A stretch of DNA of 64,000 nt from positions 105,275-169,274 of IMG/VR virus record IMGVR_UViG_3300037247_001890. One strand, 5' to 3'. This DNA comes from a virus. A program made the position numbers and the translations under genes. The notes beneath the pieces were generated by a model. The model was not told the origin of the DNA and searched no databases. It saw only the letters and a program-made list of their open reading frames with translations. Below are positions 1 to 64,000 of the stretch, in pieces (the stretch's first letter is position 1; each line of letters begins with the position of its first letter).

Positions 1-171
1 ATGTTCTGTATCAACTGAAATCCAACCTTTTTCTGATAATTCATTGACAGAAGCTAAAGAAATAATTTGTGCTCCTGAAGTTATATCACTGGTTAAACTA
101 GTATTCCAATTATTTTTTGCCGTATAATAATCTTGGAAATCAGTGGAGTGCGTAAAATCTATGATGGCCAT
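1..171 (-). CDS. partial CDS, N-terminus of a probable structural protein
   Basis: The reading frame starts with ATG at 171 and stays open to the window edge, giving the first 57 residues (it begins MAIIDFTHSTDF). An AGGA element lies a few bases upstream of the ATG. The stop of the preceding gene is only about ten bases away, so it belongs to the same minus-strand late operon. The segment is polar and rich in Thr, Ser, Asn and Asp, as in phage appendage proteins, but I recognise no domain. Its position after the fibre-like genes suggests another virion or lysis-region protein. Confidence 0.6.
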   Translation of the reverse strand, partial: MAIIDFTHSTDFQDYYTAKNNWNTSLTSDITSGAQIISLASVNELSEKGWISVDTEH

Positions 172-180
172 CTAGTTTTC

Positions 181-399
181 CTATATTTTTGTTTTATCCC
201 AGGGAATGATGTTATAATCTACAACATCGCCTTTCGTTATTCTGTCCACTGCTTTATTATAAGCAGCTATTTTTGCTACATTAGCATCTTTAGCAAAGAA
301 ACCGTGAGTTAGAAAACTACGATTTTCTTTTCTAATAGTATCTATCTCCAAAGGAGATATATCAATTTCTACTTCAAATGTTACTTTAAATTTTTTCAT
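181..399 (-). CDS. small hypothetical protein (72 aa)
   Basis: I do not recognise this protein. It is 72 residues and mixed alpha/beta in character. A beta-like N-terminus (MKKFKVTFEVEIDIS) is followed by a helical middle and a C-terminal IIPWDKTKI. There is no signal peptide, membrane segment or cysteine. It sits two bases after the membrane-anchored coiled-coil gene and ten bases before the next gene, so it is part of the terminal small-gene group of the tail operon. Function unknown. Confidence 0.6.
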   Translation of the reverse strand: MKKFKVTFEVEIDISPLEIDTIRKENRSFLTHGFFAKDANVAKIAAYNKAVDRITKGDVVDYNIIPWDKTKI

Positions 400-401
400 T
401 T

Positions 402-731
402 TTATTTATTGGTTAAGTTACTCATAGCTAAAATAATTAATGCTGAATACGCAGTTAACAACATAAAGATAATTGCAATAGTCCATTTAAGATTATTAGA
501 CAATTTTTCTTGAACTTTATCAATGAAATTGTCAAACTTTTCGCCGAGAGAGTTTATATCATTATTCTGTTGCTCGACTTTATTTTGTACAATCTTCATA
601 TCACTGCTAAATTCAATAAGACCTTTATCTGCGTGTCTGGCTAAAATTGAAGCCTCACTAGCTATCTTGGTTGTGTCGTCCAACTTCTTCCACAGGGCAT
701 CCAGTTGTCTCTGTGTTTCTTTTTGATCCAT
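402..731 (-). CDS. coiled-coil protein with C-terminal membrane anchor
   Basis: The 109-residue product has a long charged heptad-like helix at about residues 1-80 (many K, E, Q and N with spaced L, I and V). A single strongly hydrophobic segment follows at about 83-104 (WTIAIIFMLLTAYSALIILA), then a short polar tail. This is the layout of a tail-anchored membrane protein facing the cytoplasm. Its first 74 bases overlap the end of the upstream gene in another frame. Late-operon position, small size and topology fit a lysis-associated or membrane-tethered protein, but no holin or spanin signature is visible. The start at 731 has only a weak ribosome-binding site. Confidence 0.6.
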   Translation of the reverse strand: MDQKETQRQLDALWKKLDDTTKIASEASILARHADKGLIEFSSDMKIVQNKVEQQNNDINSLGEKFDNFIDKVQEKLSNNLKWTIAIIFMLLTAYSALIILAMSNLTNK

Positions 732-996
732 TATTTACTTTATCTGATAAATCGTTCAGATCTCCTCTTAGTATAGTTACGGTGTTGATGAAAAATTGTT
801 CTGCTTTTATTCTTTGGTCCGAAAACTTGCTGAATTTTGATTTCAATACATTTTGATTTTGATCTAATTTATCTAAATGACTGTGAATTTCCTTCAAACT
901 AGATTTCATATATCCAGAAGATGTTTTTAATTCCTCTATAGAGTCTTTTATTGATATTAGGACTGCAAAGCTATCTTCTTCATTTTTTTCTGTCAT
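658..996 (-). CDS. coiled-coil hypothetical protein (112 aa)
   Basis: The product is 112 residues, highly charged and predicted helical across residues 1-95 (SIKDSIEELKTSS and similar heptads). Its C-terminus is less regular, polar and Cys/His-containing. An AAGGA ribosome-binding site precedes ATG 996. The 3' end overlaps the following membrane-anchored coiled-coil gene by 74 bases, which is long for this otherwise tightly packed genome. The pair may interact through their coiled coils, but that is inference. No enzymatic motif is visible. Confidence 0.55.
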   Translation of the reverse strand: MTEKNEEDSFAVLISIKDSIEELKTSSGYMKSSLKEIHSHLDKLDQNQNVLKSKFSKFSDQRIKAEQFFINTVTILRGDLNDLSDKVNNGSKRNTETTGCPVEEVGRHNQDS

Positions 997-1007
997 TTTT
1001 TTCCTTA

Positions 1008-2150
1008 TTAGTAAACATATTTCTCCAATGGAATTTGTGAGTTAGTTTTATAAGTCTTGAAGCCGACCCAAAAAGCTACCCAAACATCTCTTGGTAAGGT
1101 AAATTCCGAACTACCTGTAGCAAAATCACCCATGTAGACCCACTTCTTACCAGCAATTGGTTGTTGTATATCTTTGAAAGCCCATTGTAGAGTTCCAAAT
1201 GGTATTGCTCCATACAAGGCTGTTAATCCTGGATATTGTCTTATAGGCCCATCCTCGGTATCTGACACATACATAAAAACAACATAGGTTATTATACGTT
1301 GTGCCATTTCGTACGTAACTGTAATATTTCTACCAAAAGCATCCTTACTCTCTATAGGAAATGCCGTTTTACTCAATTCTCTTAAATCAGTCCATGATAA
1401 TTTTATGATATCCCCTGTTATCACTCCACTTTCTGGGTTCGGAGTATTCGTGGCTTCAAGATCAATTCCTTCAACATACTCATAAACATCCGGAACACCA
1501 TCTAATTTAACATTGGTGTCATATGCAGAATATACTACACCAGCCTCTTTATAAGGAATGCTTAAACCATCAAAAAATATAGCTTGAAAATCAAAATAGT
1601 CTGGTTTCGCTTCCAAATCTATTTCTGCTCTCACATTTAAAGCTGATATTTCATCATCGGCTATGGCTATTGATTTGAAGGGCGCATAATCAACGGCGTC
1701 TTCTGTCCTCTTAGAATAAACTTCTATACTCCTTAAATCTCCTATATCCGGAGTTAAATTAGAAAATGCTATTTGTATGACCGCTTTTTCAGCTCTATTG
1801 ATATCTACCTTACTGGTCAATTCATTGATAGATATAATAGGCTGAATAGAATACTCAAGTGGATTATAATCTGTGCCCGCAGCAGAATATTCCAGATCAA
1901 TTATATTTATAAAATTTTCTGGAATAGCCCCGCCACCGTAAAATTTTACAGTGTAAAAACCACTTTCTGTTATACCAAATTCCCAGCTACCATCTTTATC
2001 AGTAGTATCATAATCTATCTGAGCAAGTAAAGTTCCGTTTGCTGCGACTTTCCATAGCACAACACCCATGCCAGCTATTTTGATACCTTTGGTGGAAGCT
2101 ACCGCCCCATAAAGTTTATTGTCGTTATATATCCAAGGAAATATTGCCAT
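1008..2150 (-). CDS. virion structural protein, probable fibre/appendage component
   Basis: The 380-residue protein is beta-rich. The N-terminal ~90 residues resemble a transthyretin-like or Ig-like sandwich, with alternating hydrophobic strands and the segment DKDGSWEFGI typical of 'value changes over time' surface domains. The rest is long Thr/Asp/Tyr-rich beta structure. It lies two bases downstream of the 774-residue fibre-like gene and before the small coiled-coil genes. Position distal to the baseplate genes suggests a tail-fibre or baseplate-periphery protein. The specific family is not recognised. Confidence 0.55.
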   Translation of the reverse strand: MAIFPWIYNDNKLYGAVASTKGIKIAGMGVVLWKVAANGTLLAQIDYDTTDKDGSWEFGITESGFYTVKFYGGGAIPENFINIIDLEYSAAGTDYNPLEYSIQPIISINELTSKVDINRAEKAVIQIAFSNLTPDIGDLRSIEVYSKRTEDAVDYAPFKSIAIADDEISALNVRAEIDLEAKPDYFDFQAIFFDGLSIPYKEAGVVYSAYDTNVKLDGVPDVYEYVEGIDLEATNTPNPESGVITGDIIKLSWTDLRELSKTAFPIESKDAFGRNITVTYEMAQRIITYVVFMYVSDTEDGPIRQYPGLTALYGAIPFGTLQWAFKDIQQPIAGKKWVYMGDFATGSSEFTLPRDVWVAFWVGFKTYKTNSQIPLEKYVY

Positions 2151-2152
2151 TT

Positions 2153-4477
2153 TTAACTGCTTGGTGGATAATAAATATCTCTATAGTGAATTGTTAAAAT
2201 ACCACTTACGTGCTTGAAATTTCCAATTCCAGCTGGATCCCAAGTATCTACGACTAATCGTCTTGCACCTCTGGAACTTAAAATAGACAGATTAATTATC
2301 TGGTCTGCAAAGAAATAATCAGATGCTGTTACTTCTACTTCTTTTCCCAAAGACTCATTACTATATTGATAAAATCTTAATATAGCAGGTTCTTGATCTG
2401 TGCCGTCAGTAATATCACAGTCGAAATCAATACGGGTTATTATTACATCCTGACTAAAATTATGTTGATAAATGAATTTTTGTCGTTTGAGATATTCATC
2501 CATAGCAGCTAACTCTGTAATTCCAGAAACATTAGGTGCAACATTCCCAAGATAAACCGTAGCTGATACATCTATATCGGCTATATCCCAAGTTGTTGAA
2601 AGCTGGTAAAGTATAGCCCTATCATCTTGTGTTCTTATTTCAATCATTTTATATTTATTTCTATTAGGAGAATCCGAATCCAAAATATTTTTTCCCTGTA
2701 ATCTCATAGGAAATTGCAATCCTGAATATGCATAATCCACTACAGCAAAGCCTGGTGCGTCAACATATATTAAATCCATGCCTGTAACAGCTTCACCATA
2801 AATATCAACAGTTACATAAGGTAATAATTTTTCGTTAGGCAATGCACCACCGGCACCACCAACAATGCTTGTTTCTACATAAGGTACTCCTGATGTAGAA
2901 GCAACCCAGCCACCACGTAAAGGTCTAACTTTTATATTGTATTCACGAATTCCTAAAGCTGATACATTTACAACACGATCATTAGTTACAATTCTTTGGT
3001 GATTTGCATTAGTAAAATCCGCTCCAGTGTTGTCAGTTGTGTAAACAATTTCGAAGTCGGTTGCGTCGTCCATTCCAATAATAGTAATTTTAAAACCAGC
3101 ATCATCAGCTGTCGCTGTTACAGCAGCCCCAGTCATATCAATTTCTGGTATTACTACTATAAAAGGCGAAGCATAAGTTTCTTCATTAACACCAAGATCC
3201 ATATATTTTCCAACAGGCATCGTTATTATGGGCGATTTTTCTTCATCATTTGATGCTTGAACTCTGAAGTCGTATTTCCAGCCAAGGTTAAGTAATAATG
3301 CAACACTTTGTTCCGGAGGAGTGGCTCCTAAGCCAACTTCTGTTTGCACGGATCCATATGCTCTCATCATACCACCACCAGCACCTATATGTTGTGCTTT
3401 TACTTTATATTTATCTGCATTATGATGAAGTTTGGCCGGATTAGATGAATTCGCATCTGGGACAGTTCCGGCACCAGCACCGTTAGGAAGTGTCAAATCA
3501 AGTCGCGTATAATTACTACCATCTGTGACATCATTAGAAACAATCAAATAATCAACGCTGTCTACTCGGAAGTAATAACCTATTAATTCGTCCACACTAA
3601 ATTGAATAGTATCTGTGTGTACAGTTGAGTCATAACCTTCCATAGTAAATTCGCTGCTCCCACCAGTTCCTGTTACATAATCAAAACCCCATTCAAATTC
3701 TACCTTTGCTTGTGGAACCCTGTAACTTTTGCGTAAATAAAAAGGAATATAATTTTGTGCTGAAACTTCTACATCATCCCATAAGCTAACCGGTGATATG
3801 TCTTTAATTCTTATTCTTATCGGATCTAGTGGCGTTTCTGGTACTAGTTTAACTGACAGTCCAAGACCGTTTCCATAATCTTCATGACCTACCCCAACTT
3901 TAAAATCTATGTTAGTAGTATACCAATCAGTGTTTTGGAAGTGAGATAGTTGGTCATAGAACTCTAATTTATTTTCACCTCTGAGATCAGTTATGTATAC
4001 GTTTGATCCATCGCGATGCACAGTTGCCAATTCTATTCCGGAATTTCCTGGATCGTTTACAGTCAAACCATAGTAAGGAAATTGCATACTATCCTCGAAT
4101 TGTGTTCCGGAAGCTAGCCAGGCAAATCCATCCAAAATTTGAACAGGATCTGTTGTAAAAGGAATATATGAAATCCACGCACTACCGCTGTAGCCATCAG
4201 TTATTGTTAATCGCCTATCTTGTACAGGATCATTGCTAGACACCACAATAGGATGGCCAGCTGGTACGATAGCTATTCCAGGACTTACTTCAATACTATC
4301 AGTAGAATATTGGGATATTTCCATATTCGTGTCAGTTACACCAGAATAGAGAACACCAAACGTTTTGAAGATTGAATCCATAAAGTCCTTTGTATTATTG
4401 GAAGCAACGTTTTGTATACTGTCTATTAATACAGAGAGATCAACTTTAGATCCTTTTGGAGCTATAATTTTTTCCAT
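2153..4477 (-). CDS. large tail-fibre-like structural protein (774 aa)
   Basis: The N-terminus (about 1-90) has a helical start followed by a region that resembles the attachment part of phage tail fibres (GIAIVPAGHPIVV). The remainder is beta-rich and acidic. A possible fibronectin-III-like repeat lies near residues 395-530 and a carbohydrate-binding-like jelly-roll stretch lies near the C-terminus. There are no membrane segments or catalytic motifs. It follows the 344-residue baseplate-region gene after a 47-base AT-rich gap. Role as a receptor-binding or fibre protein is inferred from position and composition. Confidence 0.6.
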   Translation of the reverse strand: MEKIIAPKGSKVDLSVLIDSIQNVASNNTKDFMDSIFKTFGVLYSGVTDTNMEISQYSTDSIEVSPGIAIVPAGHPIVVSSNDPVQDRRLTITDGYSGSAWISYIPFTTDPVQILDGFAWLASGTQFEDSMQFPYYGLTVNDPGNSGIELATVHRDGSNVYITDLRGENKLEFYDQLSHFQNTDWYTTNIDFKVGVGHEDYGNGLGLSVKLVPETPLDPIRIRIKDISPVSLWDDVEVSAQNYIPFYLRKSYRVPQAKVEFEWGFDYVTGTGGSSEFTMEGYDSTVHTDTIQFSVDELIGYYFRVDSVDYLIVSNDVTDGSNYTRLDLTLPNGAGAGTVPDANSSNPAKLHHNADKYKVKAQHIGAGGGMMRAYGSVQTEVGLGATPPEQSVALLLNLGWKYDFRVQASNDEEKSPIITMPVGKYMDLGVNEETYASPFIVVIPEIDMTGAAVTATADDAGFKITIIGMDDATDFEIVYTTDNTGADFTNANHQRIVTNDRVVNVSALGIREYNIKVRPLRGGWVASTSGVPYVETSIVGGAGGALPNEKLLPYVTVDIYGEAVTGMDLIYVDAPGFAVVDYAYSGLQFPMRLQGKNILDSDSPNRNKYKMIEIRTQDDRAILYQLSTTWDIADIDVSATVYLGNVAPNVSGITELAAMDEYLKRQKFIYQHNFSQDVIITRIDFDCDITDGTDQEPAILRFYQYSNESLGKEVEVTASDYFFADQIINLSILSSRGARRLVVDTWDPAGIGNFKHVSGILTIHYRDIYYPPSS

Positions 4478-4524
4478 CTTTTATTTTTCTTTCAAATTTT
4501 AATAAATTTAACGAATTTTTTTGT

Positions 4525-5559
4525 TTAAAGCAAGGTTGTTGTCTTATTAAATGCTTTATCTATGAAGTCATCTTCATAATTATTTATAAAATCATTGTTA
4601 TAATTACTTCTAGCAGAAGCAGTAACTTCCAATATGAAAGCATTTGCATCCTTTAATGTTCCAAATTCGGTTTCAATATCTGCAGGATCCGTTAGTCTGT
4701 CTTTTATTTCTATGCCATCAGTCAATGGTTGGAATCTGTTAACCTCAACACCGTCGCCTATACTCCAGTTCTCACCGCCAGGCAAGTAATAAGTATAATC
4801 CCCTATCATGCATTCTTGTCCGGAAATACTAGAGGTTCCTGCCTCATATGCAAAAGGAAGATTATACAAAATATTGTATAAATATTCTAAATTACCGATA
4901 GAGGGCATTTGTATTCTATAATAAAATACTCCCCAAGTCATATATTTTAGTAACTTCGCCTGTTCCACTAAATATGTATGATCTGTCTCTAACCCGGAGG
5001 CATATACACCATCATAAGTAAACGGAAAATAAATCTCTTGTCCAGGCACTAATATATCTGTATCTGCCATTGTACGCATTAAATGAAAAGTCATAGGATC
5101 TATTCGGTACAAATTATCAGCAAACATTGAAACTTTTTTTTGCTCGATGTATCTTGTATCCGGATCTAATCCTGATGAAATGTCATAAACGTATAATTTG
5201 TTTGCGTCAACTATTTCAAAATCCGTTCCCTGTGTCAACACTTGTCCAGTATTGATGCCACTTAGAACGGGTATTGAGAATGCGCCAACATATTCATCTG
5301 GTAAAGAGAAATAATTGGTTTCATTTATTCTATTATCTTCTACACCAGACCACACCAAATCAATACTAACGTATTGATGATTCCACACATCTGGGCTATG
5401 TTCCGGAAATTTTCCTATCGCAACTTTATATAAATTTTTGTGACTTTCTTTTAAAGCTGTTAGCATTCCATCCCAAAATGCTTCCAAATCTGACCTATTT
5501 TCGAAATGCAGCCAGAAACTGCCAAGTCCTTTCCAAAAATCTTGTGCTGTATTAAACAA
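4525..5559 (-). CDS. baseplate-region structural protein (344 aa)
   Basis: The first ~70 residues are helical with aromatic residues (FWLHFENRSDLEAFWDGML), followed by mixed beta structure. The start overlaps the end of the upstream 570-residue gene by eight bases, so the two are translationally coupled. Its place directly after the J-like and LamG-like genes suggests a protein of the outer baseplate or the fibre attachment site. I do not recognise a named family. No enzymatic motif is visible. Confidence 0.55.
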   Translation of the reverse strand: MFNTAQDFWKGLGSFWLHFENRSDLEAFWDGMLTALKESHKNLYKVAIGKFPEHSPDVWNHQYVSIDLVWSGVEDNRINETNYFSLPDEYVGAFSIPVLSGINTGQVLTQGTDFEIVDANKLYVYDISSGLDPDTRYIEQKKVSMFADNLYRIDPMTFHLMRTMADTDILVPGQEIYFPFTYDGVYASGLETDHTYLVEQAKLLKYMTWGVFYYRIQMPSIGNLEYLYNILYNLPFAYEAGTSSISGQECMIGDYTYYLPGGENWSIGDGVEVNRFQPLTDGIEIKDRLTDPADIETEFGTLKDANAFILEVTASARSNYNNDFINNYEDDFIDKAFNKTTTLL

Positions 5560-7264
5560 CCTTAGTCACTCCAAGTAAGTCGTTGTTATGTGTATAAAAA
5601 CTTCCAATACCAGAAAAAGAATAAGAACTAGACACCGCGATACCACTTCCGCTTGTTCTAATATTTTTATAATTATAAGATCTTATTTTTATATCAAGCG
5701 TATTTAAATTGACATAAGTAACACCTTGCGTATATATGTATGATAGTAGATCAGTTACTTCAAAGACCGAATCTGTTATACTATGAACAAAATCTTTTAT
5801 ATGTTCAATTACTTGAGCTTCCGTTAACAATCCCCTAAATTCCAAATTATCTATTTGTATTACATGAGGAGGTTTTATTTTCACAGTATTAACCGCCCCG
5901 GGTGCTCTATACTCATTAGAATTTAACAAGGTTTGCACAGCAACGCCATCTTGGTAATATCTAGATCTAATGGTGAAGGTTTCACTAACACCGGTATAGG
6001 AACCACCTAAAGTTATATATTGCAACGGCTCCGTAGAGAAAGCTGACCATACCACAGTAGTCATAGTCCAATCTGAATAATCTAATGAAGAATCTCCGGA
6101 ATCTACTATTTCTGCTATTTCTTGTATTGGTACACTAAAATCAACATCTGTAACATTAATAATACCATCAACTGAGTCTATTTCAAATTCTTCTTCAACT
6201 ATCTTTTCAGGCGAATCTACCCATACATCAATCATGTTTCCAGTATGAATTCCGGATGGCATTACGTTTTCTAAGGAGGTATAATAACTATTTAAATTCT
6301 TTTCACCTACGGTACCATCTGGTCTTGCCGCAGCATACACGTATCCGTCTGCATTTCTATAAGTACCTATATCCTCTATCTCATACATAATTTCTGTATC
6401 TTCTACTTGCGTAGCTCCTGTAGAAGTATTGGTTCCAGCTACTACCCATTGCTCTCCGGAAGTCAATAAAAAAGAAGTTAAGCCGTAGTTTGTATCTTGA
6501 TCATAAGCATATCCGTAATATTTAAATGTGGCCGGTCCGGTAAATGAACTTGGTGTAGCTTTGAATTTAAATAGCGAATAAGGATATGCGGAATCTATGG
6601 CTAATATTTGAAGATCATCAAAGAACCATTCCCCACCATTTGTATTATGTACTCCTATTCCAAATTGGTAATCTTCTTCTGTGCCATCTCTAAATGTTCC
6701 TGTCATAGCACCACTTTTTACTATAACATAAGCCGCGCCAGGCCCATCATCATCACCAGGTTCTCCACTTCCATTGTTCCAAACTTTGACTATAATCGAA
6801 TTATCACTTTTTATTTTTAATGAAAATTCATACCAAGTGTCTATTAAAATTTCCTTTTTACCAGCAGCAATAAATTTATTTATACCTAAATCTTCCCTAA
6901 CAATACTATTTCCTATATTGATTTCGTCACTTAACACATCATTGTCCACAATATAAACATTATAGGTATTTTCGTCACCTTTTATCCACGCCATTCCCAC
7001 ACCATCATGAGGAATTGCGTAATTTTCGCTTCTCCAAAAAGTAGTATAACACATATTTCCGTTGTCACTGGGATCACTTGTTTTAAATTTTCCATTAAAT
7101 TTGACACCTGTGTGTATCCCCATATACCGATGCAATATGGGGGAAAAATTATAAGCTACGTCGGTGCTAATCAAATCTTCGAAAATTGCTCTTACATCAT
7201 TCAATAATTTATTTTTTAGATTGTACCAACTATCAAATACATCACCTTTAAAATTTCTTGCCAT
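5552..7264 (-). CDS. structural protein with concanavalin-like (LamG-like) domain
   Basis: The 570-residue protein has a helical N-terminus. A stretch at about residues 50-225 with the pattern of a LamG/ConA jelly roll follows (WYEFSLKIKSDNSIIVKVWN, then a GTEEDYQFGIGVH and FFDDLQI ending). Such domains bind carbohydrates in many phage tail proteins. The C-terminal half is beta-rich. Its ATG overlaps the stop of the J-like gene by one base, so it is co-translated with the baseplate. Likely a baseplate-attached receptor-contact protein; the ligand is unknown. Confidence 0.6.
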   Translation of the reverse strand: MARNFKGDVFDSWYNLKNKLLNDVRAIFEDLISTDVAYNFSPILHRYMGIHTGVKFNGKFKTSDPSDNGNMCYTTFWRSENYAIPHDGVGMAWIKGDENTYNVYIVDNDVLSDEINIGNSIVREDLGINKFIAAGKKEILIDTWYEFSLKIKSDNSIIVKVWNNGSGEPGDDDGPGAAYVIVKSGAMTGTFRDGTEEDYQFGIGVHNTNGGEWFFDDLQILAIDSAYPYSLFKFKATPSSFTGPATFKYYGYAYDQDTNYGLTSFLLTSGEQWVVAGTNTSTGATQVEDTEIMYEIEDIGTYRNADGYVYAAARPDGTVGEKNLNSYYTSLENVMPSGIHTGNMIDVWVDSPEKIVEEEFEIDSVDGIINVTDVDFSVPIQEIAEIVDSGDSSLDYSDWTMTTVVWSAFSTEPLQYITLGGSYTGVSETFTIRSRYYQDGVAVQTLLNSNEYRAPGAVNTVKIKPPHVIQIDNLEFRGLLTEAQVIEHIKDFVHSITDSVFEVTDLLSYIYTQGVTYVNLNTLDIKIRSYNYKNIRTSGSGIAVSSSYSFSGIGSFYTHNNDLLGVTKVV

Positions 7265-8436
7265 TATGAAATTCCTTGTCCTAATGATTGAATAACACGA
7301 GTTATCTGAGCTATTATTTCATCAAGTTTTTTCTGATTTAATACTACTTGAATATCAGGTTCTGTGTCTTCCGCAATTCCAAGCCTAACTGTACTACTTA
7401 TTACAGTTATTTCTTCCGGAACTTTTAATTTAGAATACCCGAGTTCTCCATCAGATGTAAGCCAATTACTACTTAACGTTGCTTCACTAAAAGTCTCATT
7501 TAACAAATTTGTAGAAACCGTATTAGCATATAATGCATCATCTAGTCTATATAAACCCTCGTATTGTACATCGTCAAATTCATTCAAAGAAATATTTTGG
7601 AAGTCCGGTGGTTGTTGCCCACTCAATATAAAAGCACCACCTATATTTCGATTATATGGTAAAGAGTCGTATCCCTGCAATTTGCCAAAAAAATCTAAGA
7701 TTTTATAATCATCAAAATCGAAACCTTCATAATTGATATCTCTAACCATTTCCACATCTCCAAAACCTCTTACATCAAGATCTTTGATATCATAATGATC
7801 ACTAATTATTTTTTTGAAGCTCAGCTTAGATAATGATGTGTCTGAAGTTACTGAGTTAACTAATCTTTCGTAGAAGTCTTCGTTAGTCTCATCATCCACG
7901 CCTCTAGAAAAACTATTAGAATTAAAAACTTTCAAATAAACAAAGGGAGCATTAACTATTTCATTGATTTCATCAGGACCGATCGTGTAGTCATCGCCAG
8001 GTTGCATTGACTCAACAGGAATGGCACCAGTAAGAAAATAAGCATTTTCTGGATTTAAACTCATTTGGGAAGAAGTAATTGAGTATTGCCTTGTCGCTTG
8101 AAATATTTTGCCGTCACTTGTTTGAAATTGTAATCCTTTTTGAATTGTCAAGTTTACAGCGGAAGAAAAGCCTATCTTAACATATCCTGTTGCTAGTGCA
8201 CCGGATCGCCTAGTTAAAAGGAAAGTTGATGCGATCGCATCTAAATCTCCCTGAGACAACGCAGTCAAATCAACTACAGATAGAAAATTTTCTAACTCTT
8301 GTAAAACAGTCTGATAATATTCTAATACATTACTCAAAGGATTTATTAATATATCAGTCACCCCAGAACCTTCGGATACGTCAACATCCGGATCATTCTG
8401 TGTAATTATATTTTTTACTAATTGCTTAATATCCAT
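7264..8436 (-). CDS. baseplate J-like protein (wedge component)
   Basis: The 390-residue product shows the J-like pattern. A helical N-terminus (SEGSGVTDILINPL) is followed by helices with LSQGDLDAIAS, and by a beta region around GLQFQTSDGKIFQATRQY. The hallmark EDFYERLVNS segment occurs near residue 190. In contractile phages this family (P2 J, T4 gp6/gp53 region) forms the ring of baseplate wedges linking hub to fibres. It follows the gp25-like gene by one base, the usual gp25-J order. Family assignment is fairly secure from the combination. Confidence 0.8.
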   Translation of the reverse strand: MDIKQLVKNIITQNDPDVDVSEGSGVTDILINPLSNVLEYYQTVLQELENFLSVVDLTALSQGDLDAIASTFLLTRRSGALATGYVKIGFSSAVNLTIQKGLQFQTSDGKIFQATRQYSITSSQMSLNPENAYFLTGAIPVESMQPGDDYTIGPDEINEIVNAPFVYLKVFNSNSFSRGVDDETNEDFYERLVNSVTSDTSLSKLSFKKIISDHYDIKDLDVRGFGDVEMVRDINYEGFDFDDYKILDFFGKLQGYDSLPYNRNIGGAFILSGQQPPDFQNISLNEFDDVQYEGLYRLDDALYANTVSTNLLNETFSEATLSSNWLTSDGELGYSKLKVPEEITVISSTVRLGIAEDTEPDIQVVLNQKKLDEIIAQITRVIQSLGQGIS

Positions 8437-8437
8437 T

Positions 8438-8854
8438 CTATATCCTTAAAAGATAAGTTTCATTACTTGCCGTCTGAACAAATATTTCTATTTCCCAGTC
8501 ATTGCCACCAATTTTGTTTACTGATTGTAACATTAAGTCTATTAACCTTTCTGAATCATCCAAATCTTTATCTAATTGATCTGTAATTATTAAATCTTCT
8601 GCTTGACTCACAGCCATGCTTACATATGAAGACATCTCCTGCTCATGTTGTGGACCATACGAAAGAAAAACTTGTAAATTACTTCCATAATTTGGATTGT
8701 ATAAATCACTGCCAAGGACTGTAAAAAGTATTTTTGATATCTTTTGTAATAAAGTTTCTATTCCTCTTACTATCCCGGAATTTTTCGACCCGAAACCTCT
8801 ATAGGTTCTGTCATCAAGATCATTGACGTACAAAAGTTTTATATCTTTTTTCAT
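8438..8854 (-). CDS. gp25-like baseplate wedge protein
   Basis: The 138-residue product matches the gp25/W family in size and pattern. It has an N-terminal strand, then the central helix and the conserved segment where a loop G-x-x-L-x-x-P-x-x-G occurs (LGSDLYNPNYGSNLQ). The C-terminus (WEIEIFVQTASNE) supplies beta strands. In T4 and P2-like phages this protein sits in the inner baseplate and nucleates sheath assembly. It lies between a large helical protein and the J-like gene, with one-base gaps, as in other myoviruses. Confidence 0.8.
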   Translation of the reverse strand: MKKDIKLLYVNDLDDRTYRGFGSKNSGIVRGIETLLQKISKILFTVLGSDLYNPNYGSNLQVFLSYGPQHEQEMSSYVSMAVSQAEDLIITDQLDKDLDDSERLIDLMLQSVNKIGGNDWEIEIFVQTASNETYLLRI

Positions 8855-10609
8855 TTATGCGCCCAACACGTCTATACCAAAATTATCTTTGATTGCTTTT
8901 TTTGGATCTTCTATCACAGCCATTTTTTTAATTAATGCTTTTGTATAATTTATTTTTCTCTGATTTTGGCTTAGATCCATTTCGGATCTACTTTCTGCTA
9001 ATTCACCTATTGCCACTTTTCCTGCACATCTATCATCAGTTCTTTTTGGCCAGAGAATATCTTTGAGTCCTGTAAAATCTAATCCAATCAAAGCATTCAA
9101 TGCTGGTGTATTTCCTACTTGCTCAAGTAAATTGATGACGTTTCCAATATTATTATTATAAATTTTTAAGGCTTCCGAAACAAGAGCATTGTCCCAAACA
9201 TCAAATTGGTTGCAAATGTCTATTAAATATTGATCATTTCGTAAAGCTACATTTATTCTTCTTCTGATGTTCCCTATCTTTATTAGGGCTTGTCTAGATC
9301 CGCCTTCAGAAAAGAAACCAAAAATAATTGCTTCATAACTTTCCAATATAAGATCTGGAACTGTTTCAGCAGGGTGTTCTCCCGAATCGGGATATTGCCT
9401 TGCTTCGGTGACTAGTATTTCTAATCCTACAAAGTCACTTAAAATATCATCATATTCAGTAACAATCTCTTTTTTTACAAGCAACTTTGTATATAAAGCG
9501 CGTAGTTGTATTAAATACATTGCATTTTTTGCCGCTAATTTAACTTCAGACGGAACAGTTATATAAGCATCGGTTTCCATCTGTTCTTGTATTGTGCTTA
9601 TTTCATTCAAAGAATCTTCAAGATCTGTAGATAAAATACCTGCAAATTTTTTCATGCCTTCCCAGGTAGTGTCAAGATCCCTAATTTCTTCAAGACTTTT
9701 TCTTATAAGTCTATTTACCGGAATTAGTTCTTTACCTTTAAATATCCTGTTAATTTCTTTTCTTGCAAAATCTTGCAACCAAGTGGCACTAATTCCTTCA
9801 TTTGGTTTTTCTGTAATAAAACGCAAGGACATTAAAGTATATATAGAAACCCACTCAGGAAAAATATCATCCAATATTTTTTTGTCTGCTGGTATTAAAC
9901 TTAATACATCCAACGAAGTTTCGGCAAATTTTATCAAATCATCTTCTACCTTATCCCACCATTTTTTCCAGTAAACAAATAAATCAGGACGATTTATGTC
10001 TACATATCTGGTCTCTAAAACATCTCCTGCAGATTTAACATCTTCAGTAGATGCTCTATATGATGTAGAAGAAAAACTTTGAAAAGTTTTAAACATTTTA
10101 TAAGCTCTTTTCATCTTTGCCTTAGCTCCTTTCATATATCTTTCTGATGCTCTCAGTTTTCTTAACTCAAAGTTTGCCACTTCATAGTAATCCCATGCGC
10201 GTATAAAGATAGTCATGTCTGCAAGTTTATCATATAATGTGTTTAAAACATTTATTCTGCTTTGTAAATCAGTTTTTAAATTTTGTACCAAAAGATAAGT
10301 AACTGCCAATTTCATTTGTGGTGCACTGGTCAAAGTTATAGAGATATAATCTTGTGCCCTTTCTATAACTTCTGATACTATATCATTTTCCAATAGACCT
10401 TCTACCAAACCAGTACTAAAGAGAGTAGTAGCAGCACCTAAAATTTGAGAAATACCAGCAGTAATAAGAGGGTTTCCCCAAATTCTACTGTTTTTCAATG
10501 TATTGCTGAATTCACCAAGTTCTCGTTCAAGATCTTTTTCCAACTTACTTATGAGATCTGTAGGATCACAAGGAACATCAACATTTATTTCTGGTAAATA
10601 TACCGGCAT
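8855..10609 (-). CDS. large alpha-helical structural protein (584 aa)
   Basis: This is almost entirely helical, with charged amphipathic stretches and few aromatic clusters. A more hydrophobic stretch lies at about residues 47-75 (PLITAGISQILGAATTLFST), which might contact membrane or pack in a core. The ATG overlaps the sigma-like gene's stop by one base. Position between the hub/sigma genes and gp25 suggests a baseplate or tail-terminator-region protein. I recognise no family. It does not look like an enzyme. Confidence 0.5.
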   Translation of the reverse strand: MPVYLPEINVDVPCDPTDLISKLEKDLERELGEFSNTLKNSRIWGNPLITAGISQILGAATTLFSTGLVEGLLENDIVSEVIERAQDYISITLTSAPQMKLAVTYLLVQNLKTDLQSRINVLNTLYDKLADMTIFIRAWDYYEVANFELRKLRASERYMKGAKAKMKRAYKMFKTFQSFSSTSYRASTEDVKSAGDVLETRYVDINRPDLFVYWKKWWDKVEDDLIKFAETSLDVLSLIPADKKILDDIFPEWVSIYTLMSLRFITEKPNEGISATWLQDFARKEINRIFKGKELIPVNRLIRKSLEEIRDLDTTWEGMKKFAGILSTDLEDSLNEISTIQEQMETDAYITVPSEVKLAAKNAMYLIQLRALYTKLLVKKEIVTEYDDILSDFVGLEILVTEARQYPDSGEHPAETVPDLILESYEAIIFGFFSEGGSRQALIKIGNIRRRINVALRNDQYLIDICNQFDVWDNALVSEALKIYNNNIGNVINLLEQVGNTPALNALIGLDFTGLKDILWPKRTDDRCAGKVAIGELAESRSEMDLSQNQRKINYTKALIKKMAVIEDPKKAIKDNFGIDVLGA

Positions 10610-11331
10610 TATATAATACCCATTCTTTTAGCTTTATTTACTTTTTCTGCAAATTTTATTCTTTTCCTGCGTACATAAACTTCCGGTTTTCCTATACGTA
10701 ATGCTATATCTTTTACATCCAATTTAGGTTTTCCACCCCAACCAAAAGAATATTCAAAGATTAATTTTTCTTCTTGATCCGCTTCATAATAAGCAAAGAA
10801 AAGTATTTCTGATGTGGTATCCGTACTGAACATTATGTTTTCAAAGAATGCTTCTTCTTCGCCACCAGTAGTTATTGCTAAATCTTTTCTCAATTCATTT
10901 TCCATACGCTCAACTTCTCTTGGAGCCCATGTCAAAGAGTCTGCTAACTCTACTGTATTAGGTTCCCTACCTAAATCTTCCATTAAATTCTGTTTTATTT
11001 TTTGAAATTTTCCAACAGCCAATGCACGATTTTCTGGTATTTTTCCTATGTTAACATAATTCAAAACATACCTTTGCAGATGTTTCTGATGATTTGTCAC
11101 ATGTGTCCCAAGTTGTGCTTTGGAGGGATCATATGTTTTGAAAGCTTCTAAAGCCAGTTTACGAGCCTCTGCTTCCAAAGCAGACCGAGGAATGCTTGGA
11201 TGTTGATAACGGTTGATTTGACTCTGTAATAAAGGGTCTAAACTTTTTATAAGTTTATTTTGTGCTACTTTGCTTCCTAATTTCCAGTCTCCCCAAAGCT
11301 TTAGTTCCTCTTCTTTTGAATACGTTTTCAT
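10609..11331 (-). CDS. sigma-70-like factor in the tail operon
   Basis: The 240-residue product has the layout of a compact sigma-70 protein. A region-2-like helix bundle contains the motif TYDPSKAQLGTHV, followed by a region-3-like segment (LMEDLGREPNTVELADSLTW). A C-terminal helix-turn-helix resembles region 4 (LDVKDIALRIGKPEVYVRRK). Phage sigma factors redirect host RNA polymerase to late promoters. It is odd that the gene is inside the tail operon, between a 309-residue structural protein and a large helical protein; it may provide positive feedback on late transcription. No clear ribosome-binding site precedes ATG 11331. Confidence 0.7.
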   Translation of the reverse strand: MKTYSKEEELKLWGDWKLGSKVAQNKLIKSLDPLLQSQINRYQHPSIPRSALEAEARKLALEAFKTYDPSKAQLGTHVTNHQKHLQRYVLNYVNIGKIPENRALAVGKFQKIKQNLMEDLGREPNTVELADSLTWAPREVERMENELRKDLAITTGGEEEAFFENIMFSTDTTSEILFFAYYEADQEEKLIFEYSFGWGGKPKLDVKDIALRIGKPEVYVRRKRIKFAEKVNKAKRMGII

Positions 11332-11359
11332 ATGTTTTAAATATAAATAAAATTAACAG

Positions 11360-12289
11360 TTATATCAAGCGTGTACTTGTTGGAAATGCTATTGCTGATT
11401 GTACTAATTGTAAAACATTTAAATAAGTAGTTTCTGTATCAGCATATTTTTTGCTTATTTTTGTTTCCAGATCTGCTAAATCATCCTTGCTTAGACCTGA
11501 AACAACTCCTTTTTCATACTGATCATGTAGTATTTTCAAAGAATTTTCCTGATCTTGAAGAGATTTCATTCCTATATCAAACAATTCTCTTTGTTTTTTG
11601 GTCATAAATAATTTAATATTAAGAAAGGTATTACTTACACCTTCGAGTTTGTGTTTTTTAACAATCATATTAAAAGAAAAGGCGGCTGTAAAAGGTTGAC
11701 GAGAATCTGTTTGAATTGACAAATTCACCGGATAACCATATATAATGGTCTTTTTGAAAGCTATTGCAGCTATCTTATTATTTTCTATTAGCTTCGTACC
11801 TCTGATTTCAGTTTCCCATAATTGCCTAAATTCATTTGCCCAACTGGTTTTATCATCAGGCTCAACTCCTGGACGAGTCTCATCTTTGTGCTCGGAATCA
11901 ATTAAAAAACCTGAAAAACTGTATATAGGAGTTTTTTTGTCGAAAAAAAATAGGGCAGGATCCCCAAAAGTCTCAAATATTTGAAACTTCTCTCTTCGAT
12001 CTTCCTGAACACTGGTCAATATAAAGTTAGTAAAAGATTGAGGTATAGCTTTTTCTGTATTACCTTCCGTAATGTTAGGTAATATGAAAATAGTCGCCGG
12101 CAATTCATTGTCAAAATCAAAACTGTGAATTCTATTCCTCTGCAATTTATTGAGTGACACCATACCCAAAAATTCCTGCATTCTTGATGTATGGCTTTCA
12201 TAGGAAGTGATATCAGTCCCTATTGGAATATTCGGATTTTTCTCTAAGTCTGCCAGTTCTTCTGGATTTAATTCATTCCCGTTTGGCAT
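11360..12289 (-). CDS. tail/baseplate structural protein (309 aa)
   Basis: A polar N-terminus (NGNELNPEELADLEKNPN) is followed by a beta-rich core at about residues 60-230 and a helical C-terminal third. The core contains FGDPALFFFDKKTPIYSFSG and later W..EFRQLWETEIRGTK. This strand pattern resembles small beta-barrel proteins near tail hubs of large myoviruses, but I cannot name the family. It lies one base after the hub candidate and is followed by a 28-base gap before the sigma-like gene. Structural role inferred from operon position. Confidence 0.5.
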   Translation of the reverse strand: MPNGNELNPEELADLEKNPNIPIGTDITSYESHTSRMQEFLGMVSLNKLQRNRIHSFDFDNELPATIFILPNITEGNTEKAIPQSFTNFILTSVQEDRREKFQIFETFGDPALFFFDKKTPIYSFSGFLIDSEHKDETRPGVEPDDKTSWANEFRQLWETEIRGTKLIENNKIAAIAFKKTIIYGYPVNLSIQTDSRQPFTAAFSFNMIVKKHKLEGVSNTFLNIKLFMTKKQRELFDIGMKSLQDQENSLKILHDQYEKGVVSGLSKDDLADLETKISKKYADTETTYLNVLQLVQSAIAFPTSTRLI

Positions 12290-12290
12290 A

Positions 12291-14327
12291 TTATTTAGCC
12301 TCTAATACTTTCTGTCTTCTTTCTTTGACAAATACTTTTGGGATATATGTTAGTTTTCTCTCGATATGGTTATACGTAATATCATCAGTGGTATAAGATT
12401 TGTAATCTTTATCTTCAAAATAATTAGGTTTATCTGAGTCAATTAAAAATTTCCAAAAATCTGTTTCCGTCATCAAATTTCGTCTAGTTTCTTTTTCAAT
12501 GAATGGATGCTTTTCTTGATACATGTTATATTTCTTTTTTAAATTATAAATCGATTTAGCTATGATATTTACATTTGTTTTAGAAATATTGGTCTCATCC
12601 ATTGGAAGATCTCCTGCATGAAAATCAACTGTGACCTTATCAGTTTTATCTCCCTGGCCTGTGGCTACAGCTTTAACTGCAGGTTTAAGCGTATGACCAA
12701 TTTGATCTGCTCCATATGTTTCATCTATCCAAAAAGGAGTTCCAGGCCATTCATCTACCATTTCATCAAATATGCCCTCTGCTCCCCATGGGTCTACATT
12801 TGTTGAGAAATCATATTCCTTATATGATCTTGGTGCCATAAACTGTACTGTGGATGTTCCATTACCATTAGCATCTAAACTGGAATTTATGGACACAATT
12901 TTCCCAACCACAGAAGGTAGTTCTTTATCAAGCACCAAGCCTGGAAATCCAACTAATCTATGTGGTGTATAAGTAGTAGTCACTGAAAAATTTCGCACTG
13001 AATATTTCCTTTTCAAGTATTGCCACATATTAACTGCTAAAATATATTGACCCAGCTCATGTGTACGAAACTTATTAAAAAATGCTTTATAAGCCTCATC
13101 TGGATTAGTTATATTTCCATTATCATTTTTATTAATATATGTACTCCAAAAACTAGTATAAGCTTTTTGTGCATCATTAAATGTATGCATATAAGGATTA
13201 ATTCCTCGAAGTTTTTCTTCTGGCATCATTCCTACAGCAGGAATTAAATTTTTTTCAAACTTTATTTCAAAGAAATCTTTTTGAGGTGCAATAAATTTGG
13301 CCTGCATAGTATAAGCAGATACTGATTCCGAATGGGGAAGAGCTATTGGTGGAGTACTTGTTACTAATCTTGTAATCTCATTGCTATAATCATGTGAATA
13401 ACTAGACTGCAAAATCTGATCCGGAAATATAGTATTACAACGAAGAGGCATGAAAAACATCGTTTGAGGTACAAACATTATAGAGCGTGGATGATTATTC
13501 TCATCCTTAGTAGGGGCTGACGGTTCTAAATATTCATACTCTATTTTATTCAATAATGTGGCGACTATTTGAGAACCATCTACCGTATTATTTAATTGGT
13601 CCAAACTTCTTAATATAATCTCACTAACGACTTCGCCTCTTAAAGTAGACAATGCTTTAGTATTATTAAATGCATACATTCTTTCATTTATCCTTAATAT
13701 ATCATGTATCATTCCGTAGTAAGGGTTAGAATCACTTAAATTATTAACCAATGCTTTAAAAGTTCTGTCTAAAGCCTTGTCTGGCTCATCTCCTAAATCA
13801 TCTTTTGTAAATATTTGAACAGCTTGTTTAAGTCTTGCTGTAATATTAGTTCCCGGGAATGTAGATATTAGAAAATTTGCATGATCTTTTGCAGTAGGAT
13901 CTTCATCATGAACTTGGTATTTCTTTGATTGTGTCGCTTCTGCACTAGCGCCTACAAGAAGAAAATGCCCTTTCATAAAAGAATCCATGGAAAAATCCAC
14001 AATACCTTTATAAGTATTTTTCCAATTATTTGTTAAACCAACAAACGTTAGTTGACACCCAGCACCAGTTTGACTACGTCCAAAATTAATGGTAGTAAGT
14101 TCACCTTCAAAAATTAAATAATAATCTTCTTCTTCTACTTGTGGTGGTTTCATTTTATAAAATACATGAGCTAAAGTTTTAGGCATCAATCTGCTGAATT
14201 CCGCTTTAGGTGGTATGTTTACCATTGCAATTGGCGCAGAACCTAAACTTTCCTGAATATTTATTGATATAAAATTAACAGGAACGCCTTCTAAATATAA
14301 TTTTAACTCTATTGATTGGGTTTTCAT
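12291..14327 (-). CDS. baseplate hub candidate (gp27/gpD-like position)
   Basis: This 678-residue protein follows the tape-measure gene by one base, the usual place of the hub gene. Residues 1-110 form beta structure with the pattern of tail-hub tube-fold domains (EGVPVNFISINIQESLGS, later YYLIFEGELTTINF). A helical middle and a second beta-rich region around 440-520 follow (FSVTTTYTPHRLVGFPGL). P2 gpD and T4 gp27 proteins share this alternation. There is no lysozyme motif. The call rests on order and overall pattern, not on a diagnostic motif. Confidence 0.55.
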   Translation of the reverse strand: MKTQSIELKLYLEGVPVNFISINIQESLGSAPIAMVNIPPKAEFSRLMPKTLAHVFYKMKPPQVEEEDYYLIFEGELTTINFGRSQTGAGCQLTFVGLTNNWKNTYKGIVDFSMDSFMKGHFLLVGASAEATQSKKYQVHDEDPTAKDHANFLISTFPGTNITARLKQAVQIFTKDDLGDEPDKALDRTFKALVNNLSDSNPYYGMIHDILRINERMYAFNNTKALSTLRGEVVSEIILRSLDQLNNTVDGSQIVATLLNKIEYEYLEPSAPTKDENNHPRSIMFVPQTMFFMPLRCNTIFPDQILQSSYSHDYSNEITRLVTSTPPIALPHSESVSAYTMQAKFIAPQKDFFEIKFEKNLIPAVGMMPEEKLRGINPYMHTFNDAQKAYTSFWSTYINKNDNGNITNPDEAYKAFFNKFRTHELGQYILAVNMWQYLKRKYSVRNFSVTTTYTPHRLVGFPGLVLDKELPSVVGKIVSINSSLDANGNGTSTVQFMAPRSYKEYDFSTNVDPWGAEGIFDEMVDEWPGTPFWIDETYGADQIGHTLKPAVKAVATGQGDKTDKVTVDFHAGDLPMDETNISKTNVNIIAKSIYNLKKKYNMYQEKHPFIEKETRRNLMTETDFWKFLIDSDKPNYFEDKDYKSYTTDDITYNHIERKLTYIPKVFVKERRQKVLEAK

Positions 14328-14328
14328 T

Positions 14329-17300
14329 TTATCCTACTGATTCACCCTCTTCATTTACTTGAAGTACTCTCATATAGGAATTAGTACCAGCGTTTATAAC
14401 ACTTGTGATTGCTTCCGACATAAGTACGATACTCTTGTCAGCGGCTACTCTCATAGATGCTTCGTCAAAAACAGTACCTCCCGCTTCATTTGTTCTTTCG
14501 AATCCTTTAAATCTAGTGTCCATACTTTTGGCAAAAAATTCCCCGTATTTTTGTCCTGCTTTTTGTCGGGCTAGCATTTCTTCTTTAGTAGTTTCTAATA
14601 GATAGGCTGTCACATCAGCAGGTCCTACATCTGCCAGTTCTAGGTCTCCTTCATCTGCAATTTTTTGCCGCATTGTCTCATAATCTTCTCCTTCTTCTCT
14701 TTTCAAGCCCATACCTTGACCAATTATTGCAGATATAGCTTCCTCAGGCATACCCATTATCGCCACTTCTAGTTGTTTTTGTCCCTCTTTTCCGTATACT
14801 TTTTTCCATGGTTTAGTCCATTCTAAAACCCTTCTCTTAACGAATACATCTCGAGTTTCTCCGGGTCTTTTCCTTTCTGTATATTCTCCCGCAGCCATAT
14901 AAGCTAATCTTGCTAAATTAGCTTGAACTCCTTCTCTGGTCACATCAGGACCAAGAGCTTGAGCAATTTCTGTTATAGCCCCACTTGCCTCAGATTCAAA
15001 TCCAAGCCAGTCTAAAATGTTTTTACCTGTACCTACAAGAGGAGCTAGTGGTCCTAAAAGAGTCTTTGTAATAAAACTTCCTGGATCAAACATTTCACCT
15101 ATATCGAATGATTCTCTTCCCATATTTTCTAAATATTCTTCTACTCGTATCCTTCCTTCCTTAACATCTAATTCGCTAATTCCAACTTGTTCTAATATAC
15201 GTTTTCTGTCCGCGCCTAAAGATCCTATACCACCAGCGGCTAATCCACGTTGTCTCCTTTCTTCTTCAGTACGTGCAATAAATCTATATTTTCCTACTTT
15301 TAATTGTGAATCTCCCATGTCTTTAATAATTTGTGCATCAACTTGTGCTAATTGTTCCTCATTCATAGTCATCAAAACATTATGTCGTTCGGCATAATCA
15401 CCACTAAGTTGATATGCAAGTTCTAATCCCGCTAATTTAGTAGTTCTCATAGCAAATGCTCCCTGGGTTATATCATATGTGAACCTTCCAAATGCTTCTC
15501 CACCAACTCTCATTCCTTGTTCAATTCCTGTATACAGTTTTTCAGCTCTTCCTGTAATTGGTTTCCATACTTCACTTTCAACCAATGCTCCGACTTCTCG
15601 CAGCCACTTACCGGCGGGAGTTTCTCCTTCTTCTGCCCGTTGGCGTAGTGCCTCTGCTGCTACAGCATTATTTTTATCGGCCATGCTAGTGAGATTATTT
15701 GCCCAGTAATCGCGAGTTGCAACTAATCCCTTGGCCTCCTGCATACCAAGTCCTTGTGTAATATAAAAATCAAGCAAATCTTCACTACCAATTTTTTGCC
15801 CACCTACCATCTGTGCCCGTTGTAACCACATTTTTGCTCTCTCTGCATTCAGTAACTCTGGGCCCATTGCATCTACGAAACGTCGTTGTCCCCCAACTAA
15901 CCGAATAAGATCCATTGGAGTCCTGATTGCGCCAGCAGTAGCAGCAAGTTGTTCACCTATTCCCATTCCAGCTACTCCTTCTACTCCCCCACCGCCAAGT
16001 TGTGCTGCCATTAATGCCCCATGACCAACAATACCAATAGGACTACCAGCATAATTCATCGCAGATCGCGCCATATTTAAACTAATATTCTCAGCTCCGC
16101 CAAACTGTCTCAAATCTTCATCAGAAATAATTCCTGCTCCTGCCATATTCCTAACATCTTGTAGCAGTCTTCCAGCACCATAAGCAAAACCTTTCAATTC
16201 ATATCCAGTGCCTTTTACCATTTCTGCAGATTTCATCATAAAACTTGCAGCCTCTGTACGGGTTAATCCGGCACGTTCAGATAGTACCCCCACCTCTGCA
16301 GAAAATGCTCTGTAATCTTCTACTCCGAGATCTCTCGACAATTGACCCATTAATGCTACCGCTTCTTTAGAACTAACGTGCAATGTATGCATCAATTCTC
16401 TATGGCCCTCAAAAAGCTGTTTGGTTTTTTCTTTGTAGTCTTGTGCAGTTCTTACATAATCAAATCCTCCAGCCTCAGTAAATGTGCCCAGCATTTCATC
16501 TATTTCTGAACGACCATAGCCTCTAGCAGCAATATCTGGTTGATCAGGAAGTTCTCTTAAATATTCTCCCAATCCTTCGGCATCTTCTCTATTAAATTGA
16601 CCGCTCAAGAATCTCCAACTGGTACCGCGCACATATTTTTCTAAAGCTCTTTGATGTCGTAGTTCAGATGTAAATGGATATAAAGCTGCTTTGGCACCTA
16701 ATGCTACAGCAGGTATGGCAGCTGCTGTCCACCCAATCGGGCCAGCTCCAAATGCTGCAGCCGCGGCAAAGCCAAGCGCGACTCCACCAGCCTCACCCCA
16801 ACTAGGTTCCATGAAATCTTCCATAGCTTGATTTCTATAAGCCCTGGTATATTCTTTTTTGGACATTGGCATCGTGGGGGAATATCCTACACCCATTCCT
16901 CCTGTAATATCGCCTAGCCAATCATCCTGCTTTATTTGTTGCATGAGTTCGCCATATGCCATAGGTTGTGGAGCCCCACGCATGCCGCCGGTCATAAGAC
17001 CAGCCATTTCTAAATCACGTGTAAATTTAGAATACCCTAATCGGCCTGTTTCACGAATACTATTGAATATATTTTGAACATCACCAAAAGTACTTCGAGC
17101 CATCTGCACGCCTTCCCGGGCAGATGTCATGGCCGTAGTGAGGCTTTCAGGAACTCCAAAGCTTATTGGTGCAGCGCCTGTAAGATTTGTCAAAGCAGAA
17201 CTTTGAAATAATTCTCTGAAAGGATAAATATCTGGTCCTGCCGCATTAAAAGCTTGCGCCCCAAATGCCACATCCATTGCGTTTTTTACTTCCGAAAGCT

Positions 17301-17358
17301 TTTGAGCCACTTCGGAAGTATCAAACGTGACTTTATATTCTAAAGGCTCTGTTGCCAT
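14329..17358 (-). CDS. tail tape-measure protein
   Basis: This is the longest gene of the tail operon (1009 aa). It is predominantly helical and rich in Ala, Gly, Glu and Met. One hydrophobic Ala/Gly stretch at about residues 190-235 (FAAAAAFGAGPIGWTAAAIP) is typical of tape measures, which line the tail lumen and can insert into the host membrane. At about 0.15 nm per residue (the usual rule) it implies a tail of around 150 nm. It lies directly downstream of two small chaperone candidates. No peptidoglycan hydrolase motif is visible. Confidence 0.75.
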   Translation of the reverse strand: MATEPLEYKVTFDTSEVAQKLSEVKNAMDVAFGAQAFNAAGPDIYPFRELFQSSALTNLTGAAPISFGVPESLTTAMTSAREGVQMARSTFGDVQNIFNSIRETGRLGYSKFTRDLEMAGLMTGGMRGAPQPMAYGELMQQIKQDDWLGDITGGMGVGYSPTMPMSKKEYTRAYRNQAMEDFMEPSWGEAGGVALGFAAAAAFGAGPIGWTAAAIPAVALGAKAALYPFTSELRHQRALEKYVRGTSWRFLSGQFNREDAEGLGEYLRELPDQPDIAARGYGRSEIDEMLGTFTEAGGFDYVRTAQDYKEKTKQLFEGHRELMHTLHVSSKEAVALMGQLSRDLGVEDYRAFSAEVGVLSERAGLTRTEAASFMMKSAEMVKGTGYELKGFAYGAGRLLQDVRNMAGAGIISDEDLRQFGGAENISLNMARSAMNYAGSPIGIVGHGALMAAQLGGGGVEGVAGMGIGEQLAATAGAIRTPMDLIRLVGGQRRFVDAMGPELLNAERAKMWLQRAQMVGGQKIGSEDLLDFYITQGLGMQEAKGLVATRDYWANNLTSMADKNNAVAAEALRQRAEEGETPAGKWLREVGALVESEVWKPITGRAEKLYTGIEQGMRVGGEAFGRFTYDITQGAFAMRTTKLAGLELAYQLSGDYAERHNVLMTMNEEQLAQVDAQIIKDMGDSQLKVGKYRFIARTEEERRQRGLAAGGIGSLGADRKRILEQVGISELDVKEGRIRVEEYLENMGRESFDIGEMFDPGSFITKTLLGPLAPLVGTGKNILDWLGFESEASGAITEIAQALGPDVTREGVQANLARLAYMAAGEYTERKRPGETRDVFVKRRVLEWTKPWKKVYGKEGQKQLEVAIMGMPEEAISAIIGQGMGLKREEGEDYETMRQKIADEGDLELADVGPADVTAYLLETTKEEMLARQKAGQKYGEFFAKSMDTRFKGFERTNEAGGTVFDEASMRVAADKSIVLMSEAITSVINAGTNSYMRVLQVNEEGESVG

Positions 17359-17768
17359 TAATTAATTTTACCCCAGTTTTTTGTTGTAAGTGTTTTGGAG
17401 ATGTTGTCTTTATATTTTCTTCCAAGCTGTAATTTTTTACCACCAAGTAAATCATCCATCGTCTTCCCACTCAAATCCTTTGCTTGTTTTTTGAACGAAC
17501 GTTCAAATTTCTTTCTATCAGCGATTTTAGTAGGGTTGATGAGGTTTTGGTATTCACCTAAAAGGTTATTGTACTCATTTACCTGGCTTCTTTTATCTTC
17601 CGGATTTTCTGTGCTAGAGGCAAACAAGGCTTTTGAAATAAGAAAAGTTTCCATGGATCGAATTTTATTTGCCCTATCTTTCATAAAAATAAGAGCCATT
17701 TCCTTAGCACTTCCAATCTCTACCTCTCGCGGACTCCCGGGCGACGAGAGATTTATCCCATCCAACAT
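17358..17768 (-). CDS. tail assembly chaperone candidate, second gene
   Basis: The 136-residue product is helical and basic toward the C-terminus. Its stop overlaps the tape-measure ATG by one base. In many tailed phages the two small genes before the tape measure encode chaperones made by translational frameshifting. Here a five-base gap separates this ATG from the upstream stop, and I see no clear slippery heptamer, so independent initiation is more likely. Chaperone role is inferred from position; it could instead be a minor virion protein. Confidence 0.5.
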   Translation of the reverse strand: MLDGINLSSPGSPREVEIGSAKEMALIFMKDRANKIRSMETFLISKALFASSTENPEDKRSQVNEYNNLLGEYQNLINPTKIADRKKFERSFKKQAKDLSGKTMDDLLGGKKLQLGRKYKDNISKTLTTKNWGKIN

Positions 17769-17773
17769 TAATT

Positions 17774-18163
17774 CTAGTCGGAGTCTGCTGACTGGGTCTC
17801 CGGTAAATTTTCTAATTCTTCCGGATTTACACTATCTTTACACTGTTTGTAAAAATCTTTCTGTGACTCAGCAATGAGATCTATAATAGTTGTATCCAGA
17901 TTTTCTATAAATTCTAATTTTTCTTCTGGACTTTTGTCTTTAAATTTGTTATCTTGATATGATACCAAACCATAAGCGAGCATGCGTAGAGTAAAATTAT
18001 GTACCACAAACACAGGAGTTCCTGTAACATCCTGCATCCATTTTTCTATAATAAGTTGTTCTTTTCCACTAAGAGTCTTCAGAGTGAATTTAAGTTTACC
18101 TTTCAGCAAGTCAAGATCTTTCTGTGCCACTCCGTTTAAAATCAGTTGTTCTAATATTTCCAT
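17774..18163 (-). CDS. tail assembly chaperone candidate, first gene
   Basis: The 129-residue product is the first gene of the minus-strand tail operon, transcribed from a promoter about 36 bases upstream of its ATG. It is acidic at the C-terminus and helical, with the pattern KLKFTLKTLSGKEQLIIEKW near residues 23-42. That segment resembles tail chaperone (gpG/E-like) N-termini. No good Shine-Dalgarno sequence is seen before ATG 18163. Assignment is tentative and based on position and pattern. Confidence 0.55.
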   Translation of the reverse strand: MEILEQLILNGVAQKDLDLLKGKLKFTLKTLSGKEQLIIEKWMQDVTGTPVFVVHNFTLRMLAYGLVSYQDNKFKDKSPEEKLEFIENLDTTIIDLIAESQKDFYKQCKDSVNPEELENLPETQSADSD

Positions 18164-18198
18164 AATATTCTATTGGTTTTATGTTTACGTTATAACTA

Positions 18199-18227
18199 AA
18201 TATACAAATATATCAAACACATGTCAA
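18199..18227 (-). promoter_or_regulatory. sigma-70 promoter for the minus-strand tail operon
   Basis: On the minus strand TTGACA (18222-18227) is followed after exactly 17 bases by TATATT (18199-18204). This is a near-consensus sigma-70 promoter. The expected start is near 18192, about 30 bases before the chaperone ATG. It faces the gap between the divergent operons, where control elements are expected. Confidence 0.75.
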
Positions 18228-18235
18228 GATATCAC

Positions 18236-18253
18236 TCTTATTATGGAATAAGA
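18236..18253. repeat. inverted repeat in the divergent control region
   Basis: A perfect seven-base inverted repeat, TCTTATT and AATAAGA around ATGG, sits nine bases upstream of the minus-strand -35 box and about 50 bases before the plus-strand RNase H ATG. It could be an operator for a repressor or activator, or chance in AT-rich DNA. No convincing plus-strand promoter was found in the same gap, although an AGGA ribosome-binding site precedes 18301. Confidence 0.35.
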
Positions 18254-18300
18254 ATTCAGGATTATAGATATATCCCCAACATTTTATATAAGGAATAAAA

Positions 18301-18684
18301 ATGATAGTAATATATTCAGATGGTGGTTCTTATAACAATCAACATGGAGATAAAAGAGACGCATACGGATCTTTTATGGTTGAAACCGAGAAAAAACAAC
18401 ACCGTTTTAAGTACGGCAATAAAACAAACAACGAGGCAGAATATTTAACTCTGATAAAAGCATTATATTATATAAAGAATAAAAGAACTGAGAAAGAATT
18501 TGTATTATTTACGGATTCTCAGTTGATAACAAAACAATTAGATGATACGTGGAGATGTAAAAATGAGAAATTACAGCCATTGTATCAAGAAGCGAAAGAT
18601 TTAATCAATTCTATAAATAGCGGAAAACAAATTGTAATTGCTTGGACAAACAATAAAAAAATGAAAAAAATATTAGGTCACTAA
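18301..18684 (+). CDS. rnhA: RNase HI-like protein
   Basis: The 127-residue product has the RNase H core. SDGGS gives the first Asp (D7), TNNEAEY gives the Glu (E47), and FTDSQL gives the second Asp (D72). Such enzymes remove RNA primers from RNA-DNA hybrids during replication. The C-terminus is short. After IAWTNNKKMKK the protein ends at GH, where family members usually carry the last acidic residue and helix. Activity may therefore be altered. It is the first gene of the replication block, with ribosome-binding site AAGGAA before the ATG. Confidence 0.8.
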   Translation: MIVIYSDGGSYNNQHGDKRDAYGSFMVETEKKQHRFKYGNKTNNEAEYLTLIKALYYIKNKRTEKEFVLFTDSQLITKQLDDTWRCKNEKLQPLYQEAKDLINSINSGKQIVIAWTNNKKMKKILGH

Positions 18685-18686
18685 AG

Positions 18687-20084
18687 ATGCCTTTAATAGT
18701 AATAAAAAATCAAGCAACTGTGGCTGGAATTAACGATACACAAAAAAGCATCATCAAAGAAAAATTGACGATACCAAATCCCAGATATGTACAAGTAATT
18801 AATCTTGGGAAATCATCATTTGGCATAGCTAAGGACATTACTTTTTATGATAAACGTCCCGATAGTCTAATTGTCCCTGTAGGATTCGTGCCAACGCTTT
18901 TAAAATTTATCCCGATAAAACCGGGAGATTTAATAGATGCTAGATTTGAAGCTCCTCCTATTGTCAATTGGAAGTTTAAAGGTAAATTATTAGCCTATCA
19001 AGAAAAAGCTGTGACTGCTATGACTGACAAAACTATAGGCGTAATACAAGCGCCGACTGGGTCAGGCAAGACGGTAATGATTGTTAATCATGTCATACGC
19101 AGAAAACAACCTACTTTGGTCATGGTTAACACAATAGAGTTGGCTAATCAAATGATTAAAAATTTCGCCAAGTTTACTAATAAGAAAGAAGACGATATAG
19201 GTTTCATCGGGAGCGGAATATGGAAAATAAGAGGAGTGACTATCACAATATTGCAAACCATGATTCGCCTTAGTAAAACAGAATTTCGTTTTCTTAATAA
19301 CAGTTTTGGACAAGTTATAGTTGATGAAGTTCACATTATACCGGCAGTTACTTTCTATGACGTGATAACGAGATTAGATGCTAAATATAAATTTGGGTTT
19401 AGCGCGACGCCCGAAAGAGATGATGGCCTGACAGATGTGATTCATTTTGCCACAGGACCACAAATACACGAACTTTCATTAAATGATGTAAAAGACAAAA
19501 TACTTATACCAACAGTAAGAAAAATAAGTACTAGTTATTATTTCCCCTTATGGAATAGCGATGAATATGCAGCCATGGTGGATGATCTGATAGAAGATGG
19601 GCAAAGGAATTCGCTCATACTGGACACTGTAAATGAGTACAAAGGAAAACAAATGGTAGTGCTTACAACAAGAGTTAAACATGCTACCTTTCTAACAGAA
19701 CAACTTAACAAAAGAGGTCACAAAGCAGAATACCTGGTATCAAGATTACCGCATCCTACAAAGCATGGTAAGTTTAAAGCTATGCCTAAAAAGCAACGAG
19801 CGGCCGTAATAGAAAATTTAAACAGCGGTAAAACAAAAATAGTGGTTTCCACTTTCAGTTTATTTTCAACCGGCATTGATATCATTAATTTAGAAGTATT
19901 GTTTCTAGCTGGTCCTACACGGTCCAAAATTAAACTTAAACAATCAATAGGGCGCATTATGAGAAAGGCAACTATTAAAAAAACCCCAGAGATCGTTGAC
20001 TTTCAAGACAAGCAAATTGATTTATTAAAGCATCAAGCCTATGCCAGAAATAAAATTTATAAATATTTGAAGAATGTGGAATAA
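18687..20084 (+). CDS. SF2 DNA helicase (UvsW/XPB-like)
   Basis: The 465-residue protein has all SF2 hallmarks: Walker A APTGSGKT (122-129), DEVH box (213-216), motif III SAT (239-241), and a C-terminal helicase half with STFSLFSTGID and QSIGRIMRK. The N-terminal ~100 residues look like the DNA-binding extension of UvsW/XPB-type helicases. Phage UvsW unwinds branched DNA and R-loops during recombination-dependent replication. It starts two bases after the RNase H stop. Both genes act on RNA-DNA or branched intermediates. Confidence 0.85.
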   Translation: MPLIVIKNQATVAGINDTQKSIIKEKLTIPNPRYVQVINLGKSSFGIAKDITFYDKRPDSLIVPVGFVPTLLKFIPIKPGDLIDARFEAPPIVNWKFKGKLLAYQEKAVTAMTDKTIGVIQAPTGSGKTVMIVNHVIRRKQPTLVMVNTIELANQMIKNFAKFTNKKEDDIGFIGSGIWKIRGVTITILQTMIRLSKTEFRFLNNSFGQVIVDEVHIIPAVTFYDVITRLDAKYKFGFSATPERDDGLTDVIHFATGPQIHELSLNDVKDKILIPTVRKISTSYYFPLWNSDEYAAMVDDLIEDGQRNSLILDTVNEYKGKQMVVLTTRVKHATFLTEQLNKRGHKAEYLVSRLPHPTKHGKFKAMPKKQRAAVIENLNSGKTKIVVSTFSLFSTGIDIINLEVLFLAGPTRSKIKLKQSIGRIMRKATIKKTPEIVDFQDKQIDLLKHQAYARNKIYKYLKNVE

Positions 20085-20099
20085 GAGGAGTATAGAAGC

Positions 20100-20558
20100 A
20101 TGATTTTAGAATTCAACCAAATTTCGAATCCCGAAGAGAGGAAAATTTTAAAAACTCCTGCTGTAAACATTGACGAGGTCACATTATTTTTATTAATTAT
20201 GGAAGATCTTAGACACACAGCAGAAGCTAACCAGGGTAAATGCGTCGGTATTGCAGCTAATCAAATATGGAAAGAAGATACTCCTCCACCTGCCATTTTT
20301 ATTGCAGGATTACATCAAGTAGGCGAATGGAAAATATTTATTAATCCCAAAATTAGGGGAACTGGTAAAAAAGTAAAAATGTATGAAAGCTGCATGTCTC
20401 TGGCTGGGAGAAAACCTAAACTAAAAAGAAGGGATAAAAATGTAATAATTACATATATCGATCCAGTAGATCAAACGGAAAAAACAGAGAAATATTTTAG
20501 TTCTGATGCTAGAATTATTCAACACGAATGTGATCATTTAAAAGGTATTTTAATATGA
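20100..20558 (+). CDS. def: peptide deformylase
   Basis: This enzyme removes the formyl group from the initiator methionine of new proteins. All three family motifs are present: GIAANQ (50-55; usually GxGxAAxQ), ESCMSL (96-101; usually EGCLS, with metal ligand C98), and QHECDHLKG (metal ligands H142 and H146, catalytic E143). Length (152 aa) fits the compact phage and marine deformylases. A GAGGAG-like ribosome-binding site precedes the ATG. The last four bases overlap the next gene. Confidence 0.9.
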   Translation: MILEFNQISNPEERKILKTPAVNIDEVTLFLLIMEDLRHTAEANQGKCVGIAANQIWKEDTPPPAIFIAGLHQVGEWKIFINPKIRGTGKKVKMYESCMSLAGRKPKLKRRDKNVIITYIDPVDQTEKTEKYFSSDARIIQHECDHLKGILI

Positions 20559-20821
20559 TCGAAGAAGAAAAAAGACTCATGCACAGGCAAGTTAAATGCT
20601 GTGGTAATTGCTGGTATTTTAGTTATTATAGAGGCAAACAACGTCGCGGTGTTTGTTGGCATGGGGAGAAAAAACCGAAAGTCTTTTATTCAAAGGATCT
20701 TTATGAAAAATTAGATCCAACACATGTAACATGTGTGTGTGATAATCATAAGTTTAAATCCAGAAAAGCACTGGAAAAAGTAAGAAATTGGTGTGGGGCT
20801 ACATATATAGAAGATCTCTAA
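20555..20821 (+). CDS. cysteine-rich small protein, probable zinc-binding
   Basis: The 88-residue product carries clustered Cys (KCCGNCWYF, GVCWHG, VTCVCDNH, NWCGA), enough for one or two zinc sites, with several conserved-looking aromatics. It overlaps the deformylase stop by four bases (ATGA), so the two are translationally coupled. Function unknown. Zinc-finger-like phage proteins often bind nucleic acid or RNA polymerase. Confidence 0.6.
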   Translation: MIEEEKRLMHRQVKCCGNCWYFSYYRGKQRRGVCWHGEKKPKVFYSKDLYEKLDPTHVTCVCDNHKFKSRKALEKVRNWCGATYIEDL

Positions 20822-20833
20822 AAGGAGGTTAGG

Positions 20834-21256
20834 TTGGAGAAAAGGAACTTGCGCGGCAATTCCATAAGTATGGAAGTAAGGCACCATATAAATAGTTTCT
20901 GTAGCATTCGTGATCCCAAGAAAAAACTTTACATTATCCAGAAATTATCCAGAACATTAACCAATACGGCGAAAGCAGAACTTGGAAGAAAACCGGAACA
21001 AATAAGTTTTTCATCCGTTTTAGGTTTAGTAAAAGAATATCTTTCCCGGTTACGTATAGGTTTTTGCATACACGATAAAAGACAAGATGGATATGTCCTA
21101 CTTAATAGCGAGCTATTAACAATGCAAAAAAATAAAAATTTTCCACAGGATCTGTGTGAAAAGTGCATAACCCCTCGCGTATGCAAACTAAGGTCGACTA
21201 TAATAAATGAAAAGCAAATAGCAGGGCTTTTCATAAACGTAAAGAGATTCGCATAA
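20834..21256 (+). CDS. hypothetical protein with Cys cluster, TTG start
   Basis: The start is TTG at 20834, chosen because a perfect AAAGGAGG lies five bases upstream (20821-20828); a later in-frame ATG lacks such a site. The 140-residue product is basic and helical. A cysteine cluster (DLCEKCITPRVCKLR) near residues 107-121 may bind metal. It overlaps the next ATG by one base. Family not recognised. Confidence 0.6.
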   Translation: MEKRNLRGNSISMEVRHHINSFCSIRDPKKKLYIIQKLSRTLTNTAKAELGRKPEQISFSSVLGLVKEYLSRLRIGFCIHDKRQDGYVLLNSELLTMQKNKNFPQDLCEKCITPRVCKLRSTIINEKQIAGLFINVKRFA

Positions 21257-21639
21257 TGCACATTGAAATAGGTTTGGCAGTCATTACTTTAATGGCTGCC
21301 TTTTTCTACATTAAGCTTTATAAACATACAAAGCAATTAAAATTAGATTTAAATATATCGATAGAAGCACGAACCAAATTAATGTTTCAGAAGAAACAAT
21401 CAGAGATTGTTACTGGGCAGGTAGCAGAAAAACTAGCCCCATTTTTAAAAGATTTCAAACATGATCCACAAAATATTCAATTTCTAGGGAATCCAATAGA
21501 TTTTATAGCTTTTGAAGAAAAAGGAATTACTCTTATTGAAATTAAATCAGCCAATTCTCGACTGACACAAAAACAAAAAGACATAAAAAATCAGGTAAAA
21601 AATAAAAAAATTTTTTGGGAGGAATTTAGAATTAAATAA
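21256..21639 (+). CDS. membrane-anchored Hjc-like (PD-(D/E)XK) nuclease
   Basis: Residues 4-24 form one hydrophobic segment (EIGLAVITLMAAFFYIKLY), followed by a charged linker. The C-terminal half has a nuclease core with G-x-x-AEKLAPFL, then NPIDFIAF (acidic residue) and TLIEIKSANSRL (the E-x-K of the PD-(D/E)XK fold), ending in QKDIKNQVKNKK. This is the layout of the 'endonuclease related to Holliday-junction resolvase' family, here with an N-terminal anchor. It may cleave branched DNA at the membrane; the substrate is unproven. Confidence 0.7.
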   Translation: MHIEIGLAVITLMAAFFYIKLYKHTKQLKLDLNISIEARTKLMFQKKQSEIVTGQVAEKLAPFLKDFKHDPQNIQFLGNPIDFIAFEEKGITLIEIKSANSRLTQKQKDIKNQVKNKKIFWEEFRIK

Positions 21640-21640
21640 C

Positions 21641-21669
21641 TTGATTTGTCTAAAAAATTTTCGTAAATT
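21641..21669 (+). promoter_or_regulatory. probable promoter before the primase-helicase gene
   Basis: TTGATT (21641-21646) and TAAATT (21664-21669) are separated by 17 bases, in the 66-base gap before the primase-helicase gene. A similar -10 (TAAATT) occurs at 41077. The gene's own ribosome-binding site (AAGGAG) lies downstream. The -10 departs from TATAAT, so a phage-modified polymerase is possible. Confidence 0.45.
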
Positions 21670-21705
21670 TAATCTCCCACCAACCTCAAAACTCAAGGAG
21701 AATAA

Positions 21706-24402
21706 ATGGATATAGAAACACTTAACAAATTATTTGTTAATCGCAAAGACGTATATGCTATTCAGAAACCAGACGGCAGTTATTTCCAAAGTGGTACGCC
21801 GCTAAGCGACGCGATTTTAGCCACACATTTAAAAGGAAAGCAAACTGTAGGAGTCTATCATTTAGATAAACAAGATGCGGTAAAATTTTCTTGTATAGAT
21901 ATTGATATTAATAAAACAGTCTGGAGCAAAAAAGATTATGACTTCGATGATTGGAAAGATTTAATATATAAACAAATTAGTGTTATAAAGAATAGATTAG
22001 CAAAATATGGAATCACGGGTTATGCAGAAATATCTGGTATGAAAGGCGCCCACGTATGGTATTTTTTTAGCAATCCTATACCGGCTGGTACCGCAAGAGA
22101 CGTCAATCAAGTTATTTTCAGTAATGTTCCTATAGTCGATAAGAATCTTCATCTTGAGCTTTTTCCCAAACAAGATAGCATTGGAGATGGAGGTTACGGA
22201 AATCTGATTAAATTGCCATGTGGTATGCATCAATTATCGAAAAATTTTTCTCATTTTATGGATGATGTCTTAAAAGATATCAATTATGTAGATCACGCTA
22301 CTATACAAAAAGTAGTTAATCCTATAGATGCTATTTTTTTAAATTGTGCTGTAATGGGTGATATAAAAAAACAAGCCGCACTCGGGCATTTGAATCACAG
22401 CCAAAGATTAACATTGGGATATATATTATTAAATGTTCCTGGTGGAGAGGTGGAGCTGAGAAATCTCATAAAACTACAAGATGATTATGATGAAGGAAGA
22501 ACAAACTATTTTATAGGAAAATTAAAACAACGACATTACAAAGCTATAAATTGTCAAAAACTACAATCTGCAGAGATGGATTATATGTGCCCGGGCCCAT
22601 GTACGAAGATACGAGGAGGCAAAAATCCTACTGTATTTTTTCATCGACATTCAGGAGGATCAGGAAACATTGGTAATGGTGCCAATAACCTGTTAGATTA
22701 TAAATCTAGAATAGAAATTTATGAAAAACAAGGAACAGAATTCTTATATAGACCCGATGGAAAAGATCAATATAGACAATTATCAAGTTTTATAATTAAT
22801 ATTACTGATACAACTATACATGATGATGGCGAAACAGTAAAAACAACATCTAAGGGACAGCTCGTTAAAGGAGACGAAAGTTATCCTTTCGAAATTAGTA
22901 GCAAAGATTTAGGCAACCCAGACAAATTGAGATCAGAAATTTATAATGTAGCAGGTAATGAGGGTATTTTCGTTGAGAATTACAATCATTTTATAAACGC
23001 TGTCAATAAATTTACCAAAGCAAACACAACTGTAATAAAGGAATCTTTTGGATACGAGGGTACAGAAAAAGATCCTCATCAAAGATATATAAGTCCCTCC
23101 GTCGTAGTCGATAGTAAAAGCGTGAGAAAAAACACAGAAATTATTGTTGATTTAAGCAATAGAGGTTCTGCTCAATGGCTTGATTTATCTATTATAGAAG
23201 ACCCAAAAGAAGAAAAGGCTTTGATAAAACACATTAATGATGACCTCTTAAATCTAACTGAGTTTGGAATAACGCACGCCTTATTAGGACATACTTTTTC
23301 TCCCATAATAGAACCATGGCTATATAAAAATGATCGTACAAGATACATACTCTTTATAAGAGGAAGTTCTGGAGAAGGTAAATCTTTTATAGCACAAACT
23401 ATGCAACATTTCTACGGAAAACATTTTGGAAGATTTGAATCATGGGCATCCACAACCAACAGTTTGGAAACCGCTGGGTTTAATTACAAAGATGTCATAT
23501 TTCTTATTGATGATTGGAAACGTGGAAATATAAAAGATCACAGGGGAGCTTTAGGTATTTTACAGAGCTATGCGGATAGAAGCGCCAGAACTCGTCTGAG
23601 TAAAGATGCGGAACTTAAAAAAGCAAAACCAATGCGTGGATCACTTTTGATAACTGGTGAAGATTTAGCTGAGGGCCAAAGTTCAGTCATGGCTCGTACT
23701 ATTACACTTGATTATACACAACCAGTGAAGAATATAAATGCTGGTTTAAAAATATTAGATATGAGGCAACATTATAGTGCAATAACTGCAAAATATATTC
23801 ATCACGTATTAAATTATCCGGATAAAGAAAACGTATATCATGATTTTCAAAGAAAATTACATGAAGAATTCTATAAATATACAATAGGAAAACATAATGA
23901 TATTCGGATTGCAAGAAATATGTCTTTACTTTATACTTCGTATCACTTTTTCGCAGAATGGTTCTGGAATGCAGGGCAAGCAGCAATTTATCAAGACCAA
24001 TTTAAACAATACTTAATCGATCAAGTAGATAATCTTATTCGGTTAACCGCAATTCAAAGACCTGCCGAAAAATTCTGGTTTACTTTAAGAGACCTTATTG
24101 CTACAGGAAAATTGAGATTACAAAGCAGTTCAGATGTTGATTTAGACAAAACAATAAGATTAATTCCTATAATAGGGTTCTACGGAACTGGTGGTGAGGA
24201 TTATTTAATTATGGACACTGCACTAAGAGAAGTTGAAAAATACCTTCGTAGTGCTGGTGAGAGTCTAGAATTTTCTAAAATTACAATCATAGAGGATCTA
24301 TATAAAGGACAATACATCAAAAATCCTGCTCCAATTAAAAAATCATTTAACAATCAATTAATGTATGTCTACCCGGTAGACAAAAGTAAATTATTAAAAT
24401 GA
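21706..24402 (+). CDS. primase-helicase fusion (AEP primase + P-loop helicase)
   Basis: The 898-residue protein joins two replication enzymes. The N-terminal third has archaeo-eukaryotic primase motifs: CIDIDIN (D65, D67), GMKGAHVWYFF (H116), and ELFPKQDSIG followed by GGYGNLIKLPCGMH, as in plasmid and TOTE-type primases. A short Cys segment (YMCPGPCTK) follows. The C-terminal half has Walker A GSSGEGKS (553-560), Walker B VIFLIDDW (D602, D603), a sensor strand (GSLLITGED) and an Arg-containing VMARTITLDY, as in DUF927-like helicases. It would prime and unwind at the fork with the DNA polymerase encoded at 42404. Confidence 0.8.
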   Translation: MDIETLNKLFVNRKDVYAIQKPDGSYFQSGTPLSDAILATHLKGKQTVGVYHLDKQDAVKFSCIDIDINKTVWSKKDYDFDDWKDLIYKQISVIKNRLAKYGITGYAEISGMKGAHVWYFFSNPIPAGTARDVNQVIFSNVPIVDKNLHLELFPKQDSIGDGGYGNLIKLPCGMHQLSKNFSHFMDDVLKDINYVDHATIQKVVNPIDAIFLNCAVMGDIKKQAALGHLNHSQRLTLGYILLNVPGGEVELRNLIKLQDDYDEGRTNYFIGKLKQRHYKAINCQKLQSAEMDYMCPGPCTKIRGGKNPTVFFHRHSGGSGNIGNGANNLLDYKSRIEIYEKQGTEFLYRPDGKDQYRQLSSFIINITDTTIHDDGETVKTTSKGQLVKGDESYPFEISSKDLGNPDKLRSEIYNVAGNEGIFVENYNHFINAVNKFTKANTTVIKESFGYEGTEKDPHQRYISPSVVVDSKSVRKNTEIIVDLSNRGSAQWLDLSIIEDPKEEKALIKHINDDLLNLTEFGITHALLGHTFSPIIEPWLYKNDRTRYILFIRGSSGEGKSFIAQTMQHFYGKHFGRFESWASTTNSLETAGFNYKDVIFLIDDWKRGNIKDHRGALGILQSYADRSARTRLSKDAELKKAKPMRGSLLITGEDLAEGQSSVMARTITLDYTQPVKNINAGLKILDMRQHYSAITAKYIHHVLNYPDKENVYHDFQRKLHEEFYKYTIGKHNDIRIARNMSLLYTSYHFFAEWFWNAGQAAIYQDQFKQYLIDQVDNLIRLTAIQRPAEKFWFTLRDLIATGKLRLQSSSDVDLDKTIRLIPIIGFYGTGGEDYLIMDTALREVEKYLRSAGESLEFSKITIIEDLYKGQYIKNPAPIKKSFNNQLMYVYPVDKSKLLK

Positions 24403-25055
24403 ATGAAGATTTAGAAAAAAAGTGTGAAGAAATTCAAAAAAACAATGATGACCTTCTAGATATAAAAAAAATTATAGAAGATTTAGAAAAACGACAGGCA
24501 CCATCTAGAAATCCATCACAGCAATTGCAAAAAGTTAGTATGGCAGCGAAACTGCTAAATACGGAAGACATTGAAAAATGTGTTCTTACCGAGCCAACCA
24601 GGTCAGAAGTTACAACAATAACTACAAAAATACATTCTTTCGATAAACCTGTATTTATAACAATGCCTGGGAGTAAGGTATACACCATATTCGGAAAAAT
24701 TCCAACAATAAGAACTCCCGAAATATCAGCAGAAGATATGGAAATACACATCATGAATGATAAAGAAATGGCTTATAGTGTATATTCAGATCTCGACATC
24801 GATGATTTTGCTGATATTAGCGAATACAAATCTATGCCTCCTGATGGAGTTTTTGTTATTTGTGGTAAAAATTTTGGAACAAGAAAGCTAGACGCGTTAG
24901 CATCTATCCTTTTAAAGTTAGATGTAAATCAAATTATTGTACAGAAATATTCTTATAATAAAAACAACAAGAGTGCCCAATGGGTGCCAGAATATAATAA
25001 ACAAATGACTAAATTAGAGCACTATATTTATAAATTTTTGAGGAAAAATGACTGA
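24399..25055 (+). CDS. hypothetical protein, paralogue of next gene
   Basis: The 218-residue product overlaps the primase-helicase stop by four bases (ATGA). Residues 1-35 are a charged coiled coil. The C-terminal ~70 residues (VFVICGKNFGTRKLDAL to the end) align by eye with the C-terminus of the next gene: shared V-x-x-x-GK-x-F, then IL-x-KLD, then W-x-x-x-Y. No known family is recognised. Immediate coupling to the primase-helicase suggests a replisome accessory role, which is inference. Confidence 0.6.
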   Translation: MNEDLEKKCEEIQKNNDDLLDIKKIIEDLEKRQAPSRNPSQQLQKVSMAAKLLNTEDIEKCVLTEPTRSEVTTITTKIHSFDKPVFITMPGSKVYTIFGKIPTIRTPEISAEDMEIHIMNDKEMAYSVYSDLDIDDFADISEYKSMPPDGVFVICGKNFGTRKLDALASILLKLDVNQIIVQKYSYNKNNKSAQWVPEYNKQMTKLEHYIYKFLRKND

Positions 25056-25518
25056 CAAAAAAGAAGCTCTCGCAGAAAGTTCTACTTCAAAAGAGGTAGA
25101 ATTCATTACCCCTGAAGAAATTTGGGCCAAAAACGAATTTATTTTTGTGGCCAAAAAAACTACCATTGAGGTAAAAATTTACAAGATAGACGGTATTACC
25201 ATCGAAGAAAAAGAATCTGATATGAAAGTTACAGATTTTGATGTCTATTTTCCAAAACCATCCGAGATTCTATATTTTGTTTTAGATGAGGTGGTTGTTT
25301 TATTTGGAAAGGACTTTACTGATGAAAGTCTTTCCACATTAGTTGGTATTTTAAACAAATTGGATAATATGGTAGTTAACATCTTAAAACCTTCCATAAA
25401 AAATGAGCCAGACTGGTTTGCAGACTACGAAAAACGTCTTGTGACAGTAGCACAAAACATGGAAACTTTTCTTGGACATGATGTTGACGAGAATCCGGAT
25501 AAAGAAAAAGAAGCCTAA
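25048..25518 (+). CDS. hypothetical protein, paralogue of preceding gene
   Basis: The 156-residue acidic product has a disordered-looking N-terminus and charged C-terminal tail. The central-to-C-terminal part (VVVLFGKDF, then ILNKLDNMVV, then DWFADYEKRL) aligns with the C-terminus of the preceding protein, so the two probably arose by duplication. A GAGGAAAA site precedes the ATG, which lies inside the end of the preceding gene. No enzymatic motif is visible. Confidence 0.6.
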   Translation: MTDKKEALAESSTSKEVEFITPEEIWAKNEFIFVAKKTTIEVKIYKIDGITIEEKESDMKVTDFDVYFPKPSEILYFVLDEVVVLFGKDFTDESLSTLVGILNKLDNMVVNILKPSIKNEPDWFADYEKRLVTVAQNMETFLGHDVDENPDKEKEA

Positions 25519-25808
25519 TGAATTTTACGCTTTATATAGGGAGACCTATAGTATTAATAACGAATGAAGTTAATACTCAGAAAGAATTAGAAAATATTAA
25601 TCTTCCAGGTATTACCTACTTAATGCACAGTATCGGCTTCCCAAGAATGAATGTAACAGGCGGCAAGTTCTGCATTGTGCGGAACTTGGTGCCGGAAGAT
25701 CTTGAGGATGAAGATTTTTTCATATATTTAAAAAATATGTGGAAAACCGAAACATTCATTGATCAATACTTACGAACATGCATCGTCATGAAGGAAATAT
25801 CAACATAG
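25518..25808 (+). CDS. hypothetical protein (96 aa)
   Basis: I do not recognise this protein. It starts at a TAATG overlap with the preceding stop, so it is translationally coupled. The 96 residues are mixed alpha/beta with an acidic centre (VPEDLEDEDFFIYLKN). No membrane segment or metal motif is visible. Confidence 0.55.
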   Translation: MNFTLYIGRPIVLITNEVNTQKELENINLPGITYLMHSIGFPRMNVTGGKFCIVRNLVPEDLEDEDFFIYLKNMWKTETFIDQYLRTCIVMKEIST

Positions 25809-25832
25809 ATTATTAATTTAGATAAAAAGAGA

Positions 25833-26207
25833 ATGATGAAAAAGAAAAATCAGAAAAGAACGGCTGCTAGAACAGTGATAAAAGCACTGTCAATGCATTA
25901 CACTAAAGATAAAACAATTATCAGTGTTGTATACAAACACACTGAGCATACTAGAAATGTTAATCCAAAAGGTAAAACCAACACACTTGGTGATATAACA
26001 AATTACACTTTATTGGATCGGGTGCGTATTCCGAGATTGCAACCAGAGATGGCAAATGAAACGCGCAGAATAATTGATATTTTATCTTATTTAGAAGCGG
26101 CCGATATTTCTAAATATTATCAACAGGTTGATTGGCGGCAAGCTGTCGCATTAAAAGCGTGGCGTACAAGACGCGGACAGGGAAAGCCAATCATACAAGT
26201 CACATAA
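25833..26207 (+). CDS. hypothetical basic protein (124 aa)
   Basis: The product is basic at the N-terminus (MMKKKNQKRTAART) and contains RVRIPRLQPEMANETRRI and a C-terminal AWRTRRGQGKP. Two adjacent ATG codons (25833 and 25836) could start it, and the upstream GAGA is a weak ribosome-binding site. Charge suggests nucleic-acid contact. Family not recognised. Confidence 0.5.
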   Translation: MMKKKNQKRTAARTVIKALSMHYTKDKTIISVVYKHTEHTRNVNPKGKTNTLGDITNYTLLDRVRIPRLQPEMANETRRIIDILSYLEAADISKYYQQVDWRQAVALKAWRTRRGQGKPIIQVT

Positions 26208-26213
26208 AAATGA

Positions 26214-26963
26214 ATGAATATACTACCTATAGCAAGTTCTTCGTCTGGTAATTGTACTTATATTTCGACAAACGACGCTCACATTTTAATTGATGTGGGT
26301 GTCGCTGTCAAAAAGATAATACAAAATACAGGACGTACAGAATTCGATGCGATTATAATTTCACACGAGCATTCCGATCATATAAAATCAGCTGGACCAG
26401 CGGGTAGAAAATTTGAATGCCCAGTCTATATGCATGAGTGGAGCTATAACGCCAGACAAGATAAATTTTACAATGTAAATATGATAGATCTAAAACCTTC
26501 TGATGTATTAAAATTCGGAGATTTGGAAATAAAAACATTTAGTACCAAACATGACGCAAAATATACATTTGGGTTTTTAATAAAAGATACAACATATAAT
26601 AAAACATTGTGTTATGTCACAGATACCGGAATCATAACTCCGTTAATGCGACAGTACATGATAGGCGCAGATGCCTACTTAATAGAAACAGATTACGATG
26701 TCCAGATGTTAAAGGATTACGAGGATTATTCAGATCTTTTAAAAGATCGAATAGCCTCTGCTTATGGGCACTTAAGTACTAATGATGCTTTAGATGGTTT
26801 AGAAAAAATAGGAATAGATAAAACATCATTTGTAATTTTTGCTCATCTATCGGATAGGACTAACAGACCAGATATAGTTTTAAAAGCAGCAAAAACCAAA
26901 TTTCCAAATTATGATGGCAATTTTTATATTGCTCCAACTTTGGATCCAATAGAATTAAAATGA
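26214..26963 (+). CDS. metallo-beta-lactamase-fold hydrolase (YycJ/WalJ-like)
   Basis: The 249-residue protein has the opening ASSSSGNCTYI and the metal-binding motif HEHSDH (51-56). Further ligand regions follow in CYVTDTG and SAYGHLSTNDAL, and late in FAHLSDRTN. This pattern fits the YycJ/WalJ exonuclease branch of the fold, which acts on DNA ends. It lies among replication and repair genes and overlaps the next ATG (ATGA). The nuclease role is inferred from subfamily likeness; other hydrolase functions are possible. Confidence 0.8.
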   Translation: MNILPIASSSSGNCTYISTNDAHILIDVGVAVKKIIQNTGRTEFDAIIISHEHSDHIKSAGPAGRKFECPVYMHEWSYNARQDKFYNVNMIDLKPSDVLKFGDLEIKTFSTKHDAKYTFGFLIKDTTYNKTLCYVTDTGIITPLMRQYMIGADAYLIETDYDVQMLKDYEDYSDLLKDRIASAYGHLSTNDALDGLEKIGIDKTSFVIFAHLSDRTNRPDIVLKAAKTKFPNYDGNFYIAPTLDPIELK

Positions 26964-27295
26964 AAATAACGACATATCATAAGAGAGTTTGGAAAGTTAA
27001 TCACGAAGAAGCCATTCCCGCTGAAACTGTTAGACGCTTTGGCAAAGGAACAATGGTAGCCTATAATATAGAGAGTGATTATGTAGCCATTATATATTCA
27101 GAAACTGAAAAAAAAATGGAACTCCATGTCGGCTATAGAGTTGACGCCGAAAAAACTATTCCAAATATAATAGGACTCGCAGTAAAACTTGAAGTAAAAC
27201 AAATAGAACTTACAAAATGCGAATTACTGAAACACTTAAAAATTTGGGATCACCACATTCAAGTAGTTAATAAAATGCTTGAAAAGGTAGAATAA
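26960..27295 (+). CDS. hypothetical protein, possible third paralogue
   Basis: The 111-residue product is coupled to the hydrolase by an ATGA overlap. The C-terminal half (TIPNIIGLAVKLEVKQIEL, then W-x-x-HIQVVNKML) resembles the C-termini of the proteins encoded at 24399 and 25048, though more weakly. Function unknown. Confidence 0.5.
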   Translation: MKITTYHKRVWKVNHEEAIPAETVRRFGKGTMVAYNIESDYVAIIYSETEKKMELHVGYRVDAEKTIPNIIGLAVKLEVKQIELTKCELLKHLKIWDHHIQVVNKMLEKVE

Positions 27296-27326
27296 TCTCA
27301 GTATATTAATATCAACCAGGACATTT

Positions 27327-28043
27327 ATGGATAACATCATTGTGTGGGATATTGAAACAATTCCACAAGTTTCACCTTTTAGTGAAATACAAAAAGAAAA
27401 AATGGCTAACAAAATAGAGTATTATGTGGAAAAAGGCCAAGATCCAAAAGAGGCTGAGAGACTAGTTGCAGCTACGAATCCATTTTATGGGCAAGTCATT
27501 TGCATATCTATGTATGAAGTTTCAAACAGATATCTCACTGGAAATAAAGTAACATTAGTAGCTTCTTCAAAAACACTGGCCAATGGTCTATTAGATCCAG
27601 AGGAAAAAAATCTTTTAGATGACTTTTGGGAATACATCAAAGGTTTTAAAGGAACCTTTGTAGGGTTTAATAGTCTTAGATTTGATACATGGTTTGTACA
27701 AGTCAGATCTATGAAGCATCAGGTAATTGCTACAAATCAGGATTTTCTTGATTTTAGATTATATCAAAACTACCCACATTATGACATAATGCAACACATG
27801 TCTAACTGGACATTTTCATTACGGCCATCTTTGGCGTTAGCATGCGACTTCTTCAACATACCATCACCGAAAGATGGCGAAGTGCAAGCAAACACCGTGG
27901 CAGAAGCTTATCAACAAGGAAAAATTAAAGAGATAGCAGAATATGCTATGAAAGATGTTGAGGCAACTTATAAAATCTACAAAATCACCAAAAACTATCT
28001 TAAAAGGCCAAACGGAAACTGGAATAAGAACAAAGATCGGTAG
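27327..28043 (+). CDS. 3'-5' exonuclease, PolB-type DEDD domain
   Basis: The 238-residue protein has DEDD exonuclease motifs: VWDIET (D8, E10), then FVGFNSLRFDTWF and a late EYAMKDVEATYKIY. The arrangement is that of stand-alone exonucleases related to the proofreading domain of family-B polymerases. It could trim 3' ends during replication or recombination. Because the main polymerase here (42404) already has an exonuclease domain, a repair or recombination role is more likely. Confidence 0.75.
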   Translation: MDNIIVWDIETIPQVSPFSEIQKEKMANKIEYYVEKGQDPKEAERLVAATNPFYGQVICISMYEVSNRYLTGNKVTLVASSKTLANGLLDPEEKNLLDDFWEYIKGFKGTFVGFNSLRFDTWFVQVRSMKHQVIATNQDFLDFRLYQNYPHYDIMQHMSNWTFSLRPSLALACDFFNIPSPKDGEVQANTVAEAYQQGKIKEIAEYAMKDVEATYKIYKITKNYLKRPNGNWNKNKDR

Positions 28044-28302
28044 AACTTTTCTTACAATAGATTGGGATACAAGACAATGGATTTACCAATTCGGTAAAAC
28101 AGGCCCACTATATTTGACTAGTATGGAAAGTATATATAATCAATTAACTGACGATATGGCCAAATATAAAAAAGCACCTATAGATGTCAAAAAATTGAAA
28201 CAGACACTGGTGTTGGCAAAACAAGAAATGCTAAAAATAATAGACGATGTAGGGAGAAAACTGGATGACCAGAGACGCCTACAAGAACCAATAAAAAAAT
28301 AA
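27955..28302 (+). CDS. hypothetical protein (up to 115 aa), start uncertain
   Basis: The only upstream ATG, at 27955, would overlap the exonuclease gene by 89 bases. The non-overlapping part begins near 28044 and codes about 86 residues, with a beta-like start (TFLTIDWDTRQWIYQF) and a helical, charged remainder. A non-ATG start near 28030 is possible. It ends one base before the Sak4-like gene. Function unknown. Confidence 0.45.
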   Translation: MLRQLIKSTKSPKTILKGQTETGIRTKIGRTFLTIDWDTRQWIYQFGKTGPLYLTSMESIYNQLTDDMAKYKKAPIDVKKLKQTLVLAKQEMLKIIDDVGRKLDDQRRLQEPIKK

Positions 28303-29238
28303 ATGAGTTTATTTTTAAAGGCTGAGGCTAAAGCAAACCGCCTCAAAATGTACGTGTATGGACCGTCAGGGTCAGGGAAAACAGTAACTTCCTTGCACTT
28401 CCCTACCCCGGCAGTGATAGACACAGAAAAAGGAACCAATTTCTACGGAGATAAGTTCGATTTCTTTCGTATACAAACACAAGACCACGAAATAGTTGGA
28501 CAAGCTGTAGATGAGCTATTAGAAGATCCAAAAGATTTCAAAACACTCGTAATAGATCCAATCAGACGGATTGACGATAGTATAGTTTTAAGACAATTGA
28601 AAAGAATGCGTGTAAAGAAAGATAATCCTTCCTATACTTTGGCACCATTGGATTACAAAGTAATTAAAGAAGAACGCAACATTCTTTTCAGAAAAATACT
28701 TTCATTGGATATGAATATCATCCTCACTGCTCCTACGAAAACCCAATATTCCGAGGACGAAGGAGATTTCATGAAAGTAATCGGCGTACAGCCAGACGGC
28801 CCCAAAGATATGCCTTATCTCGTAGATATTGTATTAAGATTAGAAGTAGATGCAGAAAATGTGAGATGGGCTATTGTTGAAAAAGACAGAAGTAATCGTC
28901 TGCCGGAACGCTTCGAATTCAGTTATGCTTCCTTTGTAAAATATCTGGGTGTAGATGGACTGGAAAGAGAAGCAGTACAATTTGACCAGCAAACTTCATT
29001 CAATGAAGCAGCAGGTCGCAATAAAGAAGTGGTATTCCAGGGAACCACTATAAACACAGCTGGTATTACTAGCTTTCAATTAGAGGAACTACAAAAAGTA
29101 ATTGAACCTCTTGATGAAGCAGCAGTAAACCACAAACTTCTGGATGATTATGCTGTAACAAGTGCTCTTGACTTAAGAGAAGATGAAGCGGCATTATTCA
29201 TTAAATCAATACAAGAAGAAACCAATGATAACGAATGA
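28303..29238 (+). CDS. Sak4-like RecA-fold ATPase
   Basis: The 311-residue protein opens with a RecA-type core: strand MYVYGPSGSGKT (Walker A at 20-27), PAVIDTEKGT, LVIDPI (Walker B-like) and ILTAPTKTQ. This is the Sak4 / AAA_24 layout of phage single-strand annealing and recombination ATPases. The next gene is an SSB-like protein, the usual partner, and the start of that gene overlaps this stop (ATGA). A RecU resolvase lies nearby, so the region forms a recombination module. Confidence 0.75.
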   Translation: MSLFLKAEAKANRLKMYVYGPSGSGKTVTSLHFPTPAVIDTEKGTNFYGDKFDFFRIQTQDHEIVGQAVDELLEDPKDFKTLVIDPIRRIDDSIVLRQLKRMRVKKDNPSYTLAPLDYKVIKEERNILFRKILSLDMNIILTAPTKTQYSEDEGDFMKVIGVQPDGPKDMPYLVDIVLRLEVDAENVRWAIVEKDRSNRLPERFEFSYASFVKYLGVDGLEREAVQFDQQTSFNEAAGRNKEVVFQGTTINTAGITSFQLEELQKVIEPLDEAAVNHKLLDDYAVTSALDLREDEAALFIKSIQEETNDNE

Positions 29239-29696
29239 TAGATTTTACTAAAGTTGATACTGGTAGTATCAAATCTGCTTTGCCTGAAGGATGGTATACT
29301 GTTCAAGCAGCTAAAGCTGATTTACGAGAATCTAAAAATGGACCAAAGACTATGATTAACACGGAATTCAACATTCTGTCTCCTGTAAAATATGATAAAA
29401 GAAAAGTATGGACTAATTTTAATCTTGGTACTAATTCCCTTTGGGCATTAAAAACATTTTTGGAAAAAGCAAATTCTGATTTACTTAATAAAGGCGATGT
29501 CAATGAGGAAACTATCGCAGCCGGCATGCCAGGACTAGTTTGTCAGGCATATCTTGAACCAGACACATCACCTAGCGGCGATCCAAGAAATAGAATTACA
29601 AATTGGAAAGAAAGCGAAACAGTTGACGCTGAGTCAAGACCATCTGCAGAAGCTCAACCTGCAGAAACTCAACCTAAAAGTCCCTTATTCAAGTAA
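29235..29696 (+). CDS. single-strand DNA-binding-like protein (DUF669 type)
   Basis: The 153-residue product has the opening ALPEGWYTVQAAKADLRESKN, then INTEFNIL and KVWTNFNLG, then LWALKTFLEKA. This matches phage OB-fold SSB-like proteins (DUF669 type) that travel with Sak4-like ATPases. The C-terminal ~30 residues are disordered, Ala/Pro/Glu-rich, and end in a hydrophobic-basic SPLFK rather than the usual acidic SSB tip. It is coupled to the upstream ATPase. Confidence 0.7.
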   Translation: MIDFTKVDTGSIKSALPEGWYTVQAAKADLRESKNGPKTMINTEFNILSPVKYDKRKVWTNFNLGTNSLWALKTFLEKANSDLLNKGDVNEETIAAGMPGLVCQAYLEPDTSPSGDPRNRITNWKESETVDAESRPSAEAQPAETQPKSPLFK

Positions 29697-29703
29697 TATT
29701 TAT

Positions 29704-29750
29704 AGTTCGGTTATGGGCGGACTTTCGTCCTAACCGGACTTTTTATTTTT
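29704..29750 (+). terminator. intrinsic terminator after the SSB-like gene
   Basis: GTTCGGTTA (29705-29713) pairs with TAACCGGAC (29731-29739, one G-U). A nested GGAC/GTCC hairpin lies inside, and TTTTTATTTTT follows. It ends the recombination transcript before the SAP-domain gene, which has its own AAAGGAG site. Confidence 0.8.
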
Positions 29751-29767
29751 AAAGGAGAAACATAAAC

Positions 29768-30448
29768 ATGAATTATACAAAAGAAGACCTCGAGGGAAAA
29801 GTAAGAAAAGAACTCGTAGAAATTGCCAAAGACTTAAATCTTACCACCTCTGGCAATAGGACTGATTTAATCAACCGAATTTTCGACCATAAACCATCAT
29901 TTGAGGATATGATATCGAGTGCGCCTGTGTCCAAAGATGGGGATATAAACATTTCTATTGAAGAAAAACCTAATCTACCCGACGATGAAGTTGATATAGG
30001 AGTAGAAGTAAATGATGCATATCCAGATGAAGAACCCGAAGGTGCTACCACTGAAGAGTTATCTCATGCAGAACCTGAAGCTGAAGATAAAGAACCCGAA
30101 GCTGAAGATAAAATTGAAAAAGCAACAGTAATAACAGCACCTCCTATAGAAGTTGCAGAAACTGCAAAAACTCCAGAAGGAATGGTTCCGGAAAATACGG
30201 CACAAGACATTTTAAAAGGCTGGAGAAATACCATACAGGCTTTTTATACAAGAAATGTGAGTGGTATAGCACCTTCTCGACCATCTTCCGCGGAATTTGT
30301 CGCAGAACAATTAGGGCGCACCATAGCAATCCCAATTCTAAAAAACTGGCAAGCTACTATCATAGCACAATTGCGACCAACACGTGGTTTAGCACCAGGA
30401 CCACCAAAGTCTGTAAAAGACGTAATTCAAATAATTAAAAGTTTGTAA
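29768..30448 (+). CDS. SAP-domain protein (226 aa)
   Basis: Residues 1-38 match a SAP DNA-binding helix-extended-helix (LVEIAKDLNLTTSGNRTDLI). An acidic, repetitive linker follows (EPEAEDKEPEAEDK). The C-terminal ~80 residues contain two similar short blocks, ILKGWRNTIQAFYTR and ILKNWQATIIAQLRP, each followed by a Pro-rich turn, so an internal duplication is likely. A good AAAGGAG lies before the ATG. It might bind DNA or RNA and bridge partners through the duplicated part; function unknown. Confidence 0.6.
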   Translation: MNYTKEDLEGKVRKELVEIAKDLNLTTSGNRTDLINRIFDHKPSFEDMISSAPVSKDGDINISIEEKPNLPDDEVDIGVEVNDAYPDEEPEGATTEELSHAEPEAEDKEPEAEDKIEKATVITAPPIEVAETAKTPEGMVPENTAQDILKGWRNTIQAFYTRNVSGIAPSRPSSAEFVAEQLGRTIAIPILKNWQATIIAQLRPTRGLAPGPPKSVKDVIQIIKSL

Positions 30449-30465
30449 TTCTTAGGAATTAACGA

Positions 30466-31008
30466 ATGACTCAAAAGCTTTATATTCCTATAGGAATACC
30501 GGCTTCCGGAAAAACAACTTATTGGAACGACCATTTTGATAAGGAACAGGTATTGAGATTATCACGTGATGATATCAATACTATGTTATCTGGTCCTGTT
30601 TTTACACAAAACATTAATAGCGTTATAAAAGATTCTGAAAATGTTATATTAGAATCGGCTCTTGAAGCTGGTTTTAGTATTTATATTGATAGAGTTAATT
30701 TAACTCCTAAATCCAGGAAAAGATTTATTAATAAAGCAAAAAGTATAAAACCAAAGTTGTATGTTGTTGGATTATATTTTAAACCTGATTTGAAAAAATC
30801 AGTTCTTAGAAACGATAGTAGGACTGATAAAACGCTTGACCAAAGGGAAAAATTAGAAGAATTTATTCCGGAAGCAAAACGTATATTAACAGAACCTTCA
30901 TTTGATGAAAGTTTTGATGAAATCCATTTTATAAAACCAGATGGGACAACAGACCGAGTGGAAAAAGTTCGAGAACTCGATCAAGAAGACAAATTACAAG
31001 TATCGTAA
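30466..31008 (+). CDS. polynucleotide kinase-like P-loop protein
   Basis: The 180-residue protein begins with IPIGIPASGKTTYW (P-loop at 10-17) and LRLSRDDIN, the pattern of T4 Pnkp-type 5' kinases. There is no phosphatase domain, since the protein ends after ~180 residues. Such kinases repair 5'-OH ends of RNA or DNA. A DNA ligase with a 3'-phosphoesterase domain is encoded at 55281, so end-healing activities are present in the phage. Its 3' end overlaps the RecU gene by 68 bases. Confidence 0.75.
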   Translation: MTQKLYIPIGIPASGKTTYWNDHFDKEQVLRLSRDDINTMLSGPVFTQNINSVIKDSENVILESALEAGFSIYIDRVNLTPKSRKRFINKAKSIKPKLYVVGLYFKPDLKKSVLRNDSRTDKTLDQREKLEEFIPEAKRILTEPSFDESFDEIHFIKPDGTTDRVEKVRELDQEDKLQVS

Positions 31009-31426
31009 AGATACATTAGCAGTTATCGAGTATCACGAAATACCAGTAAAAGGAAACATCCTGAAACAATCAACAGTTGATTTCACAGGGGTGTATGGAC
31101 CAAATGGCAAAGGAATAGCATTTGATGCGAAACAGACAGGGGAAGCTAAACGTTTCCCCTTGTCTAATATGAAACAACATCAAGTGGAATTCCTACGCTA
31201 TTGGGATATCGTGGGCGGAGAAGCTTACGTATTTATTCAATTTTATAACGTCCAAGGTTTTGAAGAATTCTATATGGCACCAATATCATTAATAACAAAT
31301 TATTGGGACAAACGAGGCGGAGGACGCAAATCAATTCCGATAGAAGACTTCAAAGATATTTGGAAAAGACAAACAAAAGATTATTTAAAATTATATGAAA
31401 ACAATAATAGTGCTAACGGGAAGTAA
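30941..31426 (+). CDS. recU: RecU-like Holliday junction resolvase
   Basis: The 161-residue product shows RecU motifs. KKFENSIKK is the N-terminal helix, STVDFTGVYG contains the catalytic Asp (D47), and IAFDAKQT gives the D/E-x-K (D62, K64). RFPLSNMKQHQVEF and the later FIQFYNVQGFEEFY follow. RecU cuts four-way junctions and is usual in Firmicutes and their phages. The start at 30941 keeps the N-terminal helix, hence the long overlap with the kinase gene. It ends inside the next gene. Confidence 0.8.
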   Translation: MGQQTEWKKFENSIKKTNYKYRKDTLAVIEYHEIPVKGNILKQSTVDFTGVYGPNGKGIAFDAKQTGEAKRFPLSNMKQHQVEFLRYWDIVGGEAYVFIQFYNVQGFEEFYMAPISLITNYWDKRGGGRKSIPIEDFKDIWKRQTKDYLKLYENNNSANGK

Positions 31427-31646
31427 GTCATTACTTGGACAAACAGAAGATCCTAATGCTAGACCATTGATTCTTCTCCCCATAGAGAATGCTTTATCAG
31501 ATGATGAGGCAGAAATAATTGAAAGAAATACAGGAGTCATAGTTATGCCTATTCATTATCCTCACCACATTAAAGATAGTGTAGTAGGTGGAATCATAGA
31601 TATATCAGACCCTCCTGCCAACCCATTACCAAAAGATGAGCAATAA
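31395..31646 (+). CDS. hypothetical protein (83 aa)
   Basis: I do not recognise this protein. It starts within the end of recU and ends within the next gene, so all three are coupled. An N-terminal strand (KTIIVLTGSKSLLG) is followed by polar, Pro-rich sequence. There are no motifs for a specific function. Confidence 0.5.
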   Translation: MKTIIVLTGSKSLLGQTEDPNARPLILLPIENALSDDEAEIIERNTGVIVMPIHYPHHIKDSVVGGIIDISDPPANPLPKDEQ

Positions 31647-31941
31647 AATATTATTTACAACCGGACTTCCGGCAAAAAATCGATTAAGAATAAATGGTCA
31701 TGGTATACATCAATTTATCACAAGAATACCTAGACCAAAGAGTAGTCCAAAAGCATTAGTCATTAGTTCAGAATTCGCAAAGGAAAACAAAATAATGTTA
31801 TACCCAGATATAGTTACATCCGGGGAAGTAAAAATAACTATAGTTAATCTAACTCCTTACCCAGTAGATTTGGAAGAGAGAGATCATATAGGAACTTTTG
31901 TTGCATTACCACCTTGCGATTGCAAAACTAACAATGACTAA
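31636..31941 (+). CDS. beta-rich protein, possible dUTPase-like fold
   Basis: The 101-residue product has a strand pattern resembling part of trimeric dUTPases and dCTP deaminases: ALVISSEFAKENKI, YPDIVTSGEVKITIVNLT, and VDLEERDHIGTFVALP. In dUTPases the GEIKI-type strand and the basic 'gDRiAQ' region follow in this order. Here the catalytic Asp motif and the C-terminal P-loop-like tail are missing, so if related it is not a standard enzyme. It precedes the ribonucleotide reductase, a nucleotide-metabolism context. Confidence 0.35.
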   Translation: MSNKILFTTGLPAKNRLRINGHGIHQFITRIPRPKSSPKALVISSEFAKENKIMLYPDIVTSGEVKITIVNLTPYPVDLEERDHIGTFVALPPCDCKTNND

Positions 31942-33920
31942 TGGAAAAATTTAAATTATCAAAACCATTTATAGAACAATACTCAGGAAAACAACCTAAT
32001 TGGGGCCCACTGGGATATGTTACCTACAAACGATCTTACGCACGTCAAATAGAAAAAGAGCGTAGAACAGAAGAATACTGGGAAACTCTGGAAAGAGTTG
32101 CCAATGGCGTCTATTCTATACAGAAGATGCACGCTCGCAATCTGCGATTACCTTGGAATGATCAAAAATCACAAAAATCTGCTCAGACAATGTTTAGATT
32201 GATGTGGGAATTCAAATTCTTACCGCCAGGAAGAGGATTATTTCAGTCTGGTACAGATTTTGTATACGAAAGAGGAGGTGCCAGTTTACAAAATTGTGGA
32301 GTTATTTCTACCAATGAGTTAGATACTGACTTCGCCTACCCCTTTGCATGGATGATGGATATGTTAATGTTAGGAGTAGGGGTATCTGGTGATACCACCG
32401 GCGCTGGAAAAGTAACTATACAATTTCCGGAACAAAGTGATGACCCATTCATAATTGAAGATAGCAGAGAAGGATGGGTAGATGCCCTCACCATGGTATT
32501 AGAGTCGTTTATAAATAAGCAAAAACTACGACCATTGGACGCATCTCTCGTTAGACCAAAAGGAAGCCCCATAAATGGTTTTGGTGGTCTGGCCAGTGGA
32601 CCCGGACCACTATTAAATACTTTAGATGATATAATACTTATTTTACATCCAAAAAAGAATGGGAATGCTCCTTATAAATTACGATCAGATCAAATAGTAG
32701 ACATATTTAACTTGGTGGGTCGATGTGTCGTAGCAGGAGGAGTTCGTAGGACTGCGGAATTGATGCTAGGTGATCCAAATGATGACGTTTTTCTAAAATT
32801 AAAACAAGATAAGAAAAAATTAAAATCCCATAGATGGGCTAGCAATAATTCCATAATGGGCACAATCGGAATGGATTATACCAAAGTAGCTGAAGCTGCC
32901 GCCATTAACGGGGAACCCGGGATACTCTATTTAGATAATGCTAGAAAATATGGTAGAATGATAGATCCCCCTAATTTTAAGGATCGTAGAATAGTTAATT
33001 TTAATCCATGTGCAGAGCAACCGCTCGAATCTGGAGAAATGTGCACCTTATGTGAAACGTTTCCTTCTAATCATGCTAGTTTAGAAGATTGGATAATGAC
33101 ATTAAAATTTGCATACTTGTATGCAAAAAGTATCACGTTATTATCATCACATAATGAACGTACAAATGCAATAATGGCAAGAAATAGGCGAATTGGTTTA
33201 TCAGTTAGTGGTATTATAGATGCTTTCAATAAATTTGGTCGAAGAAATGTACTAAATGCAATGGATGAAGGTTATAAAAAAGTAGCAGACTGGGATCGAG
33301 TCTATTCTGACTGGCTAGCCATACCAAGATCAATAAAAAAATCAACAGTAAAACCTAGTGGCACTGTTTCTTTACTAGCCGGAGTTAGTCCAGGCATTCA
33401 TTATCCGCATTCAGAATACTATATAAGACGCATAAGGATGCGCGATGATAGCCCATTATTAAAAATTTTAAAAGATGCAAATTATAAAATAGAAACTGAT
33501 TATTATTCCCCGAATACTAAAGTAATAGAATTTCCCATGCATGAAAAATATTTCATCAAAGGGAAAAACGAAGTTAGTATATGGGAACAGGTAAAAAATG
33601 CTGTAGATCTTCAGTATTATTGGTCAGATAATTCTGTATCAATTACTGTCACAGTAAAAGAAGAAGAAAAGAAAGATATAAAAACAGTACTGGAAGCTCA
33701 TGAAGACTCATTAAAATCTATTAGTTTTTTGCCATTAAATGATCATGGCTATGAGCAACCACCCTATGAGTCAATAGATGAAAAAACATATAAAAAATTA
33801 ATTGCAAAAATAAAACCATTAAACTATGAAAAATTAAATGGAAATGGAACTGTTCACGATCAAGACGAAAAGTTTTGCTCAAATGATAGTTGCGAGATAA
33901 AAATACCTAACGAGGAGTAA
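31941..33920 (+). CDS. nrdJ: adenosylcobalamin-dependent ribonucleotide reductase (class II)
   Basis: This enzyme makes deoxyribonucleotides for phage DNA using vitamin B12. The 659-residue protein has active-site Cys spacing like the Lactobacillus monomeric enzyme: C119 in ASLQNCGV, C357 and C368 eleven apart (NPCAEQPL and EMCTLCETF), and a C-terminal pair C646/C651 (FCSNDSCEI). KPSGTVSLLAGVSPGIHYPH is the substrate-site signature. It starts at an ATG overlapping the previous stop by one base. Host B12 supply is implied. No separate activase or beta subunit is needed. Confidence 0.92.
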   Translation: MEKFKLSKPFIEQYSGKQPNWGPLGYVTYKRSYARQIEKERRTEEYWETLERVANGVYSIQKMHARNLRLPWNDQKSQKSAQTMFRLMWEFKFLPPGRGLFQSGTDFVYERGGASLQNCGVISTNELDTDFAYPFAWMMDMLMLGVGVSGDTTGAGKVTIQFPEQSDDPFIIEDSREGWVDALTMVLESFINKQKLRPLDASLVRPKGSPINGFGGLASGPGPLLNTLDDIILILHPKKNGNAPYKLRSDQIVDIFNLVGRCVVAGGVRRTAELMLGDPNDDVFLKLKQDKKKLKSHRWASNNSIMGTIGMDYTKVAEAAAINGEPGILYLDNARKYGRMIDPPNFKDRRIVNFNPCAEQPLESGEMCTLCETFPSNHASLEDWIMTLKFAYLYAKSITLLSSHNERTNAIMARNRRIGLSVSGIIDAFNKFGRRNVLNAMDEGYKKVADWDRVYSDWLAIPRSIKKSTVKPSGTVSLLAGVSPGIHYPHSEYYIRRIRMRDDSPLLKILKDANYKIETDYYSPNTKVIEFPMHEKYFIKGKNEVSIWEQVKNAVDLQYYWSDNSVSITVTVKEEEKKDIKTVLEAHEDSLKSISFLPLNDHGYEQPPYESIDEKTYKKLIAKIKPLNYEKLNGNGTVHDQDEKFCSNDSCEIKIPNEE

Positions 33921-33923
33921 TAC

Positions 33924-34166
33924 ATGCGATATGAAAATCGCAAAGAAGGACACTTTAAGTTCTACGAAATTGATTTAATTCCAGGACCACCAAATGACCA
34001 AGGAAGGGACACTTACGCTGTTAGGGCTAGTTGGGGAAAAATTGGAACCGCTAAGCCACGAGCGGAAATAAAAGCAGTTGGTTCATTTGAAAGATGTTTT
34101 AAAAGAATGGAAAAATTAATCAAAAGAAGAGAACAGAGAGGTTACGAAAAAATAACCGATAAATAG
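33924..34166 (+). CDS. stand-alone WGR-domain protein
   Basis: The 80-residue product is a single WGR domain: HFKFYEIDL, then YAVRASWGKIGT (here WGK), then AVGSFERCFKRMEKLIKRREQRGYE. In PARPs and bacterial proteins this fold binds DNA or RNA ends and breaks. It follows the reductase by three bases, with GAGGAG before the ATG. There is no attached ligase or polymerase domain, although a ligase lies elsewhere in the window. Role probably in end recognition; unproven. Confidence 0.75.
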   Translation: MRYENRKEGHFKFYEIDLIPGPPNDQGRDTYAVRASWGKIGTAKPRAEIKAVGSFERCFKRMEKLIKRREQRGYEKITDK

Positions 34167-34203
34167 GTATAAGATAAATAACAAATTAGCCATCTAACTA
34201 AAC

Positions 34204-34575
34204 ATGATAGATCTAAACACACCTTTAGGAACATATTCCAAAAAAGGTACCATTGAAGACATTCAAGTAGAAACAGTAATGATTCCCATGGAAGGCGACG
34301 AACCGGCAAAAGAGAGAGAAAAGATTTGCTTAATGGTTAAACGGGAAGATGGAAAAATTATCCGAGTAAATGAAGTATTCGTTAAAAATTATAACGGATC
34401 AAAAGTACAAAGGGGATTGTGGGCTTCAACTGATGCTTCCGGATCAGTTAACTTCTTTTCCACACTTGGAAAATTTATGAGAAGATACGGAAAAAACACT
34501 ATAGAAGATTTAAAAGGTCTGGAAATAGATTTGTATATAGGAGAAAAAGATCTTTTAGTTGGAAGTGTTAATTAA
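34204..34575 (+). CDS. hypothetical protein (123 aa)
   Basis: The 123-residue product is mixed alpha/beta. The strand-rich first two thirds (IEDIQVETVMIPM and REDGKIIRVNEVFVKN) are followed by a helical stretch with GKFMRRYGKNTIEDLKG. It lies between the WGR gene and a terminator and has no clear ribosome-binding site. It could be a small nucleic-acid-binding OB-like protein, but this is a guess from strand spacing. Confidence 0.5.
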   Translation: MIDLNTPLGTYSKKGTIEDIQVETVMIPMEGDEPAKEREKICLMVKREDGKIIRVNEVFVKNYNGSKVQRGLWASTDASGSVNFFSTLGKFMRRYGKNTIEDLKGLEIDLYIGEKDLLVGSVN

Positions 34576-34609
34576 TAGAACGGCCAGGTTACTGGCCTTT
34601 TCTATTTTA
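34574..34609 (+). terminator. intrinsic terminator
   Basis: GGCCAG and CTGGCC (34582-34597) form a hairpin with loop GTTA. AATAGAA and TTCTATT extend it on the flanks, and a T-rich tract follows. It separates the reductase/WGR transcript from the ubiquitin-like module. Confidence 0.8.
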
Positions 34610-34639
34610 TAGACAATAACAGAAAACCAGAAAATATAT

Positions 34640-36694
34640 ATGATAACAACATTCCGCAATTTAGAAATTTCCAACCAATTGCTTGGTCTTAATATAACAG
34701 AAAATGTTTTTAAAAATATAAAAAAAGTATTTAAGACTAGTCGTGATGAAAAAGTTTCAAGTAGATTCTATTATTACGTATTAAAGCCTACATACAAAAT
34801 AGGGGTTTATTTAGGAGCTGGAACTTATATGCATAATGGTGACAAAGTTGTAGAACTCACCGAAAGACGTGGAAAAGAAACTGATAATGCTTCTTGGTAC
34901 CAGATAGACAACACAAAATTTAGTTTTGTGCCTACAACAGAAGAAATTAGTCACATAAGTTATTTATGTAGTACACTTCAGATGAGTACTACAAAAGACC
35001 CTATTTTTAATAGAATACAAAATTTCAAAAATAATATAATAGACTGTCTTAGAACTAAAGATTCAAAACATACATCCTCCTATGCGACAATAAATACAAA
35101 TATTAGTGAAGATTCAGAACAATTAGAAGATTTAATAAATTCTATAAACTGGTTGTATGACACTGATTTTGATAAAACTGGTATCACAGAAAGTCAACTT
35201 AAAGCCATGGGAAACAAATATTCCGGATTTGATTGGGAACTTGGCCTATTTTTTAAAGTAAGGGACATAAATGATAACAGACGTCTAGTCCTTATGGCAA
35301 CACTAGGAAGTCATTATAAAGGATATAATTATAGATGGAGAAGTTATAGTCCTTTATCATGGAGAATTCTAGATGTTCCTCATGACAATCCTGCATATAA
35401 CTACATAGACGTTGGAACATACGCAACAGAATTCGGAGACCAAATACCTGGTTCTATACAATTTGATCAGACTGTAAATTCATTACCCAAAAGCATAGAG
35501 CCAATAAAACATGCTATAGGTCGCAAAAAAGATATAATCCATATATTCGATCAGAACGCCGTTGATAAAGCTAATAAAAAATATATGCTAAAAATGGCAA
35601 TGGAAAAAGATGGCGAAGATAAAAAAGAGCAAGTCAAATTAAAAATAAATTCAAGAATAAAAAACATAGATAAACAATCATTGAAATTGAATGAAGCTAC
35701 TTTTAGTATTGATCAAATAGAATATTCCGGACAAATCCTGAAAAGTGACTCGGTAGATATAAGGGAATTGTTAGAAAGCCTATATAGATACCACGATTTG
35801 GATGATATCAATTATGATAGAGCTTTTGAGATGTTTATTTCTACATTAATTGGTAAAGTCATGCAAAATTATAACGACGATATCACTGCCACAATCGGGG
35901 ATATTGATGTCACATTACTTCAAAAACACGGAACGAATAAAACTGGAAGTCGATATGCTGTATATTACATAAATAATATACGAATCAATAAAGATGAGTT
36001 TGAGCCAGTATTACAGAGAGGGGCATGTTTTGAAGATGTGCCTACATATAATAAATTTTTAAAACAAGTAAGTGAATGTTCGTTAAAAATACATGGATTA
36101 CTGGATAGAGGTATAGATGTAAAAGTCAGAAGTCCGTTAAAAAATGAAATGATCATCCTTAAGCTTGAAATGATAAGAAGACACAAAAGGCAACATTTGA
36201 AAATAGGCAAAGAAATCTTTCTGATAAAAAATACTACCAGAATAGCCAACTTGCCTAAGAAGGAATACTTAGACGATGTGATAGATGTCCTTTTGAATCC
36301 AGATAATGTAGAAGGTGTAACACCGGCAAATCTAAAAACACTGGTAATTCAAGCACGTCAAGCTTATACTGATGCTATAGAAAAGTCTAAAATATTATTA
36401 GAAACAACGATTGAAAAATTCAATCTTGAAAAAACGACAGTTACTTCAAAAAATTCAAACTATACAGGCTACATAGTACCTGGAAAGATCAAAACATACT
36501 TTGTAGCATATGATAATAATAAACACACAAATGGTTGTGGTGTATACACGTATCCGGATATGAACTATGTTTGCATAGTTGATAAAACACCAAACCAACA
36601 AGTTGGCGTAGATAAATTCGTAAACAGAATATACGCCCTGGCCAATGATAAACTACTGGCCAAACAAATCCACACACTGAATATTCAGAAATAA
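34640..36694 (+). CDS. 684-aa protein of unknown function, upstream of Ubl module
   Basis: I do not recognise this as a named family. It has a mixed N-terminal part with Tyr- and Arg-rich segments, a middle with charged helices, and a conserved-looking C-terminal domain at about 600-684. That domain contains GKIKTYFVAYDN, then KHTNGCGVYTYPDMNYVC (C633, C645), and ends in RIYALANDKLLAKQIHTL. It lies three bases before the Gly-Gly-terminated protein, so it is probably cotranslated with it. The C-terminal Cys after a strand recalls, weakly, the E2-like proteins of bacterial Ub-like operons; it could instead be the module's substrate or effector. Confidence 0.5.
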   Translation: MITTFRNLEISNQLLGLNITENVFKNIKKVFKTSRDEKVSSRFYYYVLKPTYKIGVYLGAGTYMHNGDKVVELTERRGKETDNASWYQIDNTKFSFVPTTEEISHISYLCSTLQMSTTKDPIFNRIQNFKNNIIDCLRTKDSKHTSSYATINTNISEDSEQLEDLINSINWLYDTDFDKTGITESQLKAMGNKYSGFDWELGLFFKVRDINDNRRLVLMATLGSHYKGYNYRWRSYSPLSWRILDVPHDNPAYNYIDVGTYATEFGDQIPGSIQFDQTVNSLPKSIEPIKHAIGRKKDIIHIFDQNAVDKANKKYMLKMAMEKDGEDKKEQVKLKINSRIKNIDKQSLKLNEATFSIDQIEYSGQILKSDSVDIRELLESLYRYHDLDDINYDRAFEMFISTLIGKVMQNYNDDITATIGDIDVTLLQKHGTNKTGSRYAVYYINNIRINKDEFEPVLQRGACFEDVPTYNKFLKQVSECSLKIHGLLDRGIDVKVRSPLKNEMIILKLEMIRRHKRQHLKIGKEIFLIKNTTRIANLPKKEYLDDVIDVLLNPDNVEGVTPANLKTLVIQARQAYTDAIEKSKILLETTIEKFNLEKTTVTSKNSNYTGYIVPGKIKTYFVAYDNNKHTNGCGVYTYPDMNYVCIVDKTPNQQVGVDKFVNRIYALANDKLLAKQIHTLNIQK

Positions 36695-36697
36695 AAA

Positions 36698-36940
36698 ATG
36701 ATAAAACAGAAACAATTCGAAAAAAAAGAAATTACTTACCGTGTAGTTTCCCCAAATGGTCATGATGAATGTACATTCGATCATAGTACCGCTTTGACAA
36801 ATATTCGCGCTTTAGTCAAAGATGAGGGAAAATGGTTATATATAAATAATGATTATGTTAACCCTGAAACTCTTACAACAAGAGATTTAGATCAGGCAGA
36901 AGATATCATTTTAACAAACGCCGTAGCTGGTGGATGTTGA
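36698..36940 (+). CDS. ubiquitin-like protein ending in Gly-Gly-Cys
   Basis: The 80-residue product has a beta-grasp-like order. An N-terminal strand pair (EITYRVVSPNGHDECTF) is followed by a helix (TALTNIRALVKDEG), then WLYINNDYV. The end, DLDQAEDIILTNAVAGGC (G78, G79, C80), resembles the MoaD/ThiS/ubiquitin C-terminus with the activation Gly-Gly and one extra residue. Exposing Gly-Gly would need removal of the Cys, and a JAMM peptidase gene follows. Ubls are activated by E1-like enzymes and joined to proteins or used as sulfur carriers. The assignment rests on size, fold pattern, tail and neighbours. Confidence 0.75.
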   Translation: MIKQKQFEKKEITYRVVSPNGHDECTFDHSTALTNIRALVKDEGKWLYINNDYVNPETLTTRDLDQAEDIILTNAVAGGC

Positions 36941-36944
36941 CAAT

Positions 36945-36970
36945 AGGGGAGACTTGTCTCCCCTTTTTTT
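36945..36970 (+). terminator. intrinsic terminator between Ubl and JAMM peptidase genes
   Basis: AGGGGAGAC (36945-36953) and GTCTCCCCT (36956-36964) form a perfect stem with a tight loop, followed by a run of T. It lies four bases after the Ubl stop and 15 bases before the peptidase ATG. Read-through would set the ratio of Ubl to its enzymes. Confidence 0.85.
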
Positions 36971-36985
36971 AAATAGGACACTAAA

Positions 36986-37495
36986 ATGGATAGAATAGAC
37001 ATTGCTTCTGACCTAATGGAGCAATTAAAAAATTACGGAAAAAAATACTACCCTGGGGAATGTTGTGGCCTTTTAACTGGCATAACTCGACGTATAAACA
37101 ATAATGTTAGATCGGTACCAGTAGAATTTCATCCAATTGATAATGTCAGTAAAGAACCATATAAATGGGATTACGTTATGGATCCAAATCAATACATGAA
37201 TGTGTTGAAAAATACAACCTTATTTAACAAAAAATCTGCAATTGAATTAACTGCAATATTTCACACGCATCCGAATAACCTACCAATTCCCAGTCAGTAC
37301 GATATTATTGGGGCGGCATGGTATACTGCATATTTGATTTACGGGATAGCTACAGATTCTATGGCGGCATGGTTCTGGGATGGTACATTCTTCAAAAGAA
37401 TACCCATCAATGAAGAAAAAATAACGCAAGATACCGTCTATGCTGATGGAAAAGAAAGGGATTGGGAATCATGGAAACATGTAGGATCGCTATAG
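36986..37495 (+). CDS. JAMM-motif metalloprotease (JAB/MPN domain)
   Basis: The 169-residue protein is a JAB/MPN domain. GECCGLLTG supplies the catalytic Glu (E25), and FHTHPNNLPIPSQYD is the zinc motif H-x-H-x7-S-x2-D (H93, H95, S103, D106). Such enzymes cleave after Gly-Gly of ubiquitin-like proteins to mature them or to release them from targets. The ribosome-binding site TAGGA precedes the ATG. Its stop lies inside the E1-like gene, so both are coupled. The gene order matches bacterial Ub-like operons. Confidence 0.85.
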   Translation: MDRIDIASDLMEQLKNYGKKYYPGECCGLLTGITRRINNNVRSVPVEFHPIDNVSKEPYKWDYVMDPNQYMNVLKNTTLFNKKSAIELTAIFHTHPNNLPIPSQYDIIGAAWYTAYLIYGIATDSMAAWFWDGTFFKRIPINEEKITQDTVYADGKERDWESWKHVGSL

Positions 37496-38073
37496 TTGGA
37501 GCAGGCGGTATTGGGAGTTATCTCTGCAAAGAAATGCACAACTTCCATAAGCACGATCAATTCGGAGCATGCAATGTTGAGATAACTGTATGGGATAATG
37601 ATACAGTTGATATGAAAAATCTAAAATACCAAAATTTCCAAGAGTTTGATTTAGGTGACAACAAAGCAGAAGTGATTGGCATGAGATATGATTTTGATTA
37701 TGAAATAGAACGGTTAGAAGAAGAAGCCGCATTTAACAATTATAATGTAATAATCGCAGCAGTAGATAATAGTAAATTTCGCAGATTACTTTATAATTGG
37801 GCTGAAAAAAATGCAGAAACATACTGGATAGATCTAAGATCAGAAGGTAGAGCAGTTGCGTTTTTCACACAACATAGAAGTAATACATTAGAAAAAATGC
37901 TTGATACATTAGCCGATACACCAGAGGAAGGTACCAGTTGTCAATTGGCATTTGAATTGGAAAAAGGCATTATACAACAAGGTAACAAAATAATAGCCGC
38001 AATAGGTTCACAATTATTTATCAACTACTTGCGACAAGAAAAAAATTCATCTAAATTCATAGCCAGGTTTTAA
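37471..38073 (+). CDS. E1/ThiF-like adenylyltransferase
   Basis: From ATG 37471 the product is about 200 residues. The nucleotide-binding GAGGIGS lies at 10-16, and the E1 hallmark WDNDTVDMKNLKYQNF follows with GDNKAEV. GTSCQ (C157) is a possible thioester Cys. E1-like enzymes adenylate the C-terminal Gly of a Ubl and pass it on. A TTG nine bases earlier is an alternative start; both lie within the JAMM gene. There is no zinc-binding CxxC, so this is a minimal E1 core. Confidence 0.85.
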   Translation: METCRIAIVGAGGIGSYLCKEMHNFHKHDQFGACNVEITVWDNDTVDMKNLKYQNFQEFDLGDNKAEVIGMRYDFDYEIERLEEEAAFNNYNVIIAAVDNSKFRRLLYNWAEKNAETYWIDLRSEGRAVAFFTQHRSNTLEKMLDTLADTPEEGTSCQLAFELEKGIIQQGNKIIAAIGSQLFINYLRQEKNSSKFIARF

Positions 38074-38074
38074 A

Positions 38075-38488
38075 ATGAAAAAAAGAAACTTTTTAGTACC
38101 CGTATTTAAAGACAGCGGAAAGCTAGCAAATGGCTGGTATGCTTATCATACGAATCAGGGTAAACACTCCGATCGAACCATGGTTCCTAATTTTGAGATA
38201 AATCTTCATTTATTTCTAACAGAGATACGTCCCACAAAAGGTAGCTTCAGGGCCGTTTTTCTAGATTCACATGGACACAATTATTATATGATGGGATCTG
38301 ATTTTAATGCATTACTGAACCGAGCAGAGCCAAATCCTGTAAATCCAGCATTTGATGGAACTTTTACTGTCGCGCATAAATCATATGATTATACAATACG
38401 CTTAGTGGACCCGACAAATGATGAACCATTAAACGAAGCAAAAATGATAGAAATGATGAATGACCCTAGGAGACTTCAACATGTTTGA
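38075..38488 (+). CDS. hypothetical protein downstream of the E1-like gene
   Basis: The 137-residue product begins one base after the E1-like stop and overlaps the next gene. It has no Cys, so it cannot be a thioester-forming E2. Strand-rich sequence (GSFRAVFLDSHGHNYYMMG) and a C-terminal helix suggest a small alpha/beta protein. It may belong to the Ub-like operon by position, but I cannot assign a role. Confidence 0.5.
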   Translation: MKKRNFLVPVFKDSGKLANGWYAYHTNQGKHSDRTMVPNFEINLHLFLTEIRPTKGSFRAVFLDSHGHNYYMMGSDFNALLNRAEPNPVNPAFDGTFTVAHKSYDYTIRLVDPTNDEPLNEAKMIEMMNDPRRLQHV

Positions 38489-38828
38489 AATAAACAATGA
38501 TCTAAGAAATATAAAATACAAAAGCTGGCACAACTGGTTTCATCTATGTGCCAGTATTCTTTTTACAATAGGTTTTTACTATTCTTTTGATTTTCAAGCC
38601 ATTATTTGGGCCGGACTCTCAGCATGGGCAATTGGCATCCTTTGGGAAATTGGTGATGGATTCAAACCCTGGTTTTATCTATTTAGGTATAGAGACGATC
38701 GGCCAACATGGATAAGCTGGGTAGTACAAAATTTCTTTTATTCAGATAAATTTTCTCTACAAGACGTTCTTGTATGGGATTTAACCGGATGCGTAATTGG
38801 AATATTCATACTCTTAATGATGACTTAA
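38481..38828 (+). CDS. small membrane protein (three segments)
   Basis: ATG 38481 is chosen because an AGGAG lies just upstream (in CCTAGGAGACTTC); an earlier ATG at 38460 lacks one. Hydrophobic segments occur at about residues 25-40 (LCASILFTIGFYYSF), 45-60 (IIWAGLSAWAIGILW) and 100-115. It resembles small membrane proteins of unknown function. It starts inside the preceding gene and is followed by the AAA+ gene. Confidence 0.55.
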   Translation: MFEINNDLRNIKYKSWHNWFHLCASILFTIGFYYSFDFQAIIWAGLSAWAIGILWEIGDGFKPWFYLFRYRDDRPTWISWVVQNFFYSDKFSLQDVLVWDLTGCVIGIFILLMMT

Positions 38829-38840
38829 TAGGGAGGTCTA

Positions 38841-40058
38841 TTGAAATTTGAAAATTATCTAAAATTTGGAAAAAAATTAATTATTGAAGGTTTTGCAGAA
38901 GAAAATTTCATAAAAAATTCTAAAGACGATTTAATAGGATTTGGAATAGATAGTGATAACAGAGTTCTTCATATGTTTACAGATACATATGAATTAATTG
39001 AATCTACTAGGAAAGGCCTTTTAAATATTGATGGTCAATTTTATACGGATATGCCACCTTATGAGTATGTATTTAAAATAGATAGTCAGTTTTATGCTAT
39101 TTTCTACACTTTAATTCACGGGGTGGATTACAGATACAAAGCTTCTATTGTTAAAAAAGATATGACGCAAGAAGAAGGAATACAAATACTTAGGAAATTG
39201 GTAAAAGACTATGTCAATCATAGAAAACAAATACAAGCAAACCTGTTTAAAAGAAGTGAAAAAATTCTAGATGACGTCATATTACCCAAAGAACTTAAAC
39301 AATCCATATTAGGTGATATAAGAAATTTCTTAAACAGTAGAAAAAAGTATAAAGAATTTGGAATGGTCTGGAAAAGGGGTTATATTTTTCACGGACCTCC
39401 TGGAAATGGTAAAACACTCTTCTTGCGAAAACTTGGCGGGGCCTTTGGATTAAATATGACTGATATGACTAACAGATTAGATCAAGATGGTACCCTAAGA
39501 TTGCCACAACATGCAGAACCATACGAAAACGGCAGTAGTAGTCTCAGTTTAGGTAAATTAGCTTCTGGAGATGATGAAGACAATCCTCCAGAGATTTATT
39601 ACTTAGAAGATATGGAAAAAGTCATTGGTAAAAATGATGCTGATTTTGGTAGAATTACACTATCCAATTTCCTAACTGCTATTGACGGTGTTTCACGTTT
39701 GGCTGATGGTTTGATAATTATAGGTACAACGAATCACAAAGATAGGCTAGAGAGTGCAATTATAGGTCGTCCAGGAAGATTCGATAGGGTTTATGAATTT
39801 GCAAGACCTACGAATGCAGAAATATACAAATTCTTTGAACGTAGAAATTTTTTGATTGAGAATAAAAAGGTGACTACCGAATATTCGGATTTGATGACGA
39901 GAAAAAACTTTAGCATGGCTTTTGTTGAAGATTTTATACTATCCTGTGTAACAAAAGTCGACAAGCACATAATATCGACATCTATTGCGGATTCAGTAAT
40001 CAAAGACCTAGAACAATATAACAAACTTGAAGTCGAGTCAAACATGGGATTCAAATAA
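38841..40058 (+). CDS. AAA+ ATPase (BCS1/FtsH-like core), TTG start
   Basis: TTG 38841 follows GGGAGG by four bases. The 405-residue protein has a poorly conserved N-terminal ~165 residues and then an AAA+ core: Walker A GPPGNGKT (185-192), Walker B IYYLEDME (E256, D257), sensor IIIGTTNH, and the Arg-finger segment GRPGRFDRV. This core resembles BCS1-like and other remodelling AAA+ proteins. It follows the Ub-like operon, where an AAA+ unfoldase would be a logical partner, but no substrate is known. Confidence 0.75.
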   Translation: MKFENYLKFGKKLIIEGFAEENFIKNSKDDLIGFGIDSDNRVLHMFTDTYELIESTRKGLLNIDGQFYTDMPPYEYVFKIDSQFYAIFYTLIHGVDYRYKASIVKKDMTQEEGIQILRKLVKDYVNHRKQIQANLFKRSEKILDDVILPKELKQSILGDIRNFLNSRKKYKEFGMVWKRGYIFHGPPGNGKTLFLRKLGGAFGLNMTDMTNRLDQDGTLRLPQHAEPYENGSSSLSLGKLASGDDEDNPPEIYYLEDMEKVIGKNDADFGRITLSNFLTAIDGVSRLADGLIIIGTTNHKDRLESAIIGRPGRFDRVYEFARPTNAEIYKFFERRNFLIENKKVTTEYSDLMTRKNFSMAFVEDFILSCVTKVDKHIISTSIADSVIKDLEQYNKLEVESNMGFK

Positions 40059-40738
40059 TGATGTATCATAAAACTTGGAATCCATGGATACGCGAAAATA
40101 GTAGTCTTAGGCGCACGTCTAAGACTACCTTTTTTCGTCCTCTTACATATAAGAAACCTATTAGAATTTTTGTAGGCACCGAAGCTGATTTCTTTGATCC
40201 TGAAGTACCACATGTTTGGAGAAGAGATGCAGTAGAAATAATGACAAAGCAAAGAGACCTGACGTTTTTAATTCCAAGTACACAACCAGACCCTACTTGC
40301 ATTTTACCTAACACATGGATAGGATTGAAAATTAAAAATGATACGAATCTTATAAAACTCCTTAAATCAATAGAACATTTGCCTTTCGTTAAAAGATGGG
40401 TATTATTCGACGGTCTTACAAAGCCAAAAGATATTATGCCACTATTTAGATGTGACTCAGAGATTCACATTGGAGAAAAAGGCTGGCATCCAGCTTATCC
40501 ATGTGACAAATGTCTGGGAGACGGATATTTAAATAAATACATGATACAATGGAATGTTGTATCAGGTGATAAGGCAAAATACATGGACATAGACATCGTC
40601 CGAAACATACAACATTATTCGGACGTTTTACATATACCATTTTACTACAAACAAGCCTTGATAGGTGGAAAATTGATAAGGAAACCATATCTAGATGGCA
40701 AACAATATGGGCAGCTCCCAAGGGAGTTCAGTTTATAA
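40058..40738 (+). CDS. DUF5131 (Gp37/Gp68)-like protein lacking cluster cysteines
   Basis: The 226-residue protein follows the Gp37/Gp68 pattern: TWNPW at the start, IFVGTEADFFDPEVP, TFLIPSTQP, NTWIGLKI, RWVLFDGL, WNVVSGDKAK, IPFYYKQALIGGKL and a final LPREF. In the family TWNPW is followed by a Cys-rich segment for an Fe-S cluster; here that segment is replaced by NSSLRRTSKTTFF with no Cys. A different CDKC occurs later. The ATG overlaps the AAA+ stop (TAATG). Loss of the radical-SAM-type cluster would remove the usual chemistry. Confidence 0.65.
   Translation: MMYHKTWNPWIRENSSLRRTSKTTFFRPLTYKKPIRIFVGTEADFFDPEVPHVWRRDAVEIMTKQRDLTFLIPSTQPDPTCILPNTWIGLKIKNDTNLIKLLKSIEHLPFVKRWVLFDGLTKPKDIMPLFRCDSEIHIGEKGWHPAYPCDKCLGDGYLNKYMIQWNVVSGDKAKYMDIDIVRNIQHYSDVLHIPFYYKQALIGGKLIRKPYLDGKQYGQLPREFSL
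40101..40135 (+). terminator. terminator-like hairpin inside a coding sequence
   Basis: GTAGTCTTAG (40101-40110) and CTAAGACTAC (40119-40128) form a perfect ten-base stem with an eight-base loop, followed by CTTTTTT. It stands 43 bases after the AAA+ stop, a usual terminator position, yet lies within the open DUF5131-like frame. It may end most transcripts here, or be tolerated as coding sequence. Confidence 0.7.
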
Positions 40739-41057
40739 AGCACCTGAATACCCAAGTTCTATCACAGGAGTTGTAAGATATCTAAAAAAAGATCTAAAAG
40801 AATCTTTTCAGTTCCTTATAAAAGACAAAAACGTCAAAGAAATAAGAATAACAAAAATAGATAGAAAAAAACATATTATATATTTATGGATTTATAAAAA
40901 AGATAGGAAATACATAGCAAGAATAATGTCGTTATTGAGATTTTATCCATTTAAACATATGATATTTTCGGAAAAATCTGGATCTGGATTTATTTTTAAG
41001 TGTACGGTGGAAATCAATCCGACAATTATTCCAAAAGGTATTGTAGTATTAAATTGA
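40695..41057 (+). CDS. hypothetical basic protein (120 aa)
   Basis: The product is basic, with strands and helices (ITKIDRKKHIIYLWIYKKDRK). It starts within the end of the DUF5131-like gene; ATG 40707 is an alternative. No known family or catalytic motif. The C-terminal IVVLN ends just before a likely promoter. Confidence 0.5.
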   Translation: MANNMGSSQGSSVYKAPEYPSSITGVVRYLKKDLKESFQFLIKDKNVKEIRITKIDRKKHIIYLWIYKKDRKYIARIMSLLRFYPFKHMIFSEKSGSGFIFKCTVEINPTIIPKGIVVLN

Positions 41058-41082
41058 CTTTTGTATTTAATTTTATTAAATT
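41054..41082 (+). promoter_or_regulatory. weak promoter candidate before the sigma-factor gene group
   Basis: TTGACT (41054-41059) and TAAATT (41077-41082) are 17 bases apart, 25 bases before the next ATG. The same -10 sequence occurs in the candidate at 21664, which raises its weight slightly. AT-rich background makes chance matches possible. Confidence 0.35.
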
Positions 41083-41107
41083 GAATACATAACAACCAAT
41101 ACGAAGC

Positions 41108-41341
41108 ATGAAAGTAAGAATTATAAAAGCCAATGGGGTAAAAGAATTTAACAAAGGTATTAGTCTAGAAGAGTTTAACAAATTAATAGGACAAAATATG
41201 GACTATGTTACTAGCACAGATGGGACAACCGGATATTTCAATACTTATACAGACTCTGGCACAAACAAGATGGATTATACATACTCATCGCCAACTGGAA
41301 CTGAAAATCCATTTTTTGCACATATTTATTCAACCAGTTAA
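41108..41341 (+). CDS. small hypothetical protein (77 aa)
   Basis: The 77-residue product has an N-terminal strand (KVRIIKANGVKEF) and a polar, Thr/Gly-rich remainder (TTGYFNTYTDSGTN). It is the first of three closely spaced genes leading to the sigma factor. Function unknown. It has a ubiquitin-sized chain but no Gly-Gly end. Confidence 0.45.
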   Translation: MKVRIIKANGVKEFNKGISLEEFNKLIGQNMDYVTSTDGTTGYFNTYTDSGTNKMDYTYSSPTGTENPFFAHIYSTS

Positions 41342-41347
41342 TTGTTA

Positions 41348-41602
41348 ATGACTAATCAAAAATCATTTGAAGTCGAACTTTATAATGTATTAACGTTTAA
41401 TTCTGGTGAACCTGACTTTATAGAAAATACAAATGATAATCTGAAAATTAAAAATGCAGTAATCATTAGCATGGGATGGAAACCAGACAATCATTGGCAA
41501 AGCTTTTTATGGGGAATGCTAAAGCATTCTTTTATAAGAACACATTTTGATTATTTCGATCGCGCAGAAAAATATTATAAAGATAAAGATAAAGAAAAAT
41601 AG
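41348..41602 (+). CDS. small hypothetical protein (84 aa)
   Basis: ATG 41348 is preferred over a TTG six bases earlier. The product is acidic in the first half and ends in a charged KDKDKEK tail. No membrane segment or motif is seen. It lies six bases before the sigma-70 gene, so the two are probably coexpressed. Confidence 0.45.
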   Translation: MTNQKSFEVELYNVLTFNSGEPDFIENTNDNLKIKNAVIISMGWKPDNHWQSFLWGMLKHSFIRTHFDYFDRAEKYYKDKDKEK

Positions 41603-41608
41603 TTTTTC

Positions 41609-42391
41609 GTGGATAAATATTTAAAAGATGTCGGGAAAACAAAGCTTTTCACAGCTGAAGAAGAGCGTAAAGTAGCTTTACGCGCACAAGCTGGAGATCG
41701 AAAAGCTAAAGATGAGCTTATTGTCCGAAATTTGCGATATGTGATTGACGTCGCAAAAGGCTATCAAAGACAAGGATTACCACTAGAAGAACTAATTGCA
41801 GAAGGTAATTTCGGTATTTGTAAAGCAGCCGATCGATTTGATCCAGGCAAAGGAATGAAATTTATAACCTATGCTGTTTGGTGGATACGACAAAGCATTT
41901 TACAAGCTCTCTCCGAAAACACACGTGTTGTACGCATTCCCATAAACAAAATAAATGAAATACAAAAAATTAGAAAAATAATGGAACGAGAAATGCAAAA
42001 GAAAGGAGACTCGTCTCCTTCTGAATACAAAGTAGATCCTGACGTTCTTGAGATGTATTCTGCATTTCCTGTACGATTAGATTCAGAAACTGCTTCCGAA
42101 CAACCAATGATCGAGTTATTTCCTAATAAAGATGCTGTACCACCAGATTCAAAATTTGAGTCTGAATCTTTGAGAATAGATCTAGAAACGATATTGGAAA
42201 ATTTAGACAATAGAGAAATAGAAATTCTAAAATATTATCACGGGGTTGATGAATTCCGCCCTTTCACATTAGAGGAAATAGGAAATATTTTAGGTTTGAC
42301 CAGAGAGAGAATACGACAAATAAAGAAAAAATCTTTAAAAAAACTACGACGTAATCCCCGTTCTCGCAATTTACTAGACAAATATATCTAA
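41609..42391 (+). CDS. sigma-70 family factor, GTG start
   Basis: The 260-residue protein starts with GTG. It has sigma region 2 with LVEELIAEGNFGI-like sequence (here PLEELIAEGNFGI), FITYAVWWIRQSIL (85-98, DNA-melting helix), and region 3 start VVRIPINKINEI. A spacer rich in acidic residues follows, then region 4, LEEIGNILGLTRERIRQIKK (about 222-241). It is close to RpoD/RpoS-type factors and more complete than the sigma-like protein at 10609. Being in the plus-strand block, it probably directs middle or late phage promoters through the host RNA polymerase core. Confidence 0.88.
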   Translation: MDKYLKDVGKTKLFTAEEERKVALRAQAGDRKAKDELIVRNLRYVIDVAKGYQRQGLPLEELIAEGNFGICKAADRFDPGKGMKFITYAVWWIRQSILQALSENTRVVRIPINKINEIQKIRKIMEREMQKKGDSSPSEYKVDPDVLEMYSAFPVRLDSETASEQPMIELFPNKDAVPPDSKFESESLRIDLETILENLDNREIEILKYYHGVDEFRPFTLEEIGNILGLTRERIRQIKKKSLKKLRRNPRSRNLLDKYI

Positions 42392-42403
42392 CCAAAATAA
42401 TAG

Positions 42404-44242
42404 TTGAGCGTACTATTTATTGACACCAAGGATGCTTTCACTGATTTGCTGAAAGCAGTTCGAAGGTTGGGTAATACACCAATAGCTTTAGACACTGAAA
42501 CTACAGGTCTAGATCCCTTCACTTCAAAAATATTATTAATACAGCTTGGAACCGAACAAGGTAACCAAGCAGTAATAGATGTGGAAAAAACATTATTTGC
42601 ACATCCGGATTTACAACCGGAATTCAAAGAAGTAATGGAAGATCCACAACAAGTTTTCATATTGCATCAAGCAAAATTTGATTACAAAGTACTTAAACAT
42701 CATCTTAATATAGAACTTTTACATTTAAGAGACACCATTGTAGCGGCGCATTTGATTAGAGCCGGCATACAAAAAAAGGGGTTCGGATTAGATGATCTCC
42801 TAAAGGATTATAATATCGCTGATTTGTCCAAGTCAGTAAGACAAACTTTTATTAATCACAAAGGACCTTTCACAGACAAACAAATACAGTATTCTGCGGA
42901 CGACGTGACCTATTTACACAAATTACACAAAGTCTTAATGATGGATATCATAGATTTAAGATTAGATTCAGTTTATAATATGGAATGCGAAGTAATACCA
43001 GTCACGGGTGACATGGAATTAAACGGACTTCATCTGGATTTTGCAAAATGGAGTGCTCTTGAGGCCATAGCAAAAAAAGAGAGTTTAATAAAAAAAGAAG
43101 AATTGGACAAATATTTTCTTCCATATTGTGATAAAGATCTGTTTGGAGATCCTATAATTAATTATAATTCTCCTTTACAGCTTAAACCAATATTAGAGAA
43201 AATTTTAAAGCGTAGCATTACTGGGACTGGAAAAGAAGTTTTAGAAAGAATTCTTAATCCAGCAGTAAGAGCTTTGTTAAAATACAGGGAATATGAAACA
43301 CGAGTAACCCGCTATGGTAGTGCTTTTTATAAAGAACATAAGCACTCAGTAACCGGGCGAATACATCCAACCTTCATACAAATAGGAGGTACTGACTCTG
43401 GCCGTTACTCTAGCCGTGATCCTAATGCCCAAAACATACCACGTGAAACCGCATATCGCGCTGCATTTACTGCGGAACCAGGCCGGAAAATAGTAGGTTC
43501 TGATTATGGTAGTATGGAACTGGTCCTACTTGCAGAATTCTCTAAAGATCCAGAATTTAAGAAGATATTTGATCTGGGGTTAGATGCCCATGGTCACGTA
43601 GCCACGATGATTATGAATAAACTGGTTATCGAAAAAGGCAAAAAATATCTTGATAAAGACGGAGTCGTACAAACAGCAACAGAAGATGTTAACGCTGATT
43701 TACGACCTGTCGGAAAAAATATTAACTTCGGTGTAGCATACGGATTAGGACCAACCAGATTGGCCAATTCGTTGGAAGTAGAATATGAAGAAGCAAAAGA
43801 ATTGCTTGCAAAATTCTGGAAAGCATTTCCAAAAGTAAGAATATTTTTAGAGGCCAGAGCAACGGAATCTCTAGAAAACGAATGTGTCAGATGTTATATG
43901 GACAATCGTTTAAGGTGGCTTAAAGGCTTTAACCTAAGATTACCTAAGCAGCGAGCACACGCAGCCAATATAGCAAAGAACATGTCTTTACAATCGGGTA
44001 ATGCAACTATAACCAAAAAAGCATTATTTTTAGTGAAACAAGAAATTAACAAAAAAGGATGGGCAGATGATTGTTTGATTATCTCCACTATCCATGATGA
44101 AATACTACTAGAAGTAAAAGAATCAATAGCCAACGACGCGCGTGATATGCTAAGTTCTAAAATGTTAGAAGCCGCACATTTGTGGATTAAAAATACACCT
44201 GTAATAGCAGATGCGTATGTATCTAACCACTGGGTAAAATAA
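42404..44242 (+). CDS. polA: family A DNA polymerase with 3'-5' exonuclease domain
   Basis: The 612-residue replicative polymerase starts with TTG. The N-terminal exonuclease domain has ALDTETTGLD (D30, E32) and YSADDVTYLHKL. The polymerase domain has DSGRYSSRDPNAQNIPR, motif A DYGSMELVLLA (D367, E372), motif B GKNINFGVAYGLG (K438) and motif C HDE (564-566). Motif A Gly-Ser replaces the usual Ser-Gln. No 5' nuclease domain is present. No clear ribosome-binding site precedes the start. It would work with the primase-helicase (21706) and RNase H. Confidence 0.92.
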   Translation: MSVLFIDTKDAFTDLLKAVRRLGNTPIALDTETTGLDPFTSKILLIQLGTEQGNQAVIDVEKTLFAHPDLQPEFKEVMEDPQQVFILHQAKFDYKVLKHHLNIELLHLRDTIVAAHLIRAGIQKKGFGLDDLLKDYNIADLSKSVRQTFINHKGPFTDKQIQYSADDVTYLHKLHKVLMMDIIDLRLDSVYNMECEVIPVTGDMELNGLHLDFAKWSALEAIAKKESLIKKEELDKYFLPYCDKDLFGDPIINYNSPLQLKPILEKILKRSITGTGKEVLERILNPAVRALLKYREYETRVTRYGSAFYKEHKHSVTGRIHPTFIQIGGTDSGRYSSRDPNAQNIPRETAYRAAFTAEPGRKIVGSDYGSMELVLLAEFSKDPEFKKIFDLGLDAHGHVATMIMNKLVIEKGKKYLDKDGVVQTATEDVNADLRPVGKNINFGVAYGLGPTRLANSLEVEYEEAKELLAKFWKAFPKVRIFLEARATESLENECVRCYMDNRLRWLKGFNLRLPKQRAHAANIAKNMSLQSGNATITKKALFLVKQEINKKGWADDCLIISTIHDEILLEVKESIANDARDMLSSKMLEAAHLWIKNTPVIADAYVSNHWVK

Positions 44243-44925
44243 TGAAAAATATAATAATTGTAGGAAAGATGTGCAGCGGCAAAACCACTGTCGCTGACTA
44301 TCTTATTAAAGAAATCTCTAATGGCAAAAAACTTACTTTGGCTGGTCCTATATATGATCTGGTTGATAATTTGGAAGACACAGATTGGAAAGTTCTCGTA
44401 GATGCATATATTTTGCCTTATTATGATCCTCGCGACAGCATACAACAAAAATTGGGTATGGATATTTCTGAGGAATTTTATCTAACATGGAGAAAAATTC
44501 TTTTTGAAACAAAATTCATCCCTAAGGAAAAGCCAAAATCTAGAAAAAGACTGCAATTCCTTGGTACTGATGGCGCGAGAGAACGGATAGATGACAAAAT
44601 ATGGATCAAGATTGCTGCTGAAAAAGCAAGACAAGAACCAGATACAACTTGGATAATAGAAGATTGTAGATTTAAAAATGAATTTGAATGGTTCGAAAAA
44701 GCTGGATGGCAGCCGATATTTTTGCATATGTCTAAACAAACACAAGAATCTAGAATTAAACATCTCTATGGCAAATTTAATAAATCCATTCTTGAGCATC
44801 CATCGGAAGCGGAAATAGATAATATTCGGATACCAACTGAATGCATAGTAGATTCTAATCAATGTATAGCAAATATGCTACATGACGTAAGGGACTTCTT
44901 ATGGAGAAAAAAGATCTTTTCTTAG
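44242..44925 (+). CDS. deoxynucleoside monophosphate kinase-like
   Basis: The 227-residue product begins IIIVGKMCSGKTTV (P-loop 8-15), has GTDGARERIDDKIWI and then WIIEDCRFKNEFEWF. These segments match phage dNMP kinases of the T4 gp1 type, which feed dNDPs to host kinases for DNA synthesis. The start overlaps the polA stop by one base. Next to polA it completes a nucleotide supply set with the ribonucleotide reductase. Confidence 0.8.
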   Translation: MKNIIIVGKMCSGKTTVADYLIKEISNGKKLTLAGPIYDLVDNLEDTDWKVLVDAYILPYYDPRDSIQQKLGMDISEEFYLTWRKILFETKFIPKEKPKSRKRLQFLGTDGARERIDDKIWIKIAAEKARQEPDTTWIIEDCRFKNEFEWFEKAGWQPIFLHMSKQTQESRIKHLYGKFNKSILEHPSEAEIDNIRIPTECIVDSNQCIANMLHDVRDFLWRKKIFS

Positions 44926-45497
44926 ATGTAGACGGCTGCATATTGGATTTTGAATATGCATATACGCCTATACTCGAAGCAGAAGGTCTTCAATTAAATG
45001 ATGATGATTACCAACAATGGGATATCTTAAAAACAAGAGGCTACACAAGGAGACAAGTATATCGACTTGTGGTGAGAACCTGGGAATCTGATTATTTTGA
45101 AGATCTTCCATATATTTCTGGTGCCAAAAATTTCTTAAAATGGGCATCACAAGAATACAACATAATATATAATACTACCGTTCCAGAACTATATCATGAA
45201 AAAAGAATAAAAAATTTAAACAAACTTGGCATTCTTGATGATGTAGGGGCTTACATTCGATTCGCAAAATCACATAGAGACAAATCTAGAATTGTCGGAA
45301 GTTCTAATAATAGCATTGCTTTTATAGATGATAAACCTAAAAATGTTTCTGCTGTAAAAGAAGATTGGCCCAACATACTATCTATTTGGTATAATCATGA
45401 CGGACTTATGAATGTCTATGATTATGACCCTGAACCAGATTATGAAGCACATTCATGGTTAAAAGTAAAAAGAATTCTACAAAAAGAAAATGGCTAA
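44901..45497 (+). CDS. HAD-fold hydrolase
   Basis: The 198-residue protein has HAD motif I FLDVDGCIL (D9, D11), a helical cap, motif II-like YNTTVPE, motif III-like near HRDKSR, and motif IV IAFIDDKPKNV. Phage HAD enzymes are often 5'-nucleotidases or phosphatases that alter nucleotide pools. It overlaps the dNMP kinase gene by 25 bases. The substrate is not predictable. Confidence 0.75.
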   Translation: MEKKDLFLDVDGCILDFEYAYTPILEAEGLQLNDDDYQQWDILKTRGYTRRQVYRLVVRTWESDYFEDLPYISGAKNFLKWASQEYNIIYNTTVPELYHEKRIKNLNKLGILDDVGAYIRFAKSHRDKSRIVGSSNNSIAFIDDKPKNVSAVKEDWPNILSIWYNHDGLMNVYDYDPEPDYEAHSWLKVKRILQKENG

Positions 45498-45841
45498 TAT
45501 TTCTTAGGAATCCTCAATTTCAAATGAAACTCGTTCCTAAATCTCAGCGTATAACAAAAACAGATGAATCATTAATAGGTCAGACAATTATTAATTGCTA
45601 TGAAGGGAGTCGTTATAAATTAACCATCAAAAATATTTATATTGATGAGAAAAAACAACTTTGCATAGAATGCATAGACAATGATCAAAGACTAAGAACA
45701 CTGTTAGCAAAGGATTGCAAACTTATTCAAAAAAATAAAAAACCTGGAATAAGAAAAAAGACTTCTAGGTCTTCTAATTCAAAATCTCCGACAAAGGTAA
45801 TTAAAAGAAAAAGAAGAAAGACCAAGAAATCTAATACTTAA
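45455..45841 (+). CDS. hypothetical basic protein, start uncertain
   Basis: The frame opens at ATG 45455 within the HAD gene; ATG 45524 is an alternative and removes most of the overlap. The core (TIINCYEGSRYKLTIKNIYI) is strand-rich. The last ~35 residues are strongly basic (KVIKRKRRKTKK), suggesting nucleic-acid binding. No good ribosome-binding site for either start. Function unknown. Confidence 0.5.
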   Translation: MVKSKKNSTKRKWLIFLRNPQFQMKLVPKSQRITKTDESLIGQTIINCYEGSRYKLTIKNIYIDEKKQLCIECIDNDQRLRTLLAKDCKLIQKNKKPGIRKKTSRSSNSKSPTKVIKRKRRKTKKSNT

Positions 45842-45869
45842 TATTATGTTTCGTAATAAATAAAGTATT

Positions 45870-45965
45870 CCTGCTCATCACTCCTAGAGCCTTCTGGGCA
45901 TACGTCCACCTAATAGGGAGCCTATTAGGCGTACGCTTACCCTTCAGGCCTACGAGATGAGCAGG
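45870..45965 (+). ncRNA. long irregular hairpin RNA of unknown class
   Basis: CCTGCTCATC (45870-45879) pairs perfectly with GATGAGCAGG (45956-45965). Inside are GCCT/AGGC, GGG/CCC and TACG/CGTA helices with internal loops, and a terminal CCTAATAGG/CCTATTAGG hairpin (45909-45929). The nested pairing is far beyond chance, and no gene spans it. It lies in the 226-base gap between 45841 and 46068. Class unknown; it may be a small regulatory or processing RNA. Confidence 0.6.
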
Positions 45966-46010
45966 CAGAGGCACAAACCAAATGTTTAATTAAGCTGGAA
46001 AGATAAAAAA

Positions 46011-46050
46011 AGAAAAATGTGGGCAAGTCGGAGAGCCCAACCATTTTTCT
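46011..46050 (+). promoter_or_regulatory. long hairpin in the 5' leader
   Basis: AGAAAAATG (46011-46019) pairs with CATTTTTCT (46042-46050), and an inner TGGGC/GCCCA extends the stem around a ten-base loop. It ends 17 bases before ATG 46068. It could act as a terminator, attenuator or stabilising stem for the small gene that follows. Confidence 0.55.
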
Positions 46051-46067
46051 CTTACTATCAAAAAACA

Positions 46068-46262
46068 ATGGAAATATTATTTATAAAATTTAATGATATA
46101 AATGGAAATAGTTATACAATGAATATATCCGAAATATTGATGATAGCGAATAGAGATAGTGACATAGAAGTAATCACGATATATGAGGATAGTATTATGA
46201 TAGATCAGGAAACTTACAAATCTATAGATAATGCATTAGATAACAAGAAATTACTAATTTAA
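46068..46262 (+). CDS. small hypothetical acidic protein (64 aa)
   Basis: ATG 46068 is preferred. The frame extends upstream to 46017, but that part is the hairpin. The 64-residue product is strand-rich (EILFIKFNDINGNSYTMNIS) and acidic. No motif is recognised. It is followed after 15 bases by a larger gene. Confidence 0.45.
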   Translation: MEILFIKFNDINGNSYTMNISEILMIANRDSDIEVITIYEDSIMIDQETYKSIDNALDNKKLLI

Positions 46263-46277
46263 GGAAAAATTAAGTTA

Positions 46278-47036
46278 ATGGCAGAAACTCAGCTACACCA
46301 ACACCTGGCGGCCGAGCCCAATATTAAGGCAAAAGAGCTCGCGCTAGGTAAAGAAACAGAACATACCTTAAGCAAAAAAGCACATCACTTTGTGGGTAAT
46401 GTTCGTACATACCAGCCAAAAGAGGATACTGGTGAAAAATTTCCGGATGAGCTTGAACCTCTCGTAACTACTGTACCGGAAAAATTACAATATTATTTGG
46501 ATTCTCTTTCAGACCTAATAAGTCATTCAGTTGTAAAAGAAGAGACCAATGCTACTGCTATCGCAGATCTTATTTATGATAAGAAAGTCATAAAGAAAGA
46601 CGTACATGCAACGGCTTTATTGACCCTGGAAAATAAATTAAAAGGATTAAGATCTAAATTGATGGCCATTCCTACCCTGGATCCAAAATATATGTGGAAC
46701 TGGAATAAAGATCAAAATTATTACCAAACAGATCCAATCCAAACTCTGAAATCTAAGAAAGTTCCAACAGTTTTAGTTAAGTATGAAGCGACAGATAAGC
46801 ATCCGGCACAGACTGAATTGATTCATGAGGATCAAACAGTTGGAATATGGACAACAACAAAGCTTTCTGGAGCAATTTCGTCAAAAATGAAATCCGAAAT
46901 ATTGACTCGCTACGACAAGTGGGAATTAGCTGTAAAAGATGCCCGTCAAAGAGCCAATAACGCGAAACTTGTTGTTGACGGAAAACTCGGAGTTGTTATT
47001 ACTGATAGCATTCTCCATGGAACTTTACCAATATAA
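46278..47036 (+). CDS. conserved-looking hypothetical phage protein (252 aa)
   Basis: The 252-residue product is helical in the first half and strand-rich in the second (VPTVLVKYEATDKHPAQTEL, ending in VITDSILHGTLPI). It has no Cys, no membrane segment and no catalytic motif that I can see. The ATG follows a short A-rich leader, with AAGGAA upstream. It is the last protein gene before the RNA region. Function unknown. Confidence 0.5.
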   Translation: MAETQLHQHLAAEPNIKAKELALGKETEHTLSKKAHHFVGNVRTYQPKEDTGEKFPDELEPLVTTVPEKLQYYLDSLSDLISHSVVKEETNATAIADLIYDKKVIKKDVHATALLTLENKLKGLRSKLMAIPTLDPKYMWNWNKDQNYYQTDPIQTLKSKKVPTVLVKYEATDKHPAQTELIHEDQTVGIWTTTKLSGAISSKMKSEILTRYDKWELAVKDARQRANNAKLVVDGKLGVVITDSILHGTLPI

Positions 47037-47435
47037 ATGACACTAGACTCAAGCTAAGACTCAGACTAAAAATCCTGTTTTTGTTTGTAAGAGGTAAATA
47101 GGTAGATCCAGTACCAACTTCCATATGGAAGTTCGAAAATTCTAACCGTTAGCTTCTGAAGACAATATAAATCAGTTTTAAACTTAGACTTTGTGTCCAG
47201 ACTAATACTGCAACACGCCTAAAGTAACCGTTTGTATTTTTTTCCATCAAAACAGGGGTTCGATTCCCCTCCGCGCCTCCAGGTATGAACACGTCACATA
47301 CGGCGCGGTCGTCTAGCGGTAAGACGTGATCGTTTCAGACTAAACAACAAACTGGTGAAAATTCAACTAGACAGGCATAAGCGGTGAGCTCTCAAACATC
47401 AACTAACACTTGAAATTTGATTGATTTCATACTTT
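47037..47435 (+). ncRNA. RNA gene region around the permuted tRNA
   Basis: This 460-base gap between protein genes holds the permuted tRNA (47242-47338). About 200 bases precede it, with an AACTTCC/GGAAGTT hairpin (47116-47133), and about 100 bases follow it before a terminator. CAGACTAA occurs three times in the gap (near 47069, 47199, 47336). I find no group I P7 pairing (no AGTC in the upstream part) and no group II domain V. The flanks may be the intervening RNA that must be removed to join the anticodon halves. Confidence 0.5.
47242..47338 (+). tRNA. tRNA in permuted order (3' half first), possibly Glu(UUC)
   Basis: The T arm AGGGG-TTCGATT-CCCCT (47254-47270), acceptor strand CCGCGCC (47271-47277), then T and CCA (to 47281) come first. 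After a 20-base spacer follow the complementary acceptor strand GGCGCGG (47302-47308) and the D arm GTCT-AGCGGTA-AGAC (47311-47325). The anticodon-stem start TGAT (47327-47330) can pair with ATCA (47246-47249) in the upstream half. If the loop GTTTCAG is used as written, the anticodon is UUC (Glu), but the discriminator U is unusual for Glu, so identity is unsure. Splicing of the anticodon loop would be required. Confidence 0.65.
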
Positions 47436-47477
47436 GCGCGCGGCATACTCGGGGTACGAGCAGCTGCGCGCTTTTTT
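47436..47477 (+). terminator. intrinsic terminator of the RNA region
   Basis: GCGCGC (47436-47441) pairs with GCGCGC (47466-47471) around an inner CTCG/CGAG hairpin, followed by six T. It ends the permuted tRNA transcript 23 bases before the VWA gene start. Confidence 0.8.
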
Positions 47478-47499
47478 ATTTAAAAGGAAACAAATATTA

Positions 47500-48159
47500 A
47501 TGGCAAAAACAATAGGTGACACATACATAGCGATCGTTTTAGACGGTAGTGGATCTATGTCAGGAGACATACAGACAACAATTACAGGTGTCAACGAGAT
47601 CATAGATTTAATGAAAGCTGAAAAAACAAAACTTGCTGGAAAAGTGAAAGTATCTTTGGTTGTATTCCGCAACCGTGAAGGCGAAGTAATTTATTTTAAT
47701 GAAGACGCCGATAAAGCCTCTCATTTGGACAATGAAAATTATATACCATCAGGATCAACCCCTATGTATGATGGTATAGGACAAGCAATAAAATTAATTG
47801 ATGGGGTTATCAAAGACGATGATGCAGCACTTGTCTATATTTTTACAGACGGCTGGGAGAATAGTTCATCAATTTATAATAAAGAAGACATCAATTCTTT
47901 GATTGAAGAACGCGAAGAAAGTGGAAATTGGACGTTTGTATTTCAAGGGATAGAAGGTCTCGATAAACAATTGGATTTAAATTTTGCTACGAACAATGTT
48001 ATGTCATATAGCGACTCTGCTGGAGGACGTAAATGGGCATACCAAGAAACTGCTAAAGGACTCCAATCATATTTTGATTCAAGACACAAGGGATACACGC
48101 AAGTCTCAAATTTTTACGATCCGGACAAGCGAACGTTCGAAAATAAGAAAAAGGAATGA
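47500..48159 (+). CDS. VWA-domain protein (TerY-like)
   Basis: ATG 47500 is chosen since AAAAGGAAA lies upstream and the earlier frame runs through a terminator. The 219-residue product is a von Willebrand factor A domain with an intact MIDAS: IVLDGSGSM (D15, S17, S19), PSGSTPMYDG (T87) and YIFTDGWEN. The family binds Mg and mediates protein contacts; TerY-like members occur in phages and stress operons. The last ~35 residues are charged. No partner AAA or protease gene is adjacent; RNA genes flank it. Confidence 0.8.
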   Translation: MAKTIGDTYIAIVLDGSGSMSGDIQTTITGVNEIIDLMKAEKTKLAGKVKVSLVVFRNREGEVIYFNEDADKASHLDNENYIPSGSTPMYDGIGQAIKLIDGVIKDDDAALVYIFTDGWENSSSIYNKEDINSLIEEREESGNWTFVFQGIEGLDKQLDLNFATNNVMSYSDSAGGRKWAYQETAKGLQSYFDSRHKGYTQVSNFYDPDKRTFENKKKE

Positions 48160-48162
48160 AAA

Positions 48163-48184
48163 GTACTGGTATAATTACCAGTAC
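48163..48184. other. hairpin after the VWA gene
   Basis: GTACTGGTA (48163-48171) and TACCAGTAC (48176-48184) form a perfect nine-base stem with loop TAAT. No T run follows, so it is not a typical terminator; it may be an RNA 3' stabiliser or the first stem of the structured RNA that begins at 48188. Confidence 0.5.
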
Positions 48185-48187
48185 ACC

Positions 48188-48575
48188 TAACCCACGGGGG
48201 TAGTTTAAAAAAGACTAATCAAAAACGCAATGCAGTGTAAGCCCTGAAGCTGGGAGCCTATCCGTTAAAAAAGGCAGGTTATACGGCAGCGATGAGACGC
48301 GGAGAAGCGTTTTCCGTCCCCCGAAAGTATAATAATTTATTCTAAGAAACTTCAAGCTCGTGGGTATTATGTAGTGCCATTCGAGGTTATCTACGTATAC
48401 CCTAGAAGTCCGTAATGGTGGTAAATTGCTTCAAGAAAAGCACATCCCACGGGTCGGAACCCTGGGCCTCGAAGAGATTCTTACCATGGACATGGTAATC
48501 GTCCACCAGTGAATTGAGGGGATCAAAACTTGTGTGAAGCGGTTAAAATCCGCAAACGAGCTTGTTTATAATAAG
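48188..48575 (+). ncRNA. large structured non-coding RNA, unknown class (first)
   Basis: About 390 bases without a gene but with extensive pairing. CTCGTGGG (near 48357) pairs with CCCACGGG (near 48447), GGGTAT...GTAG with CTAC...ATACCC around 48362-48404, TTACCATG with CATGGTAA around 48480, and GCGG/CCGC lies near 48540. GC content is higher than in flanking genes. The density resembles large ornate phage RNAs such as GOLLD or ROOL that sit near tRNA genes, but I cannot match it to a known consensus. It ends just before the ribosome-binding site of the 73-residue gene. Confidence 0.55.
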
Positions 48576-48588
48576 GAGATATTTTTAA

Positions 48589-48810
48589 ATGGGTGCTAAA
48601 ACACAAAAAGTTGGTGGTGGGAGCAAAAAACTTGGGCGAGATAAAAAGAAATGCGAACGATATAAGCTTGCAAGAAAAAAGGAAAAGAATAAAGAAAGAA
48701 AAAAACTCCGCTATGAGCTAAAAATGGAAAAGGCAAAAGCAGGCAAATTGAAAAGAAAAAAGAAAAAAGAACGGGCGAAAGCAGAAGCGTCTGTTCCAAA
48801 AGAAACATAA
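48589..48810 (+). CDS. very basic small protein (73 aa)
   Basis: AAGGAGA lies nine bases before the ATG. Of 73 residues about 44 percent are Lys or Arg, in blocks such as KLARKKEKNKERKK and KLKRKKKKER; only the ends are less charged. It has one Cys. Such a protein would bind RNA or DNA. It lies between two large structured RNAs, which is suggestive but unproven. Low-complexity composition prevents family assignment. Confidence 0.6.
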   Translation: MGAKTQKVGGGSKKLGRDKKKCERYKLARKKEKNKERKKLRYELKMEKAKAGKLKRKKKKERAKAEASVPKET

Positions 48811-49470
48811 GATGCTAGCGGTTACTAACCGCTACTAGAACCAGATTGTCGTCTCGACTTTCATTTAATGGTTCTATTTGTTGTAACCTTGACATCCCTG
48901 TCTCGTTTACAACAAATCATTCCGCTCAAGGATGGGATCCTAGTAAGGTAGCCGGCACTGCAGTGTGAAGGAGAGCTCCTTCAGCAGGTCTCGCGATCGC
49001 ACGCGCAAGAACGCGCAAGCACGCGGACGCCTGGTCCCAGAGACGCATGCAGCTGGCAGGTACCTCGACGGGAAGAAACCCGGGGGACTCCGGAAACGAC
49101 GCATTACAGCGAAGAAGACATGATCGTATAGCGGCGTATAAAAATGAAGAAATGGGACGCACAGAGTGACGTCCTCTGTCCATTTCTTCTAAGAGTACAT
49201 GGTATGTGCTTTTAGAAGAGATGGGTAGAATGATTCGTTTTATCAAGAATCTCCTTTTTTCTCGACCTAGCAGCGAAGGGCAGCTGCAAATCCCGAAGAA
49301 AGGTCTACGGGATTTACTGCTCGCCCACTCGCAGTCATGTCGGAAAAATAGTAAGTACAGGTGGATATGCAGCTTTATCAGAGCCTACAATATCTGCCTG
49401 CCTTCTTACACAAGGTGAGCTGTAGTAAAAGTTGACATGCAACTTGGCTAGTTGTTACGACTAGCTTTTT
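48811..49470 (+). ncRNA. large structured non-coding RNA, unknown class (second)
   Basis: About 660 bases with no convincing gene, clearly richer in GC than the genome around it. Strong helices include TAGCGGTTA/TAACCGCTA (48814), TTGTTGTAA/TTACAACAA (48880-48915), GAAGGA/TCCTTC (48967-48982), GAAGAAATGG/CCATTTCTTC (49146-49189) and AAATCCCG/CGGGATTT (49288-49315) inside GGGC..GCCC. Three ten-base repeats beginning ACGCG occur at 49001-49030. A terminator ends it at 49470. Size and location near a tRNA fit GOLLD/ROOL-type RNAs; identity unconfirmed. Confidence 0.6.
49447..49470 (+). terminator. intrinsic terminator of the second structured RNA
   Basis: GCTAGTTGT (49447-49455) pairs with ACGACTAGC (49457-49465, one G-U), followed by five T. 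This fixes the 3' end of the structured RNA. Confidence 0.75.
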
Positions 49471-49581
49471 AGTAAAATGAATGTATACAAGGAAACGTTT
49501 CACTCGCAAGGTGAAAAGTACAGCTTTTTTTATCTTTAAGTTGGAATAAGAAATATAGAATAAAAAAAGAGGAGATAAAAA

Positions 49582-49791
49582 ATGATTTGTCCAAACAAAG
49601 AAAAGTTTTTATCAGAAAAAAGACGCCTAAAAATACAAATGGGCAATCTTGATAAAGACAAAATTCCTGAAAAGATGTCTAATCGACTTGAGGTTATTAA
49701 TAAACGATTAGCCGAAATAGAAAAAATACAAAAAACAACAGATCCTGCAAATGGTTTAGATGATACAGAATACGCTATGATGGGAGATTAA
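49582..49791 (+). CDS. small helical hypothetical protein (69 aa)
   Basis: The 69-residue product has a good GAGGAG ribosome-binding site. It is helical and charged (KRRLKIQMGNLDKDK, ending in DTEYAMMGD). It is the last plus-strand gene, ending at the bidirectional terminator. Function unknown. The 110 bases between 49471 and 49581 hold only a short TTTCAC/GTGAAA stem and this ribosome-binding site. Confidence 0.55.
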   Translation: MICPNKEKFLSEKRRLKIQMGNLDKDKIPEKMSNRLEVINKRLAEIEKIQKTTDPANGLDDTEYAMMGD

Positions 49792-49821
49792 AATAGGGAG
49801 GAATTTTCCCCCCTATTTTTT
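49791..49821. terminator. bidirectional terminator between converging operons
   Basis: AAATAGGG (49791-49798) and CCCTATTT (49811-49818) form a stem with flanking T (plus) and A (minus) runs. It sits between the plus-strand 69-residue gene and the minus-strand tube candidate, whose stops face each other, so it can end both transcripts. Confidence 0.75.
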
Positions 49822-49826
49822 TACAT

Positions 49827-50477
49827 TTATGCTACAGGGACAGTAGATACGTTTATTGGTTGTATACTATCCGCAATTATATTTACATTCTCCATCACAA
49901 TTGTTTGATTCGCACCAATATTCATTTGGTGTGATTGCACCATGCAATTTTGAATTAATATCATTGCTGTTTGGTCATCTTCACTATCATGTACTATCAA
50001 CGCTAACCCAAAAGGTCTGTTAAAAAAACTTGATGCTAGATTCAAATAAAAACTTCCTTTGCTTGTACCTGCTGGAATAGTGCTATGATGCCCGGGAGCA
50101 TCTTCACCAACGTCATCTGACGGTAAATCATCTGGATCATATTCTCCATAATACATAGCAGCTAATAAAGAATCACCATTAAAGATTACTCGACTGAGTC
50201 CTATTTGAACTCTGGTACGTCCAGGGATCATATAGGGTTTTCTTGAACCTATTTCAAACAATTGTTGAATTTGTTTATTCTGTACAACTGCCGCACTTTC
50301 AAGAATACCTATTGGATATAATTTGGCTGCTAAGTCTGTATTAGCTTCTTCTATAAAAGCGGGAGCAGCACAAATAACTATAGATTCAGATGAAACAAAA
50401 TTTTCATTTTTATCTAATATATCCGGTTCTACGTGCCCTGTTTTAAATTCCCAGGCATGGTATGTTTCTCTGGCCAT
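49827..50477 (-). CDS. tail tube protein candidate
   Basis: The 216-residue product follows the sheath gene by eleven bases, the usual tube position. It is beta-rich, with PGRTRVQIGLSRVIFNGDSLLAAMYYGEY in the centre (only part quoted: RVQIGLSRVIFNGD) and the strand-rich C-terminus MENVNIIADSIQPINVS. Length and strand content fit a myovirus inner tube protein. A strong AAGGAGG-like site precedes the ATG. The call is by position and pattern. Confidence 0.6.
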   Translation of the reverse strand: MARETYHAWEFKTGHVEPDILDKNENFVSSESIVICAAPAFIEEANTDLAAKLYPIGILESAAVVQNKQIQQLFEIGSRKPYMIPGRTRVQIGLSRVIFNGDSLLAAMYYGEYDPDDLPSDDVGEDAPGHHSTIPAGTSKGSFYLNLASSFFNRPFGLALIVHDSEDDQTAMILIQNCMVQSHQMNIGANQTIVMENVNIIADSIQPINVSTVPVA

Positions 50478-50488
50478 TTAATTCCTCC

Positions 50489-52099
50489 TTAGAACTGTAG
50501 TTCTATCTTGATGTAATTGACAGGATATTTGACTAATACATTTAGACTAATTTCTATGGTATCAGGGGCTTCTTCAGCCTGTTCAATCTTAAGAATTTTA
50601 ATATCATTGACATGGCCGTTTTTAATAAGGTATAAAATTTGTGCCTGTAGTGACATAGTAAGCAATTTCAAGAACTGTGGACTAATATTATAACGTCCAA
50701 TATAACCGGATAATCCATTACGCATGAATTTTGCTATAAAATCTAAAGTTTTCAAAATACTCAATTCCCGTCTTTCAACAGAAGTCATATCAGTTGTTAA
50801 TTGATGTCTACAGTAAATTGGTGCTGTCGAAGAAGTTTGAATTAACAGATAATTACCACCCTCGGCCATAGTATTAAGATCAGATTCGGTAAATTTATCC
50901 ATTGAATACATCAAACGACTTATTCCGGTCACAGCTAAATTAGTAAATGGTGTTTCAGGTGGATATCCAGAAATCATACCACCAATAGCTGCTGCACCAA
51001 TAGTACCAGGTACAGGAGATTCAACTATCATAAAAGTATTTTCTGTTGCTAGGTTAGATAACATAGCAGGAGTTAGTATTTCACCTTTTCTGTAAGAATA
51101 CCTAGTTCCACTTACTGTAACAGTTTTATTTTCACCTAAATAAAACGGTATGCCCGAAACGCCTTGAACTGCATCACGATAAGCATTTGTCAATGTAGAT
51201 ACATGACGTGATTCAGTTACAAATATTGTATCAGGAAAAGAATAGACAAGTCTACGCTCTTGTTGAACATATGCAGCTTCTTTTATCGCTCCAGCTGTAA
51301 CAGCTGTGTCAGCGCCATCTGCGTCGGAAGGATCACCACCGGCATCTTTCCAAGGTATACTTGGTGCGGCCACAACCATTCTCTCACGTTTTTCTTCTGG
51401 GGCTGAATAAGTAATTGCATGTGTTTTGCAGGCACTAATAACACCTGCTGTTGTTGTTAAAGGAACCATTGCATAAATTTCTCTGGTCTTTAACGTATCG
51501 AATGCTACATCTGAAGAAATGAATTCATTAGAAGTTGGCGCTGGTGAATCTTCAGTTACCGGGGATGCGTGTACATACCCGCCAGTATTGAGCATTGCTT
51601 TGTGTAATCCTACTCCTAATGGATTGTAGGATATGGTTGAACCTATTTTTTCTTCTATATCATCCAAATCCGACATAGTCAGAAATGGGTCTAGATCAGT
51701 ACGAAGTGCACGATATCCAATTTCAATTGCTGCACCATCATCTAATCCAACAACTTCAGGATAAGTCGCACCCAAACTCGCATTTATTTGTACAGATGTA
51801 GCACCTGCTGTAAAATCCGCAGCAGAATCAAGATGTACTCTTGTACCTGCAGAAGCCCCAGTGCCACCAATCAGATCAACATACACACTCGCTGTGTGTA
51901 CTTCTGCTCCTGATGGTAATCCAGCATAATCAACATCTATCTGGACTCCGCTGTATACTTCTATGTAAGAATAATCTCCTACTTCTTCAACAAAAAATGC
52001 TTTTCCAATTATAACCGTTCCTAAATCAGGAGAGATTAAACTTGGAGAAACCCTTACTTGGGTTTGAGTAACTTCGACACCTGGTTTTACATAACCCAT
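50489..52099 (-). CDS. tail sheath protein
   Basis: The 536-residue protein forms the contractile sheath. The N-terminus KPGVEVTQTQVRVSPS and LGTVIIGKAFFVEE is typical of sheath proteins. The C-terminal domain has SSTAPIYCRHQLTTDM and RRELSILKTLDFIAKFMRN and ends in INVLVKYPVNYIKIEL-like strands (here SLNVLVKYPVNYIKI). It begins after AGGAGT before ATG 52099. It directly precedes the tube candidate. Confidence 0.88.
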   Translation of the reverse strand: MGYVKPGVEVTQTQVRVSPSLISPDLGTVIIGKAFFVEEVGDYSYIEVYSGVQIDVDYAGLPSGAEVHTASVYVDLIGGTGASAGTRVHLDSAADFTAGATSVQINASLGATYPEVVGLDDGAAIEIGYRALRTDLDPFLTMSDLDDIEEKIGSTISYNPLGVGLHKAMLNTGGYVHASPVTEDSPAPTSNEFISSDVAFDTLKTREIYAMVPLTTTAGVISACKTHAITYSAPEEKRERMVVAAPSIPWKDAGGDPSDADGADTAVTAGAIKEAAYVQQERRLVYSFPDTIFVTESRHVSTLTNAYRDAVQGVSGIPFYLGENKTVTVSGTRYSYRKGEILTPAMLSNLATENTFMIVESPVPGTIGAAAIGGMISGYPPETPFTNLAVTGISRLMYSMDKFTESDLNTMAEGGNYLLIQTSSTAPIYCRHQLTTDMTSVERRELSILKTLDFIAKFMRNGLSGYIGRYNISPQFLKLLTMSLQAQILYLIKNGHVNDIKILKIEQAEEAPDTIEISLNVLVKYPVNYIKIELQF

Positions 52100-52117
52100 A
52101 AAAATACTCCTTAGTAT

Positions 52118-52867
52118 TTAAAAGCCTTTAATTATATCTTTTGTCATTTTTGGCAATTCTACGGTTGTCATATGAGCCATAGCCAATGGTCTTAGAGGGC
52201 CCCAAAGAACTGTTTCTTTAAGTGCACCACCTATACGTGACGTTACACCACGTTTTTTTCCTTGATCATCGTACTTGCTCGTAGCTAAAGCCAATCCACC
52301 AAAACCTATACCCGTATCAAATACAGGATTCATAAGTCTTCCTGGCAAAGAACGTTTAGCAATAACATCGTATTGCTTTCCGCCTTTAGCTCCTATTGTC
52401 TTTGCGAAATACTGCGTTCTAGCTAGATCTTTTTTTACGTATCCCCTAATGCCTTCTTTAGCAATGGTTTTACCCGTAGTTATTAAATTCGCAGTACCTG
52501 TTAGCACTGCTTGCCCAACACGCCTAACAGGATCTTTCCATGGTATTTTTTTCGATTCTCTAAATCCTAGGGGTTGTCTAGTTTTTCCTAACCACGGTCT
52601 CATAGTAGTTTTTTTTGTGGTTGTTTTCAGAGCTTCCAATCCTTGTTTATAAACTTTTCCAGATTTTGCATACGATGCTGGACTAGTCATTATATCAGAA
52701 TATTTACTGGCAAAAGTCGAAACTTTGCCTACCATCTCTTTTGCTATAGGACTTTTAGACATTAGTTTTGCAATTAGCCGACCCAATAACCCATAACCAC
52801 CTAATTTTTCAAATTCTTCTGTAAATGCTTTTCGTCTAACCAAATATTCCTGAGTAGAGTTGGTCAT
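52118..52867 (-). CDS. basic structural protein before the sheath gene
   Basis: The 249-residue product is basic, with Lys/Arg-rich stretches and a Gly-rich region (PVFDTGIGFGGLALATS). Its start overlaps the end of the upstream gene by 32 bases. The N-terminal REYLVRRKAFTEEFEKLGG-like opening (TQEYLVRRKAFTEEFEKLG) resembles the short 'FxxEFxKL' openings of other small virion genes. Family unrecognised; a neck or internal protein is likely from position. Confidence 0.5.
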   Translation of the reverse strand: MTNSTQEYLVRRKAFTEEFEKLGGYGLLGRLIAKLMSKSPIAKEMVGKVSTFASKYSDIMTSPASYAKSGKVYKQGLEALKTTTKKTTMRPWLGKTRQPLGFRESKKIPWKDPVRRVGQAVLTGTANLITTGKTIAKEGIRGYVKKDLARTQYFAKTIGAKGGKQYDVIAKRSLPGRLMNPVFDTGIGFGGLALATSKYDDQGKKRGVTSRIGGALKETVLWGPLRPLAMAHMTTVELPKMTKDIIKGF

Positions 52868-53690
52868 AAATTATGAGTCCTGAATATAGTGGATATATGT
52901 AATCTACGGGTTCCTGTAATCCATAAGTATATAATGGATTATCGAAAGGAACATTTACTACCTCGGAATAAGTGGCGTATGTTATGTTTCCCATATATCC
53001 AAATGTTAGTTGTACACCACTTGGAATAGTTATAAAAGTAATATCTAATCCGCTTATTGTATAATCAATACCTTGTACATAATAACCTTTTCCGAAAGTT
53101 CCGGTTATTCCTGTGCCTAATTCAGCAGTATCTGCACCTGACGAGCTCAGCAAACTGGAATGAATATACATATCTGAAAATGTATCATGAATGTAATCTA
53201 CATTCCTTTGCATTGCATAATCGACAGATATCGGAACATTAACAAATTCTATATCAGTTTTATTTTTTAATATTATGGCATCCCCCATAGAAATGCCCCT
53301 AATATTATTAATTCCATTTTTACGAAATTGATCTCTATATCCAGTCAATTTGGTAAAAAGGTAATCTGCTAATCTTTCTGTTACATACTCTGTCTTTGAA
53401 AGAACATTGTATACGACTGTCCCATAAATGATATCTGAAAACTTTTTATCGAGTGACATCATATCATAAGTCATTCTCTGATCAATCGTATGCTGACCCC
53501 ATCTAAGAGGTCCACGGCTAAGAATTATAGCCGGCTTCATCTCTATTAATGGAGACTCTATAAAATGCTTATCACCTATTAATATAGACGTTGTTTTAGG
53601 ATCAAGAGTCCATTTCAATGCATAATTTTCTGCAAATAAGGATTGTGCAAACCCGATAAAAATCCTTTTTGCATCTATAGTGAATCCCAT
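52836..53690 (-). CDS. neck/head-completion candidate (284 aa)
   Basis: The 284-residue product has a helical N-terminus with GFAQSLFAENY and a large beta-rich C-terminal half (SGLDITFITIPSGVQLTFGY). Position just upstream of the sheath block and downstream of the promoter at 53915 is that of head-tail joining proteins. No specific family motif is visible. Its ATG overlaps the stop of the 72-residue gene by one base. Confidence 0.5.
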   Translation of the reverse strand: MGFTIDAKRIFIGFAQSLFAENYALKWTLDPKTTSILIGDKHFIESPLIEMKPAIILSRGPLRWGQHTIDQRMTYDMMSLDKKFSDIIYGTVVYNVLSKTEYVTERLADYLFTKLTGYRDQFRKNGINNIRGISMGDAIILKNKTDIEFVNVPISVDYAMQRNVDYIHDTFSDMYIHSSLLSSSGADTAELGTGITGTFGKGYYVQGIDYTISGLDITFITIPSGVQLTFGYMGNITYATYSEVVNVPFDNPLYTYGLQEPVDYIYPLYSGLIIYDQLYSGIFG

Positions 53691-53908
53691 TAAAGCATCC
53701 TGATTAGTTCTTTTATCTCTTGCCTTTTTTCGCGGTTAGTAAAATAATCTTGCATTCGAATCGGTGCAGTTTTAGAAACTACTGTGACTACATCGCCTTC
53801 AAATTTAAAAAACAAATTATGGGACATTCTTGATAATTTCTGAGAAATCATTTCAACAATTTTTCCACCACTTGATCCTTCTGAAACTCTATAAATTACG
53901 GGTCGCAT
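53690..53908 (-). CDS. small hypothetical protein, probably leaderless
   Basis: The 72-residue product is basic (RMQDYFTNREKRQEIKELIRML). It begins only about six bases after a minus-strand -10 box, so its mRNA is predicted to have almost no leader. Strand-helix pattern, no motif. It is the first gene of the sheath transcription unit. Confidence 0.55.
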   Translation of the reverse strand: MRPVIYRVSEGSSGGKIVEMISQKLSRMSHNLFFKFEGDVVTVVSKTAPIRMQDYFTNREKRQEIKELIRML

Positions 53909-53914
53909 GTTACA

Positions 53915-53943
53915 AATGTAAACTATTTATTTCAAATAGTCAA
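53915..53943 (-). promoter_or_regulatory. sigma-70 promoter giving a near-leaderless transcript
   Basis: On the minus strand TTGACT (53938-53943) and TACATT (53915-53920) are 17 bases apart. Start is expected at about 53907-53909, at the ATG of the 72-residue gene. It lies in a 95-base gap, one of the few in the late region. Confidence 0.6.
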
Positions 53944-54003
53944 CAGCTAATTACATTCCAATTGATACTTTTATATCAAATTCTTCTGTAAGATATTTTA
54001 CCA

Positions 54004-54870
54004 CTAGAATAGCTCCTCGAATTTGTTTGTCATATCCTCTGCGGAAAGGTATTTTTTTGCCAACCGTCTATTTATCTGACCATCAGCGGCATCATATTCC
54101 TGCAAGAGTTCGGTAAGCTCTTGTATGTTTGGAAATGTTTCCCCAGTCCATCCTGAGCAATTCCTGTATAAAAACCCTTCAAAATTTTCAGTTTTTATCC
54201 AACCATCTGTTCCAAATGGTCCGTGTATCAATACAGGTTTTCCGGAGGCCATGCCCTCATAAGCAGATCGGCCATAACCAATTATTATATCGTATTTTTT
54301 TATCTGGTCATCAACGTCTTCAGAACCTGCTATATGTTTATATTCTATATCCAAATTTACACAGGATTTATAAATACTATAATTAGGAATACCTCGAAAA
54401 ATATTTAATGCTTTTTGTGGAGGTGTTTTGGGAAATTTAGTCGGTCTAAATTTTCTTAAGTCTACCCCATTATGTATAACTACGTCAGCATTTACAGCTT
54501 TTTGTGTTCTTTTACTAATAGCTACATGTGCATAAACCTTGCCAAATGGGGTAAATGCGTCAAACATTGTACCATGCGATACAAAGATGGTCTTTTCTGG
54601 TGATACATATTTTTGATGAATGTTGTAATTTAAAATAGCGTAGTCGTATGAATCATAATCCGGAAGTGTTTTGCTATATGTAGTGGTCTGTAATTTATCT
54701 AAAAAGACATGTATGCCTTCTAAATTAGGAACATAATCAAAATCTTTTTTTACCTCAAAATCTACTTTATGGCCTCTTTTTATTAAAAAATCTCCTAAGG
54801 TATAAGCCCAGGTATTAACTCCACTTAATCTATTATGCCCAAGGATTATTAATATCTTTTTCATACCCAC
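54004..54870 (-). CDS. GT-B glycosyltransferase
   Basis: The 288-residue product (GTG 54870, or ATG 54864) starts with KKILIILGHNRLSGVNTWAY, has VSHGTMFDAF, then VVIHNGVDLRKFRP (the usual GT4 hinge segment), and YGRSAYEGMASGKPVLIHG, the sugar-nucleotide binding E-x7-E-like region. These mark a GT4-type transferase. Phage glycosyltransferases modify DNA, virion proteins or host surface. It sits in a non-structural cassette between terminator 54884 and the promoter at 53915. Confidence 0.8.
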   Translation of the reverse strand: MGMKKILIILGHNRLSGVNTWAYTLGDFLIKRGHKVDFEVKKDFDYVPNLEGIHVFLDKLQTTTYSKTLPDYDSYDYAILNYNIHQKYVSPEKTIFVSHGTMFDAFTPFGKVYAHVAISKRTQKAVNADVVIHNGVDLRKFRPTKFPKTPPQKALNIFRGIPNYSIYKSCVNLDIEYKHIAGSEDVDDQIKKYDIIIGYGRSAYEGMASGKPVLIHGPFGTDGWIKTENFEGFLYRNCSGWTGETFPNIQELTELLQEYDAADGQINRRLAKKYLSAEDMTNKFEELF

Positions 54871-54883
54871 AATTTACAGCAAA

Positions 54884-54907
54884 AAAAGGGCTTAATCAAG
54901 CCCTTTT
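54884..54907. terminator. bidirectional intrinsic terminator
   Basis: AAAAGGGCTT (54884-54893) and AAGCCCTTTT (54898-54907) pair perfectly around AATC. On the minus strand it ends the small-protein transcript; it overlaps the last codons and stop of the 51-residue gene. Confidence 0.8.
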
Positions 54908-55047
54908 CCAGTGTTTATTTTGTCTATCTTGCTAGATATGGTCTTAAAGAACTTTCCTTTTTTATTCGGGGAAGTTGGCAGTTTAATCGGGAGATACCTG
55001 ATTGTATTCCTATCTGGTAAAGCACTTATTTTTTCAAAATACTTCAT
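54892..55047 (-). CDS. short basic protein (51 aa)
   Basis: This gene is shorter than 60 codons. It starts with ATG 55047, overlapping the stop of the membrane protein gene by one base (TAATG), and ends with TAA at 54892-54894 inside the terminator stem. The product begins MKYFEKISALPDRN and is basic (SSKIDKINTGKG). Its first six residues, MKYFEK, equal those of the protein encoded at 57551. Coupling and clean start support translation; function unknown. Confidence 0.55.
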   Translation of the reverse strand: MKYFEKISALPDRNTIRYLPIKLPTSPNKKGKFFKTISSKIDKINTGKGLD

Positions 55048-55265
55048 TATCGTTTTTCATATTTTCTTTTGAATATCCAACCCACAAATACAAACCATCC
55101 AGGGACGAATAATGAAAATGGCCATCCAAAAAAATGACCTAGAAATCCACCAGCAGTAACAACTGCTAATGCTGCATAGTATGTCTTCCAATTCTCTGAT
55201 ACAAATTTTCCAAATGTCCCATACACGCCATTCAACCAATCGCTAACTTTATCGAAAATACTCAT
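55047..55265 (-). CDS. small membrane protein, holin-like topology
   Basis: The 72-residue product has a short amphipathic N-terminus (IFDKVSDWLNGVYGTFG), two hydrophobic segments (YYAALAVVTAGGFLGHF, and FSLFVPGWFVFVGWIF) and a basic tail (KRKYEKR). Size and charge fit a class II holin, but no endolysin gene is adjacent, so this is tentative. AGGA precedes the ATG. Confidence 0.55.
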   Translation of the reverse strand: MSIFDKVSDWLNGVYGTFGKFVSENWKTYYAALAVVTAGGFLGHFFGWPFSLFVPGWFVFVGWIFKRKYEKR

Positions 55266-55280
55266 GTTTTTTTCCTTTTT

Positions 55281-56627
55281 TTATGGCCAGAATTCGGCCG
55301 TTCTAAATGTTTTAAATATAGGCATTCTAAACTTACCCGAAGGTAATGCCTCTTGATACTCCACCGTCATGGGCTTACCCAAATAGTGAAGTTTGTTACT
55401 CCAAATCTGCTCTCTTTCGAAATCTGTAAAACCACCACCAACCCGGGTAATGGCACCTCTTCCAGCCTCATCTGGTGTAGCTAATATTTTTCCTAGTTTT
55501 CCTTCTAGTCTCCCTTTACCCTCCTCAAAACCTTGTGCATATAATTCTATATCTTGCTTTAATTTTGATTTAATTGGACGATCGGAATTTAGATCCCATA
55601 TAACCCATCCTTCAGTTGTGTGAGGATGCATACCACTTTTAATGGCATCATATAATCTCCTTTTATCTTTTGGGGTTTTTGCCATTATTGGGAGTTTGAG
55701 TTGAGGTAGTTTTTTTTGGATTTCTTCTAATAGCTCTATTTTTTCCCCGTAGGGTTTTTTAGAGTAATCCACACCTTTGTATTTATCAATATTAAAAATA
55801 ACATTATCGAATTTAAGGTGTCTTTTATCTACCTCAGCTCGCGCTTTCCACACATTGGCATTGAGCAGCCCAGTGCCTTCTCTATGTGGAAGCGATCTCC
55901 CTTCGGAATCACTAACATAAGCTTCTCCCCATAAGGTTGTTTTATCTAGTTCATCTGGCACAATTGTATTATATAAATCCGGATATTTATATGTACGATT
56001 TATTAGTTCCGGACCTCTTTTACTCTTTCTATAACTAAAAACTTCTACAGGTCTACCTTTGCGTAATACAAATATGGATGCAGCACCATCAATTTTCTCT
56101 GTTAAAATTTGGTTTGGATCGTCAAAAGTGATATTTTCCGGAGCTATTGATCTTGATTTTATTTTTGTCTCTGGTACTTCTGGCCTTGTATCCTTTGTAG
56201 GTGTCGTATTTATACATAACCAATTATCACCTCCCAAATAAATAAGTGTGTATTTTTGAGTTCCCGCTCCTTTGTAAAGATTGAAAGAAATTTTTCCAGG
56301 ATCTGCTTTCGTTACATGGATTTGACCTGATTCGGCTACGCGTACTTGCCCTTTACCATAGCCGTCTGTAATAGTTCCTTTAAAAGACATATACTCAGGA
56401 GTATGGTCAGGCTGTCGTGTCCATAATACTTTTTGTCCAAGAGAAGGTAATCCTTTCCGTGTAGCCCACGAATACGCAACAGAACCATCGGAGATTCTAA
56501 AATCATAATGTTGACCAGCTACATCTGCCTTGTGTAATTGCACAACATATTGCCACGTTTTATCTTTGACTATTGGGATTCCAGATTTTGCTCTTTTATC
56601 TGGTATTCCTTCTGCAAACAATTCCAT
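55281..56627 (-). CDS. ATP-dependent DNA ligase with LigD-type 3'-phosphoesterase domain
   Basis: The 448-residue protein fuses two end-processing domains. Residues 25-125 match the LigD phosphoesterase: VVQLHKADVAGQHYDFRI (H32, H40, D42, R44) and QPDHTPEYMSFKG (H75, Y79), all catalytic positions kept. Residues 165-448 are a nucleotidyltransferase: EKIDGA (K178, KxDG), TLWGEAYV, TEGWVIWD and PIKSKLKQ. It lacks the LigD polymerase domain and a clear Ku partner. It seals nicks after cleaning 3' ends. Start overlaps the GGDEF gene stop by one base. Confidence 0.85.
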   Translation of the reverse strand: MELFAEGIPDKRAKSGIPIVKDKTWQYVVQLHKADVAGQHYDFRISDGSVAYSWATRKGLPSLGQKVLWTRQPDHTPEYMSFKGTITDGYGKGQVRVAESGQIHVTKADPGKISFNLYKGAGTQKYTLIYLGGDNWLCINTTPTKDTRPEVPETKIKSRSIAPENITFDDPNQILTEKIDGAASIFVLRKGRPVEVFSYRKSKRGPELINRTYKYPDLYNTIVPDELDKTTLWGEAYVSDSEGRSLPHREGTGLLNANVWKARAEVDKRHLKFDNVIFNIDKYKGVDYSKKPYGEKIELLEEIQKKLPQLKLPIMAKTPKDKRRLYDAIKSGMHPHTTEGWVIWDLNSDRPIKSKLKQDIELYAQGFEEGKGRLEGKLGKILATPDEAGRGAITRVGGGFTDFEREQIWSNKLHYLGKPMTVEYQEALPSGKFRMPIFKTFRTAEFWP

Positions 56628-57544
56628 TACTTGCGATCCTTTGCTTGGTACATTGCTCTGTCTGCTAAATCAATTATTTTGTCTAAATTGATCTTTCCGG
56701 ATAAATCTGGGCATACAAATCCTGCACTAATGCCTAAAGTAGAATTATATTGCCCTTCATTCCACTTATTGAATTTATTTAATATTCTTTTCCATTGTAT
56801 TTTTGCCTGATTCAAATTTATATTATACCATGCAATTATAAACTCATCGCCACCAAGCCTGCAAAATATATCCGATTCACGAAGATCGTTTTTTATTATT
56901 TCTGCTACCTTTCTTAATGCTTTATCTCCTTCTACATGGCCATAACCGTCATTTATCCTTTTAAAATTATCTAAATCTAAATAGGACAGTGTAATTTCGC
57001 TGTTAGTTCTTTTTGCTGTTTTTAATGCTTGCTCTATAAGCATTAAACCAGTTCTCCTATTTAATATTCCTGTAAGATGATCCACAGTTGCTAAATATTT
57101 AAGTTGGTCTTCAAACTGCTTTCTTTCTGACATATTTCTAAATATTGTTGTAAAAAATATGTCACCATTTATTTTCCAATAACCTATTGATAATTCAACA
57201 GGAATCTCTTCTCCATCTTTTGATAAAACTTTTAAATCTAATCTTTCATATGTCGTTTTTGGTGGTATTTTCTGTAATGATAGCCACCTTCTGCAATGTT
57301 CATTTCTAAATCTTTTGGGAATAATTAATAATAATGACTTTCCTATGATCTCTTCATATGTATATTTTAACAAATGTTCGGCCGACTTGTTCCAAGAAAT
57401 AATAATACCATCTACATTTGACAACACTATAGCATCAGGAGCAGTTTCAAAGAGTGATCTAAATTTCTCTTCTGATGCTTTTATTGTTTTATAAACTACT
57501 TCAGCTACAGCAAAACTAGCAGGTTTCTCGGAAACTTGATTCAT
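56627..57544 (-). CDS. PAS-GGDEF diguanylate cyclase
   Basis: The 305-residue protein has a PAS domain at about 23-140 (FETAPDAIVLSNVDGIIISWN to FFTTIFRNMSERKQFED, quoted in part) and a GGDEF domain at 150-305. DHLTGILNRR opens it, LSYLDLDNFKRINDGYGH is the metal region, and RLGGDEF (231-235) is intact. The inhibitory I-site RxxD (R222, D225) lies the correct five residues before. It should make cyclic di-GMP from two GTP, with product inhibition, on a sensed signal. Such an enzyme in a phage is rare and could alter host motility, biofilm or signalling defence. Confidence 0.9.
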   Translation of the reverse strand: MNQVSEKPASFAVAEVVYKTIKASEEKFRSLFETAPDAIVLSNVDGIIISWNKSAEHLLKYTYEEIIGKSLLLIIPKRFRNEHCRRWLSLQKIPPKTTYERLDLKVLSKDGEEIPVELSIGYWKINGDIFFTTIFRNMSERKQFEDQLKYLATVDHLTGILNRRTGLMLIEQALKTAKRTNSEITLSYLDLDNFKRINDGYGHVEGDKALRKVAEIIKNDLRESDIFCRLGGDEFIIAWYNINLNQAKIQWKRILNKFNKWNEGQYNSTLGISAGFVCPDLSGKINLDKIIDLADRAMYQAKDRK

Positions 57545-57550
57545 ATTATA

Positions 57551-57922
57551 TTAACTCCACAAAGGTACTAATACATCTGGTCTTTTTTTACCAAGAATTT
57601 TTGAGTTGTATTTTCTTTGTGCTGTTCTTGTTTGAACATTTAACATCGTGCCTTGGAAAGGAGAAGTTGTAGAAGCCATCTTTTTAATAATAGATTGGGT
57701 TCTTTTAATTTCATTGTGTATGTCTGTTTTTCTCTGTAATACCTTCGGAGAATAAAATAAATCTGGCTTAGTGTGTTTTAATTTTAGAAGTCTATTTCTT
57801 CTTAATTCCAATTGGGTTCTTTTACCCATGACCCCTTCTACGTCAGTAGCCCCTGCTTTGACTGTTTTTATAAGTGATTCTATACCTGATTTCCAACCTG
57901 CCTGTTTCTCAAAATATTTCAT
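57551..57922 (-). CDS. basic hypothetical protein (123 aa)
   Basis: The product is basic and helical, with LELRRNRLLKLKHTKPD and KRTQSIIKKMASTTSP. Its start MKYFEK equals the start of the 51-residue protein at 54892. It lies between the cyclase and the four-Cys structural gene. A small virion or packaged protein is possible; no family recognised. Confidence 0.45.
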   Translation of the reverse strand: MKYFEKQAGWKSGIESLIKTVKAGATDVEGVMGKRTQLELRRNRLLKLKHTKPDLFYSPKVLQRKTDIHNEIKRTQSIIKKMASTTSPFQGTMLNVQTRTAQRKYNSKILGKKRPDVLVPLWS

Positions 57923-57924
57923 AA

Positions 57925-58719
57925 TTATCCTAATTGTGCTGTTAAATCGTATCTATAAATTAAATCTGCCTTTGATACCGTCTTTGCTCTTACATTTTGC
58001 ATAATGGTGTAAATTCCTTTTTGTAAACGATTCACTGGACTTTCTATTAAGTATCTTTCTCCATGCTCGTCAATTATATAATCACCGGGTATTACATCTA
58101 CGGTATTTTGTAATTTGAATAATACGTTTGTATCATGCCATGTACCAAATAAATTGATCATTTGTCGGCTAGGCTTATCAGAACGCATTCCACGTATAGT
58201 CATCGGCTTGAAATAGCCACCTTCTATAGCAGTACCATAGCAAAAAGGACAATTCTCATCCCTGGGTTCTTGGGTTATTGGGTCAATACAAACACAATAG
58301 TTACCCCACGTACGCTTCTTCAAAATATAAAAAACTCTGGTTTTATAACGCGGATTCTCAAAAAAGTTAGTATAAGTTCGTAAAATATAATTTGCTGCAT
58401 AGTCCGGTTCTGATCGCATAACGTAAGGACCAAATAATGAGGTTTCCAACGTACTTGTATTTCTTGCATCTAAGTAATAATAAATCTGACGATTTACAGA
58501 ATAATCCATTCTTTCCAGACCACTATCAACATATATTGCGTCTATAGATTCCACTCCGGATAAAACAACTTCAAACTCAGAAAGTTCGCCAGGAGCTTCT
58601 GCACGGTATATATCTAGGACATATAAATTCAAATCCTCGTGGGTTGGAACTACTTCCCATTGTATTCTTCTATTTCCTAATCCTAGAGTATCTACCTTGA
58701 CATTTTCTAGTTCAATCAT
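57925..58719 (-). CDS. structural protein with four-Cys zinc ribbon
   Basis: The 264-residue protein is beta-rich. A four-cysteine site, NYCVCIDPITQEPRDENCPF followed by CYG, lies at about 146-168 and looks like a zinc or Fe-S knuckle. An N-terminal region with LNLYVLDIYRAEAPGEL resembles fibronectin-III-like strands. It belongs to the connector region of the late operon by position. Metal-binding Cys in a virion protein are unusual. Confidence 0.5.
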   Translation of the reverse strand: MIELENVKVDTLGLGNRRIQWEVVPTHEDLNLYVLDIYRAEAPGELSEFEVVLSGVESIDAIYVDSGLERMDYSVNRQIYYYLDARNTSTLETSLFGPYVMRSEPDYAANYILRTYTNFFENPRYKTRVFYILKKRTWGNYCVCIDPITQEPRDENCPFCYGTAIEGGYFKPMTIRGMRSDKPSRQMINLFGTWHDTNVLFKLQNTVDVIPGDYIIDEHGERYLIESPVNRLQKGIYTIMQNVRAKTVSKADLIYRYDLTAQLG

Positions 58720-58722
58720 TTA

Positions 58723-59490
58723 TTAATACCATCTATCTATATAGCCCATCGGAGATTCTATACTTCCGTAAGCAGAATCTATGTTGATGCTTCTTTTAAT
58801 ATCGATTATTTGTCGCATGTATTTGTTTATAAATACATTAAACAAATTTACATATCGACCATATGTATCAAAATCCTGAACTGTTACACCACCGGTATCC
58901 TGATAAGTAAGCATATTTCTGGCTGATAGAATTCCTTTACCCATAAGAATTTGGATTACCACGCCGTCAATTAATACACTTTTGCTCGGAAAATCTGATA
59001 AGACATAAGTAGTGGCATATCCTGTTGTATTAAAGTAATCTATTGATTTTTGAATATAATCATTAAGTTCCTCATCAGTAGTCTCTTGTTTTTGTATTAA
59101 TACATTTAGATCTACTTTATCACCATTGAAATTCCTAATTCTATTTCGCATATAAGACAAAGTTCCTAAATCAAGTACTTGGAACTCTCCCTCTGAAATA
59201 GTATATGTTTTATTCTCCGAATTGGTAAACTTGATATATGCTATGTATATATCCGGATCCATAGATGATGTATCAGCAGGCAATACGTGTATATCTGCCA
59301 AACCCGCCTCTGCATCAGTAATTTCTATTTGTGTTGGATCTGCACTTGTCTTAGAAAATATTGCTTTGGCTCGCCAATCAGTAACAGTGAAAGCCAATTC
59401 CCCACCACTAAGGTTTATTATCTGATCATCTTGATCTGTGACTTCAAGTCCAAACGACTTGTCGTCACCTTTGTAGACACTAATATTCAT
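58723..59490 (-). CDS. structural protein, N-terminal Ig-like domain and C-terminal helices
   Basis: The 255-residue product begins with an Ig-like or BppU-like domain (VYKGDDKSFGLEVTDQDDQI) to about residue 110. A helical C-terminal half follows (DEELNDYIQKSIDYFN, then RYVNLFNVFINKYM). BppU-like domains attach phage appendages. It lies three bases before the four-Cys gene. Role in the connector or appendage is inferred. Confidence 0.5.
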   Translation of the reverse strand: MNISVYKGDDKSFGLEVTDQDDQIINLSGGELAFTVTDWRAKAIFSKTSADPTQIEITDAEAGLADIHVLPADTSSMDPDIYIAYIKFTNSENKTYTISEGEFQVLDLGTLSYMRNRIRNFNGDKVDLNVLIQKQETTDEELNDYIQKSIDYFNTTGYATTYVLSDFPSKSVLIDGVVIQILMGKGILSARNMLTYQDTGGVTVQDFDTYGRYVNLFNVFINKYMRQIIDIKRSINIDSAYGSIESPMGYIDRWY

Positions 59491-59742
59491 TTATTTATCT
59501 ACCTTACCTTTTATTGTTTCTCTTTCTACAATGGTTGTTTTTATCGTATCTTGAGACTCTTTTTTTCCTGCAACACTTTCTGTGTTGTCTATCTTACCAA
59601 CTACTTCTGGTTCCATTGCAATAATGGCTTTTACATCAACTTCTGATATAATTCTACCTTCTATAGATTCAACTATGTTTATAACTGGAAAACCTGGCCC
59701 ACCACCGCCTGCTACTCCCATCCCCCTGGTAATCAAGCTCAT
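59491..59742 (-). CDS. small hypothetical protein (83 aa)
   Basis: A Gly-rich start (MGVAGGGGPGFP) is followed by alternating hydrophobic and charged residues (VVGKIDNTESVAGKKE). Its ATG overlaps the stop of the beta-helix gene. Function unknown; it may be a short linker or completion protein. Confidence 0.45.
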   Translation of the reverse strand: MSLITRGMGVAGGGGPGFPVINIVESIEGRIISEVDVKAIIAMEPEVVGKIDNTESVAGKKESQDTIKTTIVERETIKGKVDK

Positions 59743-61061
59743 TATACTCTTTGCCTGTCATATATAGCCGTCATTGCCGGGTCACCTGCTTCATCAAATA
59801 AATCGAATCTCATAATTTCACTAATATTGTCTTCTTCATAAAAAATCATTTGGTTACTTTCTATTCTCCATCTACCCGTTTCTATTTGTTTTATTAAATC
59901 AGTATCAGTTAACAATTGAGCACCGCTGGCATGTACCCAAACTCCTTCTGCAATTGTATCAATACAAATAAAAGCATGTGGATCCACTGTTGTGCCTACG
60001 GAATTGTCTGTTAAATGACCTACACCTCTTACTACAATATCTCCGTTAGTAACAGTAGAATCTAAAATAACATGTCCACTATTAATATCCAAACTTACAC
60101 TTTCAATTCCTGTCTTATTTATTATTTTTATTCCGCCATTATAATTTCTAAAAGACAATTCTTGTCCGGAACCTCCCATATCTATTATAGGCGTGTCCGT
60201 TCCCGGTACTCCGGACCAGCAATTTAGAAAATGTGCCATCTCTGATCCACCTAGCACTATGGTTCCAGCTGATAATACACATGATTCTACAAACCCATGT
60301 ATATAATCAAGATTATTTACTAAACAATTTTTAAGTCTTGCATTGCCATCTAATATACCACCTATAGCAGCGTCATAAAATTCACAATTTAAAACATTGG
60401 CACCAGCCGAAATAGTTAACAAAGTTTTACTCTGGGATTCACCTATAAAAATCATTCCAGAATAATCGCCGCTAGTATCTATTGTCAAATCACCAAGGAC
60501 ATGAATTGTATTAAAACCGCGTTCAGTTGCTATTGTCATAGCATCTGTTAAATTATTTACTGGTTGTTGTAATGTTCCACGTGGATAATCCGTTCCGGCA
60601 CCACCATTCACTACATCTAAAGTAACACCGCCTCCAAAAGAAGCATACTCAATTTCAGCTTGTTGTTGAACAATAGAATCTACTAAAGAAGATACAGTAT
60701 TGATTATCATTATATTGTAAATACCAGACGTACTCACAAAAGGGGAAGTACCATCCTCAGAATAAAGATTTCCATCTACTTTAAATACGTGATCCGCTTC
60801 ATAAGGTTTTAATTTCCAACCCGAGTCCAAGAAAAAAGTGGCACCTAATGACTTTTCTCCGGGGAGATCATCTCCTCCTACAGAACGAACCGGAAAATAA
60901 AATTTGTTTAAAGCATCGTTTCCGAGCCAATCTTCCTTACCGTCAGAATACAAATCTATCTTTACATCTAAATTAACAACCCAATCCCCACCATCTAAAG
61001 TTGGGGCAGTTGTTACGTAAATAATGCGTTTATCTGTATCGTAATCAACGTGAATCCCCAT
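59742..61061 (-). CDS. beta-helix appendage protein with shared N-terminal domain
   Basis: The 439-residue protein has an N-terminal ~115 residues whose order (DTDKRIIYVT, VDLKIDLYSDGKEDW-like, NKFYFPVRSVG, GWKLKPYEADH) matches the N-terminus of the 613-residue protein. Residues 140-330 form repeating strands (TIHVLGDLTIDTSGDYSGMI, LKNCLVNNLDYIHG) typical of right-handed beta helices. Such proteins are fibres or tailspikes; no depolymerase residues are clear. Confidence 0.6.
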   Translation of the reverse strand: MGIHVDYDTDKRIIYVTTAPTLDGGDWVVNLDVKIDLYSDGKEDWLGNDALNKFYFPVRSVGGDDLPGEKSLGATFFLDSGWKLKPYEADHVFKVDGNLYSEDGTSPFVSTSGIYNIMIINTVSSLVDSIVQQQAEIEYASFGGGVTLDVVNGGAGTDYPRGTLQQPVNNLTDAMTIATERGFNTIHVLGDLTIDTSGDYSGMIFIGESQSKTLLTISAGANVLNCEFYDAAIGGILDGNARLKNCLVNNLDYIHGFVESCVLSAGTIVLGGSEMAHFLNCWSGVPGTDTPIIDMGGSGQELSFRNYNGGIKIINKTGIESVSLDINSGHVILDSTVTNGDIVVRGVGHLTDNSVGTTVDPHAFICIDTIAEGVWVHASGAQLLTDTDLIKQIETGRWRIESNQMIFYEEDNISEIMRFDLFDEAGDPAMTAIYDRQRV

Positions 61062-61519
61062 TATTCATTATTCTTCCTTGCATAGTCTCTAGTAAGAGCA
61101 TGCATTTTGGCATCGCGCTCTTCAGGGGAGGCGTCCAATGGTACAGCAATTCTATTTAATGTATGGTCCCATTCCTCCCATACGCTCCTAAGGAGAACAG
61201 ATATTCTGAATGGATTTCCACCTTCTAAAGTCCATGTATGTCCATATTTTTCCCAACCAGTAAAACCATGAAGGGATTCTACAAATTCTTTGAATCCTTG
61301 GGGTGCATCATGTGCAGTAATAATTTCCTGATCAGGTTTATTTGTAGTTTCTTCTTCTCTTCTAAATCTCGCACACCAATATTTGGCTCTGCGACCAGTA
61401 GTGCGATCAAGCAAGCCAATCCGTTTTAGATGTTTTTCATCATCTCTTTTGGAAAGCAAATTTCCAGAAAATTCCTCGAACTCGCCTTCCTCAAAAGAAC
61501 GCAACTTCTTATCAGTCAT
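61061..61519 (-). CDS. hypothetical structural-operon protein (152 aa)
   Basis: The 152-residue product is charged, with clustered Trp (YWCARFRREEE, HGFTGWEKYGHTWTLEGG) and a helical C-terminus (SPEERDAKMHALTRDY). It lies between two appendage genes. No membrane segment. Function unknown. Confidence 0.45.
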   Translation of the reverse strand: MTDKKLRSFEEGEFEEFSGNLLSKRDDEKHLKRIGLLDRTTGRRAKYWCARFRREEETTNKPDQEIITAHDAPQGFKEFVESLHGFTGWEKYGHTWTLEGGNPFRISVLLRSVWEEWDHTLNRIAVPLDASPEERDAKMHALTRDYARKNNE

Positions 61520-61529
61520 TAATTATTCC

Positions 61530-63371
61530 TTATGGATTTAGATAAGTTCTTTCATCCGGCGCGTTAACAGGGAAACTTAATCCTGTTGCCTGAGTAATAA
61601 TAAATTCTGCAAATATCCATTCTGAATCATTTAAGCCTTGAGCTACAACTACAACCGGCGCATCTTCAGAAGCAGTTCTTCCACCTTGGACATTACCGTC
61701 ATAATTAAAATCGAAAACAATATTTGTTTGATCCACTTCTCCATCAATTTCTGTAGAGGTATTATCTTCAACAATAATTGCAGAATCAGTATCGAATGGT
61801 TGTTCTTCAAGTGTTACACTATCACCAGTAGAATCATCAGTCTGGGTAATTCCTAAAGCATCTGTATAATCAACATCGGTAGCTGTTGGTGTTCCTGTAG
61901 CTACTTTCACTCCATTATTATCAGTATTAGTAACAAAACCTGCTAATGTGAAATATTGTCCAACTGACAGTGTCATACCAGTTCCAACCAGTGTTGCATT
62001 CGCTCCTGAGGCACCTGTAATTGTAAAACCAGTACCTGTTTGCTCTGCAATATTTTTAAAGTACATTACATAGCGAGTATCAGCATCTGTTTCATTTACT
62101 AAATTCGCTGAAAATATCATAGTACCAGCAGCAGTAAATGGATAAGTTCTTTCGGTAGAAGTATTTGGAACGTCTTCGGAATCAAGTCCATAAGCCGCGC
62201 CAGTTCCTGCTGTAATATCGTGAAGAACAATAGTATTGGTGATGTTAGAATCAAAATCATCAAAATTTACGCCTGGCCAGCTATGAAGTATATCACCTAC
62301 GTAATAGGCAAGACGTACAGCAACTTCACCATTCACAGTTCCATATGAATCAGTATCCGGATCAGTATTAATATCTGAAGCTTTTGTCAAAGCATTTTGA
62401 GTATATTTGTAAAGTTCATCTGCATTAGGTGCAGAGCCACCACCATTGTACTGAACAGCACGATTAAAAGCGTAATAATCAGTACCAATTTGCCTTTCTC
62501 CTGGATAAGCTACCCAAGTAGAAGTTCCACCAAAAGATGCATATGGATTAGTCTCAGTAACAACTGTTCCAGCTCCCGTACAACGAGCCCATCTCGCAGG
62601 TGAATCTCCGTCTAGAACAACATCATCAATAGCATACGTTGTCGCTTGTGCTGGTTCAAATAATGTACCAACATAATACTGCAAATCCATATCCTGGTAA
62701 GGGTCGTTGGCACCGTCAATAAATGCCTGTGTAGTTCCAGTATTTTTAATATCGTCTGCATTGGCAAGCGGGGCTCTATAAGCGATGTATGTAAGTGCAG
62801 AAAAGCCCTGTTCTGTAAGCAGGTTATAATCTGAATAAGTACGTTCCCATTCACGAAGATAAAGTTTTAAATAACCACGAAAATCACCGCCATCAAAAAC
62901 TTCAATAGCTTCATCTACAGGTCCAGTTTTATCAAAATCTGTAGTAGATTGATCAAAACCAGTTACTTGTTGATAATTACCTTGTTGTGTAGTATCATAT
63001 TGAGCACCAAGAGAAATAATACATGCTTTCTCAGAACCATCAATTTCTTGCCAACCAGCATCTCTAACAAGATCTCTTGTTTGTGCATTAGCCGGTTGCC
63101 ATCCATATTGCCAGAGAAACTTCGCTTCATAAATCGCTTTAAAAGGGAATTTAAATTTATTTAATGTTGCTTCAGTTTTCCATTCTTCTTTTAAGAACGA
63201 ATAAAGACACTGAAGCGTGACTCCAGAAGTAGAGCCCGGGCTAGTATCGTCCAAATCTCCGGCTATTCTTAGCTCAACGGTTTTAGCATCTGTATCTATT
63301 GCCACTTCTTCTGATGTAGGTGACCCAGAAAGATCTAAGGCTAGGTCATCGGGATCTACAATTTTGGCCAT
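61530..63371 (-). CDS. 613-aa structural protein with shared N-terminal domain
   Basis: The N-terminal ~120 residues share with the 439-residue protein the order D-TDAKTVELRI, VTLQCLYSFLKEEW, LNKFKFPFKAIY and WQYGWQPANA, so both probably dock by the same domain. The rest is beta-rich, Thr/Asp-rich and ends in QATGLSFPVNAPDER. A good AAGGAG precedes the ATG. It is probably a decoration, neck or fibre protein, inferred from position and domain sharing. Confidence 0.55.
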   Translation of the reverse strand: MAKIVDPDDLALDLSGSPTSEEVAIDTDAKTVELRIAGDLDDTSPGSTSGVTLQCLYSFLKEEWKTEATLNKFKFPFKAIYEAKFLWQYGWQPANAQTRDLVRDAGWQEIDGSEKACIISLGAQYDTTQQGNYQQVTGFDQSTTDFDKTGPVDEAIEVFDGGDFRGYLKLYLREWERTYSDYNLLTEQGFSALTYIAYRAPLANADDIKNTGTTQAFIDGANDPYQDMDLQYYVGTLFEPAQATTYAIDDVVLDGDSPARWARCTGAGTVVTETNPYASFGGTSTWVAYPGERQIGTDYYAFNRAVQYNGGGSAPNADELYKYTQNALTKASDINTDPDTDSYGTVNGEVAVRLAYYVGDILHSWPGVNFDDFDSNITNTIVLHDITAGTGAAYGLDSEDVPNTSTERTYPFTAAGTMIFSANLVNETDADTRYVMYFKNIAEQTGTGFTITGASGANATLVGTGMTLSVGQYFTLAGFVTNTDNNGVKVATGTPTATDVDYTDALGITQTDDSTGDSVTLEEQPFDTDSAIIVEDNTSTEIDGEVDQTNIVFDFNYDGNVQGGRTASEDAPVVVVAQGLNDSEWIFAEFIITQATGLSFPVNAPDERTYLNP

Positions 63372-63403
63372 TTCTTGCTCCTTTATTTATTTTTTTTTAT
63401 TTT

Positions 63404-64000
63404 TTATGTTGGATTATAATAGTTTACGTCTAATTTTTGGTTTATTGGAATTGTCTGATCCGAATTTCCAAGTAAAATATCTAAGAGAACTATTTCCTCA
63501 TAATTTACATTCTGAATCATTATATCCACATAAGAGTCAGATACATAGCCATAAGCATATTGTGTCTGATTTCCTGTAACGCTTTCTACATGAAATTCCT
63601 CGGTCATGTCATTCTCATCCTGAATACTATAATCAAGAGTTGATGCTGTTGCAGTCAGTGCTGTATCTAAATTTAATTGTGTTGCTGAGTTTGCATAAAT
63701 ATAATAACGACCAGCATCAGCGCCTTCTTCTATTATTAATACCCTGCCTCGATATTGGTTTGTTGACCAAGATTTACTTGAATCATCAAAATCTCTGCTA
63801 TCCGCGGTTGTTTCTCCTGTTGTTCCGGTATCCTCTGCTGTGCCAAATTTCATATAGGTAACTTCACTACCATTTATTAAGTTAGAAAGATAATGATTTT
63901 TAGTGTTACTAATCGTCGTTGAAGCACTTGTCCCATTTCTATAACTTGGGGAATCACCGCCATCAATATTAAGAGTAACGGAACCACCAGAATCATTATA
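63404..64000 (-). CDS. partial structural protein, 3' part
   Basis: The frame is open from the window edge (64000) to the stop at 63404. An in-frame ATG at 63853 exists, but coding continues upstream without a stop, so the true start lies outside. The visible ~198 residues are Thr/Ser/Asp-rich and beta-like (RVLIIEEGADAGRYYIYANS). Only the C-terminal part is seen. Probable virion protein. Confidence 0.6.
   Translation of the reverse strand, partial: YNDSGGSVTLNIDGGDSPSYRNGTSASTTISNTKNHYLSNLINGSEVTYMKFGTAEDTGTTGETTADSRDFDDSSKSWSTNQYRGRVLIIEEGADAGRYYIYANSATQLNLDTALTATASTLDYSIQDENDMTEEFHVESVTGNQTQYAYGYVSDSYVDIMIQNVNYEEIVLLDILLGNSDQTIPINQKLDVNYYNPT

Follow-up and report, generated by a model that had tools for sequence, protein, structure and literature searches.

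A stretch of 64 kb, the final part of an IMG/VR virus record of 169,274 bases and referred to here as the window, carries at positions 36698–38073 three collinear open reading frames for a ubiquitin-like protein (Ubl), a JAMM metalloprotease and an E1-like adenylating enzyme, and the evidence tips towards a virus-encoded ubiquitin-like protein-modification module. Sequence analysis and structure prediction show the ubiquitin-like fold (as a model), an invariant Gly-Gly, intact JAMM and E1 motifs and the co-occurrence of the genes. The maturation, activation and conjugation of the Ubl, the role of a large partner protein and an early action on the replication or transcription machinery are all inferred, with no activity, adduct or thioester measured. 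A first-pass annotation had proposed a virus-encoded set of a Gly-Gly Ubl, a JAMM peptidase and an E1, which is supported by fold prediction, family matches, gene order and catalytic residues; it had missed the large protein, a 123-residue protein, a related set in archaeal viruses and the lack of a recognizable E2. It had left the function among conjugation, counter-defence and sulfur transfer, and the choice among these is still undecided.

Gene organization and homologous loci

A scan of viral contigs with the window E1 yielded homologues (38–74% identity) on 11 other contigs. All 11 loci encode the large protein, Ubl, JAMM and E1 in that order, and a protein of ∼120–140 residues precedes the large protein in each (the copy in locus L012 was found by profile). 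The recurrence of the order Ubl-JAMM-E1 wherever E1 homologues were found on these contigs argues that the gene set is not a chance arrangement. An alignment-based E1 scan, from which 80 of 128 loci were kept, resolved two groups: group A (L002–L024 and the window), with a window-like arrangement, and group B (L025–L081). A scan of genome contigs with the E1 alignment found no relative.

Table 1. Positions of the module genes and adjoining features in the window.
Feature	Position	Strand	Evidence
123-residue protein, function unknown	34204..34575	+	Homologues in group A loci
Large partner protein, 684 residues	34640..36694	+	Alignment; C-terminal half conserved
Ubl, 80 residues, predicted beta-grasp, C-terminus Gly-Gly-Cys	36698..36940	+	AlphaFold2, Foldseek, Gly-Gly conservation
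Intrinsic-terminator-like hairpin and T run	36945..36968	+	Directly 3' of Ubl stop
JAMM metalloprotease, 169 residues	36986..37495	+	Pfam Prok-JAB, invariant catalytic residues
E1/ThiF-like adenylating enzyme, 200 residues	37471..38073	+	Pfam ThiF, PRTRC ThiF profile, motifs

The listed E1 reading frame begins at a TTG at 37462; the likely start is an ATG (37471) that overlaps the stop codon of the JAMM gene. In every group A locus long enough to cover this region, a homologue of the 123-residue protein is encoded immediately 5' of the large protein; this protein gave no meaningful match in Pfam, PHROG or NCBIfam. The hairpin that follows the Ubl stop in the window has a z-score of -3.2. Terminator-like hairpins occur directly 3' of the Ubl stop in the window, L002, L010 and L012, and L021 and L022 also have hairpins at that place, but without a clear T run; the sequences of these hairpins differ among L002, L010, L012, L021 and L022. 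Because a predicted terminator follows its gene, the Ubl may be produced at higher levels than its enzymes, which would suit a modifier.

Group B loci encode a TFIIB-like factor (zinc ribbon PF08271, 9.2e-6), a GroEL-like chaperonin and the ribonucleotide reductase NrdJ, a gene content that fits the Magrovirales of marine archaea (PMC10768690). Group B thus likely represents magrovirus-like viruses of marine archaea, an assignment made by gene content, with the host inferred. In these loci a related set comprises Ubl, E1, JAMM and a protein homologous to the C-terminal half of the large protein; the Ubl gene is found several genes before the E1, and the JAMM gene mostly after it. The group A Ubl profile detects the group B Ubls among the locus reading frames with E-values of 1e-10 to 1e-6.

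The module in the window has NrdJ, sigma-factor and PolA genes in its neighbourhood. All 24 group A loci have sigma-factor genes downstream of the E1, and a DNA polymerase gene usually comes after them. Relatives of TFB and NrdJ are found in 47 and 43 loci, respectively. This recurrence indicates that the module travels with nucleotide, transcription and replication genes.

Several other genes of the window were noted. A B12-dependent (class II) ribonucleotide reductase is encoded upstream of the module (31941–33920, + strand), and a small WGR-domain protein (33924–34166, + strand; 1e-9) is encoded between it and the module; another WGR gene comes after ThiF in the PRTRC plasmid locus L093. 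Downstream of the module lies an AAA ATPase gene (38841–40058, + strand; 6.3e-14) that is present in L002 too. A sheath-like protein (50489–52099, - strand) has its best matches in Vibrio phages D69, D148 and D181 and Salmonella phage Arash, and the Vibrio and Salmonella phages that match it also carry PRTRC-type E1s. The product of 56627–57544 (- strand) reads by eye as a GGDEF diguanylate cyclase preceded by a PAS domain.

The ubiquitin-like protein

The translation of the Ubl reading frame ends in NAVAGGC. An AlphaFold2 model computed from an alignment of 33 viral homologues (mean pLDDT 82.3, pTM 0.64) has the topology strand-strand-helix-strand-short helix-strand, with the Gly-Gly tail disordered. 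The best Foldseek matches in the PDB are SUMO, NEDD8, ISG15, ubiquilin domains and Caldiarchaeum ubiquitin, the exceptions being some SUMO-containing fusion proteins and, further down the list, a few names that look unrelated. The scores reach a probability of 1.00, a best E-value of 7e-3 and a TM-score of about 0.5; modest E-values are usual at a length of 80 residues. The best viral structural match is a 311-residue protein from an uncultured phage (26% identical). The model therefore predicts a ubiquitin-like beta-grasp protein. Searches with the Ubl sequence gave no Pfam family match, nothing useful in the PDB and, in a single-sequence scan of viral contigs, no relatives; the homologous loci were collected with the E1 in its place.

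Both glycines are invariant in the 33 aligned Ubls, and all 34 distinct homologues retain Gly-Gly, which is followed by no residue (nine proteins), one (five), two (17), three (one) or 160–161 (two). This variation in the length of the tail is the pattern expected of a processed C-terminus, although that reading rests on the sequence alone. The two Ubls with the long C-terminal extension (∼160 residues) are those of L010 and L012, and the extension shows no clear Pfam family. If the Ubl were attached to a target, trypsin would leave the 17-residue remnant DLDQAEDIILTNAVAGG.

The JAMM peptidase and the E1 enzyme

The second protein of the module matches Pfam Prok-JAB (1.9e-10). Its catalytic set (Glu25 and H93-x-H95-x7-S103-x2-D106) is complete, and all five residues are invariant in group A homologues. 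The nearest solved structures include JAMM1 (5ld9/5lda), and the NCBIfam haloarchaeal desampylase model is matched at 2e-15, below its cut-off. Seven of the nine Ubls that lack any residue after Gly-Gly are in group A loci in which an intact JAMM is still present, suggesting that the peptidase does more than trim. Deconjugation or the hydrolysis of a small-molecule adduct are both possible as an additional role, and either would explain its retention; the CysO/Mec+ pair is an example of the latter reaction. In L023 a tail-less Ubl is followed directly by the E1; its 63.7-kb record, possibly incomplete, gave no JAMM match.

The E1 matches Pfam ThiF (1.9e-15), and its best NCBIfam model is PRTRC_ThiF (TIGR03736; 3e-19, 69 bits against a cut-off of 144.75). 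It consists of an adenylation domain only and carries a GAGGIGS nucleotide loop; the G-x-G-G-x-G loop and the active-site Asp and Lys are invariant in the E1 alignment A3. Among 62 distinct viral E1s (14 from group A and 48 from group B), an S-C-Q motif is present in all 62 and the nucleotide loop, searched for as a simple pattern, in 61. The arginine of the N-x-x-R-Q motif helps to bind ATP in MoeB-type enzymes. A tyrosine occupies this position in all 62 viral E1s, so that adenylation by these enzymes is not certain. In a tree of 30 E1s, group A, group B and the PRTRC enzymes each split off (support 97/90, 99/99 and 100/98), with the caveats that the program warned of long branches meeting and that the root is a midpoint only. 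The viral E1s cluster together, separate from the plasmid PRTRC E1s.

The claims of the first-pass annotation about the three proteins held. The 80-residue beta-grasp-like protein ending in Gly-Gly-Cys is supported by AlphaFold2, Foldseek and the sequence, the JAMM protein has the complete H-x-H-x7-S-x2-D and Glu that had been read in it, invariant in its homologues, and the E1-like enzyme with GAGGIGS has an intact nucleotide loop and a Pfam ThiF match. Neither of the two outcomes named beforehand as refuting the proposal, the absence of a beta-grasp fold or a Gly-Gly that is not conserved, was obtained.

The large partner protein

A conserved protein of 650–790 residues precedes the Ubl in group A; it occurs in every complete group A locus and has a homologue in group B. 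Cys463, Cys480 and Cys645 (the last in the motif Y-x-C-I-V-D-K) are invariant in 14 aligned group A sequences. The C-terminal half corresponds to a 390–480-residue protein of the magrovirus-like viruses (hhalign probability 95.4, E-value 1.9e-8). All 13 group A proteins and all 39 group B proteins compared contain the terminal cysteine motif, the latter count being partly circular since that set was collected with a looser pattern that already required a cysteine there. The AlphaFold2 model is fair (pLDDT 73.3, pTM 0.42), and Foldseek found nothing at E < 0.001, all matches having a probability of 0.3 or less. As a candidate for a recognizable E2 the protein was rejected: it has no Pfam match, no worthwhile PDB match by sequence and no match with PRTRC protein B. 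The Y-x-C-I-V-D-K motif resembles E2 active sites, which is a lead only; a divergent E2 in this protein remains possible and is not excluded.

Proposed pathway

In the proposed pathway, the JAMM peptidase would trim the residues past Gly-Gly from the Ubl precursor (one cysteine here, ∼160 residues in some relatives) and would probably remove the Ubl from targets as well. The E1 would adenylate the exposed Gly-Gly and may hold the Ubl as a thioester on the cysteine of S-C-Q. The activated Ubl would then pass to proteins without a classical E2, with the large protein acting as a dedicated transfer factor, an adaptor or the main target. The module would act early in infection on the replication or transcription machinery, whose genes adjoin it.

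Conjugation is favoured because there is a dedicated partner, because JAMM is kept beside Ubls that are already mature and because no sulfur-donor families occur in the phage record. Prok-E2_B and Prok-E2_D were not found in the window's own record, where no control genome gave a positive either; Prok-E2_D was also not found in the group A and B records searched, and the same model did detect the PRTRC phages.

A bolder reading can be entertained only as a possibility: a complete virus-specific protein-tagging pathway that is common to bacterial phages and magrovirus-like archaeal viruses, with the large protein as a new kind of E2/E3, on whose invariant C-terminal cysteine the Ubl would be held before being attached to the transcription or replication machinery.

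Alternative explanations

The main rival, which remains possible, is a sulfur-carrier module of the QbsE, CysO or ThiS kind. JAMM would expose Gly-Gly or free an amino acid from a Ubl adduct, the E1 would adenylate the Ubl, and a host sulfurtransferase would make the thiocarboxylate from which sulfur passes to a nucleotide, tRNA or metabolite. QbsE ends in Gly-Gly-Cys-Phe and is trimmed by the JAMM protein QbsD. This reading ranks first among the rivals because the host could supply the sulfur and because the QbsE tail is very similar to the Gly-Gly-Cys and Gly-Gly-Cys-Tyr tails observed here; small E1s without extra domains are also typical of such pathways. Against it, the PAPS reductase, class V aminotransferase, rhodanese and PALP families are all absent from the phage record, no PAPS reductase was found in 14 related virus records and no conserved neighbour is a known thiolation or cofactor enzyme.

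A counter-defence role, in which deconjugation or a decoy modifier would act against host ubiquitin-like immunity (CBASS Cap2/Cap3, Bil or similar), is unlikely. Host ubiquitin-like systems that defend against phages have been described (PMC10097602), and the JAMM protein weakly matches PADLOC JAB models. However, a peptidase alone would suffice for this purpose, whereas the full set with Ubl, E1 and the large protein is kept in phages and magrovirus-like viruses; the E1 and JAMM are not closest to Cap2/Cap3, and the module adjoins NrdJ, sigma-factor and DNA polymerase genes rather than accessory genes.

A role in tail assembly like that of lambda gpI/gpK, where a ubiquitin-like tail-assembly factor is processed by a JAB peptidase, is very unlikely. 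In its favour, the best PHROG matches of the JAMM protein are tail proteins and lambdoid phages do pair a ubiquitin-like protein with a JAB peptidase (PMC1779556). Against it, the lambda type pairs the Ubl with TAPK and TAPJ and has no E1 listed (PMC1779556), whereas an E1 is present here. The locus also has no NlpC/P60 domain and is surrounded by genes for nucleotide metabolism, replication and transcription; the sheath gene and others that look structural are on the other strand. The gene context, as an inference, fits both counter-defence and tail assembly less well than a modification module.

Implications

Most of what is known of bacterial ubiquitin-like conjugation comes from cellular defence, plasmids and metabolism. 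The lambda tail cluster provides known examples of phage ubiquitin-like proteins (PMC1779556), and ThiF/MoeB has been reported with RaFAH to be prevalent in archaeal virus genomes (PMC8276007). No description of the present E1 clade with a Gly-Gly Ubl, a JAMM peptidase and a large partner was found in the literature searched, which left most subscription papers and bioRxiv out of scope, and the literature on phage Arash gave no description of such a module. That both large phages and magrovirus-like archaeal viruses have kept the module implies a function in viral growth. Since related viruses carry matching sets, microbial viruses may tag proteins much as ubiquitin does in our own cells, although the activity is inferred. 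The module is a small, apparently E2-less system that is open to testing, and it is relevant to the part played by viruses and plasmids in the spread of early eukaryote-like tagging.

Comparison with known systems

The PRTRC systems of plasmids and of phages KLEB27-3, D69, Arash and BgVeeders33 likewise encode a Ubl, a JAB peptidase and an E1 together, and the E1 described here is a clear relative of PRTRC ThiF by profile (probability 99.8%, E-value 1e-28). They differ in several respects. The C-terminus of the PRTRC Ubl is one Gly preceded by Lys or Asn, whereas the viral Ubl has Gly-Gly; PRTRC has a Prok-E2-like protein B, and none was found in the present module; and PRTRC E1s keep the N-x-x-R-Q arginine (14 of 14) that is a tyrosine in the viral E1s. 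Membership of PRTRC was rejected, as the E1 alone matches by profile and stays under the TIGR03736 cut-off. The Ubl, JAMM, large and 123-residue proteins gave no profile match with the alignments of PRTRC C, A, B, E and F built here.

PRTRC-type sets were found in cultured phages, which provide genetic handles. Bacillus phage KLEB27-3 (OM634661) encodes four tandem Prok_Ub domains in one reading frame (L086:718–1425), each ending in Lys-Gly, with JAB and ThiF genes nearby; from its sequence this frame is inferred to be a polyubiquitin-like precursor in a cultured phage. In Vibrio phage D69 (OZ195729), three repeats without a Pfam match (L097:4385–5176), each ending in T-G-T-K-G and laid out like tandem Ubls, adjoin an E2-like protein, a JAMM and a ThiF. 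Salmonella phage Arash (OQ632216) has JAMM and ThiF genes with a neighbour that contains an N-M-C-V-G motif (L096:1519–4539); two of these three genes are annotated 'structural protein', a label whose basis is unknown.

Lambda TAPI and TAPK are likewise a phage ubiquitin-like protein with a C-terminal glycine and a JAB peptidase (PMC1779556), but no E1 is listed for them (PMC1779556) and their gene context is different, whereas the present module has an E1. CBASS Cap2/Cap3 and Bil also use an E1 and a JAMM on substrates with a C-terminal glycine; these systems serve bacterial defence and include an E2 component. The JAMM and E1 match CBASS and other defence models only weakly, and assignment of the module to CBASS was rejected because the match with the Cap3 peptidase model (NF050170; 12.8 bits against a cut-off of 200) is far under the cut-off. 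QbsE/QbsD/QbsC, CysO/Mec+ and the archaeal SAMP/JAMM1 system likewise combine a Gly-Gly Ubl, a JAMM and an E2-less E1; compared with these sulfur carriers and SAMPs, the present module has no sulfur-donor or cofactor enzymes nearby and includes an additional conserved large protein.
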